A DNA stretch of 64,000 nt, taken from NCBI GenBank assembly GCA_015178975.1, contig WHVD01000001.1:4377012-4441011 (forward strand), given 5' to 3'. Below are positions 1-64,000 of the stretch, piece after piece. The notes below the pieces were generated by a model. That model was not told where the DNA came from. It worked only from the letters and a program-made list of their open reading frames with translations, and did not search any database. Each line of letters begins with the position of its first letter. The stretch's first letter is position 1. The position numbers were made by a program, and so were the translations under genes. This DNA is from Hysterangium stoloniferum. Its lineage: Eukaryota; Basidiomycota; Agaricomycetes; Hysterangiales; Hysterangiaceae.

Positions 1-168
1 TCCGACCTACGACCCACGACCCCCGCCCAGACTCCCCGGGATTCCCGTCTGTCCATTTGAAATTGGACGACATGATCTAGCGAGGGCACAGCCTATAACC
101 TGAAGCCAAGTCCTACCGGATATCCCACGGGTTTCTCCAGAGACCCGGCCTGTGTGTGTATCCTAACA
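1..168 (+). repeat. 5' LTR of gypsy-B (LTR-B), 3' part
   Basis: This is the last 168 bp of an LTR cut by the window edge. It ends in TATCCTAACA and matches the 3' ends of the solo copies at 18530-19334, 44562-44611 and 48562-48858, and on the minus strand 25203-26020. A gag ORF follows 36 bp later, so LTR-B belongs to a Ty3/gypsy element. It carries the shared U5 motif (CAGCCTATAA then CTGAAGCCAAGTCCTA) at about 85-115. Confidence 0.85.
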
Positions 169-204
169 GTATTTTCTGACTAACACTCGCAGATTGTTTT
201 CATT

Positions 205-1524
205 ATGCCACCAAGAAGTACACGCGCACAGTCATCAATACCTGGACCGTCGACTCTTCATTCCCTGTTAACTCTGTATACCAGTCAGACGCTTGCGAAC
301 CAGTTCAAAACCATGGAAGAAGCCTGTATCAAAGAAATCCCGGAAAACCAGGACGAATCCGAGCACGAGGACGATTCCATGGCCCCCAACAAGGGCAAAG
401 GTGTCGAAATTCCTCCTGAAAATCCTCCACCTGTTCAACGACCATACTTGGGGGATCCTACTTCTGAATTTTTAGCAGGTACCATAGATAAATTCATGAC
501 GCACCTGCTCGAAGAATGAAAGAAAAAGGAACAAGAACCTCCACGGTCAAAAGTCAATGCTCCGGAACCCTTCACGGGTTCCAACCCAAACAAACTCTCT
601 ACTTTCCTCATGCAATGTCACTTCAACTTCTGTGATCGTGCCGCTGCATTCTCCACGGACTCCCAAAAAGTCAACTACGCACTGTCATATTTGTCGGGAT
701 CCGCATTGAAATGGTTCGAACCGGCTTTTAGTGGAATTTCCGAGGAAGAGCTGCTCTGGCTTGAAAATTGGGAGGCTTTTGTTGAGGAGCTTGAAACCAA
801 CTTCAGCCCATATGACCCGACAGGAGAAGCTGAGAATAGTCTCACAAATCTTTGTATGAAGGACACACAGCGCATCATGGACTACATTGTCCAATTCAAT
901 AATCCTGCAGCTCGTTGTCAGTGGGGCGATCCCGCTCTCCGCCACCAATTCTATGCCGGTCTGCCATCCCGCCTTAAAGACAAAGTCTCGAAAGGAGAAG
1001 ATGGCAAGCCAAAAACCCTGTCCCGTATGCACCTCAAAGCTCAAAACGCAGACACACATTATTGGGAACGTTGCGCAGAAGTTGCCCGCGAGACATCTGT
1101 GGACAAAGTAAACAAGTCTAAGGACAATAAAAACAACAACAATAATTCGTCAACCAGCAACCAGAACTCCACACAATCCGACAAGAAGAACGATAAAAAG
1201 TCTTCAAACAACAACAACAACAATAAGGACAACAAGGACAACAACAAGGGTCAACAGTCCGGCAAGCAAGCCGGAAAACCCAACCTCTCAGGCAAACTCG
1301 GACCCGATGGCAAATTGACTCCACAGGAAAGACAACGTCGTATGGACAACAACCTCTGTCTCTTGTGTGGGAAACCCGGTCATCGAGTCCCAGAATGTCC
1401 GCTGGCAAAAGCAAACTCTTCAAAGGGTCGATCAGCCAAAGCCTCCACGGAAACCCCGTCGAAGGACAAACCGGCTGCTGATTCGAAAAAGAGTAAGCAA
1501 CCCCGCGGACTCTGCGCAGGTTAG
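205..1524 (+). pseudogene. gag: gypsy-B gag (capsid/nucleocapsid), broken
   Basis: Gag forms the particle that packages retrotransposon RNA. The frame opens at ATG 205 and is interrupted by TGA at 517-519; the same frame resumes and runs to TAG 1522-1524. The retrotransposon gag domain lies about residues 130-270, with the typical YLSGSALKWFEP and QFYAGLP stretches. A low-complexity Asn/Lys region follows, coded by repeated AAC and AAG triplets at 1120-1250. A CX2CX4HX4C zinc knuckle (CLLCGKPGHRVPEC) lies at 1357-1398. The premature TGA, probably from CGA, shows this copy is dead. Pol follows in the +1 frame. Confidence 0.9.
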
Positions 1525-2790
1525 GGGTTGCGTTGCCTCTCCGTGCATTCAAGAGTTCACTTGCCTCAACACATCCGCTCTTTCACATTCTGATTCATTT
1601 TTCGTTAAACTTATGTCTAATATGATTCCGAAATTCGTTTTTTCAGCTCTCATAGATTCCGGCTCAACTCATTGTTTTTTAGATACAAAATTCACGCAAA
1701 GAAATTCTTTGTCAACTTATTCGATAAATACCATTGCACTCCACCTCTTCGATGGCACAAGTAATTCGGTTGTTACCCAAGCTTGTGATTTACCCATCAA
1801 TTTCCCTTGTGGAACATCTCAATTGGTCACTTTCTATGTGACCCAGTTAGACTCAAGTTGCTCGGTGGTCCTAGGACATAACTGGCTTACCCGCTACAAT
1901 CCGTTGATTGACTGGATAGCTAACAGTATAACATTCCAGACTCCCACGGCGACCGAGGAAACTGCACCTGTCTCGGCCTCCACAGCACCCATGGCCTTCC
2001 TGGCACCTGCAGTCTTGAGGACTCCTGTGATCCCTATGGCACCAATGGCTTCCCCGGAACCCACGGCACCTCTGTCCATTTCTCTGATTAATGCTGCAGC
2101 TTTTATTAGGGCTTCAAAAATGGATGGGTCCCAGGCGTTCACTATCAACTTAAAAATTGATGAAGCAACTGGACATTTTTCAACCCCGGTATCTGAATCT
2201 GAGCAAGCCGCTGACCTAGAAGGCGTCCCAGAGAAATATCATGACTTCATGGATGTTTTTAGCAAGCGGAAAGCTGACTGGCTTCCGCCTCACAGAGAAT
2301 ACGACTTGAAAATCGATCTTGAAGATGGCGCCCAGCCACCCCTAGGACATATTTACCTGCTCTCGTCCACGGAACTATCCGCAATCTGTGATTTCCTGGA
2401 TAAACATTTGTCCATAGGTTTTATCCGACCCTCAAAGTCTCCTTTTGGAGCACCTGTTCTGTTTGTCAGAAAAAAGGATGGATCCCTTTGACTATGTGTT
2501 GATTTTAGAGGACTCAATGCTGTCACCAAAAAGGACAAATATCCACTCCCACTTATATCTGACCTGCTCAATGCTCCGTGGAATGCCCAGATTTACACCA
2601 AAATATTTCTCAAGCACGCCTATCATTTGGTCCAGATTGCCATGGGCGACGAATGAAAAACCACTTTTAGAACCCATTATGGGGCCTTCGAGTGGTTGGT
2701 CATCCCCTTTGGACTCACCAATGCTCCATCTGTTTTTCAGCATTTTATTAATGACATGTTTTCCCGTTCGTCTGTAACGAACTTTTACCT
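1511..2790 (+). pseudogene. pol: gypsy-B pol (protease and N-terminal RT), truncated
   Basis: Pol lies in the +1 frame relative to gag, the usual arrangement when frameshifting joins them. The aspartic protease motif LIDSGSTHCFLD is at about 1650-1685 and the protease ends near GHNWLTRYNPLIDW. RT begins with the family stretch IGFIRPSKSPFGAPVLF, then KKDGS, then TGA at 2489-2491 just before LCVDFRGLN. A second in-frame TGA at 2654-2656 replaces the Trp of the GDEWKT block. Homology stops near 2790, before the YIDD catalytic box, so the rest of RT, RNase H, integrase and the 3' LTR are missing. Confidence 0.88.
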
Positions 2791-3689
2791 GAAATTTTGG
2801 GGGTTCATCACAGTTAGAAATGGCTCCTGAGCAGATCATTGCTAATATTAAAGACGACTCTTTTAACCATGATTGTTTTGGCATTATTTACCAAGCAGCA
2901 CTGCAGGGCAATACATGTCTTGGAGCTTTGCGTTGTTCCTTTGTTTGCATAACAATTTAGTGCAAGCGCCACACGTATTCCCCGAGTAGGACTCATCGAC
3001 ACCTGTTACGTCTCATTCTCTCACCTCCCCCCTTAAATTTATCGGCGGTAGTTCTTTTTACTTCACCCAGATTCGAATAATGCGAAAGTTTATGAGTCGA
3101 CAAAAAGGGTGCTGCCCTTCTCCTTCCGAAGGAATGAGAATGAGCTAATAGGTGGTGGACACAAGAGGATTGTACGCCGATCCATACTTCTTGAAGGAGA
3201 TTCATATCCCCGAAGGTGTGAGGGATAATGGATGATCGTCGTATTGGACAGAACTTCCTAGTTGTTTTGTTTTATAGTAAGATAGGGGATTGGACCCCTC
3301 TTTGCCTACTCACGAGAGTCAGTTCTTCCTCAGCTAGGTGACTTCTCTTTGATAATATAGGTTGTAAGCGGGAAGGACATCGGTATGGCGCGTCAAAATG
3401 GTGGATAGTGAGTTCAACACATGGCTCTGTGCAGGAATAAAAAAATGCAGAGAAATCAAAATGCACGGTTTACAGCGTTGGAGTGGAGGGTGGACAGAAT
3501 TCTTTAGGATGTTTAAATTTTGGAAAATGCACGGACAGGTTTTATATGTTCCAAAGAAGTCTCCAGCCTGCACACTATCCAAATAAAAAGACTATCACAA
3601 AGAAGGCATGACAGTATTGGGAAGTTTACCTGAAGGGGAACGAGACCAGCCCACTCGCAGCATCATCCCCAAAATCTTATCCCTGATGA
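2791..3689. other. no gene recognised
   Basis: This stretch joins the truncated gypsy-B to the LTR-A fragment. The ORFs are short and lack recognisable domains or splice structure. It is probably degraded transposon or intergenic DNA. Confidence 0.4.
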
Positions 3690-3866
3690 AAACTAAGATA
3701 TAATAGCATTATATGAGCTCATATATGCTATTATTATGCGAAGTTAAAAGGAACTAGGCTTTATATTTCACAATAGAATATAATAAAAATACAATAAATT
3801 TGAGAAAATATCAAATAATTCAAAGAAAATTAAGAGAACTTTATGAGATAATGCTGATACCTTACA
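3690..3866 (+). repeat. LTR-A 3' fragment (copy A4)
   Basis: The sequence aligns with the last ~180 bp of the complete LTR-A at 4723-6002: AACTAAGATATAATAGCAT, the AT-rich ATATGCTATTATTATG block, then GATAATGCTGATACCTTACA. The 5' part is missing, so no target-site duplication can be read. Confidence 0.8.
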
Positions 3867-3918
3867 TGTGCAGGAGGGTGGTGTGGTCCATGGTGCAGGA
3901 GGGGGCTTGGGTGTGGAC

Positions 3919-3953
3919 AATGTTGGAAGGTGTTTTCTTCACCTTCCAACATT
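3919..3953. repeat. 14-bp inverted repeat at an LTR/polypurine junction
   Basis: The arms AATGTTGGAAGGTG and CACCTTCCAACATT are exact reverse complements around a 7-nt loop. On the minus strand the right arm abuts GAGGAGGA, a polypurine-tract-like sequence that follows the copia-E C-terminus, so the hairpin sits at what should be the start of the copia-E 3' LTR (TGTTGGAAGG). Confidence 0.7.
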
Positions 3954-3983
3954 CCTCCTCACCGATGCTTTTCTACCACTGTC

Positions 3984-4263
3984 TTATTGTAGACCAAGTA
4001 GTCTTCGTAGTCCCACGGATTGTGGACCTTCCAGGGCCTTTGTGAATATGTCGGTCATGGATGGTTTGCTGCAGTATATTGAGTGAGATGTGAATGTCGA
4101 AGGAAGTCGAGATAATGGAATGGATGATAATAAATTTGAGAAAATTGCCACCACACTTTGGAAAGTGAGATTGTGATACATAGGATCCAATGTGCTGCGG
4201 GGGTGGTTGTGATCGGAATTGAAAATGAATTCGAGTCGTGAATGGTAGCTGGCCATGATCCAC
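3984..4263 (-). pseudogene. copia-E RNase H C-terminus remnant
   Basis: The minus strand encodes DIFTKALEGPQSVGLRRLLG close to a stop. This is the characteristic end of Ty1/copia polyproteins (ADIFTKAL...LGL). Upstream residues need frame changes, so this copy is decayed. The polypurine-like GAGGAGGA and an LTR-like TGTTGG start lie immediately downstream on the minus strand. Confidence 0.65.
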
Positions 4264-4436
4264 TTCGAACTCTCCAGTCCATTCTTTTTCAAAACTAGTA
4301 AGCCTGAATGCTGCCCCCCAAAAAAAATGATAACTTTAGTTGTAGCACTTGATATGCCATGAAATAGTTGTGATAATAAAAGTCGAGTTTTCCCCTTTTT
4401 TATCTGCTTTGTCGGGTCATGAAAGGTGTAGTAGTC

Positions 4437-4705
4437 ATCGGCCAGACAAGCTTTCTGAGTCGCATAATGTAGGACTAAATTCTCCTCCTCGACTGGCATA
4501 GGCCTGTATGAACGTCGACGTAATGACAGGACTGAAATTCTCCTCCTCGAATCGCATAGCTTTGGTGCGCCGACGAGGGTACAAAATAGGAAGTGAATTT
4601 TGGGTCGTATAACGTAGGTCCAAAATAAAGCTTTCTGGGACGTATATCGTAGGTCCAAAATAGAGCTTGCTGGGTCATATAATGTAGGTCCAAAATTCTC
4701 CTCCT
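4437..4705 (-). repeat. degenerate tandem repeats with polypurine-like motif
   Basis: Several diverged copies of a 40-60 bp unit read on the plus strand as roughly CGTATAATGTAGGTCCAAAA, sometimes followed by TTCTCCTCCTCG. On the minus strand each complete unit presents GAGGAGGA, as at a copia polypurine tract. This appears to be expanded 3'-end sequence of copia-E. Confidence 0.5.
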
Positions 4706-4722
4706 CGGCCCGTGTAGGTCTT

Positions 4723-6002
4723 TGTAATGTATTCAGGGGATTCTCTTAGATAGCTCAATATATGCTATAGTGTCACAGAGCTTCAACAATAAAACAAGCA
4801 AAGGTCCAGTAATTTAAATACTGATAGATTAATGAGCTGTGCTATGAAGCTTAAACAATTCAAATCAATGCTTATTTTGATTATTGAAAGGTTCAATAGA
4901 ACTGTGTATGACTCTTTTAGCAAATACAAGAACTATTCCTTGAGAATAGGGGCTGGAAGCTGAATATATGCGCAGTAACTTGGCAGAGACTTGATATAAG
5001 AGCTTCGGATTCTTGTATGCTTATTTGTAACTATTAATAGTTATTTAACAAGGTGTTAAATAATTTATTAATAGAGAAAATAAATTGTATTGGATTATCT
5101 GAGTGCTTGTACTTGATTAATTCAATAAACTTAGGGCTGGGCCTTGAGTAATCTAGTATTGGCAGGGATTTCAGTAAAGATACTTATATACTTATTAGGT
5201 TTATTATCTAATTAATAAGCCTAAAGGGTAGCTGTGAGGCAGGGGAACTTAGATGATTAGCTAAGTTCAAGAGTTGCTGACAAAGATTCAAGATGCTGCA
5301 AGTGTAGGTGCTTGCAGTGAGTGTATCAGACTAAGGCTATTATTGTCCTTAGGATGATTAGATAAGCTGGTGCTGTGCTGCAAATATGTGTGAGATAAGA
5401 TTTTATTGGAAACTTGGCCCTCCTTATATACATTTTGACAACTCAATGATTAGCTAACTATTTAGTTTATGAGGTCATTAGTGAGATCATAATGACCTCA
5501 TATTCTACTCATTATTTACCCTTTGTTTAACATGTGATTCCCTTCTCTGAGACAAGGGTTCTAACCTCTTGCTTGAACATGAAGGTTCAAGGCCGCGGTC
5601 CCGGGACGGAAGCAAACGATGAGTCGGCGGAACCTAATAATGACTCGGGTAGTCACGTTCGTGACTTGTGTGACTCGGGTAGTCACATTCGTGACCTTTG
5701 TGACTTCCCGACACTGGAGGCTTATGTAATAGGTCACATGACTCCAAAAATGCGCAAACTAGGCTGCACAAGGTGCCGAAAGGTAATAACTAAGTAAATA
5801 AAATATAAATAATTAGTTAAAAATTATAATAAATTAACTAAGATATAATAGCATAATATGAGTTCATATATGCTATTATTATGCGAAGTTAAAAGGAATA
5901 AGGCCTATTTTTCACAATAAAAATATAATAAAAATTCGAAAGAATATTAAATAATCCACAGAAAATTAAAAGGATATTATGAGATAATGCTGATACATCA
6001 CA
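4723..6002 (+). mobile_element. LTR-A1, solo LTR
   Basis: A 1280-bp unit begins TGTAATGTATTC, ends GCTGATACATCACA, and is flanked by the 5-bp duplication GTCTT (4718-4722 and 6003-6007). TG...CA termini plus a 5-bp duplication and no internal pol fit a solo LTR left by LTR-LTR recombination. Other copies lie at 46176-49599 (interrupted) and 47240-48561 (minus). The matching internal element is not in the window. A small ORF lies inside at 5534-5797. Confidence 0.9.
5534..5797 (+). other. small ORF inside LTR-A1, unknown
   Basis: An 87-residue ORF of unknown function lies within the solo LTR. It contains two 10-residue repeats (SGSHVRDLCD-like) coded by 30-bp tandem units and ends with a CTRCRK motif. 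The equivalent ORF in LTR-A2 (47454-47747, minus) is open with three repeat units; in LTR-A3 it stops early near 49283. It may be a chance ORF in repeat DNA. No domain is recognised. Confidence 0.3.
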
Positions 6003-6450
6003 GTCTTGTATAAGGACCGATGCATTGCTAGACAAGTAATAAAAAGTAGTAGATTATTGAGGATATTCCAGAGTCGGATTTGGCCAGAAAAAAAATAATT
6101 GTGCTGTAAATTTTGTCCCCAAATTGGCCACTCAGAGGTGGGTGTGGTGGACTTGGAACAAGCGGTTCCATAAGATTCGAGTTATTGCCCTACGTTTCGT
6201 CACCAGCCAGACAGAGGTGGTCGCAGTCAACCTGGAACAGGCAGTTCCAAAAGAAAATAATCTGTGCCATAGATTTTGTCCCTAAAAGGTAGACTGTGGA
6301 ACAGGTGGTTCCCAGAAAAGGTTTAATCTGTGCCATTATAAATGTGCTTGAGATACCTTATAAATGTGCCAATATTTTTGTCGCCAACAGCAGACATTGG
6401 AAAGAGGTGATCTGAAAAAAATGGTGCCGACGCAGAATGTACAGTGAAAA

Positions 6451-6656
6451 TTGCACTCAGAGGTGATATAAGATGATGGTGTGTATTAGCACACTAAAAA
6501 TTCGCACAGAGGCGATAATGAAGCGACGTTTATCCATCGTAATGTTTGTAAAATTGCGCTCAGAGGCGATGTAAGATGATGGTGCATATTGGCACACTAA
6601 AAATTCGCACAGAGGCGATAATAAAACGACGTTTATGCATCGTAATGTTGTGGGCA
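6451..6656. repeat. tandem duplication, period 103 bp
   Basis: Two adjacent copies begin TTGCACTCAGAGG and TTGCGCTCAGAGG, 103 bp apart. Each contains a TAAGATGATGGTG core followed by AAAAATTCGCACAGAGGCGA and a CATCGTAATGTT end. Confidence 0.8.
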
Positions 6657-7332
6657 GTGTTTGAAATGGACGCTGTCATGATAGCAGACATCCTTGCATC
6701 GCCAATTGGATAGGCCAGATAAGGTGACAAAGTTGAGCACGTTGAGCGCAGATGCTGTCAAAACATGTGGTGACAATGAGACAATGAAGTGGATGCGACT
6801 ATGTGCCAGGCTAATAATAGTAAGTCCATGAACGGCTCAGGCTCCATGGTATGCTGAATAGATGATTGCTGAGCATCGTAACCTAAACAAAGGGGCACCG
6901 CTTCCTTCCATGGTGCGGTGTTCTCTTCTCACTCCTCCTCACCGCGCTACTCTTCCTGTTGCCACCACAGCCATGCAAAGGGATGGATAAGATAAGTGTC
7001 GTGACCATTACATGATAGGAACCAATGCGATGGAGAGCGATTAGGGACAGTGCTGAGCTGATAAGGATGGCCGATGCAACTATGTGGTGTCTTGATGCTT
7101 AACACTCCTCCTCACACTGTTGCGTGGTTTCGGAGACATTACATATATGAGTTGTCGATCGTTGAACGGCGGCATCCAGTCCTCGAATCAATGAGTCATC
7201 GAGAATGTTGAGCACAGATGCAATAGATGTGGTGGTGATGAGATAAATGAAGCGGATGCAATTACGTGCTAGAGTAGGTTGAGAGAGACATTGAAGGATG
7301 GCGGGTATGATGCACGTGCAACGAGTGCGGTG

Positions 7333-7518
7333 AAGGATGGATAGACACTATTGCACAGCGAACCTAAACAAAGGAGGGGCCGCTTCTTTCCATAGTGAGG
7401 TGTTCTCTTCTCAATATGGTAGGAGAAGGATGGATAGACACTATTGCGCAGCAAACCTAAACAAAGGAGGGGCCGCTTCTTTCCATAGTGCGGTGTTCTC
7501 TTCTCAATACTCCTCCTC
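7333..7518. repeat. tandem duplication, period 93 bp
   Basis: Two copies begin AAGGATGGATAGACACTATT at 7333 and 7426 and run through CTTCTTTCCATAGTG to TGTTCTCTTCTCAATA. The period is a multiple of three, which keeps an accidental frame open in both copies. The second copy ends at CTCCTCCTCGCC. Confidence 0.8.
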
Positions 7519-7860
7519 GCCACTCTAAAGAATGGAAGATATGAAGGCAGCCACGATCAGTGCATCGAACATAAACATAGGGAGCACCTCCTTCCTATTG
7601 TGCGGTGTCTTAACTCTCAATGCTCCCCCTCACCGCTCTACTGCTCCTGTTACGTAGTTCCCTGCCGGAGACCTAAAAAGGAAACATGCAACCGAATAAA
7701 TTGGGGTAACGTGAGACAAGATATGATCGGTTCGTTGGCTATGGGCAATATGAGCTGAGACATAAAGGTTCTTCCGCCCTTTGTTCTCGGGCATTTCACC
7801 CCAACTCCCCCAGCTCCTACATAATCGAGAAAATGTATATAAATGAGGCAACTACTGTAT

Positions 7861-8830
7861 AGTTACAGGTAGTCTATTATACTTATCCATGACTCCCTAA
7901 TAATATGGGTCTTGAATTTTAACAGACGACGGTGGTGGTATGAGGGAAGGTCCTGCGGAGGGGAGAGGTAATGGTATAGAGGGGAAAGGAGGTGGACCAG
8001 TGGGGGGTGGCTCAAGACTTCCTGCCTGCTCTGAAAAGGGTATGAAGTGATGCAGTGGGGGTGCAGAGGAAACAGATGGAGGCGGAGAGAGGTGGGTGGA
8101 GCTGGATGACATCGTGGGGTTGGCCGGATGATACCCCCTTCAAACCCTGAAGGAAGTCGGTAATTTTCTTTGCTGGTTAGGGTCACTCGTGAAGAAGTGA
8201 ACATTGTCAGAAAGTAAAAAACCTTTGTGGCAGTCAGTGCCGAGGTACTTGTCATCGTAGGTGGGATAGCATGGTCAATAATCCTCCAAATCAGATGAGA
8301 AATTGATGGGCCCCATCCGATAGGTTTGTTCCTGAGGTCCACGTTGGGAGGGAGGTCTGGGAGCATCCCAAGTGTCAGAGGACAGGGGTGCAGCCTTTTG
8401 GATGGGGTCCGTCCATGTAGGATATGTGGACGAAGAGGCCTCCCCCAAGTGCTTGACAATCTCTGTTCAAGGTGGTGGGGAAGGAGGAACCATTGTTTGG
8501 GGCCAAGGTATCCTTTTGAAGTTGGGGAGTTGTGGGCCTGGGGAGAGGAGTATATAGAGTAAAAACAGTTCCATTCCCCAAACTGGTGGAAATTCCTCCA
8601 GTGTTGTCCTGCAAAGTGGAATGCATTGATTATGGCATCCCAGAATTACCCTCACAGTGCTTGACATTTTCAGTTCAAGATGACATGGTAGCAGTATTAA
8701 TGGTTTGGGGTTGAGGTATTCTTTTGAAGTTGGGGAGCCTGGGTTCAGTTTGTTGTTCCTGTGACATAGTGTACTGGCTCATGAGATTGTTGTGGAGGGA
8801 AGAGAAAGGGGGATGAAAATTTCCTTAGCG
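7861..8830 (-). other. Pro/Ser-rich reading frames, unassigned
   Basis: The minus strand is open for 198 codons (8459-7863) with proline-rich, low-complexity composition and no recognised domain. Two related segments at about 8449-8545 and 8655-8750 share GACAAT/GACATT-TTCA and CTTTTGAAGTTGGGGAG, so part of the region is a diverged ~205-bp direct repeat. It lies downstream of the gypsy-F chromodomain on the same strand and may be that element's 3' untranslated region or C-terminal extension. Confidence 0.3.
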
Positions 8831-8984
8831 AATTTACATGTTTTTCTATTAATTTTAAACTCCACTCAGTTATCGAGGTGAAAGGCCAAGGGGGAATGAA
8901 TAAGGGAGGGTAGAGTTGAAAAGTAATAAGCAGTGTTCTTGTTGTGAAAAGATGAAATAGTCATTAGATTCGATAGATAGTTTT

Positions 8985-9440
8985 GTAAGCTCTGAAAAGA
9001 GTGGGGGCGTTATGAAGGTCATTGCCATTTAACCAAGTGTCCTCTTCTGGTCCATATCCTTTCCATTGAACTTGAAAAAGTAGTCAATTTCAATGCTTTT
9101 TGTGTCCCACTATAGCCTCTACTTCATACTCCTCATCATTATGGTCTAGTTCCCAAGGGTTTTCAAGTAGTGCCCTTGATCTGAATTCTTTGGGGGAGAA
9201 ATGGTACCATTTAAGATGGTCTCGGTTGATCACTGGATGTATTTGATATTCTGAGGGAATGCAGAGTCAAAAGACTTCAGGATTGATTTTCTCCAAGACT
9301 TCAAATGGTCCTATCTGTCTTTTTATGAGTTTCCTCCTGGGTCCTTTGGCTTCAACGAGTTTGAGAGAATGAGGATTGATTAGAACATAATCTCCCTCTG
9401 AGATATCTTCTACTGATCTCCTTTTCTTATTGTAGCTGCA
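8985..9440 (-). pseudogene. gypsy-F integrase C-terminus and chromodomain
   Basis: Minus-strand reading gives FQVQWKGYGPEEDTWL followed by NGNDLHNAPTLF. This is the chromodomain signature (WKGY...W...NL.NA) that chromoviruses fuse to integrase to guide insertion. Upstream is the integrase C-terminal stretch ending near KWYHFSPKEFRSRALLENPW. At least one stop or frameshift interrupts the frame. Confidence 0.75.
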
Positions 9441-9454
9441 AGCTTACATTTCTT

Positions 9455-10330
9455 GCACTTGTGTGCTCGAATCTCATGCCACCTGTCGATGGTTCTCCAG
9501 TGCCAAGATCCATTGGTCGGCCAAGGGGCTGTCCGATAATTCTCTGGGAACCACAGGGTCATCCCCTCCCAGGCAGAGAGACATTCCCCTCAGTAAGTAT
9601 CCCATCAGCAAAAAGGCCAGTGCATAGCTCGTTGAACTCTGGACCATTGAATTGTAGGTATGGGCCACTACTTGAGTCCATTTAGACCATTCATCTTTCA
9701 AAGAAGCACAGTATGCTCTGAGCATTTGCTCAATGATAGCATTGGCGTTCTCCATTTAACCATCAGTTTGAGGATGGTGGGACAAGGATACCGTGAGGGC
9801 ACTTCCGTATACCTTGCAGACCTCTCTCCAAAACCTACAGGTCCATCTCTTGTCTCAATCACAGATTATCCTTGAGGGTAGGCCAAAGGGAGTGGCTACT
9901 TTATTCACAAAGATTCATGCAAATCCTTCTGCAGATAAATCCGAGGTTGTGGGCTCACAAATTAAGAAACATGTAAGTTTATCCACAGTGACAAAGATGG
10001 CGGAGTAAGCACCCTCTGCAGAAGGTGGCAGTCCAGTAATCAGGTCCATTGAGACAACATCAAATGGCCTTAAGGGCACTTCTGCGGGTCGAAGAGCTCC
10101 TTGTCAAGTGGAATGATCAACCGTAGTTTTCTGACATATGTCACAGCTGCGAGCATATGCCATGCAGTCTTGCAACATCCTCGGCCAGAAAAACCAGTCC
10201 TTCATTAGCTGAAAGAGCCTGTGACTGCCCACATGAGCTCCTTTGAAGGGATTGTCATGTATCAATTTGGGTATGGTTGACATCATACTGTTAGGTACGC
10301 AGATTCAACTTTTCCAGTCTGAATCTCGAA
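9455..10330 (-). pseudogene. gypsy-F integrase
   Basis: The zinc-binding HHCC region is visible (KGAHVGSHRLFQLMKDWFFW then SCDICQK) at about 10115-10250. The catalytic core follows with MDLITGLP, ICDRDKRW, and a C-terminal part at 9474-9755 (MENANAIIEQMLRAYC). A stop replaces the residue before MENANA at 9756-9758. The enzyme would join element cDNA to host DNA, but frame breaks make this copy inactive. Confidence 0.85.
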
Positions 10331-10729
10331 AAAACAATAACTTATTCTTGCTGATGAAATAGTGGGAAGGGTAGCTACTATGTTTGGGGAAATGGGATTG
10401 GCAGTGTAATGATTTCTGAAAGTGGGATCTTTCTGGTATCCATTGCAAGGTTCCTTAGCGTAATTCTCGTCAATTTCTATAAGCAATTGGGGATTTGAGA
10501 GAGTAAAATTTGCCTTGTCAATTTCATCATTTCTGGGGAGGTTGTGAAGATCCCATTTTGTTTGGGGGACCTCTTCCATTGTTTCCAATAGGTTCAACTA
10601 ACTCGCGGTGCGTGAGAAAGATGGCTTTTCTGCTGGTTTATTCTCCAATAATGTCTCGTTGTCATTCCTGTTGGAAGAATCTGCTACAATTGGGAAGAGG
10701 TCATCTATTGTGGGACTAGTGCAGTCAGG
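10331..10729 (-). pseudogene. gypsy-F RNase H / integrase linker
   Basis: This stretch continues the minus-strand pol between RNase H and the HHCC domain. A 104-codon open segment lies at 10283-10597 (Asn/Glu-rich, no domain expected). It fits the usual linker position in gypsy pol. Confidence 0.45.
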
Positions 10730-11323
10730 TACTTGAGGGAGTCTAGACAGTGGGTCGACGTTGCTGTGTATTCATCCCACTCGGTGTAGGATTTCCAGAC
10801 TGGGGTATGCAGTGTATACCACCCCCATGTGGCCAGTTGGTGATTGGTGTTCTTGTAAGATCTGGCCCATTGTAATGCCACATGGTCAGTGATCAGGAGT
10901 ATATGTTCTCCTTTGATAAAGGGCTGGAAATGGACTAGTCCCTCCTTAGCGGCTAATGCTTCTCACTACATGGCTGAGTAGCTACATTTGGCTTTCTTGA
11001 GTGTGTGGCTCCAATAGGCGATGACACACTCAATGGTGACACTAGTGCCATCAAAATCTGAAGCCCAGGAATCTGTCCAAGTGAATTCTGGCTCCTTGGT
11101 TTTATAATGAGTGATGAAAATGGGCACGTCTCAAGATTGATTGAAGGCTGATCTTGCTTGGGCATAGATTTTGGTGTCCTTTAGATCCCAAAGTGTCATT
11201 TTCTGTACTTGTTGGAGATAACATCCCAATGTGAAGTCTGAAGCATCCGTGTATAGCCGATAAGGCATGCCACTCACGGGGTGTCCGAGTACTGGAGCAG
11301 AGCTCAGCGTGACTTTGATGTCA
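10730..11323 (-). pseudogene. gypsy-F RNase H
   Basis: The minus strand reads RLYTDASDFTLGCYLQQ (first catalytic Asp in TDAS), later KCSYSAM-stop-EALA and HILLITDHVALQW (the TDH block), in the order of a Ty3 RNase H. At least two stop codons interrupt it, at about 10970 and 11131. Confidence 0.8.
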
Positions 11324-12516
11324 TCAAAAGCCCTGGCATGTTCGGAATCCCCAAGTCCAACAAACTCCTTTCTTTAAGAGGTCGAAGAATGGAGCAACCA
11401 TCCAGGAATAAAATGGTATGTAAGCGGAGAAATACAAAACCATCCCAAGGAAACATTGAAGATCTGCTATCTTGGTAGGCATAGCTAGTTCTAGTATGGC
11501 AGTGACCTTTTCTTGATGGGTTGAAAAACCAAGTCTAGACACTTTATGTCCTAGTAATAGAATCGAGTTATATCCAACATAGCACTTTTTGGGCAAGAGA
11601 TTGATTCCCACTGCAATTATGGCCTGTAGGACATGGTCTAAATGCTCTAGATGATTGTACCAGGTCTTAGAAAAGATCACAATGTCGTCAATATAAACTA
11701 GGTAGAATATCCATACGTAGGGTGCAAGTATGGTTTGCATAACCCTCTGGAAGATAGAGGGTCCATTACAGAGTCCGAATGGCATTCTCCTGAATTGCCA
11801 CAGTCCTCAGTGGGATCTGAAGCTGGTCTTTGGTTTGTCTTCTTCTAGCATTTCAAGTTGGGTAAAGCCAGCTAATGCATCAAAGGAAGATAGGATGTTG
11901 GATCTGGAAAGCACTTGCATGATCTCAGACTGACGTGGTAATGGGAATTCATTGGGAACTGTTAGGCTGTTCAACTTCAGGTAGTCTATCACTACTCGCA
12001 GTTTCCCATTGCAATAGACTACAAAGGCTGGCACCCCCAAGGACTCTTCGACAGTTTGATTACTCCCTGTTGAGACCAGGTATCCATTTGTTCATCGATG
12101 ACCTTCCTGTTGGCTGGGGAATTGTGAAACATTGGCATTGAAATAGGTTGTGCACCTTCTTTTAGTGGGACACTGGCCTTAATGTCTACTTGCCCTAAAC
12201 CCCCATCCACTCTGAAAGCTTGGACATTCTTAGTCAAGACCGATCCCAAGTGAGGGGAGATGTCAGTAGGAATGTCAGGTCCTAAGTTAACCAATTTATG
12301 TAAGTCTTCCGAATGAAATGTTTCCATAGTGGTGACCTCTGATGTTTTAGGGCCTGGTGGGTTGAAGTCATCCGTGAGTTCCCATTCTGGGGACGGTCTG
12401 GATGATCGAGGGTTGGGAACATGCTCTTCTTCCATTCTTGATAGGCTCTCTACGAGGTGAGCGATCTTGGTTGCCATTGAGTGCATCAATTCCTTCTTGG
12501 TCGAAGATCTAGGCAT
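11324..12516 (-). pseudogene. gypsy-F reverse transcriptase
   Basis: The 12516-12019 segment carries the pre-RT region ending at QQGVIKLSKSPWGCQPL. The next segment (12040-11807) carries LRVVIDYLKLNSLT and SSFDALAGFTQLE. The 11785-11324 segment begins MPFGLCNGPSIFQ and contains the catalytic YIDD box in LVYIDDIVIFSK, then the connection LGHKVSRLGFS. The domain order is complete, but frame changes near 12030 and 11790 split it. Confidence 0.88.
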
Positions 12517-13300
12517 CTGGGCCCATTTCTTTGCATCGTGAATTAATCCAACTGTTTCCCCTCACCTAATTATTCATGGTATCAGAGAGGGGTTAGTGAG
12601 AGGTATCGCAGCACATTCCTTGGAGATGGCAGTGGTGGGGGCAGCTAGTATACTTCCATCATCATTCTGCAAAATGATTCCCTCAACTATCCATTGGTCA
12701 CCGATAAGATCTCTGACATAGATTGGTACTAATCAAGCTGATTCTGGTTCTATAGTACAATCTGGTAGGGCTCGTGTGACTCTTTCAGTATGCACCCCTT
12801 TGTCTGGTTTGGAAGTCAATTCAGGTGAGTCACTGGTTCGTTCCTCAAGGGAAATCTTGCTAATTGAGAAGGCTAAAGGCTGCAGCTCTTTGGAGGAACT
12901 GGCTGGGATAGACCCCACTCTCCCTGGTAGAATCAATCTGGAGTCCAATGGCTGATCTTGTAGTGTCCTGATCTTGTAGTTCACCTAGAAGTCCTCCCCA
13001 AGAAGAATTGGCATGGTCATACCTCGGACAATGTACATTTCAGCTGTAAATTTAAGGAGCGTACTGGTTTCATCTTCAAGGCTGGATCAGTTTGAGAGTC
13101 TAGGAGTCCTGGGGTTTTGCCCCCCACATCCCTGGTGCTGGTTACTATAGGAGCTATCTGAACTCCCAGATGAGTTGCTGGGCTCTCCTCCAGGTGCAAT
13201 GAAAGGATTGGATTTGATAGGCAGGGGTCAGCGAGTTTTGTCCAGGTCTTGTGATCCTCGACCAAACACCTGACCTGCTATTCCTTCAATGAACATGGTT
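12517..13300 (-). pseudogene. gypsy-F protease region
   Basis: The minus strand between gag and RT encodes segments consistent with a retropepsin. The most convincing is MPILLGEDF followed by a stop and VNYKIRTLQDQPL, resembling the ILG-F end of Ty3 proteases. I cannot identify a standard DSG/DTG active site. Frame breaks occur at about 12985 and 13017. Confidence 0.5.
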
Positions 13301-14560
13301 GAGAAGGACGGTCAACCTTTATTGGCGGCTGGTCTGTCTAGATGCTGGTGGGAGTCGTCAAAAGGGTTCGGGGTCGTAGAGGGGGTGTTGAAGGTTACTC
13401 TGGCATGTGGAGTTTCTTTGTTAGGAGTTGCTCGTCATTCCTTCAAGGCTTCCATTTCCAATTCAGCCATGCTAAGAAGGTGAAGTGGTTGTGGCTGATA
13501 AAGGGAAAGTTTGATGGGAATATTCTTTTCCTGTAGATGTTCCGTCACTTCAATTCTCATATCCATTGGAAAGCCTTCTAGGATTAGAGGGTGATTGACC
13601 AAATGTAGAAAAAAAGTGTCAGGGGAACCCTTGAGATCTCATATAAATAAGTCCACTGTCAAAACTGGAGAAGGGGGTATTTGCATTGTCACATCAAATT
13701 CATTCAATAATTCCATCATCATCTTGTCACATTTTTGCTGGACGTGCAAGAGCCTAGACTGGAGACTGAAATACGCAAAGGATATCTCGGGTGATCTTTC
13801 ATAGAGGGAATGTTCTAAAATCTGAATGTATATGTATTGATAGTCAACTTTGGGGACAGGGTGGAGACGTCTGATCAATACATGCAAGATCTGCAACATA
13901 TTGTCATGTACTATAAGCAAATCCACACGTTGGATAAACAATTCCCTTTTTATTGCTGTTCTTCCCTTCTCCATCGGGATCGTGAGCTCCTCTGACCACT
14001 TGGGGATCGATTGAGTGACCTCTCCCAGAGTCCTTGATCATGTAAAAAGGGTTTGAGCTGATAGGATCCCATGGTATCTACCTAACCAGGCCATTATTGA
14101 TGGAGGCATGGTGGGGTATCTGGTTCAGTAATCCTGTGTAATTGCCATAACTTCCTCCTGCGAAATCTGACAGGCATAGTACATATCCCATTTGTCATCC
14201 ATAGGTTTGTCATAAACCAATAGTCTGTGGTAAGTACGTTGAAGCATTACTTGACGCAGTGGAAAATTCAGAGTCACATCCCAGACAGGTGAAGTCTCTT
14301 TCTGGTGCTACCAATAGTTCCTGGAGTGCAGATGGTCCTGATTGGCTGGCTGTTGCTGGTTCAACTTCAATTATGGGAGAACCTCCGACTGAGGTTTGTT
14401 TTGGGAAGGTCAGTGAGGGCTTTCTCATTGTAACATTTCCAGGTGGTTCAAGACTAGTGGGCCTTCATTGTGGAAATGAACTGCTTGATCCCACTGAAGG
14501 TTTCACAGCCTGTTCCTTGCCTGTAGTCATTGTTTGTAAAGGAGTTAGTTACTTTTAATA
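13301..14560 (-). pseudogene. gypsy-F gag region, decayed
   Basis: The position between the 5' LTR and protease, and open minus-strand segments (13974-13639 and 14428-14210), identify this as gag. The longer segment is helical, as in capsid domains, but no zinc knuckle is visible and several stops occur. Confidence 0.5.
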
Positions 14561-14604
14561 GATTTTTCTTTGTAGGGAAAGAGCAGTCCAGCTCAGATCA
14601 CCAC

Positions 14605-15249
14605 TGTGAAGAGTGGTGGAAGTTCTAACTGTTCTATATATGAAGAATATTGACCATTTAGGTATGACACTACGATGTATTGACTATCTAAGTCTAATAC
14701 AGATCAAAACACGTATTGACTGTCTAAGTTCAATACAACTGAGAGGATTAGTTATATTAAGTACCAAATAGATAACTAAGATGACTGGAAAGAGAATTGA
14801 CTATACAGTATGATTCTGAGCGACTGCTCTAATAGTTAAAGAAGTAATAAGAGAGTCGAACAAAGCAGAGTAGCGTGGATGTAATCCACACAAATTGAGA
14901 TGGCAGTTCAGGTTTCAACTAATATAGTTCAAAACAGTGATTGTGCTGATAGTTTAAGCCCATCTGTGACAGTTGAGATGATACCCCAATCACAACTTGT
15001 GGGACACTAAGTGGGTGTCTGGGCAAGTTGTGGTTACAGGGTAAAAAGTGTCTGAGTTCTAACTATAGGTGCTAGAGTACATAGGTCTGGCACATATGCA
15101 CCCACAAGAGTCTATGTACTGAATGCATAGGTCATCGAACTACATATATGTGTATAATAAGATAGAGAGAAAAATAGAAATGATAATGGAAATATAGTGT
15201 GGGCTCATCTGGACTATATTTCAGAGTATATTTCGCAGTACCTCTCACA
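14605..15249 (-). repeat. gypsy-F 5' LTR (LTR-F1)
   Basis: A second copy with about 90% visual identity lies at 53493-54149 in the same orientation. On the minus strand it starts TGTGAGAGGTACTGCG and ends TCTTCACA. It is followed immediately by TGGTGATCTGAGCTGG, a primer-binding-site-like sequence, and then gag. No matching 3' LTR was found below 8830, so the element lacks its other end here. Confidence 0.75.
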
Positions 15250-15394
15250 GGAGGTAAGGGAACTATGAATGTTCCATAGTCAGAAGTCAGGATCAGATAT
15301 TGAGGTGGGAAGTTGGATCAGAGACTTGAGGCAGAGATCAGATGTTTTGGATGATATCGGATATTGAAGTATCTGGGAATGGGTCATAATAATT
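15250..15394 (-). repeat. LTR-D fragment
   Basis: The sequence resembles the reverse complement of the first ~140 bp of LTR-D1 (42507-43050): GGGAACTATGAATGTTCC, AGTCAGAAGTCAGGATC, and GGGAATGGGTCATAATA at the end. The remainder of the LTR is absent. Confidence 0.65.
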
Positions 15395-16977
15395 ATAATA
15401 GTTGACTTCCTAGTATTCCATCTCTATCTCCATTCCATTCTCTCCCCTGTCACCATCTCCATTTACATGTCTCAATGATCACCTCAATCCGCTTTAATAT
15501 TGTTTAGTATATTACATTTAGTCTCCCCACCTTGTCATCATTTTCTCATGATCCATTTCACCCTTTGCTTCCTTGATTGGCCCTCCAGTCATCTGTCTCA
15601 TTGTAGTAAAAATCTTCTTCATGTATACTACAGTTCTTCAGTCTGAAAATCGACTTAGATTAACCTCTACTAGTTCCCAGTCTCATTCTCCCCCTCTCAG
15701 TACCCCAAAGATGTTCTTGGGAAGCCATATACTCTTACCATACAACTCTTAGTATTTCAGCCCCCTGGGTCAATTGAGCTAAGTGTTGAACTTTGTCTCT
15801 ATTGTCAGCCTTCCGATTAGCTCATTTCTGACCATTGGACCCCCCAAATTAGAGCCTCCCTTCTCCTTTTCAGCCTAGATCTTAACACTTAGTGTATTCT
15901 CAGAACCCACAGGTTTCCCCCAGAGACCCTCCTTTGACCTCCACACTTAACACAAATCCCAGATGTTTAAATGACCTTTAGATTATATTAGAATTTGATA
16001 CACTTAATAGTTTTCAGATATCCTCCTTACAGGTACTAGACTATAGAAAACTAGGGACCTTGTACTTCTCACTTAATAGTCCTAATCTACCTGTCAGGTA
16101 CCCCCACCCTAATCAAAGAGCAAGCTATAAAACAGAAAAGATATAGCTACCCAAGAGAAAGGATATTAGCTTTTCAAAGCAATAGATTCTCAAAACTCTT
16201 ATAGAAGTGCAGAATACATATGTCCAATAACAATGGATGGATAGAGAGGCTAATCAGAGTGTTACCAAAAGATATAATGTGGTTTGGGTCAGGAATTGCA
16301 GATGTTGACTGTCAGAGACTCCAAATTTTTTCAAACTCTGACATTGAATCACACAGTGTGGGTGCTGCCCACTGCTGTTGCAAAAAGTTGATAATTGCTG
16401 TATTGACTTTAGACTAGAATAGTCATACTTTGAATATGAATACTCAATATACAGTACCATTTCAAATAGTATTTGCTATTAGAAAAGAGGCTAATTCTCC
16501 ATTTTAAATATCAAAACTCAGTCTTGTATATATGTATAATGGACTGAGGTGTGAGGTTGTATTTATGTACAGTATACATATATACTAATGATAATACTGT
16601 TGTATTGTATGACCAAGTGATTCTAATATAGCTATAGGGTTTTTACAGTGTTATCCAACAGATTCCCTATCTTGTGTCAACTGAGGTATGTTTTGAATAT
16701 CACATATTCATTATAGTCAAATGCACATACACATCCAAAAGACTTCATAACTATTATAAAAGTGAATTAACAGGTCCCCAAGTACATATATTGATTTATT
16801 ATAAAAAATAGATGGGGCATTAATATTTTATACTAATCAAATGTGTTTTGAAGCATTTTGAGGTGTTTGTGGCAGCCTGTGTGACACTTTCCCATGCCCC
16901 TCAAGTCATGACTCAGCGTGACCTGTCACACCCTCCCCAACAGCTTTTATACTCACGTAAATCTCTAGCCCTTTACA
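15395..16977. other. no gene recognised; pyrimidine-rich then AT-rich
   Basis: 15395-16090 is C/T-rich with no ORF; a short block at about 15637-15660 (CAGTCTGAAAATCGACTTAG) resembles the post-TATA segment of LTR-B and LTR-C, suggesting an old LTR. 16100-16960 is AT-rich and featureless. A TATA-like CTTTTATACTCA at about 16944-16955 could serve the ORF that starts at 16978. Confidence 0.4.
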
Positions 16978-17550
16978 ATGGAGCTAACTTCGACGGGACC
17001 CTGGTCTGATATTATCATGCGTTCTTTCTTTGTAGCATCGAGCTCGACTTCTGAGAAGCCTTTCTACGGATCCTGGAACCGTCTACTCAACACCATGTTT
17101 CCTGTCGACACCATATTCGAAGTTGTCCCTCAATGCTTTCCCCCAACCATCAGTGCACATGATTCAGTCGATTTTGTCATTCTTCTCCTTATATCTGTCG
17201 ACTTGTCGCCTGTCTTCATCGTTGAAGTCAAACAACCTTCCGAATTTACTCGCAACTCGAAACGGCAGGAGGCTGACAGCCAAATGCGACAGCGCTTTCT
17301 GGACATAGCCTCTGAACTACTTATCCCGGTCCTTCATGGGGTGTCTGTATATGGCACAAAGATGGCATTTTACAAGTACAATAAAGGTGCGAATGTGATA
17401 GAGCCAAGGAGGATTACCCCCAATGTGGAGACTTTGACGGATACAGCCCCTCGGGAGTGGTGGTGCTGGGATATTCTGGAAGTGGAGGGTGCAGCCAAGT
17501 TCCGACAGATCATTGAAGATGTGAAAACAATGTGTTCAGAGCTTGAATGA
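16978..17550 (+). CDS. conserved-type hypothetical protein, PD-(D/E)XK-like
   Basis: An intact single-exon frame of 190 codons starts at ATG 16978 and ends TGA 17550. Asp65 lies in VDFVILL and is followed 18 residues later by the strand FIVEVKQ, giving a D...ExK pattern (Glu83, Lys85) with a neighbouring Gln86, as in PD-(D/E)XK nuclease folds. A helix follows (RQEADSQMRQRFLDIA) with further Gln and Arg. No signal peptide or membrane segment is seen. The assignment is a pattern match only; catalytic activity is not shown. It is the only long uninterrupted non-transposon ORF in the first 29 kb. A TATA-like element lies ~25 bp upstream. Confidence 0.6.
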   Translation: MELTSTGPWSDIIMRSFFVASSSTSEKPFYGSWNRLLNTMFPVDTIFEVVPQCFPPTISAHDSVDFVILLLISVDLSPVFIVEVKQPSEFTRNSKRQEADSQMRQRFLDIASELLIPVLHGVSVYGTKMAFYKYNKGANVIEPRRITPNVETLTDTAPREWWCWDILEVEGAAKFRQIIEDVKTMCSELE

Positions 17551-18334
17551 AAGTATCAACAATAAGTGCGAAGCATGTAATATGTATTAACATGTGACAA
17601 AGCCCATTACTTGGAGTAGTACGAGTTCTGAATACTTCTTGCGGACGCCTTGTGCATTCATGATCCCTTTTCTCGGCAGGGTTCCTCTCCCTCAAATTGA
17701 ACCTGTTCCTCATGAACAGACTTTTTGGGAATGATGACTTACATGCTCCGAGTAGTTTCTGACTCAATTGACAGTACATTCTAAATTTACGCAACCATAG
17801 CAAGCTGATCTGCATGTATGTACATATGTACCTATGTATATCATCAAGGTGAACATGTATTTGTTTACTATGTCCTAATCTGTTCCTTCTTATGCACAAT
17901 TTGCTATCTATATACAGTGACTCACAAAATGTATCCAATGTTTTGCAGTTTCAACTTATGTATATACCTTATACCTCAGTAAATAAAATAGTGAAAATCA
18001 CCAAAATATTTGTCAACATGCTCTATAGTTTGATATGACATAATGTCACTATGTAATCTCCATATATGGTAATGATATAAATATTTTAATAGAGATGGTT
18101 CATTGGATACCTTTTGTTGCTGACAAGGTTAGGCAGGAAATTACTTGTATTTAGTACTTGGTATAGCCATCCCTTGCCTTAATACCTGTGCAACCCTCCT
18201 AGGCATATGTACTTTCAATCAAATCTGACACACTTTTGCATCAATCTTGTACCATTCCTCTACCACCCTCCCAAAAACCTTCCATCCCCTGGGGTGCATT
18301 CTCATATCCTGCCAACCTCCTCTTCAGGTGATTC

Positions 18335-19701
18335 TAGTGATTGGCAAGGGCCTGGTCCAGCCTGAAAGCCCTGGCTTGGGCTCAGCCAGGCTTGGGCCCA
18401 GGCCACAGGAAAAATAGTATAAGATGGCATTTGTAAACTTGTAGTCTACCAATTAAATAAAATAAAGTTCTCAAAAATATTATGAATGTATATCACACAT
18501 ACATAAATTTCCTCTTCATCAGAGGATAGTGTTATGACTGGAAATCCTGCCAGACTCCGGGCACTAACTTATACGCACCCGCGCCCTTTACACACCCATT
18601 ATCAGTTTACCGGAATTCCCACCGGACTCCGTACGTCAGACTTGTCTTCATTACATTGTGTTTCAGTCACCAGAAAACCCACCGGACTCCGTCTCTGTCT
18701 ATTTCTGACCTTGTCCCGTGCATCAGTCACCAGACCCCACTCAGTAAACCCATGACCTCTCTAACTGAGCCCCGTTCCCATTTTAGTCAAATGACCTGTC
18801 ACGATTCGGACTCCGCTCCTGCTCCATTTCCTGTTATGGTTTATGATTTGTCACTATTCGGACTCTGCTCCGTTCCATCCCGTTCCTAACACCAATTTGG
18901 TGTTTACTATTCCCGTTTTATGTTTTGCTCATTTTGTTTCATCATTACTGGATTCGGTATGACATTCACTCCATGGTCTATTTAAACTGGCAGATGTTGT
19001 ACATACAATCCAGTCAGAAAATCGGCTTAGATTCCCCCCAGTAATCTAATACATTTTCTGCTCTAAACTCCTACTTGAATTACACCACTCACACTAGTCG
19101 GAGCCCATGGGCTCCAATGCATCCATCTCTCTCACCAATCTCGACTCATGACCCACGACCTCTGACCTATGACCCCTCAACCCACAACCCCTGCCTGGAC
19201 TCCCTGGGATTCCCATCTGTCCACCTGAAATTGGACAACACGATCTAGTGAGGGTGCAGCCTATAAGCTGAAGCCAAGTCCTACCAGATATCCCGTGAGT
19301 TTCTCCGGAAACCCGCCTTGTACGTATCCTAACAGATAGCTCAGCTTCAAGTAATGTGGACTCTGAATCCCTGCTAGCCAAAATTTCCTGCTTCAAACTT
19401 GTTTTGATTTCTTTGTCACTCTCACTATCCCCCTGGGGATTTACTTGGCCATCCAGGAAAGATTTTGACTTTGGTGACATTGTGTACAACAGAATTTGAA
19501 CTGGTCACTTACATTATACAGAAGAAATCTGACCTTCCTTGACCATGTGGTATTTTGTCCTTACCTTCTGGGGCCGACCATAGCCTGGTGGCCCAGCTTG
19601 GGCTTAAAATATCCCAGGCTAGGCCCAGAGCAGATGGCCTAAGTACTACTCAGCCCAGCTCAGCTGGCCCACAACCTGAGGCTGGGCCTTGCCAATCACT
19701 A
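18335..19701. mobile_element. non-autonomous hAT-like element (MITE) inside Tc1 copy 1
   Basis: The ends are inverted: TAGTGATTGGCAAGG at 18335 and CCTTGCCAATCACTA ending at 19701. They are flanked by the 8-bp duplication GGTGATTC (18327-18334 and 19702-19709), and an 8-bp duplication is diagnostic of hAT. Without the LTR-B nested in it the element is ~557 bp and codes for nothing. A related end occurs alone at 33394-33420. Confidence 0.85.
18530..19334 (+). mobile_element. LTR-B1, solo LTR nested in the hAT-like element
   Basis: The 805-bp unit runs from TGTTATGACTGG to TATCCTAACA and is flanked by GATAG (18525-18529 and 19335-19339). It contains GGTCTATTTAAACTGG (TATA-like), then CAGTCAGAAAATCGGCTTAG, then the U5 motif near 19255-19285. 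It is a solo LTR of gypsy-B. Confidence 0.93.
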
Positions 19702-19811
19702 GGTGATTCCATAAGTGTTCAATGAGATTCAGATCAGGAGACTGTGCTGGCCATGAGAGAACTCTGACACCATTTTCTTGGAACTAATTCTGGACCTTCT
19801 TGTAGGTGTGC

Positions 19812-20066
19812 TGTTAAAGGTATAGAAAAGAATTGACCCAGCCTGGGATTGAACCAAGGACCTCTGGCTTTATATAAGCAGTGCTCTTAACCACTGAGCT
19901 ACTGGACCTATTGGTCTAGTGAGATATTATGGATTATATATACATATTCTATATAAGTCCTTCTGATGCTACCTTGGGACTTATACAGTCACATCTGGAC
20001 TGATGCCAACTAGGGACTTATAACAGCTTGGACATTCTAATAGATATTGTATTTCCAAATCTAACA
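19812..20066 (-). mobile_element. 255-bp mini LTR-like element carrying a tRNA-like sequence
   Basis: The unit begins TGTTAAAGG, ends ATCTAACA, and is flanked by TGTGC on both sides (19807-19811 and 20067-20071). Removing it rejoins the Tc1 transposase sequence (GTGTGCTTGGGATC). The TG...CA termini and 5-bp duplication are those of LTR elements, not of RNA-polymerase-III SINEs, yet a near-complete tRNA lies inside on the minus strand. Outside the tRNA it has no coding sequence. Confidence 0.85.
19834..19908 (-). tRNA. tRNA-like sequence (probable pseudo-tRNA)
   Basis: The 75-nt minus-strand sequence folds as a cloverleaf. The acceptor GGTCCAG/CTGGGTC pairs throughout with G-U wobbles, the D stem is GCTC/GAGC, and the T arm is CTTGG-TTCAATC-CCAGG with discriminator A. 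The A box (TAGCTCAGTGG) and B box (GGTTCAATCCC) are well conserved. The anticodon stem CTGCT/AGC(C)AG carries one extra C, and the loop TATATAA lacks U33. The anticodon cannot be named and translation use is doubtful. It sits inside a mobile element. Confidence 0.6.
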
Positions 20067-21142
20067 TGTGCTTGGGATCAATATCCTGCTGGAAGATGAC
20101 ATCATCTGCAGATTTACTATAGTCTCTGAAGCTGGCTTACAGGTCATCCTCCAGAATTTGGATGTAGAGATCCCCATCCATCCTTCCATCAATCTTGCAT
20201 ATGTACATACCCACTCACCCTATTGGAATATGTGGTTCAGAACCTTAAGCACCTATGTACATGTACCCATAGTAGTCCTTATCCAAGGCTTTGGTTCTAT
20301 CCACCATGCAGTCAATCTGACTCTGAGTTTGAGTATAAGTGGTGGTCTATTTGCCCACTAGGGTCACTAATCTGTGTCCTGAACCCCTTCTATTTTATCT
20401 TTCTAACACCCCCCCCACAGCATGCACACCTATGCTATCAAAGATCCATTACCAAAATTCAGGGTTCCCTCAACCAGGCTGTCACTCAAGCCCTCCCCTG
20501 CCTTTTCTGCACCCACTTCCTACCTGACCCCAGCCTATTGATTATAATCTCATCAGACCACATCACCTTCTTCCAGTCCTCCATAGTCCAATCCTGATGT
20601 GCCAAAGCAAAGTCCATCCTCATCTTCCTATGCTTCTTAGAAAGAAGAAGCCTTTTCTTCTTTACCACAGGCTTCATCCCAGCTGGCTTGAGTCCACAAT
20701 GCACTGTTTGGGGATGAAGTGACTGGTTGGTGATAGTGCAAAATGCCTTTGTTACATCTACAGTTGTATCAGCCTTCAGAGCTGATAAGGCATTATGCAA
20801 ATGGATGTTAGCTGTAGAGAGTTTGGAAGGACAACCACCAGAGGACTTAGAAAGGTGGGAACAATGTTTAGAGTGAAGTCTAAAGATAGTAGCAAAGCCA
20901 TGAAACTGAAATATGTTTGGCAAAATAGCCAGCATCAAGTAGAGAAAGGATCTCATGCTGGGAGGGGAAAGGAGATGCATAGTTGGAATTAGGAGACTCT
21001 TGGCTGTGAGAGCCCTTGTACTATTAATCTGATGAGACAAAAAGATTAAAGGGAACAAGAATAATGCAGAGTTGACCATAATGGGGATAAGGGTAATGAT
21101 GGAACAAGAACAAATGCAGGGACATAATAAACCAGATATCAA

Positions 21143-21269
21143 ACAGACTTACAGTAGGAACAGATGAGGGCAGGATCTTCACATGTCTAGAGGGTCCAGG
21201 ATATCTGGTTGGAGTCTGGTTGACAGGTCATCCTGTAAAAAGAAAGATAAGTGCTTGTAGAGTAAGATT
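21143..21269. other. junction of Tc1 copy 1 and copia-G
   Basis: A short non-coding stretch. It contains GTCTAGAGGGTCCAGG, which recurs in part (TCTAGA next to CACTTGAAG) at the right flank of Tc1 copy 2 near 24835. Confidence 0.35.
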
Positions 21270-21399
21270 TGGGGTCTAGCAGGTTTCCTGCCCCTAATAC
21301 ACATTCACAAAGGAAATAGTATTTGATGTTGATATGTTTGACATGTGAGTGGAGTAAGGGGTCCTCAGATAAATTGATGGCAGCATTGTTGTCACAAAG
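21270..21399 (-). pseudogene. copia-G RNase H, C-terminal piece
   Basis: The minus strand reads CDNNAAINLSEDPLLHSHVK then HINIKYYFL, the standard Ty1/copia RNase H stretch. It continues the minus-strand pol at 22216-23090, but the segment expected in between is inverted and an LTR-D lies at the break. Confidence 0.8.
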
Positions 21400-21751
21400 T
21401 GTTATGACCCATTCTGAGATACTTCAATCTTCCATAATTATCCAACTTTCTGCCCCAAGTCTCCAATCCGACTTCCTGATTCAATATCCAACCCAACTTC
21501 TGATTATGGAACATTTATAGTTCCCATACTTCTGGGTCTCATCCTTGTTCTGCATTTGGTATCTTATCAGTCAACAAGTATTCACTCATTTGCTTGTTGT
21601 ATTCCCATTTCAGAATACTCACCTAAATTTGTCTTATTATGATCCTAGTTTGTAGTACAATAATGAAAGAACTTATGTATATTATTTTCCATGAATTTGT
21701 ACTTTACCTCAGATCTGATATCGACTTAGTTTTTTATTCCTTCTTCTTTCT
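21400..21751 (+). repeat. LTR-D2, 5' part (split by inversion)
   Basis: It starts TGTTATGACCCATTC right after CAAAG (21395-21399) and follows LTR-D1 up to the TTATTCCTTCTTCTTTC block, then stops. The rest of the same LTR lies in opposite orientation at 22005-22215. Confidence 0.88.
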
Positions 21752-22004
21752 CAGTCTTATAGGATACACTGATTCTGATTGGGCTAATTGCCTTCATACC
21801 CATCACAGTATCAGTGGTTATACTGTTACCTCAGGTTATGGCATTAATCTCATGGGGCATGAAAAGGCAGAAAACAGTGGCAGCTTCATCTTGTGAGGCT
21901 AAGTACATTTCGGCTGCATTTGAGGCTGTCAAAGAAGGAACTTGGTGCTGTGTATTACTCATGGGCATTTATTTCCCTTGTACAAATTCAACAACTATCC
22001 TTTG
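21752..22004 (+). pseudogene. copia-G RNase H, inverted central piece
   Basis: The plus strand encodes LIGYTDSDWANC, SISGYTVTSGYGI, then KRQKTVAASSCEAKYIS and TTILC. This is exactly the RNase H segment missing between GCSGN (22216 side) and CDNNAAINL (21399 side) of the minus-strand copia-G. It ends with CTTTG (22000-22004), the reverse complement of the CAAAG duplication. Confidence 0.85.
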
Positions 22005-22215
22005 TGTTAAGTGCCATGTTGGGAACATATTCTGGAACTATTGGGAAATGTCTAGGAACTCAGAAACCTCATGATAGGTTCAGGACATTGGCTTCAGCTT
22101 ATGTGCTGCACCTCTACACAAATGCTTGGAATGTCCTTAATTTCAGAGAGGGGATTTATGCTGGAAGATTATGGATATTCAGAGTTCCAAAGAGTTCTGA
22201 ATATTGAGCATACAG
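22005..22215 (-). repeat. LTR-D2, 3' part (inverted)
   Basis: It begins TGTTAAGTGCCATGTTGGG, the reverse complement of the LTR-D 3' end, includes the U5 motif GGCTTCAGCTTATGTGCTG, and stops at GAATATTGAGCATACAG. Together with 21400-21751 it makes one full LTR-D. Confidence 0.85.
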
Positions 22216-23090
22216 ATTGCCAGAGCAACCCAGGCACCACTTAAGGTTCCTAGTACCTTTTAAATAATGAATAGCCTGAATGGCTGCAGCCCTGTATGGA
22301 GTTGAATAACTAGCAAGAAAATGAGATGGTTGTTGCATAGCATGGGAGATATCAGGTTAAGTAGAGATAGCCAGGTAAAATAAGCACCCAATCAAAGAAC
22401 AATAGGGTAGTTTAAGAGGTTGGTAAGTTTGATTTTGGATAATGATGTGTGATCAAAGCAGAAGAGCTTTAGACTGTCATCCAAGGGGGTAGATACAGTA
22501 GATGCTGTACCCCATCCAAATTGAGCTATTATTTTATCTATGAGTACAATCTGAGAAAGAGAAATGGAGCTATTAGGTCAATCCAATTTGAGAGAAATTC
22601 CCACAACAAAATGGGCAGTACCAAGGTCAGAAATAGTCCACACACTATACATATCCTGTTTAAATACTTCATTTTCTGCAGTTGTTCTAGCAATGGAGAA
22701 GTCATCAACATGTACAGTGGCAATAATAATGCCAGTTGTGGTGCATCTGTAGTAAATGCAAGATTCTGATGTTAGTCTAGTAAAACCCCAAGCCAACATC
22801 TGTTTGTTCATTGCTTTGTTCCAGATTTGACTGCTCTGTTTCATTCTATACAGACCTCAGAGTACCATTCAGATGTAATCCACTTTACCAGGTTCTACAA
22901 ATCCTTTGGACTGTTCCATATATTGTATTTTTCCTCAGGGAGCAATCTGTAAAGGAAAGCAGTTTTAATATTGATTTGTTGTGCATCCCACCCAAGAGTG
23001 GCAGCTATATGGAGAAAAACATGCCAGGAGTCCATGCATGCAGTAGTTAAGGTCATTTTATGGCAATACTTTCCATATACATATTTGCTT
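22216..23090 (-). pseudogene. copia-G reverse transcriptase to RNase H
   Basis: The minus strand carries the Ty1/copia RT in order: TACMDSWHVFLHIAATLGWD, QQINIKTAFL, the catalytic VHVDDF box with SIARTTAENEVFKQDM, LGTAHFVVGISL, then QPSHFLASYSTPYRAAAIQA and YLKGTRNLKWCLGCSGN at the left edge. Frame changes and stops (for example near 22455 and 22850) mark it as dead. Confidence 0.85.
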
Positions 23091-23429
23091 GAAACCTTGG
23101 GTCATAGCATCTGTATGTTTTATTTATTTACCATCATATTCAATAAGAATGCATTCAATGGATTATTTGTAAAGTTTATGGTTCATTCTGTTCTGAATCA
23201 AGATACAGTTGGCAATAAAACCCTTACAATGTTTGTGCTTTTTGAAAGACATGTCTATTTCCTGGGAAATCCTAAATTCTCTAAATTTCTGAAAATATTA
23301 TGTAATATACTTCACCACCATACCTTCTTGCATGCACAGCTACAAGGCACCATGTTCATATTTGGTAAGTCCACTATCCCACACAAACCAACAACTCATT
23401 GTAAGGGTTTTGTTGCACACTATTTTGAA
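23091..23429. other. no gene recognised
   Basis: An AT-rich stretch between copia-G and Tc1 copy 2. No terminal repeat or coding sequence could be assigned. Confidence 0.3.
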
Positions 23430-24098
23430 AATTGGTATTTAGTATAGCCCCCCTTTGCCCTGATCACTGCTGCAAGCCTTTTAGGCATGCTTTTAATAAG
23501 TTTGTGACACTCCTCCTTTGAAATCTCCTCCCACAACTTCTATACCCTCTCCCAAAGTTCATGAACACTATTTGCAGGTTGTTCCTACTCTCTAGCTTCT
23601 TGAGATGTTTCCAGAGATGTTCAATAGGATTCATGTCTGGATATTGTGCAGGCCACTTGAGGACTGTAACCCCATGGTCATTGAACCATTTCTGGGCCTT
23701 TTTGCTTGTGTGCTTGGGGTCATTGTCTTGTTGAAAGATGATCCACTGATTTGATAGTTGAGGGTTTGCTGGAGTTCATCATCCAGGATGCTCACATAAA
23801 GGTCAGCATCCATCTTCCCATCAATTTCAGTTGCAAACCCAACCCCATCCCAGCCAAGCATCCCCATATTATCAAATTTCCTCCAAACTTGACTGTTCTC
23901 TCCTATCAGCTAAGCCCTCACCCACATCTTTCAACACATATTTCCTTCCATCTGACCTATTTTCTGACTTTTAATTCAGTCTCAACTTCTCGAGTGCATA
24001 TTAGGATTGGGAAACCTGCTTGGCCCCAACTCTCATCCCATAACACTTCTCTCTGTTTCTCTAGGATGATCTATCATCCAGACGCCATTCAGACATCC
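23430..24098 (-). pseudogene. Tc1/mariner transposase copy 2, C-terminal part
   Basis: The minus strand encodes ATEIDGKMDADLYVSILDDE, then FNKTMTPSTQAK in one frame and the equivalent QQDNDPKHTSKKAQKWF in another, then LKWPAQYPDMNPIEHLWKHL. The second catalytic Asp (DNDPKH) and the Glu of NPIEHLW are recognisable, spaced as in DD34E transposases. Frameshifts break it, and LTR-C2 interrupts the upstream part at 24099. Confidence 0.85.
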
Positions 24099-24822
24099 TC
24101 TTAAGAACTGAAAACTGACTAATGTCGGTGGCCGACAGGGACCAATCGGAAGGACTTGGCTTCAGCTTATGTGCTGCGCCCTCACAAATATCCGTAGGGT
24201 GTCCTTAGATTTCGGATGGGTGAAACCTAATCCTAAAGAGTTTCTTTCGGCGAGATACCGATCAGAACCAAAGGACAAGTTGAGTGTTGGGCCAAGGGGT
24301 TGGGGCCGGGAGTGGCTGAGTGCATGCGAAGGCGGATGAGGGGATTATTAGTATGAGACTGTTACAGACGTATGAGGGTATTCTGAGTCGATATTCTGAT
24401 TGCCTAGTAACTACAACTACAGTAGGTTCATATACAAGTAACAGGCGTCTAGAAAATACTAATGGGGAGAAAGGTGGAAAACGGTATTAACAATAAGCTT
24501 GACTAGGAACAGGAAGTTTATGATTAGTTCGGAGGCCGATGATAACCGAGAGCAGAATTACGATAAAAGGAAATAGTTCGAGGACTACAAATATAGATAG
24601 ACATATGTGAAACATAGGATAGAACGGATCAACATAATAAAAGGGACGTATCAAAAGTTTAACCAGACAATACAAGTATTTTGACGTGGGCGTAAACAGA
24701 GTTTGATCATCACGAAAGCATACGTCAGCTTCAGGGGCCGATGGTTTCCGATGTGGTGACTTGAAAATGTTGATAAGTGGCGATAACCTCGGGACCGATA
24801 GGGTTGTGACACAGTCGTAACA
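24099..24822 (-). mobile_element. LTR-C2, solo LTR
   Basis: A 724-bp unit is flanked by CATCC (24094-24098 and 24823-24827). Its right end reads AGTCGTAACA. The left end is degenerate (TCTTAAGA in place of TGTTAAGA). It matches the reverse complement of LTR-C1 (50595-51536) and has the U5 motif at about 24150-24175. It is inserted in Tc1 copy 2. Confidence 0.88.
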
Positions 24823-24963
24823 CATCCCAGACCCTCTAGACACTTGAAGATCTCTTGTTCCAATCTACCCCTGAGTCTGTTTGACATGCATTCATTTGTT
24901 TGTTTATTGTGTCCCCTGTACTTGTTCTCATTCCATCTCAAGCCTTATTCCTACTGCAGAATT
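24823..24963. other. flank of LTR-C2
   Basis: A short stretch probably belonging to the broken Tc1 copy 2. The block TCTAGACACTTGAAG recalls 21180-21195 next to Tc1 copy 1. Confidence 0.35.
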
Positions 24964-26290
24964 GTTAAGTGCAGGAAATATACCCAGATTTTCTGGTGAA
25001 TATTCTGATGAGGACTTTTCAGAAATATTCTGGGGACTTCCCAGGACATAGTCTGCAGAATAGTCCACAGGCTTCCAGGAAGTCATCTGGGGGTATCAAA
25101 ATATTTCCAGGATATGAGAAGGACTTGACTGTGCCCTCACACAATTGTTGGACATACATAACTTTAAAGAGGTGTTGGTCTGGATACTCCATAAAGTCTG
25201 AGTGTTAGGATATGTACAGGGCAGGTTTCTGGAGAAACCCGCAGGATATCCGGTAGGACTTGGCTTCAGCTTATAGGCTGCGCCCTCACTAGATTGTGTT
25301 GTCCAATTTCGAACAGGCGGACGGGGATCCTGGGAAGTCCGGGCAGGGTTCGTGGGTTGTAGGTCATAAGTCGGAGGTCGTGAGTCATGAGTCGAGATAG
25401 TCGAGAGAGATAGATGTGCCGGAGCCCATGGGCTCTGACTAGTGCGAGCGATGTGAATCAAGCAAGGGTTTAGAGCGGAAAATGTTATTAGATTACTGGG
25501 GGGAATCTACGCTAATTTTCTGACTGGATTGTATGTACAACATCTGCCAGTTTATATAGACTGTGGAGTGAATGACATACCAAATCCAGTAATGATGAAA
25601 TGAAACTAACAAAACATAAAATGGGAATAATAAACACCAAGTTTGGTGTTAGGAACGGAATGGAACGGAGCAGAGTCTGAATCGTGACAAAGCATAACCC
25701 ATAATGGGAAACGGAGTGGGAGTGGAGTCCTAAATTGTGACAGGTCATTTGACTAAAACGGGAGTGGGGCTCGATTAGAGCAGTGACGGGATTCTAAGTG
25801 GGGTCTGCTGACTGATGCTTGGGACGAAGACAGACATAGACAGAGACGGAGTCCGGGGGAAGTCCAGTGACTGATATGTGTCGTAATGAGGTCGAACGTA
25901 ACAAGTCTTGATGTAATGGAGTCCGGGCGGGAAATCCTATAAACAGACAATTGGTGCTTGTAGCGCGTGGGGGCGTACAGGTTAGTGCCCGGAGTCTGGC
26001 GGGATTGTCCGGTCGTAACACTGAGAATATGTATGTGAGAGAACCAGAAGTTAGAAGGCCTGAGGGCTCTGAAAATATCCTGGGTGAGAACAAGTAGTCA
26101 GATGATACAAAAGGAGGTTGAGTTGGAAGGTACAAGAAGGACTTGGCTTCAGCTTATGTGCTGTGCCCTTATACACATGTTCAGGTGTCCTTATTTCAAG
26201 TTGAGAGATGTTTACATGAGAGGTGTAGATAATCAGAGTTCCAAGGAGTTCTGGATATTGATTGTACAGAAAGACCAACAGTGTGAGGGG
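24964..26290 (-). repeat. LTR-D-like LTR, interrupted by LTR-B2
   Basis: The left part starts TGTTAAGTGCAGG like the reverse complement of the LTR-D 3' end. The right part (26021-26290) has CTTGGCTTCAGCTTATGTGC and AATCAGAGTTCCAAGG then TATTGATTGTACAG, as in LTR-D. LTR-B2 splits it at 25203-26020. The outer end is not clear. Confidence 0.55.
25203..26020 (-). mobile_element. LTR-B2, solo LTR
   Basis: An 818-bp LTR-B copy in reverse, from TGTTAGGATATG to CCGGTCGTAACA, flanked by CTGAG (25198-25202 and 26021-26025). It retains the TATA region (reverse of CAGTTTATATAGAC at about 25550) and the U5 motif at about 25258-25290. Confidence 0.93.
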
Positions 26291-27561
26291 TACCCCTCAT
26301 AGTGAAGAAACTTGATAAATCTGCCCTATTATATTTTCTTTGATTTATTCATATTTTTACTATATTTTTACTTAGGATATTCTTCGAATATCTTGTCTTA
26401 CTATAGTTTGATGGTCCATGTATCCTTATGGGAGTGTGGACACTTGTGGGTGCATAGATGTTTGTGGGGCATATAGGTACAGAAGCCATATGTACAATAG
26501 TGAGCACAATGGATGGTAGAGGCACTTTTAACCCAGAACCCCCTGCAACAACTGCAAGTAGTGGTTTAGGAATTGCTTATTCATCCTGCACATAGGACTT
26601 CACACTACTATAGTTGAAGTCCTTATGTAATTGCAAGCCTAACATTCTCACCAAACCTATTCTCCCTCTCAACTCTTTTCTGGTCACACCTACAACTATG
26701 AATCCTTTGTACTTACAATTGTCTAATCCATATAAGTCTAACTGACATTATTGGGTTGAACCTTTAAGTTCAATCCCATACAATTGAGCAATCATTTCCT
26801 AGTTATTCTTGTTGTACTTATCTGTTGACACTAAAACACTGTACTCATTTAAGTTAATATTATGTGCACGTTGAATGGTAAAATACATGACTCTTCACAA
26901 AAGGAGTAGATTAGACTAAGTTGAGACTAATTTGAGATACAAACTGGAGAGTAAGGACATGATTATGGAAGACTATATAGTTGTTCCAATAATTGTGCTA
27001 CAAATCTGTTAGGAGTCACCTCAAGAGAGACTTATTGATATAACCCAAAAACCAAGTCAATTACAAGACTGGGGTATTACAACCACCAGTCCCCTACTTA
27101 TATATCTACATGTGTACTACCCAATAGCCTAAAGGTGTCACACACAGACCAACTAGAAGAAGCTCTGTGCATGATGGCACAATCATCAGAGTTCTAACTA
27201 ACATAGAGAAAGAATAGAAGAAACTCTAACAACAGAAGCATAATCTCTTAGAGTACTAGGGGTCACAGACATATGCTAGTAGTAATATTAACACATAGGG
27301 GTGGCAATAAGATAAGCCCTGACAAAGTCTGAGAGTATAATAAAACATGTTTTTGGAAATGTTTCCAAAATAAACACATAACAACAAGTGAGGTAAATGA
27401 GGAACAAGGACCAGGACATATCAGGGAATAAGTGCAGAAGCAATACACAAGTGAATGTATTTGAGGGGTCCGGGTCATGGATACTAAGCATCTAAAGAAT
27501 TTGCAGTAGTCTGACTGGATTCCAGGTCATGAAATGACCAGGGACACTTGGAGAAGATAAC
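26291..27561. other. no gene recognised
   Basis: AT-rich, stop-rich DNA on both strands. The only structure noticed is the palindrome GAGGGGTACCCCTC at about 26285-26298. It is probably old transposon sequence. Confidence 0.35.
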
Positions 27562-28090
27562 TGTTAAGGGGAGTCCAGTGGGTTCTTGGTCATATGATGA
27601 GGTATCTAGTTGAAGGCAGATGTTATAGTCTAGATGTCTAAAGGCTAAAGAGGAGGGTATGCCAGGGTCTGTAGGGTTAGAAAATACTTAACTGGGAAGT
27701 CCAGTTCTACAAGACAAGTGAAGCTTGGCTTCAGCTTATGTGCTGCACTCCTATGCAAATACTTGTGTGTCCTTAATTTCAAAGGGCTGATATGTGCTGG
27801 AGAACTTATGGGTATTTGGAGTTCTGAAGAGTTCCAAATATTGAGTGTACATAAAGAGAAGAAGAAGAAGCTTACTAAGTCAATATCAGATCTGAGGTGT
27901 AAGTACAAATGCATGGAAACTAACATAGGCTTTCTGGTAATTGTAATCCAAACTGAGATCACAATAAGATGGATTAGGATAGGGGTTTCCAATTTGGAAC
28001 ATAATAAGCAAATGAATGAATACTTGTCAACAGAAAAGTTACCAAATACAGAACAAGGAGAAAGTTTTGAATGGTTGGTATGGTGACATA
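27562..28090 (-). repeat. LTR-D4, diverged
   Basis: Read in reverse it follows LTR-D: TGTTAAGGGG at the left, CTTGGCTTCAGCTTATGTGC, TATTTGGAGTTCTGAAGAG, TAAGTCAATATCAGATCTGA, and CAAATACAGAACAAGG near the right end. No clean target-site duplication was found and the right border is uncertain (28090-28151). Confidence 0.65.
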
Positions 28091-28314
28091 AAGATATTTG
28101 TTTTCCGGGAATTCCTTGACCAAAGACTACATCCCCACTCCTGGTCATACATACTTATATGAGATAGCACAGTGACCAAGGCAATGCCTGGCCACCAGCA
28201 TCCACCAGAGTGCTGCTGGGCAGACCACCACCTTATCACTCACCACAATCAGTGTCTCTGAAGATTGAACTTTGTCAGCTAAGTTAGAGGGTGGCTAGGG
28301 AAATGGGATAGTAT

Positions 28315-28368
28315 TGGTTTCAAACTGATGAAAGCTCTCATCAGGGGGATACTGCTACCCATACCATT
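28315..28368 (-). ncRNA. hammerhead ribozyme, type III, diverged copy
   Basis: Minus strand, 5' to 3': stem III strand TGGT (28367-28364), cleavage nucleotide A (28363), stem I GGG...CCC, core CTGATGA (28345-28339), stem II GAGC/GTTT around TTTCATCA, core GAAA (28322-28319), and stem III strand ACCA. Stem III differs from the copy at 39422-39475 by a paired change (C-G to U-A). Stem II is held by G-U pairs and the first stem I pair is mismatched, so activity may be weak. Confidence 0.65.
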
Positions 28369-28399
28369 TTACCCGTCCAGAATTACTGATTAGGAGTCT

Positions 28400-29816
28400 A
28401 CACTAAGCCTGAGAGCGAAAGGGAGTGATAAGATACTGGATTCATGCTGACCAATGTGTGCAGTGCTCCCCCCTTTCACCCTGTGTGTCTTTGAAAAGTC
28501 CTCTGGTCAAGACTTTATTGTAAGATTGCCTACCATTTCCCCCACCCCCAGGAATCCTAGGGCAGATTTCACCTACAGAGATTGTGGAATATGCCTATTG
28601 CACAGATATCTGTACATCTTGGCCTCACACATTGAAGCCCAGTGAAAACCTGCTCTGGAAAGATCTGGGATTATCCATGGGAATCTGCTGAGAACTGAAG
28701 AGCAGATTGGATTCAGATATTTCTAGATTTTGGCCACCCTCCAGAAGATCTGCTGCTCACATTCTCTGGCCAAAATTTGAAAACTCAATCAAAATGCTGA
28801 GCACTTCTGGCTCTAGTTGGTGTGGTCTGTTGCATGCTGTAAATGTTTTAAATTGCTAGTTAATTATTAATTCTGCTATAATACATATTTGTTCTGGTAT
28901 ATTCTGCATTCTACTGTGTCCATCTGAGCTCTGGATACAGTTGATTATGTCATAATGCATAATGCTCATCCCCACCCTCAGCCAATGCATTATGAGATTT
29001 ATGCAACACCAGAAGTGTCACACATGTGTGACAATATGTGACATATACGTTGTTTATGGCGTTGTCTAGGCCAGTCTTCAATGTAAATGACATTTTATTA
29101 GAATATTATTTTTTGCAAAAAGACAATTTCAACAGTGATTTAGTTTTGACAAGGCAATAGGGTCAGCAAGTGTCAGATTTGCCTGCTGTGTGTGGATTGC
29201 TGGTTTTGCAGATGTCTTTGGCATATCTTTACTGCCAACCTGCTTCTATTTGTTTTTGACATAAGGTGCTGGCTTTTCTCAAGGCTTTCATGTAGTCTTG
29301 GGCTCAGTTTTAGGCATAAGGAATTAAAGACACAGTTGGAGAATGATAAAGGGTGTATGAAAATTTCCAACGCCCTGACATGCCTTAGCGCAATGCCATT
29401 ACATACTGGCATTTGTATGAATAATACAGCCTATTTAATTCAAACCTAAGCAGCCAGTGAAAGTTGTGCCTCAATCTGTCCTATCACAGTAATTCCAGTT
29501 CCGAAAGCTTAATTTCTCTCCCCCGTAATAATGCATATTGCCCTCCTTGGCCTATGCATTATCCATTATGCGTTATGCATTCATTTTCTCTGCATACCAA
29601 CATTGTTCCCAATACAACCCAATGCATTATTAGGTTTATGCATTATGACCTTATGCATTGACCTAATTGACTGTACTCACTATTTCCTGCTCTGCCGATT
29701 TTCATCCTTTGAGAGATAAACATAAACATATTTGTGAGTGAATCTATTAGAAAAAAAAACAATGTTTAGTTAGTGAGGCAAGATTAAGGTGAAAGATGAA
29801 GAAAAAATGTTTGACT
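28400..29816. other. no gene recognised; ATGCATTAT-rich patches
   Basis: No supported coding sequence. Two patches, about 28953-28997 and 29528-29661, repeat the motif TGCATTATG (also TATGCATTA) many times, each next to CCAATGCATTAT. These may be two fragments of one unknown repeat. Confidence 0.4.
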
Positions 29817-30190
29817 TTATGCATCTATTAGTTGGCAACAACGATGAGAAGTTTTCTTTGTTTCCTTAGCATGCACATCGTACTTCTAGAAGATGACATA
29901 CTTTCATAAAATTCATAAGTTTGAAACGCGATTGACATACCTTTCGTGTCTCCTTTTTAAGGTTATTGAAAACCTTCTTGAACTCAGCTGCTGTCGTACC
30001 AGGGTGCTCTTTGAGGTAATTGAGTGCATTAAGATTACTATTTTCTTTTGTCAGACCATAGAGGAAAATGCAATGAAAAAATTGTACCATGCTGTAATTA
30101 CCTTTGACGGTTCCATCATTTTTCCCTTCTTGGGGTAGGTCCTTTTTGAAGCAGTAGGTGCGGGTAAGGTAGGTCCATATGGGATCTCAT
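29817..30190 (-). CDS. small multi-exon gene, unknown function (partial 5')
   Basis: Three exons can be read on the minus strand: about 30190-30102, 30044-29941 and 29885-29817 (stop TAA). The introns are 57 and 55 nt, with donors GTAATT and GTATGT and acceptors AAAG and CTAG. The frame is kept across both introns, giving ...GTVK-ENSNLNALNYL, ...FNNLKKETRK-KYDVHAK and a short basic end. The middle exon (NYLKEHPGTTAAEFKKVFNN) looks like a genuine helical protein. An alternative first-exon frame from ATG at about 30218 also stays open through exon 1. No domain is recognised. Confidence 0.5.
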
Positions 30191-30358
30191 CGGAGGGAGC
30201 AGGGATCATCAGGTTCATTCTATATAAAGTAAGTGATAAGCAAATGACAGACTTCAGAAATGCTAAATGGGGGTTGAAAAAACATCCAATAATTCATCCT
30301 AAATGTCATGGCCACTGGGCCTGGTTCAGTTGGAGAGAATACTGAAGTGGTATGGCAA

Positions 30359-30472
30359 TTAACTTGAGTCATATCGAGTTAACATGGTGGTAAGAAAGAA
30401 AGTTGTAAGAGACAATTCAAGGAAGGAAATGAGAGTAAGTAATGCTAGAGCATGATACGCGGTTCAATCACG
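30359..30472. repeat. ~115-bp direct repeat, copy 1
   Basis: It begins AATTAACTTGAGTCATAT and ends GATACGCGGTTCAATCAC, and is over 90% identical by eye to 33421-33534. The two copies bracket a 2.95-kb segment. Confidence 0.85.
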
Positions 30473-30976
30473 TCGGTACGGTGCAGGCATCATCGCTCCA
30501 TGCAGCCAACAAAGCCATTCTCAATGACGTTCGGTGCAGTTTAGAGCTGCGAGACACAGACATCAGTACCCTCCTGGGGTAACTCTACGATGAGAACTCC
30601 CATGAAGCAATGGGGGCCAAACGTCCATGAAGGACTAAAGACGTTTTAAGTATCTCAGCGGTTAAACATTCACTTAATTATACAATACCTAAAGATGTTT
30701 TAAGTACTAACTATATATGATAGGTTTTACTTCTCAAAGATAAATATGCATAATCACTGATTGCGCTATTTTGTGCTTGTGCCACTGTTGTTTGCCTAGT
30801 TCCGAAAAAGTCAATGTTGATGCATATGTGGTTATCTTTGTTCCTCAACATGGAGACATGACAGTCTCATAGACACCTTTCATGTTGAAACTTGTTTAAC
30901 ACCATAATCTATCACAAATTTGAACTCTCACCATTTTATGCATATGACATAAATTAAACTCTGCATGGGTCGGATC
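30473..30976. other. no gene; includes copia-K LTR fragment
   Basis: About 30648-30735 resembles the copia-K LTR end at 54830-54920 (AAAGACGTTTTAAGTATCTC, then ACAATACCTAAAGATG). The rest holds nothing recognisable. Confidence 0.5.
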
Positions 30977-31210
30977 TTAATGGAGATAAACAAAGAAGCC
31001 AATAGCATACAATCTGCCCCTTTTCAGGAGGTCCTTATTAATAATGAGCATTCCAGATAGGCCTTCCTGTTTTCTGTCACCGATGGGCTGGAAGACCGCG
31101 TTCTGAAGTATATAATGCGGCGCATTAACCAGAGGCTCTATGTCAAGCCTATGACGCAACCGACTTGCACTCGCACGGAGGCTTGGCAGAGGAATAGATT
31201 CACGAAATAG
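30977..31210 (-). pseudogene. unknown gene remnant, copy 1
   Basis: The minus strand is open for ~75 codons ending TAA (30977-30979) and includes LDIEPLVNAPHYILQNAVFQ and GLSGMLIINKDL. I do not recognise the family. A degenerate relative lies at 32190-32395, which argues for a real protein ancestor. Confidence 0.4.
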
Positions 31211-32189
31211 TCCCTTCTTCGACTTATCCTGTTTTTTGCTGGAGGAAGCTTATCCTTGGAGTTATGGTATGATTATTGGCAAGACAAAGATATTCCGAAG
31301 CGCTGAACGTAGTTACAGCTGTTGTTGATATGTAGATTTGAATGACCAATAGTTTATTCTGAATCACCAAACTTCAACGTCAAGTTAATGCCAGTGAGAG
31401 ACAAGAGGGTGACAGACTAGAGAACAGATGATAAAGTTTTATACTAGGAAAAAGCACCCGCAGTACAGAAAACAATATCCTTACGGCTATGGCACCCATC
31501 TCCTAAGGAGGAAGACACAACATCTCGGCGAACAATAAAAACAAAATTAACACAAGAAGATGCAGCGAATCCATGGATTCAAACGAGCCTTCGAGGAGCC
31601 TGTTGCAGACGGTTTGAATCCATGCCATAATCCAGGAGAATATGAATAACCCATCTGCTCCATCTTTCCATGCAAAAAACTGCTCTATTCATTATACCCG
31701 GGAAATACGCTCCGTACTTAAATAGAAACGAAGTGAACATTCACCCCGGAAAGGCCCGGAAAACCGTTTGTTCATTCATATACCAGTCACCAGAGAACTG
31801 GAATGAATTAATAGCCGAAAACGCCCGTCAGTCTAGACGAAGGAAAGCATGTCTGCACAATGTGGATTTGAACACTTGATGGAAAACTATAACTTTATGT
31901 CTTTAAGCGCCTGTCTTCTAGAACCAGTTCGCATCCACTTTCATCAAAAAGGAACTTCTATGTAGTTAACCGACATCGTTGTATGAGTAGATATATAAAA
32001 TGAAACAACACAGGCATGTGACGAGGGAGTTCTGTGGGTGATTATGCCAAGTGAAATGTACAGACTATGGGATCCTACCGGCTGATTCCTGTCTGTTGTT
32101 TATGACCCAGTGCGATATTATACTCGCATGATTTAGATCCGTGTAAAGGGATCTATTACTTTGTGACAGCATCGGACGTCTTCATTAAC
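31211..32189. other. no gene recognised; one hairpin
   Basis: The only clear structure is an imperfect hairpin at about 31565-31632, whose arms CATGGATTCAAAC and GTTTGAATCCATG are exact reverse complements. A 69-codon plus-strand ORF at 31670-31879 has no recognisable domain. Confidence 0.35.
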
Positions 32190-32395
32190 AATGAGGATGC
32201 TATTACCACGACGATTCATCCCGTGGTAAGCAGTCCTCGTTGGTCCAAGGAATTGGCTGAATGTTGAATATTTAGCACCCAGATACACTCTTTTAGCCTT
32301 TGCCAGTGACATTCTGGAAGATAGCGTTCGTGAGCTTATGATACGTATTAACAAGACGCTGGATATGGAGCCCAAGCAATGTGAAGTGACCAACC
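32190..32395 (-). pseudogene. unknown gene remnant, copy 2
   Basis: The minus strand gives HIQRLVNTYHKLTNAIFQNV with stops shortly after, and ILIVNEDV in another frame, corresponding to PLVNAPHYILQNAVFQPI and MLIINKDL of copy 1. This is a frameshifted, older duplicate of the same unknown gene. Confidence 0.4.
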
Positions 32396-33390
32396 GGTAC
32401 TATCAGGGAGGACAGCCCAACACAGGATCCGGCGAATTTATAGACTCCATGACTGCTTGGAGGCCGGAAATTGAATAAGATTCGTCGTGCTTTAGGGAAT
32501 TGTAATAATAAGTTCTTGAATGGGTATGGCTAGAGCACCGAATGTTGAGTGGTCGATGTGGGATCAACATGGGTAGGCGGGGAGCTAGAGAGGATGTAAG
32601 TACCTTATTTATGTTTACTTCCACCATGATGTTTGACCTAATCGATCTCATCGCCTATAACCGCAAACCTTGAATAAAGTAAGATAAGATAGTAGCACAT
32701 ATATGGACATCATGAATGACCGTACCGTCGCAAATCATCTTGTTCCCACCACACCCTTCAAACTACGATCAACAGCTCTAACAGCGGTGACACAGACAAA
32801 GACCCATCACTTACAATGCCGCTAGTCACACCCGCACCCTTTTCCGGTATCACATTCAACCCTCAACATATTGTAGACAACGGAAGTCGACACATGGGCG
32901 CCTATGTGTATGCAATTCAGCGTTTGACATAGTTATGCCAAAGTACAAGATTAATGTCCGGAATTTAAACAGTCAATAGAGCGTGAAAAATCAAATGGGT
33001 CCCTTACCAACGGTGTAAAGATACCAAACACTTCGCTAGGGATATATTGGCAAACCATGAACTCACGTTAAGACTTGCAGCCTGCAGACACCACAAGACA
33101 TGGCAGGAGATCACTACATGCCGGTTAATATCAATAATGAAGACGAGAGCTTGGTTTATAATTTAATTATTCACCTACAATACTAAGATGTCCCCATCAT
33201 ACATCCAAAATGGACGAGTGGTGGAATGAAGAGAAATGACGAGTTGGTGGATATTGCTACAAAAGGATACGTCTAGAAAAACAGCAGATTTGAAACAATA
33301 TTTCAAATATTAATCTGATGCATGCACTCACAGAACGTCAAGCTCATTAATTTGGGGCATTGAGAGCTGTCTGGGTGGCGGTCAATGGTA
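32396..33390. other. no gene recognised
   Basis: No coding region, repeat family or RNA gene could be supported here. Confidence 0.3.
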
Positions 33391-33393
33391 GTG

Positions 33394-33420
33394 ATTGGCA
33401 AGGCCCGGCCTGAAACCCCC
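33394..33420. repeat. orphan hAT-like end
   Basis: TAGTGATTGGCAAGGCCCGG is nearly the same as the left end of the hAT-like element at 18335. No opposite end or duplication was found. It directly abuts the second 115-bp repeat. Confidence 0.6.
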
Positions 33421-33534
33421 GGAATTAACTTGAGTCATATTGAGTTGACATGGTGGTAAGAAAGAAAGTTGTAAGAGACAGTTCAAGGAAGGAAATGAGA
33501 GTAAGTAAAGCTAGAGCATGATACGCGGTTCAAT
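33421..33534. repeat. ~115-bp direct repeat, copy 2
   Basis: Matches 30359-30472. It lies ~65 bp upstream of the first recognisable VPS15 sequence. Confidence 0.85.
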
Positions 33535-33599
33535 CACATGACCATGTTATTGACTGCCACCCGCTACAATCCTTTAAACAAGTGTGGTTCAAATGATGT

Positions 33600-36500
33600 T
33601 TCTGTCTGCTCTGTGATATTGTTGGAAATGCGGGCTTGCGAACATTAATGAAAGTGGTATGGGCATTATTAATTTATTATCTAGGTTTTGTGTCCTCATG
33701 ATCCTATTAGCTAATTCTCGTCAAAGGATTACTCCCCCCAACGCTTCTATTTTTCCCGAGTATATTTTCCCAAACATTCGACACCTGTATAAAGACCCCG
33801 ATTCTTTCGTTCGATGTACTCTGGCCCAATGCGTTGCACCGTTGTCCGATACGAACGTACGGTATTTAGAAATTGGCCAGGCGATGAAGGCTCAGGGGAC
33901 ACTCAAACCGGCTCATACGGACGAATATGACGATGCACTTCACGAGGTGAGAGAAATAGTATTTCTGTCCTTTTTGATGCTCAGATGCGTCTTTATCTGC
34001 CAGTCTACAAGACCTGTAATCATTCATTCAAGACTTATTACTTTCGTTTTTGATAGTCTCGTGAAACGCACCGTACTACATAACGTCTCTTCGCTCTGTG
34101 TTTTCTTTGGACGGCAGAAGACGAATGATGTATTGCTCGGGCACATGATCACATATCTCAATGATCGAGATTGGCTTCTGCGATATGCATTTTTCGAGAC
34201 GATTGTCGATGTTGCGGCGTGTGTTGGCAGTCAAAGCTTATTTCCATTGATGATCCAAGCTTTGTCTGGTAAAAAAATTTTCCTCCTTAGTGTCTTTTAT
34301 TGACAAGTGCTGTTCTTTGAAGACGATGAAGAAACTGTTGTCGCTCGTGTTCTCACTTCGTTGACAAGTCTTTGTGATCTGGGTCTTTTCCAAAGAATGC
34401 GTCTGTGGGAACTCATGAGTGCTACTTTGGGCTTCCTTTATCATTTGAATATATGGATCAGAGAAGGTGTGTCCTGGTAGTATTTTGTTGAATACAAATA
34501 ACATTCAAGGAAATATAGGCGCCTTCCCATTTATTGCAGGAGGAAAGAAGAGATTGCCCTCAACAGATGTCTGGTGTATAGTATATCCTTCTTTCATACA
34601 ACTTTCACCCCGAGTGTTCGATGCGGCAGTGCTTTGGGGGATGAAAGCCGATCAAACTATTTTCTGGAAAGCTCAAAGCTCAAAAGGCAAGACGTTCCGA
34701 AGGCTGAGACACCCAGGAAGACTTTGATATGCAATATAAAGTCAGGAGCTACTCGTACAGCTGCAAACCGGACAAAAGAGTATGTGACCAGTTATTCTAT
34801 TTGTTATATTTCTGAATGATAATACAGGGATGAAGCCAATATCTCCAAGCTTCAAAAGCTTAGGATGACTTCTACTGACGAGATCAAACTTTTAGCACCT
34901 CGTGACTATATCGTTAAACTTTCCAATGTGCTATCAAGGTGAGATATATCAAGGAAACTGGTCGACATATGAGACTGACATGATCTAGGTTTGCTACACG
35001 GTCGAAAGAACCAGAACCAGAAGCAATGGCGCAAACGACGTCTGGCGTCGAGCTCCAGAAGCTCAGCGTTGTCCCACAAACTATATTCATCGCGAGGAGG
35101 CCCTCCGAAGTTTCCACCAAAGAGGGATCGTCACGGCGGTCAACACTCGATAGCCATGGACGTGACGGATTGTACAAAAGTCCACGCCTACCTCGTGTGG
35201 GTAGCCTCGAGCACACGAACCACTTTGATGATTTACGACGTAGACTAGCCATCATAAATGGATCGTCTTCCCTCACTATCCACGGCGGTCGCGAGCATAC
35301 CGCCTCTATGTCATCCGTGCGCCCCAGCAGTATCATGCCGCCGCCGGCGCCCGACCCTTCTGAAAATAGACCTGCAAGCCCCTCCGATTCCATGATGTCC
35401 AGCACTATTGATGGTTCCTCATCGCGAACGAGGCTCGACCTGCACATGGGGAGCACTCACTACTAGAAGCGCCGGTGGCGGTGGGCTCGGTGAAGGCTAA
35501 CGTGACTAGACTAGCTTGTTGGAAGCCCCATCCATTTCGCGGATGGGGATTGGGGGAGGGGAGGACGATATGGTTCTACCGTCGATCAGAAGCCTCTCTG
35601 ATTCACCGAACGTTTTACGCTGAGAGTAAGTACTTTGATTATTGCCTCATTCTGAAGTGGAATTATTACATGTATTTAGTATTCAAAACGTCTCTAAGTA
35701 TAGTATAATACAGGGAACGTTTTACGCTGAGATATTTACACGTCTTTAGCAACGGTCAATGGCATCGCTGTCGCGCCAGACCATGCGTTCTTTGTGACGT
35801 GTTCAGATGATACGACCGTGAAGGTGTGAGATACTGCGAGATTGGAAAGGAATGTGACTAGTAAGCCGCGACAGTCGTATTCGCAGCATCATACACGTGT
35901 GACACCGGTATGTATGCTTGAGGGTGCGCATTGTTTTGCAAGTACAAGTGACGATGGGAGTCTCCATGTTGTGACAGTGCATGTATCATCGAGTGGGTCT
36001 ATGCCCAAGTATAGTAAACTTCAGATAGCGAGAGAGCATCGTGCAAGGGAATACATCACATCTCTTGCGCATTACAATACAGGTAAAGATTTATTTATTT
36101 AATCAAGTCATCTACCTCTTTCTAGCTCGTGTGGTTTAGAAACTACCTCCAACATCATATATGCTACTACACATGCTACTATTGTCGTCCTCAACCTTCG
36201 CACTATGCGAATATTACAGACCATGGAGAATCTTCGGCATCACGGCCTCTGCGTTGATAAGCGGAAGCATGGATTGTGGTTGCATCCATCACCGGAGTTC
36301 TCACAACGTGAGATCTACGTTTTGGCTTGCTGATTAAGAGCTGGAAGACTCGCGTCGCGTCGCCTGGCAAACCCCTTAGAATACATAAATGCATGATTCA
36401 CCCAACGAAAGGCCGTGGCCGGTGGGTAATGGTTGCTCCCGGGGTCCGACCTTCCCCTCAATCGGAGGGAATGGTATTGAGTCATGGGGACAAGCTTCGA

Positions 36501-37082
36501 CATATGAAACTCGGGAATCTTCCCCTGACACAGTGCAGATCGGGGCTGCTCCCTCGGTCATCTCCGGAGATTCCCGCGGCTGCTATTGCGGTCCTTGTGC
36601 GCTCCCGCACTGCGCTCTCATCACCCGACGGTGCGACTCCGTCTGCTAGTGAGACGGATTCGTCGCGATAGACGTCTGTGTGGACACAGCCTGGTGAATG
36701 AGCAATGGTTGGGGGTGTGGATTTTTCAAACCTTGCAGGTTCCACCCGATTTGATGCGGGTATTGAATGCATGTATTAAAAACAAGGGGAAGCGGTTTCA
36801 TCGTGACAGGCTCGGACGATAGCGATGGCGATAAGGCATCATTCAGGAAAATCTATTTGGAACGCCTTGGTTCATTTGCCGTATGTATTAACGATCACGC
36901 TCCACTTCTTCTTGCGCGACTAATGACACCATCGGTTCCGAGACTATTACTCATGCAGCATCTGCTGGAGGCTCACCAAGACTGTATAACAGCCCTTGGG
37001 TGTATTGATTCACCCTTCCGCGGCGGTATCGTCAGCGGTGATCAGGTGTTGTGAAGGTATGGCGCGTAGAGGAAGCCCAGTG
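33600..37082 (+). pseudogene. vps15: VPS15-like (PI3-kinase regulatory subunit), 5'-truncated and broken
   Basis: VPS15 is the kinase-HEAT-WD40 scaffold of the VPS34 PI3-kinase complex in autophagy and vesicle sorting. The HEAT part (IFPEYIFPNIRHLYKDPDSF, then LCVFFGRQKTNDVLLGHMI and NDRDWLLRYAFFE) starts near 33700. GVELQKLSVVPQTIF follows at ~35040 and WD40 repeats from ~35750 (HAFFVTCSDD) to IDSPFRGGIVSGDQ near 37040, ending VKVWRVEEAQ-stop at 37082. GT-AG introns are retained. The kinase domain is absent. Breaks include TGA 35827-35829 in place of the Trp of KVWDTARLE, a frameshift near 35440-35466, a shift near 36260-36340 and another at ~37045. An intact copy must exist elsewhere. Confidence 0.9.
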
Positions 37083-37640
37083 ACAGCAAAATTCTTTGTA
37101 TCTATTAGCGGTTTTTGCCGCCGGTCATGTATCTATTTCGCTTTTCAAATTCACATCGACTGGCACTTTGTTCCGTTTGATGCATAACCACATTAGATTC
37201 AGGAATCTATTTAGAAATATAAGGGCGGAATGCAATCGCTACTCTTTATTAAATCGAGATTGAGTTAGAGTTTAGCAAGGGGCGCCGGCCGCCCGGCGAA
37301 CATCAAAATGACCGTGTTAGGACCGGTCCCCCGGAAGCATCCTTCTATTGGGCTATCTTGGCCTGTCGGCCGTATTATCGGACAAGGTAACAAAGGACCT
37401 TTCAGGAGAACTAACAAGGATATGTATATCCACTTTAAGGAAGAGGGGACTGTGTGGTATGCAGCTTTTGCCGGCGTGGCTGTAGGATGGGTTTCTTGGC
37501 TCTCAGCCTAAACCACGTGCGTTTCAACTCCGACTTCATTTCAAAACCCTGCATTCCACTAATTTGGGTTGTTCTTAATATAGGTCAGTTAATTATTTCA
37601 CCGGCGGGTTTCGTGTGTTTGCGGTCGGAGTGCGAATATT
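37083..37640. other. no gene recognised
   Basis: 3' flank of the VPS15 copy. A GC-rich block (GGCGCCGGCCGCCCGGCG) lies at about 37280-37298. No coding region is supported. Confidence 0.35.
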
Positions 37641-37762
37641 AGTGCGGCAACCCAATCTCCTGCGTATAAATCCCTGCCTGGTTCCACCACTCTCTTCAGA
37701 CCGACGGCCGCCCTCCCCCCTCTCCCCTCTCTCCCCCCAAACCCCACATCAACTTTAGCCTG
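37641..37762 (+). promoter_or_regulatory. TATA promoter-like repeat P1 upstream of the tandem array
   Basis: CCAATCTCCTGCG is followed by TATAAATCC (37665-37673), CTGCCTGGTTCCACCACTCT, a long CT-rich tract and CCACATCAAC. The same order recurs at 40301-40402. A CCAAT-like box, TATA and pyrimidine-rich start region make a plausible RNA polymerase II promoter reading into the array. Confidence 0.6.
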
Positions 37763-37766
37763 TTGC

Positions 37767-37851
37767 CTCAAGTCCCTCAACGTCGTCAAGTCTTATATCA
37801 AGCCCTTCAAGGTCGTCAAGCGTTATATCATGGTCAAGCCCAATATTTAGT
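37767..37851 (+). repeat. array-flanking repeat, left copy
   Basis: Carries short internal repeats of the type TCAAGTCTTATATCAAGCCC and TTCAAGGTCGTCAAGCGTT, ending GCCCAATATTTAGTCC. A second copy sits inside the right part of the array (39119-39235). Confidence 0.8.
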
Positions 37852-39415
37852 CCTTCACTTACTTTCTCTTGGCTGAGTTGCTTCCGTGGTCGCTGTCTGG
37901 TAAGAATCACTTAAATTTTTTATGCGTTCACTGACGGTATTGTTTGTAGTTTACTTACTTTCTCTTGGCTGAGTTGCTTCCGTGGTCGCTGTCTGGTAAG
38001 AATCACTTAAATTTTTTATGCGTTCACTGACGGTATTGTTTGTAGTTTACTTACTTTCTCTTGGCTGAGTTGCTTCCGTGGTCGCTGTCTGGTAAGAATC
38101 ACTTAAATTTTTTATGCGTTCACTGACGGTATTGTTTGTAGTTTACTTACTTTCTCTTGGCTGAGTTGCTTCCGTGGTCGCTGTCTGGTAAGAATCACTT
38201 AGATTTTTTATGCGTTCACTGACGGTATTGTTTGTAGTTTACTTACTTTCTCTTGGCTGAGTTGCTTCCGTGGTCGCTGTCTGGTAAGAATCACTTAGAT
38301 TTTTTATGCGTTCACTGACGGTATTGTTTGTAGTTTACTTACTTTCTCTTGGCTGAGTTGCTTCCGTGGTCGCTGTCTGGTAAGAATCACTTAGATTTTT
38401 TATGCGTTCACTGACGGTATTGTTTGTAGTTTACTTACTTTCTCTTGGCTGAGTTGCTTCCGTGGTCGCTGTCTGGTAAGAATCACTTAGATTTTTTATG
38501 CGTTCACTGACGGTATTGTTTGTAGTTTACTTACTTTCTCTTGGCTGAGTTGCTTCCGTGGTCGCTGTCTGGTAAGAATCACTTAGATTTTTTATGCGTT
38601 CACTGACGGTATTGTTTGTAGTTTACTTACTTTCTCTTGGCTGAGTTGCTTCCGTGGTCGCTGTCTGGTAAGAATCACTTAAATTTTTTATGCGTTCACT
38701 GACGGTATTGTTTGTAGTTTACTTACTTTCTCTTGGCTGAGTTGCTTCCGTGGTCGCTGTCTGGTAAGAATCACTTAAATCTTTTATGCGTTCACTGACG
38801 GTATTGTTTGTAGTTTACTTACTTTCCTTTTCGCTGTCTGGTAAGAATCACTTAGATTTTTTATGCGTTCACTGACGGTATTGTTTGTAGTTTACTTCCG
38901 TTCTCTTGGCTGAGTTGCTTCCGTGGTCGCTGTCTGGTAAGAATCACTTAAATCTTTTATGCGTTCACTGACGGTATTGTTTGTAGTTTATTTACTTTCT
39001 CTTGGCTGAGTTGCTTCCGTGGTCGCTGTCTGGTAAGAATCACTTAGATTTTTTATGCGTTCACTGACGGTATTGTTTGTAGTTTACTTACTTTGCTTTC
39101 GCTACTTGGCTCTCTGGTTCATCAAGCGTTATATCAAGTCCTTCAACGTCATCAAGTCTTATATCAAGCCCTTCAAGGTCGTCAAGCGTTCTATCAAGGT
39201 CAATCAGTTCAAGCCCAATATTTAGTCCCTCACTTAATTTCTCTTGGCTGAGCTGCTTCCGTGGTCGCTGTCTGGTAAGAATCACTCAGATTTTTTATGC
39301 GTTCACTGACGGTATTGTTTGTAGTTTACTTACTTTGCTTTTCACTGTCTGGTAAGAATCAGTTAGATTTTTTATAGATTTTTTATGCGTTCACTGACGG
39401 TATTGTTTGTAGTTT
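37852..39415 (+). repeat. tandem array of 96-bp exon-intron-like units (15 donors)
   Basis: The unit repeats with period 96 bp: donors GTAAGAATCAC are at 37900, 37996, 38092, 38188, 38284, 38380, 38476, 38572, 38668, 38764, 38841, 38937, 39033, 39275 and 39352. Each unit holds a 50-nt segment that looks like an intron (GTAAGA..., TTCACTGAC branch-like site, ...TTTGTAG) and a 46-nt segment ending GGTCGCTGTCTG. Copies are nearly identical. Because 46 is not a multiple of 3, spliced units would not keep a reading frame, so coding is unlikely. Confidence 0.9.
39119..39240 (+). repeat. array-flanking repeat, right copy
   Basis: Diverged copy of 37767-37851, with the added stretch TCAATCAGTTCAAGCCC, followed by two more array units. 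A 65-codon minus-strand ORF (39285-39088) with acidic Leu-Asp repeats reads through it and is probably a by-product of the repeats. Confidence 0.8.
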
Positions 39416-39421
39416 AGGAGA

Positions 39422-39475
39422 GCGGTCGGGGTAGCGCTATCCCCCTGATGAGAGCTTTCGTCGGCTCGAAACCGT
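39422..39475 (+). ncRNA. hammerhead ribozyme, type III, complete core
   Basis: Stem III GCGGT (39422-39426) pairs with ACCGT (39471-39475). The cleavage triplet is GTC, cut after C39427. Stem I is GGGG/CCCC (39428-39431 with 39441-39444) with loop TAGCGCTAT. The core is CTGATGA (39445-39451), stem II GAGC/GCTC (39452-39455 with 39464-39467) closes loop TTTCGTCG, and GAAA is at 39468-39471. Every core nucleotide of the hammerhead family is present. The open helix is stem III, so it is type III. Cleavage would fall 15 nt after the last intron-like acceptor of the array. Confidence 0.85.
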
Positions 39476-40143
39476 ATCCCCTAGCCACTTTTGTCCTAGT
39501 ATTATAAATGAGCAAGCAACGATATATTTTTACGTCGCCACCGCTCTCTCGCAAAGTCGGAAAGACCCGGGCCGTGTTCAACCGACGGATGCAACTACCT
39601 ATCGAGTGGTGCTGTGAGAACTATGCAAAATGAAGAAGACATGAGATGAAGGGACGGAACTATATACATGGTAAATGTGGAACAATAGGGAAGGAGAAAA
39701 AAGGGGGAACAAAGAGACAAGAGATATGTTAACTTTTGGGAATTTGGTAAACGAGCGGCAAGGACTCAGGCTATTAGTAAGCAGGTTACTAGGGTATATA
39801 TGGATGAGACTTGTATTATAGTACTCATCCGTTTACAACGAGTTAACTGTTACCTACTCAGACAAACGGAAAGTTATAACGGTCTAAGAACAGCGCCACT
39901 GAAAACTTAACAAGATATTTGGCCTTGTGAGCTCTAGGCTGCTGAATGCGTGTGTCACGTCTCATCCAGAGAAACCGAACAAAGGCATTGTTCGATCTAA
40001 TAGTCCTTGGCGTCAATGTTGTGGGAGGGACTTGGAATAAATTATAGGCCACGCACAAGACGTTTTCTGCTAGTTTATATCTATCGAAAATATGGGATAT
40101 TAACTATGTATATAGCCTGAATATTTAAATGCTGGTATTTATT
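39476..40143. other. no gene recognised
   Basis: Downstream of the ribozyme, TATCCCCTAGCCAC is shared with the flank of the other hammerhead (TTTCCCTAGCCACC on the minus strand near 28290). Nothing else is recognised. Confidence 0.35.
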
Positions 40144-40203
40144 CCCGCGGATTTTGCGTACTATTGTTATTGGAGGTAAAAAATAGTACCCAAAATCCGC
40201 GGG
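40144..40203. repeat. 22-bp hairpin
   Basis: Arms CCCGCGGATTTTGCGTACTA-TT and AA-TAGTACCCAAAATCCGCGGG pair with a single mismatch around a ~16-nt loop. It lies between the ribozyme and promoter copy P2. Confidence 0.75.
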
Positions 40204-40300
40204 CATGGATCGATGGAGGCTAATCACTATAATTAAATCCATCAATGAATACAGTCTGGGAATGAAGTGGAACTGAGGGCACACGCCTGTATTCGGTTGG

Positions 40301-40402
40301 AGAGGTGCAACAACTCAACCTCCTATGTATAAAGCCCTGCCTTGTTCGACCACTCTCTCCACCCCCACCCCCCCCCCAACGCCACATCAACGCAAACTCC
40401 AG
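40301..40402 (+). promoter_or_regulatory. TATA promoter-like repeat P2
   Basis: CAACTCAACCTCCTATG, TATAAAGCC (40328-40336), CTGCCTTGTTCGACCACTCT, a C-rich tract and CCACATCAAC repeat the order of P1 with about 80% visual identity. It has the same orientation as P1 and lies 2.66 kb away. No ORF follows it on the plus strand. Confidence 0.5.
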
Positions 40403-40615
40403 CACACCGAGACATACATCTGTCAACGAGCTACTGCTCTACTTGGTCTATCGTACATAGATTATTTATGCAGGAGTTAGTGACCAAAAGAAATTATTGC
40501 TGGAGCTCTAGACCGTGAAGATTTGTATGGGTAGGATTCCGTTTGACGTGTTATTTGCCCAGTAAGCTATATCCACGATAAAATATTAAATAGTGTACTC
40601 TTTCAATAATTTAAT

Positions 40616-41722
40616 TTATGCATAATCCGCCAATACCTTCTCAACTGTCTTCCAAGTATCTCCACGCGCCACCCAAGTCTCACCATTGCGTTGCCCCCAT
40701 ATTTGACTATCCCACTGTTTTCCAAATGCCAGCAACTGCGCGTTGATCACTTGCGAGTCGAATGACTGTGCCGTCTGCGTTGTATTCTTCAAATATGTTG
40801 TAAACATTATCCACCTAGGGAGGTAGTACGTTCCCACAATACCAGCCCATTGCTTTGATGCATAATCGTTGATCTCCCCGTCAGGTCCCCAAAGTGTGAT
40901 TTGATTACGAGCGTTGTATTCTAAGTAATCGGCATACTGGGCGCCATTGCTGCTTGCGCCCCAACCACGTGCGACTTTGATCCAGTTGCTTAGGAGGAAA
41001 TTATCATTCGTCCAAAGAAGGGTGTCGAGATCGCAAAGAATGGTGGGGAGAGGTTGGATAGCTGCCGAGACTGCATCGGGGGTGGAGCCATTCGCTTGAT
41101 AAACAGCAACAAGGTTTTGATATGCCTCGAGAAAACGATTGGCCAACAATTGTCGCCCGAGCTCAACGACGTCATATGAGAACTCCGGAATCCCTTTCAA
41201 TGCTGGGTGTTCTTTGCTCGCTTCGACCATAAGTTTCAAGGGAGCAACAATACTGCTATTGGTATCGTAGAATATTGGTGTGGGATGATGGCCAGTACGG
41301 TTGGTAAGTCCAGTTAACGCTGGAGCAAGCTCCAAAATACTCTTGACGGTTGCCTGGGTGTTAGGGTCTGTGTTATTGTACACCGTATTGGATAGGATGG
41401 ACCAGGCTCGTTGGACGGTAACTGGTAGTTTTGAAATACGATAACGGCGGCCGACCCAAGACGATACATAACTGGAGATGTTAAGTGGTGAAGAAGACCA
41501 AGCTTGGTCGAGAAAGATGTCGTAGATGATTTCATTTCCTTCCTGCCCCTCCATGGTAAGACCAAAGCCGCTCATCGAACTATTCGGAGAGTTGAGGGCC
41601 TCTATCGGCGCGACCGTCACATTCTTCAAGTAACCTTCAAATCCTTGGTTTCCTCCGTAGTCATGCAAGGCACACCAAACCCAAGGTCTCCCAAAGTACG
41701 ACGATGTGCGCTGCCTGTGATA
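40616..41722 (-). pseudogene. alpha-N-acetylglucosaminidase (GH89), C-terminal exon only
   Basis: GH89 enzymes remove alpha-linked N-acetylglucosamine. The minus strand is open from an acceptor-like TTTTATCACAG at ~41723 to TAA 40616-40618, about 368 codons. It contains SYFGRPWVWCALHDYGGN, the NEIIYDIF segment that holds one catalytic Glu in characterised members, and the helical C-terminal domain with NQITLWGPDG. The N-terminal half, including the other catalytic Glu, is missing: beyond 41740 the DNA is LTR-C3. The exon itself has no stops or shifts, so the truncation may be recent. Confidence 0.85.
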
Positions 41723-41739
41723 AAATGTGACGTCAAGAA

Positions 41740-41982
41740 AATAGAAATATGTGTGTGAAGCATAGGGTGAAATGGATCATCATAATAAAAAGGGACATAT
41801 CAAAGTTTAACCAGATGGTACAAGTATATCTTGATGTGGGTGTAAACGGAGTTATCATCGCAAAAGCATATGTCAGCTTCAGGGGCCAATGGTTTCCGAT
41901 GTGGTGACTTGAACAGTAACTCGAATCATCAATAAGTGGCGATAACCTCGGGGACTGATAGGGTTGCGACACGATCGTAACA
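41740..41982 (-). repeat. LTR-C3, truncated
   Basis: Matches the right-hand third of LTR-C2 (24590-24822): AAAGGGACATATCAAAG, GTCAGCTTCAGGGGCC, GGTTTCCGATGTGGTGAC and GATCGTAACA at the end. The left end is lost at the junction with the GH89 exon. Confidence 0.8.
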
Positions 41983-42506
41983 CAGACCCCAATTACCTTA
42001 GCCTTTTCATGAGCACACTCCCAGAAGACTTTGATATCATGTTGACAATGATTGACTCTGAGAAGGATACTGTTGAAGAAATTGTCAACAAGCTTCGACA
42101 GATTGAGATACAAAAAGAAATACATCCCAGGTTTGCAGACAGTTCTGCATTTCATGCTCAAAGTGATACACACAGGTCCCAGGGACAATTCCAGTGTGGA
42201 TGTGGGAACCTGGGACAAGGCAGGCCAAATAATAGAAGTTTGCAAGGATGCTATGAGTGTGGAGATTTGTCCCATTGGGCACAAAATTGTCTGAAAAGGA
42301 AAAAGAAGAATCTTCAGCAATCAGGAGGACAATCAAAGCAGGATAAAGGGCTGGCAAATGCACCTGATAACTCATCAACCTCAGTATCAAGCCAAGGGAT
42401 GTTTACAGCAGTGGATTCCATATTTTTCATGGGTAAAGATACAACTCAACATAAATATTTCCTGGATTCCACATCATCAGGACATCATGTGCCAAATATC
42501 CAGGAC
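41983..42506 (+). pseudogene. copia-B gag (C-terminal) and protease start
   Basis: It opens in the middle of gag with YLSLFMSTLPEDFDIM, then a CX2CX4HX4C zinc knuckle (CYECGDLSHWAQNC) and the protease motif FLDSTSSGHHV, equivalent to FLDSAASGHYV in copia-K. It breaks at LTR-D1, which is inserted after AGGAC. The 5' LTR and N-terminal gag are missing. Confidence 0.88.
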
Positions 42507-43050
42507 TGTTATGACCCGTTCCCGGATGTTTCAATATCCGACTTCTGATCTCCGACTACGGAACATCATAGTTACCGTATCTTCTGCATTCTCCCCTTGT
42601 TCCACATTTGGTAATTTGTCCATTGACAAGTATTCACTCGTTTGTTTATTATATTCCTGTTTCGGAATATTGTCTCCCTGATATGTCTTATTGTATTTCT
42701 GTTTTAAGAATACTTCCATTTCCGTCTTATTATGGTCTCAGTTTGTAGTACAATAACGAGAAGACTTATATTAGTTTCCACGAATTTGTACTTTACCTTA
42801 GATCTGATATCGACTTAGTTTCTTATTCCTTCTCCCATCTTTCTGTACACTCGATATTCGGAACTCTTCGGAACTCTGAATATCCATATCTTCCATCGTA
42901 AGTCTCACTACTGAAATAAAGGACTTTGAGCGTTTGCGTAGAGGTGCAGCACATAAGCTGAAGCCGACGTCCTGACCCTATCCGATAGTTCCCGACTTCC
43001 CGGTGACTTTCTGATAGTTCCGGAATAAGTTCCCAACACGGTACTTAACA
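42507..43050 (+). mobile_element. LTR-D1, solo LTR
   Basis: A 544-bp unit from TGTTATGACCCGTTCC to GGTACTTAACA, flanked by AGGAC (42502-42506 and 43051-43055). It interrupts the copia-B protease. The U5 motif GTGCAGCACATAAGCTGAAG lies at about 42943-42962. This is the reference copy for the LTR-D family. Confidence 0.93.
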
Positions 43051-43055
43051 AGGAC

Positions 43056-43806
43056 TTACACAATTTTATGGCATATAATGTGCCGAAGAAAATTCAAACA
43101 GTCAATGGTGGTTACATTTATGCCAAGGGTGTTGGAATGTTGAAATTGAACATGTCGAGTTTTGGACCAGAATTCATAGGTGAAATTCCAAATATTGAAT
43201 GGACACCCGAAGCCAAGGTGTGATTGCTGAATCCTGTGCAGCTCTTTAAGGATGGCTATCAAGTTGATCTGAACATAAATGGTTCAAGAATTATCGACAC
43301 GAATGGACGAACCTTAGGTGAAGCTGTCAAGAGAGGGAATGTGTACCCATTCCAATTCAGGACAATTCCAGCCTCATCATCAATATGTGGATATACAAAT
43401 TTATCAGAAGGCAAATTACAAGAAAATTTGGACAATATACCTTTAGCGTATTCCATAAAATTGCCATGCAACTTGATGTTATGGCATCAGTGATTGGGCC
43501 ATCTACACACAGCCCCCATCCGAAATCTGGAAAATCATTGACAATTACTCACATGCTGTATGGATTGAAATGTTAGCAAGCAAATCGGAGGCTATTCAAA
43601 AAATACGAGAATACATACAGAAACTCGAGATGCAGTTTGATGTGAAAGTCCAAGGTGTAATGGCAGACAACGGGACCAAATTCATCAATTTGGAGATCAA
43701 GAGATATTTATCATCCAAGGGAGTATCATTGTTTACATCAGTTCCTTATATGCCTTAGCAAAATGGAATCACAGAAAGGGGTATGCACACAATTTCAGAA
43801 GGGGGT
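43056..43806 (+). pseudogene. copia-B protease end to integrase
   Basis: The protease end (GPEFIGEIPNIEWTPEAKV) is followed by TGA at 43221-43223, at the same place as in copia-K. The GAG-pre-integrase finger is largely deleted near 43500-43540. The integrase core follows with GVMADNGTKFINLE, YMP-stop-QNGITERG (TAG at 43756-43758), then the LTR-B3 insertion. Confidence 0.85.
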
Positions 43807-44611
43807 TGATGCGACCGGACAATCCCGCCAGACTCCGGGCACTAACCTGGATGCCACCACGCCCTACACGCACCAAATGTCTGTTTATAGGATTTCCCAC
43901 CTGGACTCCGTACATCAAGACTTGTTATGTTCGACCTCATTATGACACATATCAGTCACTGGACTTCCCGGAACTCCATCTCTGTCTATGTCCATCTTCG
44001 TCCCATGCATCAGTCACCGGACCCCGCTCAGAATCCCGTCACTGCTCTAATTGAGCCCTGTGCCTGTTTTAGTCAAATGACCTGTCACGATTTGGACTCC
44101 GCTCCCACTCCGTTTCCTGTTATGGGTTATGCTTTGTCACGATTTGGACTCCGCTCCGTTCCGTCCCGTTCCTAACACCAATTTGGTGTTTATTATTCCC
44201 ATTTTATGTTTTGCTCGCTTCATTACTGGATTCGGTATGACATTTACTCCACGGTCTATTTAAACTGGCAGATGTTGTACATACAATCCAGTCAGAAAAT
44301 TAGCTTAGATTCCCCCCAGTAATCTAATCCATTTTCCACTCTAAACCCTTGCTTGATTCACATCACTCTCACTAGTCAGAGCCCACAGGCTCCGGTGCAT
44401 CTATCTCTCTCAACTATCTCGACTCACAACCCACAACCTCCGACCTACGACCTACGACTCACGAACCCTGCCCGGGCTCCCCAGGATTCCCATCTGCCTG
44501 TTTGAAATTGGACAACACGATCTAGTGAGGGTGCAGCCTATAAGCTGAAGCCAAGTCCTACCGGATATTCCATGGGTTTCTCCAGAGACCTGCCCTGTAC
44601 ATATCCTAACA
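43807..44611 (+). mobile_element. LTR-B3, solo LTR
   Basis: An 805-bp unit from TGATGCGACCGG (first bases mutated from TGTTACG) to TATCCTAACA, flanked by GGGGT (43802-43806 and 44612-44616). It sits inside the copia-B integrase; the reading continues across it. Confidence 0.92.
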
Positions 44612-46094
44612 GGGGTCGATCAATGTTGTATTCATCAAAATTGCCCAAATTCCTTTGGTCAATAGTTGTTAAGATGATGGTGTATCTGAAAAACCGATGT
44701 CTGACTCGAACAAACAATGGACACATGCCAAGCACATGTGTTACCGGAGAGAAGCCAGATCTATCCCATTTACACATTTTTGGCAGTCCAGTTAGCATTG
44801 CTATCCCTAGACAAAAATGGCAGAAATTAGACCCACATTCTAGGATGGGCTATATGGTTGGATATGAACCATACTCCACCAGTTACTTGGTATGGTATCC
44901 TGGGTCTAGAATATTGAAAAGGTATGAGACACAATATTCCATGAAAACACAGTGACATTGCCATCACTGGTCCTGTATGGAGACGAAGGGCAATTTAGGA
45001 ATATTGCAGACACAAAGGAAAATAACAAACCTCAATTAAAGGTGATGCTGAATGAGCCACAGCCTAGGCTCATGATATGAATTCCTCTGCATCCAAGACC
45101 CACTGATGAAAAAGGAAAAGAAATCAGTAAATCATCGGACCAGTCCCAGCTAGTTTCAAATGTACCCGATATCCCACATGGAATGTCACAATCTGGACAT
45201 ATAAGAGAAATAGCTGGAAGTACAATATTAGCAGATGAGGACAAATCTGGACATGATGACGGACTCATTATATAAGGAATACATCAAAAACATTGTGAAG
45301 AAATTTAATGTACAGAATTCAAGACCAGTTTGGTCCCCTATCACACTAGGAATCGACTTCCAATCTATTACATGTCCAGAAACAGAAGAAGAATGTGAGG
45401 AAATGGTGAAACTCCCATATTGTGAAATTATAGGAAGTTTAATGTTTGCTGCCACAGTATCACATCCTGATATTGTGTATTCTGTGAACAAACTGTCACA
45501 ATATTCATCAAACCCAGCGAGAGCACATTGGAACTTAGTGAAATGAGTCCTCCAATACTCATATACCACCCAAGATCACGATCTTTGTTTGGGAGGAGGA
45601 GCACTTTGTTTACACATGTACTCAGATGTGAATTTTGCTGGCGATACAGAGGACAGAAAGTTGACGGAGGATACATTGTATTTATAGGATTGGGGGCTGT
45701 ATCTTGGTCTTTGACAAAACAGTCAATGGTAGCCCTGTCTTTGATGGAAGCTGAATACATCGCTTTATCTGAAGAAGCATGTGAAGTTATGTGGATGAGA
45801 CACATTTTGGAGGAGTTGGATATTATTTATGAAGAATCGACAGTGATTTTCGAGGACAATAAAGGGACAATCGCATTTGTTCATAATCAATGCACTCTAC
45901 AAAGAATGAAACATATTGAAGTCAAATATTATTTTATTTGACACTTAATCGAGCACAGAACAATCCAACTTATCTATTGACACACAAAAGAAATGATTGC
46001 AGATATTTTGACAAAATTGCTACCACCATCAACTCATTCTTATCATACATGCCGACTGGGTATTGATACTTCAACACTTGAGGAGGAGTATTGA
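44612..46094 (+). pseudogene. copia-B integrase end, RT/RNase H with deletion
   Basis: Integrase continues (YSSKLPKFLWSIV, then GEKPDLSHLHIFGSPVS and MGYMVGYEPYS). Near 45240 the sequence jumps to YIKNIVKKFNVQNSRPVW, so almost all of the RT, including its catalytic box, is deleted. The RNase H part follows (LSQYSSNPARAHW, MEAEYIALSEEAC, IFEDNKGTIAF, RMKHIEVKYYFI). It ends near ADILTKLLPP, followed by the polypurine tract TTGAGGAGGAG at about 46079-46089. Confidence 0.85.
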
Positions 46095-46175
46095 GATACG
46101 AGTGTTGAAGGTATAGGCACTGGAATGAGTGGAGCCATGCATATGATACAATAGGTGATGTGGCTTATGATGTGG
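46095..46175 (+). repeat. copia-B 3' LTR, left part
   Basis: Sequence directly after the polypurine tract (TATTGAGATACGAGTG). It is interrupted at 46176 by LTR-A3 and resumes at 49600. The end of this LTR is not certain, because no 5' LTR is present for comparison. Confidence 0.55.
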
Positions 46176-46706
46176 TGTAATGTATTCAGGGGTTTCTCTT
46201 AGATAGCTCAATATATGCTATAGTGTCACAGAGCTTCAAAAATAAAACAAGCAAAGGTCCAGTAATTTAAATACTGATAGATTAATGAGCTGCACTATTA
46301 AGCTTAAACAACTCAAATAAATGCTTATTTTTATTATTGAATGGTTCAAAAGAACAATATGTAACTCTTTTAGCAAATAAGCAACTATTCCTTGAGAACA
46401 GGGGCTAGAAGCTGAGTATATGTGCAGTAAAACTTAACAGAGATTTGATATAAAGCTTCGGATTCTTGTATGCTTATTTGTAACTATTAATAGTTATTTA
46501 AAAAGGGGTTAAATAATTTATTAATAGAGAAAATAAATAAAACTGGATTAATTGAAAGCTTGTACTTGATTAATTCAATAAACTTAGGTTGGGCCTTGAA
46601 TCATCTAGTATTGGCAGGGATTTCAGTAAGGATACTTATTTTAGGTTTACTATGTATTTAGTAAGCCTAAGGGTAGCTGTGAGGCTGGGGGAACTTAGAT
46701 GATTAG

Positions 46707-48858
46707 TGTTACAACCAGAATTCCCACTGGACTCCATATGTCAGACTTGTCTACGTTTCACTTTGTCATGTTGTGTATCAGTCACTGGAATACCCACTGG
46801 ACTTTGTCCCTGTCTATGTCTGACCTCGTCCCACGCATCAGTCACTGGACCCCTCTTGGAAAACCTGTCACCCCTCTAACTGAGCCCCATTCCCATTTTA
46901 GTCAAATGACCTGTCACGATTCGGGCTCCACTCCCACTCCATTTCCCGTTATGGTTTATGATTTGTCACAAGTCGGACTCTGCTCCATTCCGTCCCATTC
47001 CTAACACCAAATTTGGTGTTTACTATTCCTGTTTTACATTTTGCTAGTTTTGTTTCATTATTACTGGATTTGGTATGTCATTCATTGCATGATCTATATA
47101 GTCTGGCAGATGTTGTACATACAATCCAGTCAGAAAATTGGCTTAGATTCCCCCCAGTAATCTAATACATTTTCTGCTCTAAACTCCTACTTGAATCACA
47201 CCGCTCATGCTAGTTGGAGCCCACAGGCTCCGGCACATCTGTGATGTATCAGCATCATATCATAATATCCTCTTAATTTTCTGTGGATTATTTAATATTC
47301 TTTCGAATTTATTGTATTTTTATTATATTTTTATTGTGAAATATAGGCTCTATTCCTTTTAACTTCGCATAATAATAGCATATATGAACTCATATTATGC
47401 TATTATATCTTAGTTAATTTATTATAATTTTTAACTAATTATTTATATTTTATTTACTTAGTTATTACCTTTCGGCACCTTGTGCAGCCTAGTTTGCGCA
47501 TTTTTGGAGTCATGTGACTTATTACATAAGCCTCCAGTGTCGGGATGTCACAAATGTCACGAATGTGACCACCCGAGTCACACAAGTCACGAATGTGACT
47601 ACCCGAGTCACACAAGTCACGAACGTGACTACCCGAGTCATTATTAGGTTCCGCCGACTCGTCGTTTGCTCCCGTCCCGGGACCGCGGCCTTGAACCTTC
47701 ATGTTCAAGCAAGAGGTTAGAACCCTTGTCTCAGAGAAGGGAATCACATGTTAAACAAAGGGTAAATAATGAGTAGAATATGAGGTCATTATGATCTCAC
47801 TAATGACCTCATAAACGAAATAGTTAGCTAATCATTGAGTTATCAAAATGTATATAAGGAGGGCTAAGTTTCCAATAAAATCATCTTATCACACACACAT
47901 TTGCAGCACAGCACCAGCTTATTTAATCATCCTAAGGACAATAATAGCCTTAGTCTGATACACTCACTGCAAGCACCTACACTTGCAGCATCTTGAATCT
48001 TTGTCAGCAACTCTTGGACTTAGCTAATCATCTAAGTTCCCCAGCCTCACAGCTACCCTTTAGGCTTATTAATTAGATAATAAACCTAATAAGTATCTAA
48101 GTATCTTTACTGAAATCCCTGCCAATACTAGATTACTCAAGGCCCAGCCCTAAGTTTATTGAATTAATCAAGTACAAGCACTCAGATAATCCAATACAAT
48201 TTATTTTCTCTATTAATAAATTATTTAACACCTTGTTAAATAACTATTAATAGTTACAAATAAGCATACAAGAATCCGAAGCTCTTATATCAAGTCTCTG
48301 CCAAGTTACTGTGCATATATTCAGCTTCCAGCCCCTATTCTCAAGGAATAGTTCTTGTATTTGCTAAAAGAGTCATACACAGTTCTATTGAACCTTTCAA
48401 TAATCAAAATAAGCATTGATTTGAGTTGTTTAAGCTTCATAGCGCAGCTCATTAATCTATCAGTATTTAAATTACTGGACCTTTGCTTGTTTTATTGTTG
48501 AAGCTCTGTGACACTATAGCATATATTGAGCTATCTAAGAGAATCCCCTGAATACATTACAACATCTATCTCTCCTATCTATCTCGACTCACAACCTCTC
48601 GACCCACAACCTCTTGACCCACAACCTCTTGACCCACAACATCTCGACCCACAACCTCTCGACCCACAACCTCTCGACCCACAACCTCTGACCTATGACC
48701 CCTCAACCCACGAACCCCACCCAGACTCCAGGATTCCCGTCCACCTGTCTGAAATTGGACAACATGATCTCGCGAGGGCACAGCCTATAAGCTGAAGCCA
48801 AGTCCTACCAGATATTCCGCGGGTTTCTCCGGAAACCTGCCGTGTATGTATCCTAACA
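46707..48858 (+). mobile_element. LTR-B4, solo LTR inside LTR-A3
   Basis: LTR-B in two parts, 46707-47239 and 48562-48858, from TGTTACAACC to TATCCTAACA, flanked by ATTAG (46702-46706 and 48859-48863). LTR-A2 interrupts it. The right part contains seven or so 15-bp repeats of the type CTCGACCCACAACCT at about 48590-48690. Confidence 0.93.
47240..48561 (-). mobile_element. LTR-A2, solo LTR inside LTR-B4
   Basis: A 1322-bp LTR-A in reverse, TGTGATGTATCAGC to GAATACATTACA, flanked by ACATC (47235-47239 and 48562-48566). It is longer than A1 partly because of one extra 30-bp unit in its ORF (47454-47747, 97 codons). It is the innermost and therefore youngest insertion of the nest. Confidence 0.93.
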
Positions 48859-49599
48859 ATTAGCTAAGTTCAAGAGTTGCTGACAAAGATTCAAGATTCT
48901 GCAAGTGTAGGTGCTTGCAGTTAGTGTATCAGACTAAGGCTATTATTGTCCTTAGGATGATTAGATAAGCTTCTGAGCTGTGCAGTAAAATATGTAAGAG
49001 ATAGACTGATTTTATTGGAAACTTGGCCCTCCTTATATACATTTTGATAACTAAATATTTAACTATTTATTTATTTTATGAGGTCATTATTTAGGTCATA
49101 ATGACCTCATATTCTACTTATTTTTTACCCTTTATTTATCATATGATTCCCCTCTCTGAGACAAGGGTTCCAACCTTTGGCTTGAACATGAAGGTTCAAG
49201 GCCGCAGTCCCAGGACGGAAGCAAATGTTGAGTCAGCGGAATCAAATAATGACTCGAGTAAGTTGTTACAGTCACATTCGTGACTGAATGATATCCCGAG
49301 GTCGGAGGCTTATCTAATAGGTCACATGACTCCAAAAATGCACACATTGGAGCAAGCAATGTGCTGAAAAGCAATAACTAAGTAAATAAAATATAACTAA
49401 TTAGTTAAAAATTATAATAAATTAACTAAGGTATAATAGCATTATATGAGCTCATATATGCTATTATTATGCAAAGTTAAAAGGAACTAGGCCTTACATT
49501 TCACGATAGAATATAATAAAAATACAATAAATTCGAGAAAGTATTAAATAATTCAAAGAAAATTAAGAGAACTTTATGAGATAATGCTGATACCTCACA

Positions 49600-49765
49600 T
49601 GTGGCTTATGATGTATTGATCCACTTAGTGGATAAACTCTATCCACCTCTATGATATATATATATGAGAATTAGCGTAAAGAATAACAACAAATAACTAT
49701 TCACACTCATTAATCTTCAGTTATCCAATTCATTCAATGCTACTTCAATGTTAGAAAATGCCCTG
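49600..49765 (+). repeat. copia-B 3' LTR, right part
   Basis: Resumes after LTR-A3 with CTTATGATGTATTGATCC. It contains a TATA-like ATATATATATGAGAA at about 49656-49671. The 3' border is estimated. Confidence 0.45.
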
Positions 49766-50594
49766 GTTCCAGGTACATTAAATGAAGGATTTTCTGCGTG
49801 ACCGGCAAAACCTAAAGTGATTTTTCAATGGAAAATCAAGGTTGATAAGTGAAACCAATATGATGAGAAAGCAAGGTTGAGTATATGAGCTGCAAACCGA
49901 CTTCTGGTGTGCCAGAGTGCTTCCCTCATGGAAGGAGGACGCATATCCCATGTATGATATTGTCCCTTCTGTAGTAGATTTATGCAACAATGGAAGTATG
50001 GAACAACGTTTCTCAGAGTACAGTGATATGAGATATTCTTTTTATATTGACCCCTTTCAAGCTATATGAATACATAGACCTCTACTCTTTCTTCTAAAAT
50101 TGATGATGAAACACAGCCCTTTGAACCATATAAAAGTATCGGCTCCTGACTGAGATTGAAGTTGGATTCAGGTCTATTATGAGGGACAGGGCAGGACTCT
50201 GGGTTTGGGGGCATACGGTATTGTGAGAAACTACACTCTGCCTGTTTCAGATGTGTTACCGGGCAATAGGTTGACTAGCTTTATTTTTCACACTCATAAT
50301 GATTTTTTTGACCCTAGGATGAGATCACAATGATCCTCACGTCTGTTGTGCATAATACATTTGTTATCTGTAACAGTTGAGAATCAACACCATTAGTGAT
50401 ATCAATGGTTTCCGTATGAGAACCAAATTCCTTTCAGCCAACTCCCAAGGAAGTGATCGTTGGTGTGTACAGGCAAACCGCGGGAGCAGAGCTTGTTGCA
50501 GGACATAGACCAATCAATGCACTGGTCAGGAAAACCTTCAAAAACAATTGATTTCTGCTTCCCTGAGGCAATCGTGTTTTCTATGGTCTCTTAG
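49766..50594 (-). pseudogene. copia-H remnant, left part (unresolved)
   Basis: This DNA lies between the copia-B LTR and LTR-C1 and appears continuous with 51537-52870, which is a minus-strand copia. No domain is certain here; short segments resemble copia pol but frames are broken. Confidence 0.3.
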
Positions 50595-51536
50595 TGTTAC
50601 GACCGTGTTGTAACCATGTCACAATCTGACGGTCCCCGAGAATACTACAGTCTATCGATGTTCCAAGTTATTGATCAAGTCATCATTTCGGCAACCTTTA
50701 GAACACCGACACTGACGTATACCTTCATGGCGATCAAACCTCGTTTACGCCCCTGTCAAAATATACTCATACCATCTGGTTATGCTTTGATACGTCCCCT
50801 TTCATTATGATGATCCGTTTTACTCTATGTTTCACATATGCCCGTATATACTTGTAGCCTGTGGACTATTCCCTTTTCTTGTAATCCTGCTCTCGGCTAA
50901 ATCTCGGCTTCCGATCTTATCGTAACCTTCCGGTTCCTAGTCAAGCTTATTTGTCAATGCCGTTTTCCACTCTTCCCTTAGTTAGTAGTTTCTAGATGCC
51001 GATAACTCGTATATAAGACCCGCTGTAATGTAACTACTAGACAATCAGAATATCGACTTAGATCAACTTAGATACCCCTCTAATTTCCGACTCCATTATC
51101 TATTCACGACCACCACATTCCGACTCCCTCCGATTTACGATTCAACCTACATTTACAACCGCAACCTCTAATGTCCGACTGTCTCAGTCTCCAACTGTCT
51201 CAGTCTCCGACTGTCTCAGTCTCCGACTGTCTCAGTCTCCAACTGTCTCAGTCTCCGACTGTCTCAGTCTCCGACTGTCTCAGTCTCCGACTCTCAGTCC
51301 CCGACTCTCTCAGTCTCTGACTCTTGGTCTCTGACCCCTCAGCCCAACCCTCGACTTATCCTTCAGTTTCCGATCGGTAGTTTACCGAGAGGTTTACTTG
51401 ACAGGACTAGTTTCCACCCGCCCAAAATTTAAGGACACCTGACGGTAACTTGCGAGGGTGCAGCACATAAGCTAGCCAAGTCCGTCTGTTCGGTCCCCGT
51501 TGGTCTGCCGACATCCGTCAGTTTCTGCTCTTAACA
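50595..51536 (+). mobile_element. LTR-C1, solo LTR
   Basis: A 942-bp unit from TGTTACGACCGTGTTG to TGCTCTTAACA, flanked by CTTAG (50590-50594 and 51537-51541). It contains a TATA box (CGTATATAAGACC at about 51008-51020), CAATCAGAATATCGACTTAG, seven or so 16-bp repeats CTGTCTCAGTCTCCGA (about 51177-51300), and the U5 motif near 51455-51480. It is the reference for LTR-C. Confidence 0.93.
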
Positions 51537-52870
51537 CTTAGTTGGGAAATAACCACCTCTATAGCATTTATTTTATGTGGATCAAGTTTGTTGATAAACA
51601 TAGTATTAAAAAAGTCTGAATTTTTCTTGCACTCGTGGTCCTCTATCAATTCCATGTCCGGCCAAATGTCGAGGAGGCTTATAGAGTCTAGTGAACGAGA
51701 AATGCTACGAAGACACGAATGTCTAATTCCCACTGACATCAGCAAGCGTGCACCACACGAACCTCCTGTCAGAGCAATGAACCAACAAGGGATGGTACAG
51801 GTTGTGGTCAGAAATGTGAGTTGTGATTAAAGTCGGTACTCCAGCCGGACTGAGCCAACCCTCTTTCTCACAAAGAAGTAACTCTTCCCAGTTCCAATCG
51901 AGCTTAGACCCTAACTATATTCAATCATGTAGAGTCAGTCATCATTTTCACCTGTACACTGTTGAAATCACCAAAGTACACAGATGGTTTGCCAGTTCTG
52001 TGGCCTCATCCTGACCCTTCCAGGTCTGACGGAGCTCAAAATCTTCAGGTGGGGGTCTATGTGAGTGTATTGGATGTCCTTCGGTGGTGTGGGGGATGCT
52101 TGGTATGATACTGTGGGGTGCTGTGGTGTGGATATGTCATTTTTCATGGTGTGCTGGTTGTTCACTGGTTTACTCCCTCAACCACTATGTCGTTCAAACT
52201 ATTGTGACTGATTCATCGAACCTGACATTCCATTCCACAGTAACCTGATCCTTCCTTGGCCAATAAGCTCGGTGGCCGGTACTCTTTGGACTAAATCTGA
52301 CTCAATGGCCCAATGACCCTCATTGGCCTTCCGCTCGAGCTTCCCATGGTCTTCTTGCAAAATCCAGACACGTGTACTCCATTTTGTTACATCCCACAAA
52401 TGCAGATTCTTGCAATGCACAATTTCCAATGGAGTTTTACCATCAAGCACACTTGTGAAGGTACGGTTGTTTTAGCCATTGAGATAGTCGGTGGACACAT
52501 TATATAAGTACTCTCCACCACGGTCGGTCTGTAGTATTTTGTTTATTTTCTCATTATGCTGTGTATTGACCCACACTTTATAACCTCGTGGGTGTCTGGC
52601 ATGTCGCTTTGAAGTCTTGTCATGGCCAGTGTGGAACAACATGTTTTGTCATCCGTATAAGTATTCTTGCCATCATAACTTCAGAATTGGAAGGTGCCCG
52701 GACGTCCGAGTGTATTGTATTGCCAAAATCCAAGGTGATCCTGCTCATATGCTCTTTCGGTACAGGAGGACGTGTATTATCTTCCCTTGTGAATATGCAC
52801 TGCAAAATGGGGCTTCACTATCGAGATCTAGGTCAATCCCAGTGATATGGTCATCTTGGATTTTATACTA
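51537..52870 (-). pseudogene. copia-H integrase region, decayed
   Basis: The minus strand shows the pre-integrase finger end (PPVPKEHMSRITLDFGN), the IHSDVRAPS stretch with the first integrase Asp, LQTDRGGEY-like residues near 52520, and the C-terminal part (KTPLEIVHCKNLHLWDV, 52450-52400). Many stops and shifts are present. Confidence 0.6.
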
Positions 52871-53492
52871 CAGTGGGACAAGTGATTGGCAGGCTGATCA
52901 CAGAGGTAAGAAGAAAAATGGGTCAGAAGAAGTAAGTAATGGATCAAGGGATCAAAGGAAACTAATGCAAGATAACAGAAGAATACTAAAAGGTTCTAGG
53001 GGGGCAAATTATGTGTACACATAGAGTGGATGATGGTAAAGTGTTGGGGTGGGAATGGAACAGAATCACCAAAAGGGGAATATATAGAAAATGAAGTGGT
53101 GAGGTGCCACAGGCAGTGACACTTCAATTGGGAATACTGATGTCGGGATGCTGGAGGTCTGTCAGAGTGTGAAGAGTCATGTAAATTACTACTCTGTGTG
53201 GGTGAAGAATGCTTACTGTCAAAGTACAGCAGAGTGTGTATTGACTGCTTAAGTACAATACTAACTAGGTAGAATATGGAACAGAATTAAGTAGGGGATA
53301 GTTGGTTGCAGTTGAAGTAGCAGTTAGGTTACTTGAAGAGGGTGATGACAATGACTCATGCTAGGGGATTGGGTTCAATTCTCTATCAAGACACATTTTG
53401 GAAGATAGAGAAAGGTTCAGTAGATGTTGAAGTTACTTAGAGATGTAAAAAGAGCTAGAGTTTGAGTTAGAGTTGTTGAATATGATACCCTA
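52871..53492. other. no gene recognised; diverged LTR-F-like patch
   Basis: About 53160-53290 has GTGTGAAGAGTCATG, GTATTGACTGCTTAAGTAC and similar blocks recalling LTR-F, so an older LTR-F relative may be present. Nothing else is supported. Confidence 0.35.
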
Positions 53493-54149
53493 TGTGAAGA
53501 GTGGTGGAAGTTCTAACCGTTCTATGTATGAAGAATATCAACCATTTAGGTATGACACGTTGATGTATTGACTATCTAAGTCTAATACAGACCAAATGTG
53601 TATTGACTGTTTAGTTCAATACAGTTGAGTGAATTAGCTATCTAAAGTAGAATAGAGAGCTAAAACAAATAAAGGAGAATCGACTGTAAAGTACAATTCT
53701 GAATGACTGCTTGAGTGTTGAAGAGAATAATGAGAGAGTCAAATAACAGAGTAGCGCGGATGTAGTCCATGTGGATTGAGATAATTGTTTGAGCTTCAAC
53801 TGGTGTAGTTTGAAGCTCTGATTGTGCTAGTAGTTAAAGCCCATCTGTGACGGTTGAGATGATACCCCAATCACAACTTACAGGACACTAACTGGGTGTC
53901 TGGGTAAGTCATGGTTGCGGGGTAAAAAGTGTCTGAGTTCTAACTACTGGCACTAGAATACATAAGTCTGGTGCTAGAATACATAAGTCTGGCGCATATG
54001 CACCCACAAGAGTCAATGTACCAAATCATAGGCTGTCGAACTAAATATATGTATATGATAAAATAGAGAGAAAATAGAAATAATAATGGAAATATAGCGT
54101 GGGCTCTTCTGGACTATATTTCAGAGTATATTTCGCAGTATCTCTCACA
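53493..54149 (-). repeat. LTR-F2
   Basis: Second copy of the gypsy-F LTR, same orientation as 14605-15249, from TGTGAAGAGTGGTGG to TATCTCTCACA on the plus strand. There is no matching 5-bp duplication. The purine-rich CTGGGGGCAC next to its right end (minus strand) suggests it is the 3' LTR of a mostly lost element whose coding part lay at higher coordinates. Confidence 0.75.
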
Positions 54150-54829
54150 GTGCCCCCAGTTCGAAGGGATGTGCTATATGGAGTCCTGGAAAGTGTCTGG
54201 GATGCCTCCCAGGCATCTTGTGTGGAGCCCCCAAAACTGCAAGGTACCAAGATCCCAGCATTTGAAGAGAGGTTGGAGGGTTTAGGGGCGATAAGGTGTT
54301 AATGTGGAATAAGAAAAAAAAAATGGGGGGGGGGGGAAATGGATCCATTCTTTTCCTTCAGTCCCTAGTCGAGCACTCCTTCAGTCCTGAAATCCCTAGA
54401 ACAGCAAATGGACCACTTGATAGCCTCCTAGACTTTACCACATTGCTTCCTTCTGGAATGTGAGGCATTCCTCATAGTAGATGTCCTGTAGGTGGACAGG
54501 CTGTCCCATAACTTGTTGGGCAGTGCATCTTGGGGTTAGGAGGGTAGGCTATCATTAGAGTCCATTGGAATCACCTCCTCCTTAAATGAGTGCTAGAGGA
54601 GGTTCATGATGCTTCGCTGTGGCCAGGTAGTGTAAGACTCAGGATTAGGATCTTCCCATGCTGCTAGTCTATAAGACCTACCAGTATACATGATGCTGTG
54701 AGCCTTCCTGGCCAGGATGTATGGGAGAATTTGATTTTCTTCAAAATAGCTGAACATAAGCTGTCATTTGGAACATTTGTAATGAAAAAGAGTATTTTGA
54801 TCGCCCAAGTTCTTTAATTTCAGCATGAG
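54150..54829 (-). other. possible gypsy-F family 3' coding remnant
   Basis: The minus strand has partly open frames (for example FEENQILPYILARKAHSIMY at about 54680-54740) next to the LTR-F2. No domain is recognised. A poly-G tract lies at 54323-54335. Confidence 0.3.
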
Positions 54830-55112
54830 ATTAAAGACGTTTAAGTATCTCAGCGAATAAACGTTCGCTATATTATACAATACCTAAAGATGTTTAAGTA
54901 CTAAATACATAGATAAGTTTTGTTTCGTGATGAGGCAATACACATATCACTTACTCTCAGCGAATAAACGTTCGCTGAGAGATTCCCTAGCTATACTACA
55001 CGTATATAAGAGTACATTCGAGAGGAGATTGAACATATGATGCATTGCGTCTTTTCGAGACATTTTGTCTCACCTTTTTCATACACACATTTACTTCTGC
55101 AATACTTGTTAT
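54830..55112 (-). repeat. copia-K 3' LTR
   Basis: It follows the copia-K polypurine tract GAGGAGGAG on the minus strand (plus 55113-55121). Related sequence occurs at 30648-30735. It contains a TATA-like CGTATATAAGAG (plus 55001-55012) and a perfect hairpin CTCTCAGCGAA/TTCGCTGAGAG at 54954-54981. Confidence 0.6.
54954..54981. repeat. 11-bp hairpin in copia-K LTR
   Basis: Arms CTCTCAGCGAA and TTCGCTGAGAG are exact reverse complements around TAAACG. The block AGCGAATAAACGTTCGCT occurs again at 54856-54873. Confidence 0.85.
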
Positions 55113-58100
55113 ACCTAATACTCCTCCTCGAGTTTTGAAGAAGTAGGTCCTAAACGTTCTGTGTGATGGTAGTGAATGGGTGAGGAGAGTGGTTTCGTCA
55201 ATATATCCAGTCATTTGTTTAGTTGATTGATAGATAAGTTGGATAGTGCCGTTTTCAATCAAATGACAAATGAAGTGGTATTTCACTTCAATGTGTTTCA
55301 TTCTTCTCAAAGCGCATTGGTTTTGTGCGAATGCAATAGTACCTTGATTATCTTCAAAAATTGCCGTTGGTTCTTCATATATTATATTAAGTTCTTCGAG
55401 GAAATGACGCATCCACATAATTTCATGAGCTGCTTCTGAAAGCGCAATATACTCCACTTCTGTGGATGAAAGGGTGACTGTTGACTGCTTCCTCAAAGAC
55501 CAAGATACCGTTCCTGAACCTAAAAAAATTGCATATCCTCCTGTTGAACATCTATCCTCTTGATCTCCTGCAAAATCGGCATCTGAATATCCATGCAGGC
55601 AAAGAGCTTGTCCTCCCAAGCGAAGTTCGAAATCGCGAGTCGTATACAAATATTGTAGGATGTGTTTAGCTAAGTCCCAATGAATTCTCGCGGGATTTGA
55701 TGAATATTGAGATAGTTTGTTAACAGAATATGCGATATTGGGACGCGATACTGTAGCTGCGAACATCAAACTTCCAATAAGTTCACAATAGGGCAATTTT
55801 TCAACTTCATTTCGTTCTTCTTCAGTATCTGGACGAATAATAGAGGCGAAATTGATTCCAAGTGATATGGGAGTTCGAATTGGCTCGGAATTTTGTATGT
55901 TGAACTTCTTCGCTATATTTTCAATATATTCCCTCTGTGATATAAATGCTGATTTCGATTCAGCATCTCGACGGATACTCGTTCCCAATATCCAATGGGC
56001 CTCGCCTTTGCTCGAAATTCCAAATCATTCGTGGAATGCCTTTTCGAGATCTAGGAGCCGTTTTTCATCACCTATGGCAGTTGTGTCATCCACCCAAAAT
56101 GCAACTACAGCCTAACTTCCGTCGTCCCATATTTTGAAGAATGTAGCACTGTCAAAATCGGAACAGAACCAGGTGAGTTCTTTAACCATAAAATCATACA
56201 GCGTTTTTCTCAACTCATTGCCTCCCTGTTTTGTTCCATATAGAGCCTTCAATAACGGTAATGCTAAATTTTCCTTTCCGGGTTCTTCAAACCCCTCCGG
56301 TTGTTGAACCCAAACCTTTTCTTTCATTGTCCCATGTAAGTACGCCGATTTGACATCGAATTGATGTATAGCTGAATTTGTTATTGCTCCCAGTGCCAGT
56401 AAAATTTGGAACGTTTCCCACTTCATGACTGGTGCGTATGTTTCATTAAAATGTAATCCAGGAATTTGACTAAATCCTTTTACGACAATTCGTACTTTCC
56501 TCTTTATTAGTTCGCCATTCTTGTACGATCCACGACACACCGTTCTGGTTTTTAAAACATGTGTTCCTGGCGGCAGTTCTTCAGGTGCGCTGAATACATT
56601 ATGTTCTACCATATTCTTCCACTCTGCCTGCCTAGCTTCTTCCCAAGCTAATCCTTCGTCTCCTGGCATATTCAATGCCTCCTCTATCGTCAGATTGCCC
56701 AATGTCGAGAAAACAACCGGTACGTTAGAATCTTCCAATTCTTTTTCTTCGACTGACAATAAACTTCGAATTCCTTCCTGCACTTTACCAGATCTTGTTA
56801 TTCCACGAGGATAGTCAGGTATGTTTGACACTAATTGGGATTCTTCTCTCATCATAGTTTCCTCTTTTTCTTTGATAGGTCGAGGACGAGGCGGGATACG
56901 GATCGTGAGTCTAGGTTGAGGCTCTTTTTCGGGTTGCATTGGATGTACTCTATTTATATTCCTAAATTGACCTTCATCTCCATAAGGCACCAGTGATGGC
57001 AATGTCATCGCATCTTCATGGAATATCGCATCGCGTACCTTTTCGATCCTCCTTGTTCCAGGGAACCACACTAAATATCCAGATGAATACGGTTCATATC
57101 CAACCATATAACCCATCTTCGAACGTGAGTCCCACTTCTGACGTCTTTGCTTAGGAACTGCCACACTAACTGGACTTCCAAAGATCCGCAAATGTGCTAA
57201 ATCTGGCTTCTCTCCCGTTATCCTTTCAATAGGTGTATGTCCATTGTTTGCATGTGATGGACTACAATTCCTCAAATATACCATCGTTTTGACTGCGATA
57301 GACCACAAGAATTTAGGGAGTTTTGATGCATAAAGTAAGTTTTGTGCACCTTCCGCTATTTTCGTCGCATATAACATTGTTCTTGCCCCTTCAGTAATGG
57401 TGCGTATACCTCTTTCTGCAACACCATTTTGCTGCGGCGTATATGGCACCGAGGTAAATAAAGCTATACCTTTCGATAACAGATAGCTTCTAAATTCCAA
57501 ATTTATTAGCTCGGTTCCGTTATCCGTCATAACTCCTTGGACCCTCGTATTGAATAACGTTTCCAGTTGAGTTATATATTCCTTTATTTTGTGCACCACT
57601 TCCAGCTTGCTTGCTAATGTTTCAACCCATACAGCACGGGAGAAGTCGTCAACAACAATAATGAAATAACGCTTTTTGTCAAAACTTATCGTTTCCATAC
57701 GTTCGGCAAGATCCATATGGAGTAATTCTCCCAATTTCGTCGCTCTAGTATGTCCAGTTTTGAATGGGTTTCTGCACTGTTTACCTTCAATACATGCAAT
57801 GCAGTCAGCTTTGAAACCTTCAATTTCTTCAATCTCCATTCCGGTCGCAAAATGTCGTGCAAGATTCCTAATAGCGTTCATGCTCAAATGCCCCAAACGC
57901 TGATGCCATTTCATAATATTGCATGTCGAATTCGCAGAAAACATTATAGGTACGTCTTCCAACCTATTTTGTAATTCATCATCTGATAGATTTGTATATT
58001 CGCATACTGGTGATGACACGGAGATCGTATCCAGCTGGAAAGGGTATACATTACCCCTCTCATTCGCCTCAATCAGTGTATGGCCTGACGAATCGACAAT

Positions 58101-59387
58101 TGTAGAACCAGTTTTGCTCAACATAACGCGATATCCATCCTTAAAAAACTGTGCGGGATTAAGGAGTCACACTTTAACTTCAGGAGTCCATTCGACATTG
58201 GGAATTTTGCCTATAAACTCCGGACCATGTTCCATAACTTTGAAACGCAATGTTCCAATACCTCTGGCATAAATATAAGTGCCATTTGCCATTTGAATTT
58301 TCTTCGGATTTTTGTATGCCATAAAATCGTGTAAGTCATACATACTCGGCACATAATGTCCTGATGCTGCGGAATCCAGGAAATATTTATGTGGCACACT
58401 CTCCTTACTCAAGAAAAATGTGGATTTGACGGCAGTAAACATTCCCCTACTTGCAACTGAGGGAGATGGCGTATTTCCAGATGAGTCGTTACTTCTATTT
58501 TGGTTCTTCCAATTTTCAGATTGCTGAGCATATCTCTGCTTTCTTTTAGGACAATCGCTTGCCCAATGCGACAAATCCCTGCATTCGAAACAACCAGATT
58601 GTGGAGTACTCCTCCTGATCTGAGTTCCTTGTGGAATGGCAGCACGACCATGACCCCTATTATGAAATGCTCCTCGCTGCGTACTGATTCCCCTCTGGGG
58701 GCGAAATGTGGAACCTTCGCCCCTCTGGGCACGAAATGTGGAACCTTCGCCATAGCCTGGACGTATTTCTTTTCAAATCTCAACTTGACGCAGTTTATTG
58801 ACTACTTCCTCCACAGTATCAACATCATAATTGATTGTCATTGACATTATATCGAAATCCTCGGGTAGCGTACTCATGAATAGGCTGAGGTAGTCAGCAT
58901 TCGTGATGGCATGACCAGCCTCCAACAATTTAAGTCTGATGGAGTCCATTTGGGATTTATATTCGATAATTCCTGTACCATCGTAATGCATACGAACGAG
59001 TTCGGAAAGTAGCGTCACACGACTATTGGCCAATCGCATTCCGTAAGTCATCTTCAAAGTTTCCCACGCATTGACCAGATTACTATCCACCATTATAGCC
59101 ACCCTGGGCTCATCTTCAACACGGAGCATTATCTCGCTGTAGGCCCTCTTCTTTTGAAGTTCCCAGGCCTCTTTGATCTCAAGTTCCTCCATCGTCGGAA
59201 CCTTCACATCTATGCATATAGGATCCACCAGTTCTCCAGTTACAACCTTCCATTGATTCAAAGACTCCAGCACGGTTTTCATACCCCCGCTCCAAGTAAA
59301 ATAATTGTCTTTGTGTAACTTCAGAAAAACTTGGTCCCGGGCTGTTACCAGTGCGTGCACCTCAAGGTGAGGTGCTCGCTCATTCAC
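55113..59387 (-). pseudogene. copia-K gag-pol (left palindrome arm)
   Basis: One minus-strand frame spans the whole polyprotein, broken only by TGA 58773-58775, TGA 58167-58169, TAG 56112-56114 and TGA 56025-56027. Gag opens with FLKLHKDNYFTWSGGM, then the zinc knuckle CFECRDLSHWASDC and protease FLDSAASGHYV. The pre-integrase finger is WHQRLGHLS...CIACIEGK, integrase has LHMDLAE, MTDNGTEL and QNGVAERG, and RT has IHQFDVKSAYLHG and FWVDDTT. RNase H has YSDADFAGDQ, STEVEYIALSE and FEDNQGTIAF. The 5' end is truncated at ~59338 and joined to an opposite-strand ORF. Nothing upstream resembles a 5' LTR. Confidence 0.92.
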
Positions 59388-59804
59388 GAGCAGGCCACGG
59401 GGTCCAGTTCATGGGAGAATGGCGGGTTGGATGGATACTCCGGTCTGGAGGAGGTTTTGGGATGGATCGCCGAGGGCATAGAGGCCCAGAATGAGTTGCT
59501 CCGGAAGAGCAACAAGGTCAGTGTGGTGATGGCGAACGATCTCTGTGCACTCCGTGGGGACCATTTCAAGTTCCTTATGGAGTATGCCCACTTTGTATAT
59601 GACAAGCTGGAGGCCGGGAGTTCCGAGGAAGCCAGTTCAGATGAGGAGGAGGTGCCTGCAGAGGTCGTGGAGCTACCCGAGGAGATGAATGAGGTGGGAA
59701 AGGCTGAGGTGGAAAAAGAGGCAGGGAAAAAAGATAGCCCCATCAATGTAGATGAATAGAAGTAAAAACTTAATAGTAATTTGAACATAAAAGTAAAGTG
59801 TGAA
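55870..59804. repeat. left arm of giant palindrome
   Basis: Positions p here and 119869-p on the right are complementary. For example, the 670-codon ORF at 56112-58124 (minus) is mirrored exactly at 61745-63757 (plus). The only difference noticed is one extra A on the right near 63950. The arm may extend further left; the right copy is cut at the window end. Confidence 0.95.
59331..59759 (+). CDS. hypothetical protein with CxxC motif and acidic tail (left copy)
   Basis: An open frame of 142 codons begins with GCYQCVHLKVRCS, resembling half of a zinc-cluster or gag-associated Cys motif. A central helical stretch (EGIEAQNELLRKSNKVSVVM) and a strongly acidic tail (EEASSDEEEVPAEVVELPEE) follow. 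Similar Cys-then-acidic-tail proteins occur around basidiomycete retroelements, but I cannot name the family. The true start may lie upstream, since the first codons overlap the junction with the copia-K gag on the other strand. Confidence 0.5.
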   Translation: MVPGCYQCVHLKVRCSLIHEQATGSSSWENGGLDGYSGLEEVLGWIAEGIEAQNELLRKSNKVSVVMANDLCALRGDHFKFLMEYAHFVYDKLEAGSSEEASSDEEEVPAEVVELPEEMNEVGKAEVEKEAGKKDSPINVDE

Positions 59805-60064
59805 GAAACCTCATGGATTTTGGCCACAGAACTCGGTAATGCCATGGAAATCGTTACTGACTTTCATACAGCTTACCCGCTCAAACCTGGACCATTATCT
59901 TCTCTCTAACTGCACTCCGCAGACCCCGTGTTACGTTTGGACTCATTTTCATTATTCCCTGTCACCCTATGTCTCTCTTTGCTTTTACAGGTTCTGACAT
60001 GTCTTGTCAAGTCTTTAAGCGGACTCTCCGCGGACTTTGGCTTTGACTTTTATTTTTTATGTTT
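59805..60064. other. palindrome spacer
   Basis: The 260-bp unique centre of the inverted duplication. It has no significant ORF and is pyrimidine-rich on the plus strand. Complementarity ends at GTGTGAA on the left and begins at TTCACAC on the right. Confidence 0.9.
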
Positions 60065-60109
60065 TTCACACTTTACTTTTATGTTCAAATTACTATTAAG
60101 TTTTTACTT

Positions 60110-60538
60110 CTATTCATCTACATTGATGGGGCTATCTTTTTTCCCTGCCTCTTTTTCCACCTCAGCCTTTCCCACCTCATTCATCTCCTCGGGTAGCTCC
60201 ACGACCTCTGCAGGCACCTCCTCCTCATCTGAACTGGCTTCCTCGGAACTCCCGGCCTCCAGCTTGTCATATACAAAGTGGGCATACTCCATAAGGAACT
60301 TGAAATGGTCCCCACGGAGTGCACAGAGATCGTTCGCCATCACCACACTGACCTTGTTGCTCTTCCGGAGCAACTCATTCTGGGCCTCTATGCCCTCGGC
60401 GATCCATCCCAAAACCTCCTCCAGACCGGAGTATCCATCCAACCCGCCATTCTCCCATGAACTGGACCCCGTGGCCTGCTCGTGAATGAGCGAGCACCTC
60501 ACCTTGAGGTGCACGCACTGGTAACAGCCCGGGACCAA
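60110..60538 (-). CDS. hypothetical protein with CxxC motif and acidic tail (right copy)
   Basis: Exact mirror of 59331-59759, same 142-residue product. The two copies diverge from the spacer in a tail-to-tail arrangement: their 3' ends face each other across ~350 bp. Confidence 0.5.
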   Translation of the reverse strand: MVPGCYQCVHLKVRCSLIHEQATGSSSWENGGLDGYSGLEEVLGWIAEGIEAQNELLRKSNKVSVVMANDLCALRGDHFKFLMEYAHFVYDKLEAGSSEEASSDEEEVPAEVVELPEEMNEVGKAEVEKEAGKKDSPINVDE

Positions 60539-63500
60539 GTTTTTCTGAAGTTACACAAAGACAATTATTTTACTTGGAGCGGGGGTATGAAAACCGTGCT
60601 GGAGTCTTTGAATCAATGGAAGGTTGTAACTGGAGAACTGGTGGATCCTATATGCATAGATGTGAAGGTTCCGACGATGGAGGAACTTGAGATCAAAGAG
60701 GCCTGGGAACTTCAAAAGAAGAGGGCCTACAGCGAGATAATGCTCCGTGTTGAAGATGAGCCCAGGGTGGCTATAATGGTGGATAGTAATCTGGTCAATG
60801 CGTGGGAAACTTTGAAGATGACTTACGGAATGCGATTGGCCAATAGTCGTGTGACGCTACTTTCCGAACTCGTTCGTATGCATTACGATGGTACAGGAAT
60901 TATCGAATATAAATCCCAAATGGACTCCATCAGACTTAAATTGTTGGAGGCTGGTCATGCCATCACGAATGCTGACTACCTCAGCCTATTCATGAGTACG
61001 CTACCCGAGGATTTCGATATAATGTCAATGACAATCAATTATGATGTTGATACTGTGGAGGAAGTAGTCAATAAACTGCGTCAAGTTGAGATTTGAAAAG
61101 AAATACGTCCAGGCTATGGCGAAGGTTCCACATTTCGTGCCCAGAGGGGCGAAGGTTCCACATTTCGCCCCCAGAGGGGAATCAGTACGCAGCGAGGAGC
61201 ATTTCATAATAGGGGTCATGGTCGTGCTGCCATTCCACAAGGAACTCAGATCAGGAGGAGTACTCCACAATCTGGTTGTTTCGAATGCAGGGATTTGTCG
61301 CATTGGGCAAGCGATTGTCCTAAAAGAAAGCAGAGATATGCTCAGCAATCTGAAAATTGGAAGAACCAAAATAGAAGTAACGACTCATCTGGAAATACGC
61401 CATCTCCCTCAGTTGCAAGTAGGGGAATGTTTACTGCCGTCAAATCCACATTTTTCTTGAGTAAGGAGAGTGTGCCACATAAATATTTCCTGGATTCCGC
61501 AGCATCAGGACATTATGTGCCGAGTATGTATGACTTACACGATTTTATGGCATACAAAAATCCGAAGAAAATTCAAATGGCAAATGGCACTTATATTTAT
61601 GCCAGAGGTATTGGAACATTGCGTTTCAAAGTTATGGAACATGGTCCGGAGTTTATAGGCAAAATTCCCAATGTCGAATGGACTCCTGAAGTTAAAGTGT
61701 GACTCCTTAATCCCGCACAGTTTTTTAAGGATGGATATCGCGTTATGTTGAGCAAAACTGGTTCTACAATTGTCGATTCGTCAGGCCATACACTGATTGA
61801 GGCGAATGAGAGGGGTAATGTATACCCTTTCCAGCTGGATACGATCTCCGTGTCATCACCAGTATGCGAATATACAAATCTATCAGATGATGAATTACAA
61901 AATAGGTTGGAAGACGTACCTATAATGTTTTCTGCGAATTCGACATGCAATATTATGAAATGGCATCAGCGTTTGGGGCATTTGAGCATGAACGCTATTA
62001 GGAATCTTGCACGACATTTTGCGACCGGAATGGAGATTGAAGAAATTGAAGGTTTCAAAGCTGACTGCATTGCATGTATTGAAGGTAAACAGTGCAGAAA
62101 CCCATTCAAAACTGGACATACTAGAGCGACGAAATTGGGAGAATTACTCCATATGGATCTTGCCGAACGTATGGAAACGATAAGTTTTGACAAAAAGCGT
62201 TATTTCATTATTGTTGTTGACGACTTCTCCCGTGCTGTATGGGTTGAAACATTAGCAAGCAAGCTGGAAGTGGTGCACAAAATAAAGGAATATATAACTC
62301 AACTGGAAACGTTATTCAATACGAGGGTCCAAGGAGTTATGACGGATAACGGAACCGAGCTAATAAATTTGGAATTTAGAAGCTATCTGTTATCGAAAGG
62401 TATAGCTTTATTTACCTCGGTGCCATATACGCCGCAGCAAAATGGTGTTGCAGAAAGAGGTATACGCACCATTACTGAAGGGGCAAGAACAATGTTATAT
62501 GCGACGAAAATAGCGGAAGGTGCACAAAACTTACTTTATGCATCAAAACTCCCTAAATTCTTGTGGTCTATCGCAGTCAAAACGATGGTATATTTGAGGA
62601 ATTGTAGTCCATCACATGCAAACAATGGACATACACCTATTGAAAGGATAACGGGAGAGAAGCCAGATTTAGCACATTTGCGGATCTTTGGAAGTCCAGT
62701 TAGTGTGGCAGTTCCTAAGCAAAGACGTCAGAAGTGGGACTCACGTTCGAAGATGGGTTATATGGTTGGATATGAACCGTATTCATCTGGATATTTAGTG
62801 TGGTTCCCTGGAACAAGGAGGATCGAAAAGGTACGCGATGCGATATTCCATGAAGATGCGATGACATTGCCATCACTGGTGCCTTATGGAGATGAAGGTC
62901 AATTTAGGAATATAAATAGAGTACATCCAATGCAACCCGAAAAAGAGCCTCAACCTAGACTCACGATCCGTATCCCGCCTCGTCCTCGACCTATCAAAGA
63001 AAAAGAGGAAACTATGATGAGAGAAGAATCCCAATTAGTGTCAAACATACCTGACTATCCTCGTGGAATAACAAGATCTGGTAAAGTGCAGGAAGGAATT
63101 CGAAGTTTATTGTCAGTCGAAGAAAAAGAATTGGAAGATTCTAACGTACCGGTTGTTTTCTCGACATTGGGCAATCTGACGATAGAGGAGGCATTGAATA
63201 TGCCAGGAGACGAAGGATTAGCTTGGGAAGAAGCTAGGCAGGCAGAGTGGAAGAATATGGTAGAACATAATGTATTCAGCGCACCTGAAGAACTGCCGCC
63301 AGGAACACATGTTTTAAAAACCAGAACGGTGTGTCGTGGATCGTACAAGAATGGCGAACTAATAAAGAGGAAAGTACGAATTGTCGTAAAAGGATTTAGT
63401 CAAATTCCTGGATTACATTTTAATGAAACATACGCACCAGTCATGAAGTGGGAAACGTTCCAAATTTTACTGGCACTGGGAGCAATAACAAATTCAGCTA

Positions 63501-64000
63501 TACATCAATTCGATGTCAAATCGGCGTACTTACATGGGACAATGAAAGAAAAGGTTTGGGTTCAACAACCGGAGGGGTTTGAAGAACCCGGAAAGGAAAA
63601 TTTAGCATTACCGTTATTGAAGGCTCTATATGGAACAAAACAGGGAGGCAATGAGTTGAGAAAAACGCTGTATGATTTTATGGTTAAAGAACTCACCTGG
63701 TTCTGTTCCGATTTTGACAGTGCTACATTCTTCAAAATATGGGACGACGGAAGTTAGGCTGTAGTTGCATTTTGGGTGGATGACACAACTGCCATAGGTG
63801 ATGAAAAACGGCTCCTAGATCTCGAAAAGGCATTCCACGAATGATTTGGAATTTCGAGCAAAGGCGAGGCCCATTGGATATTGGGAACGAGTATCCGTCG
63901 AGATGCTGAATCGAAATCAGCATTTATATCACAGAGGGAATATATTGAAAAATATAGCGAAGAAGTTCAACATACAAAATTCCGAGCCAATTCGAACTCC
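60482..64000 (+). pseudogene. copia-K gag-pol (right palindrome arm, partial)
   Basis: Mirror of the left arm from gag to the connection after the RT catalytic box. The same four stops are present: TGA 61094-61096, TGA 61700-61702, TAG 63755-63757 and TGA 63842-63844. An additional frameshift comes from the extra A near 63950. The rest, including RNase H and any LTR, lies beyond the window. Shared stops show that the duplication happened after the element was dead. Confidence 0.92.

Follow-up and report, generated by a model that had tools for sequence, protein, structure and literature searches.

We consider it probable, at roughly 0.6, that a family of type III hammerheads has multiplied in this genome as the centre of non-autonomous Helitron elements of a Helitron2-like kind, and that the motif at 39422-39475 is one copy of this family. 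The window, that is the whole 64-kb stretch analyzed here, forms the terminal 64 kb of contig C1, and the genome searched comprises 111.1 Mb in 554 contigs (C1 etc.). The plus-strand motif at 39422-39475 is, by its sequence, a complete type III hammerhead. It has CUGANGA, GAAA and an NUH triplet, and of its three helices helix III is the open one. The initial annotation, which had called a complete type III hammerhead, named the same core letters, helices and GTC triplet that we read there. Hammerheads cleave after an NUH triplet. With C39427, which we take to be nucleotide 17 in hammerhead numbering, cleavage is predicted between 39427 and 39428, with a 5'-OH at 39428. The parts of the motif are as follows.

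39422-39475, plus strand: type III hammerhead ribozyme motif, from direct reading, an RF00008 match below the cut-off and genomic recurrence
39422-39426, plus strand: 5' strand of helix III, GCGGT, pairing with 39471-39475
39428-39444, plus strand: helix I (GGGG at 39428-39431 with CCCC at 39441-39444) and loop I, from sequence reading
39445-39451, plus strand: catalytic core CTGATGA, from sequence reading
39452-39467, plus strand: helix II (GAGC at 39452-39455 with GCTC at 39464-39467) and loop II, from sequence reading
39468-39475, plus strand: GAAA core (39468-39471) and 3' strand of helix III (39471-39475), from sequence reading

Helix III as read here pairs GCGGT with ACCGT at 39471-39475 over 5 bp, the outermost pair being G-U. 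At curated thresholds no Rfam hammerhead was found anywhere in the 64-kb window. An E-value threshold search aligned RF00008 (Hammerhead_3) to 39420-39477 over model positions 1-54 of 54 with 28.1 bits, which falls short of the gathering cut-off of 48.5 bits. The covariance-model hit envisaged in the initial annotation was thus obtained as a full-length alignment, but not at a score above the cut-off. The match has E = 3.7e-4 in a search of 301 bases and 0.079 in a search of the 64 kb, both for all 4,227 families; for RF00008 alone, the calculated E is about 2e-5 in the window and roughly 0.03 in the whole 111-Mb genome. A genome search with RF00008 returned a single row of 24.5 bits, its loose first pass having missed copies known from another search of the genome, and the model also matched in 7 of 14 control genomes, in none of them above the cut-off; this search is therefore uninformative. 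When 59 nt around the motif were folded in isolation, the minimum-energy fold differed from the hammerhead and its stability equaled that of shuffled sequences (z -0.04).

The motif recurs throughout the genome. The genome query consisted of an array of intron-like units, described below, plus the ribozyme, and 40 of 163 candidates were scored. Besides copies of the array region, the final 53 nt of the query matched alone, at about 96%, in many genomic places. The core pattern CTGATGAGN{4,30}CGAAAC gave 109 genomic matches compared with 3 for the reversed pattern, and because of this excess we regard the core as more than a chance string. Among the 100 places listed of these 109, the closest two on one contig are 3.1 kb apart. 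The fetched loci contained 98 core matches, 89 of them distinct. Three loci that matched the core pattern without hammerhead context (L048, L059, L062) were removed before alignment, and omission of L046, L064/L096, L076 and L097, which keep the core and have lost part of the side of helix I or III, reduced 57 distinct rows to 53 aligned copies. The ends were examined in 91 loci, namely the 89 distinct ones plus L115 and L117. Searches of the viral_contigs, genome_contigs and plasmids collections yielded no match; none of these collections is fungal, so they are uninformative on other fungi.

As read from these loci, most hammerhead copies lie within a dispersed non-coding element, mostly of 410-490 bp and with fixed ends. 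It begins with TCCACCA (5' end consensus TCCACCATCGTCTTGCTG) and finishes with a hairpin and then GCTAA or GCTAT; written out, the 3' end is GGTGACC-loop-GGTCACC followed by TTGCTAA, GGCTAA or GGCTAT. With a lenient match, both ends are present in 72 of the 91 loci. Across the genome the 5' end matched 126 times with at most one mismatch (control, 0) and the 3' hairpin end 99 times (control, 0). The 3' ends on contigs up to C539, for which the list of cores is complete, number 92, and in this set, where ends were located independently of the ribozyme, the exact core stands at the expected upstream place in 59 and is absent from 33. The 5' end also accompanies at least 59 of the 92, at least 43 of them with the core. 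In those 59 the end-to-end span is 414-487 bp in 56 and 1,267, 1,686 and 2,036 bp in the other three, the end pairs of 1.27, 1.69 and 2.04 kb being on contigs C24, C531 and C148, respectively. The 410-490-bp elements encode no transposition protein, as they are too short.

Both ends carry secondary structure. In 63 of 72 copies the 5' TCCACCA recurs in inverted orientation, as TGGTGGA, shortly 5' of the 3' hairpin; this short asymmetric inverted repeat of the 5' end sits about 45 nt before the 3' end. Subfamilies differ in the pair that extends the 3' stem, which is either A-T or T-A. Near the 5' end, a subterminal hairpin CCAGCAGG-GAAA-CCTGCTGG has the variant CCAGCAAG-GAAA-CTTGCTGG, with a G-C to A-T change. 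In L045, L074 and L099 the loop side of this hairpin reads TTTCCC instead of GGGAAA, as if inverted, and L021 is similar; a possible interpretation is DNA-level hairpin processing. Three other loci, L113, L114 and L116, share an upstream flank (GTGACGATCTGCAT) and the 5' part of the element, and a long other sequence replaces the ribozyme half. They appear to be chimeric or captured sequence. Downstream of L114 we looked for element ends, the core and reading frames and found no partner.

The junctions were compared with those expected of Helitrons. The 5' TC is present as in Helitrons, and the continuation at the 3' end in 56 copies is GCTAA (33), GCTAT (21), GCTAG (1) or GCTTA (1), so that 21 of the 56 read GCTAT where Helitrons have CTRR. 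In 56 copies that have both ends and differ in their flanks, direct repeats at the junctions are no commoner than with shuffled flanks; a 7-bp repeat at the ends is seen in L023 and in three relatives that share its flanks. A solo-LTR reading was rejected, the ends not being TG...CA and duplications being absent. The joined flanks of 72 copies were compared with the fetched loci, and those of eleven also with the whole genome. Among the fetched loci, six of the 72 matched across the join (L030, L037, L046, L051, L098 and L103), of which L046, a tandem repeat, and L103, a self match, are uninformative as empty sites. The L051 join aligns ungapped to L007 (94.6% over 74 nt) and the L037 join ungapped to a relative (85% over 68 nt), the L098 join matches L030 at 83% over 142 columns with gaps elsewhere and none at the join, and the L030 join differs from L098 by a single-nucleotide gap located 2 nt away from the join.

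The closest empty sites are those of L055, at C162:38475-38584 (97%, 110 nt against 110) and C528:329005-329113 (98%, 109 against 109), both without net length change; three further places are 100% identical over 74 nt spanning the join, and about 22 more distant relatives (77-85%) mostly show a net length difference of about 10 nt. The L095 empty site (92% over 77 nt) is likewise unchanged in net length. The L080 relatives (81-83%) and the L041 relatives (85%) show net differences of 9 and 5 nt, respectively, summed over the alignment. At the close paralogous empty sites, TCC...GCTA[A/T] has thus been inserted with neither gain nor loss. A or G precedes the element in 71% of cases and T follows it in 59%. 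An A|T target was found in 11 of 54 copies, fewer than the strict canonical A|T (or T-rich) target of Helitrons calls for, and we therefore use the term "Helitron-like".

Overall, the features shared with Helitron(2) elements are the lack of a TSD above chance, the precise close empty sites, the 3' hairpin, the asymmetric inverted repeat and the 5' hairpin. The genome has at least 151 matches to Helitron_like_N; inspection by eye of the matches listed for 5' ends, 3' ends and Helitron_like_N revealed no element end pair around a RepHel match. In the Helitron-like reading the elements would be non-autonomous and depend for their movement on RepHel proteins from genes at other places in the genome. 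Where an element or a leader unit is transcribed, its RNA may fold into the hammerhead and cut itself a single time after the NUH triplet, with a 2',3'-cyclic phosphate on one predicted product and a 5'-OH on the other. Most transcripts would stay uncut, held in a competing rod-like hairpin of greater predicted stability.

The hammerhead reported from the window is placed differently, as its surroundings put it outside the dispersed element and within a longer repeat; a decayed copy of the dispersed element lies elsewhere in the window.

36153-40868, plus strand: longer repeat holding the reported hammerhead, its limits being those of the stretches compared and not proven ends
37660-37710, plus strand: TATA-like box and pyrimidine-rich presumed leader 5' of the array, from sequence reading
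37900-39412, plus strand: 15 intron-like units, mostly in a 96-bp tandem array, from GTAAGA...CTGAC...TTTGTAG signals
39416-39509, plus strand: flanked hammerhead module, sharing 98.9% identity with the C99 copy (L007)
28164-28462, minus strand: 5'-truncated, decayed dispersed element, from BLAST of 72 elements against the window
28315-28366, minus strand: degenerate hammerhead with CTGATGA and GAAA intact and helices weakened

Stretches related to the longer repeat occur in at least 10 places (C1, C99, two on C30, C146, C74, two on C246, C441 and C303), and an eleventh match, on C153, is interrupted by the contig end. The hammerhead is kept, whole or mostly, in the window and in eight other places compared, the second C246 place being left out. 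The TATA-like leader is kept in L007 and L017. At 40315-40375, about 0.8 kb 3' of the ribozyme, there is another TATA-like leader similar to that at about 37660. The intron-like units, putative and defined by splice-like signals, measure 50 nt in fourteen cases and 61 nt in the last. They end at 39412 and the motif starts at 39422, which bears out the initial description of a hammerhead directly 3' of an intron-like tandem array. Between 37857 and 39094 the 96-bp tandem array contains a complete intron-like sequence per unit and looks like an expansion of exon-intron units. This array is local; the 53-nt hammerhead motif recurs at many places without it. The stretch 39416-39509 is partly homologous to the centre of the dispersed elements, and because the hammerhead and some tens of flanking bases are common to both contexts, one context probably derives from the other. 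An alpha-N-acetylglucosaminidase is encoded on the minus strand from 40616.

The window's own copy of the dispersed element (28164-28462) is 86% identical to L101 over 304 columns and retains the 3' hairpin region and the GCTAT end; its hammerhead at 28315-28366 gave no Rfam hammerhead match. Searching the window for the 5'-end pattern gave 6 matches with up to 3 mismatches, none of them convincing, and 1 of 100 shuffles reached 6. The 28164-28462 copy, shown by BLAST, has no 5' end. Judged from its content, the window is a transposon-rich chromosome end. Ty3-type gag and protease frames lie at 520-2488, a tRNA at 19834-19908 and a Tc-type transposase fragment at 20489-21148. At the very end of the contig, 55918-59807 and 60062-63951 form a 3,890-nt inverted repeat of 100% complementarity that holds Copia-type pol frames (RVT_2, rve) and is either a fold-back of the assembly or a palindrome of very recent origin. 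A near-perfect 28-nt inverted repeat occupies 40141-40206, and this hairpin is probably the cause of a weak, below-threshold Rfam match to AaHKsRNA69 at the same place.

The evidence that the hammerhead functions as RNA is modest. Across the 53 distinct aligned copies CTGATGA is invariant, the copies having been selected by this core, and 99.5% of helix II cells are paired. Three measures exceeded all shuffles (0 of 500 each): 96.7% of helix cells are paired compared with 95.8% in shuffled alignments, 10 cells are changed on both sides, all of them in helix III, compared with 3.2, and the covariation score is 0.101 compared with 0.083. The rows are related by descent, and relatedness misleads two measures least: the count of pairs with a double-sided change (3 vs 1.6, reached in 54 of 500 shuffles) and that of further pair types (12 vs 10.6, 41 of 500). 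Neither is clearly above shuffles. One C-G pair of helix III is CG in 35 copies, UG in 9, UA in 7 and CA in 1 (Fisher p 5.6e-4). The next pair is GC in 43, GU in 3, AC in 3, AU in 2 and GA in 1 (p 0.07), with mismatches as frequent as wobbles (3 vs 3). The changes amount to C-to-T or G-to-A transitions within CpG steps and could therefore reflect decay of both arms instead of covariation. As to the compensatory stem changes in related sequences by which the initial annotation was to be judged, double-sided changes do occur in helix III, but they may reflect CpG decay, and two of the measures are weak. Of the 53 rows, 51 have a letter at nucleotide 17, which is A in 30 rows, C in 16, T in 5 and never G; L040, which is damaged at this point, and L078 have none. 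The corresponding triplets are GTA (28), GTC (16), GTT (5), GCA (1) and ATA (1).

These data bear on the best placed of the rival explanations, which we nevertheless consider unlikely: that a Helitron-like element captured the hammerhead once, from an RNA replicon or a leader unit, and has since copied it passively, without present function. Capture of flanking DNA by Helitrons is described in excerpts of PMC4778049 and PMC4289320, conservation of the ribozyme helices does not clearly exceed that of the remainder of the element (0.86-0.91 vs 0.83-0.92), and the window's own element copy has decayed. The possible CpG origin of the double-sided changes, the two weak covariation measures and the preference of energy models for a fold other than the hammerhead point the same way. 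Against a mere passenger stand the exact core in 59 of 92 independently found 3' ends, the absence of G from nucleotide 17 in 51 rows, the 9-to-1 ratio of UG wobbles to CA mismatches at one helix III pair, and the retention of the hammerhead module, whole or mostly, in the longer repeat as well.

Second among the rivals, and improbable to us, is a retrozyme- or SINE-like life cycle, in which hammerhead-cut transcripts would be circularized, reverse-transcribed and inserted by retrotransposon enzymes, making the ribozyme the engine of spread. Folding predictions lend it some appeal. The best hairpin of the window copy reaches -18.6 kcal/mol and the hammerhead -16.8 kcal/mol in an energy model without tertiary contacts; with tertiary contacts likewise outside the model, the competing fold and the hammerhead reach -25.6 and -17.4 kcal/mol in L023, -21.0 and -17.6 in L022, and -19.8 and -16.8 in L056. 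A competing hairpin that masks the ribozyme is also reported for retrozyme LTRs in the excerpt of PMC4918200, as are non-autonomous elements that carry a type III hammerhead, and the element size is near that of animal retrozyme RNAs, about 170-400 nt in the excerpt of PMC7229834. Element RNA folds better than shuffles in L022 (z -3.4) and in L027 (z -5.0, for a stretch shifted by about 5 nt that starts in the flank and misses the last bases), but the complement of L022 is also structured (z -2.6), and a consensus fold of the whole element shows double-sided changes in only 5 of 91 pairs, a weak covariation. Furthermore, the hammerheads are single, with none less than 3.1 kb apart on one contig among the 100 listed of 109, duplications do not exceed chance, close empty sites are precise, and the element ends lie far from the cleavage site, for which a ribozyme-cut circle gives no reason. 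For the same single copies, lack of duplications above chance and precise insertion at close empty sites, neither of the analogies drawn in the initial annotation, to retrozymes and to Penelope-like elements, finds support.

That a hammerhead-shaped string without ribozyme history was merely copied by the repeat is very improbable: the motif scores below the Rfam gathering cut-off, its isolated fold equals shuffles and, given shared descent, copy number alone shows a repeat and not a ribozyme, but the RF00008 match is full-length with all core positions, some helix III covariation measures are above shuffles, and the NUH position varies among A, C and T.

Beyond the Helitron-like carrier itself, the ribozyme might have a working role in a rolling-circle DNA transposon, with cleaved or circular RNA taking part in its spread or control. 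We hold this extension to be improbable; if true, Helitron-type elements and retrozyme- or viroid-like RNAs would overlap in one entity. The mobile eukaryotic hammerheads described in the literature excerpts belong for the most part to retroelements or tandem repeats, where they are taken to process RNA for retrotransposition. Spread of a hammerhead by an apparent DNA-to-DNA rolling-circle element would break this link between ribozyme and retrotransposition, leaving two options: the ribozyme is of some use to a DNA transposon, or hammerheads can travel as passengers. With about 100 natural variants that differ in cleavage triplets and helix III pairs, cleavage and the effect on mobility are both directly testable.

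Hammerheads have been seen in other fungi, the yeast Yarrowia lipolytica among them. Its hammerheads are, like those described here, tied to interspersed repeats in a fungus (excerpt of PMC3088659, which names no type of element). For the basidiomycete Pleurotus ostreatus, the excerpt of PMC5040776 lists five Hammerhead_3 annotations, which resemble our motifs in being type III hammerheads of a basidiomycete genome and are annotated there without an element or mobility. In the excerpt of a mushroom transcriptome study, hammerhead transcripts are among the structural RNAs that were filtered out (PMC8893723).

Plant LTR retrozymes, as far as the excerpt of Cervera et al. 2016 (PMC4918200) describes them, are alike in being non-autonomous and non-coding, with a type III hammerhead, highly self-paired RNA and a competing hairpin over the ribozyme. 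They have two ribozymes in LTRs and 4-bp duplications, whereas the elements described here have neither and instead show fixed hairpin ends that are not LTR-like and precise insertion. Animal non-LTR retrozymes (excerpt of PMC7229834) are likewise short repeats, a few hundred bp in length, that are non-coding and carry a hammerhead, but they consist of tandem type I monomers, in contrast to the single type III copies without duplications found here. Penelope-like elements and Terminons (excerpts of PMC6431247 and PMC7229834) also bring hammerhead motifs into eukaryotic mobile elements; they are reverse-transcriptase elements with type I variants, for which the 410-490-bp elements leave no room.

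The closest likeness in structure is to Helitron2-type and fungal Helitrons, for which excerpts of PMC5148889 and PMC4289320 describe a 5' TC, hairpins near both ends, an asymmetric inverted repeat and insertion without duplication; RepHel genes are present in this genome as well. The elements described here differ from them in their GCTAA or GCTAT ends, their relaxed target, the hammerhead they carry and, among the listed matches, the lack of a RepHel partner with the same ends. In excerpts of the open-access literature, PMC4918198 and PMC6431247 among it, we found nothing that joins a Helitron with a hammerhead or other self-cleaving ribozyme. Hammerheads in basidiomycetes were thus already known, and it is their Helitron-like carrier that looks new.
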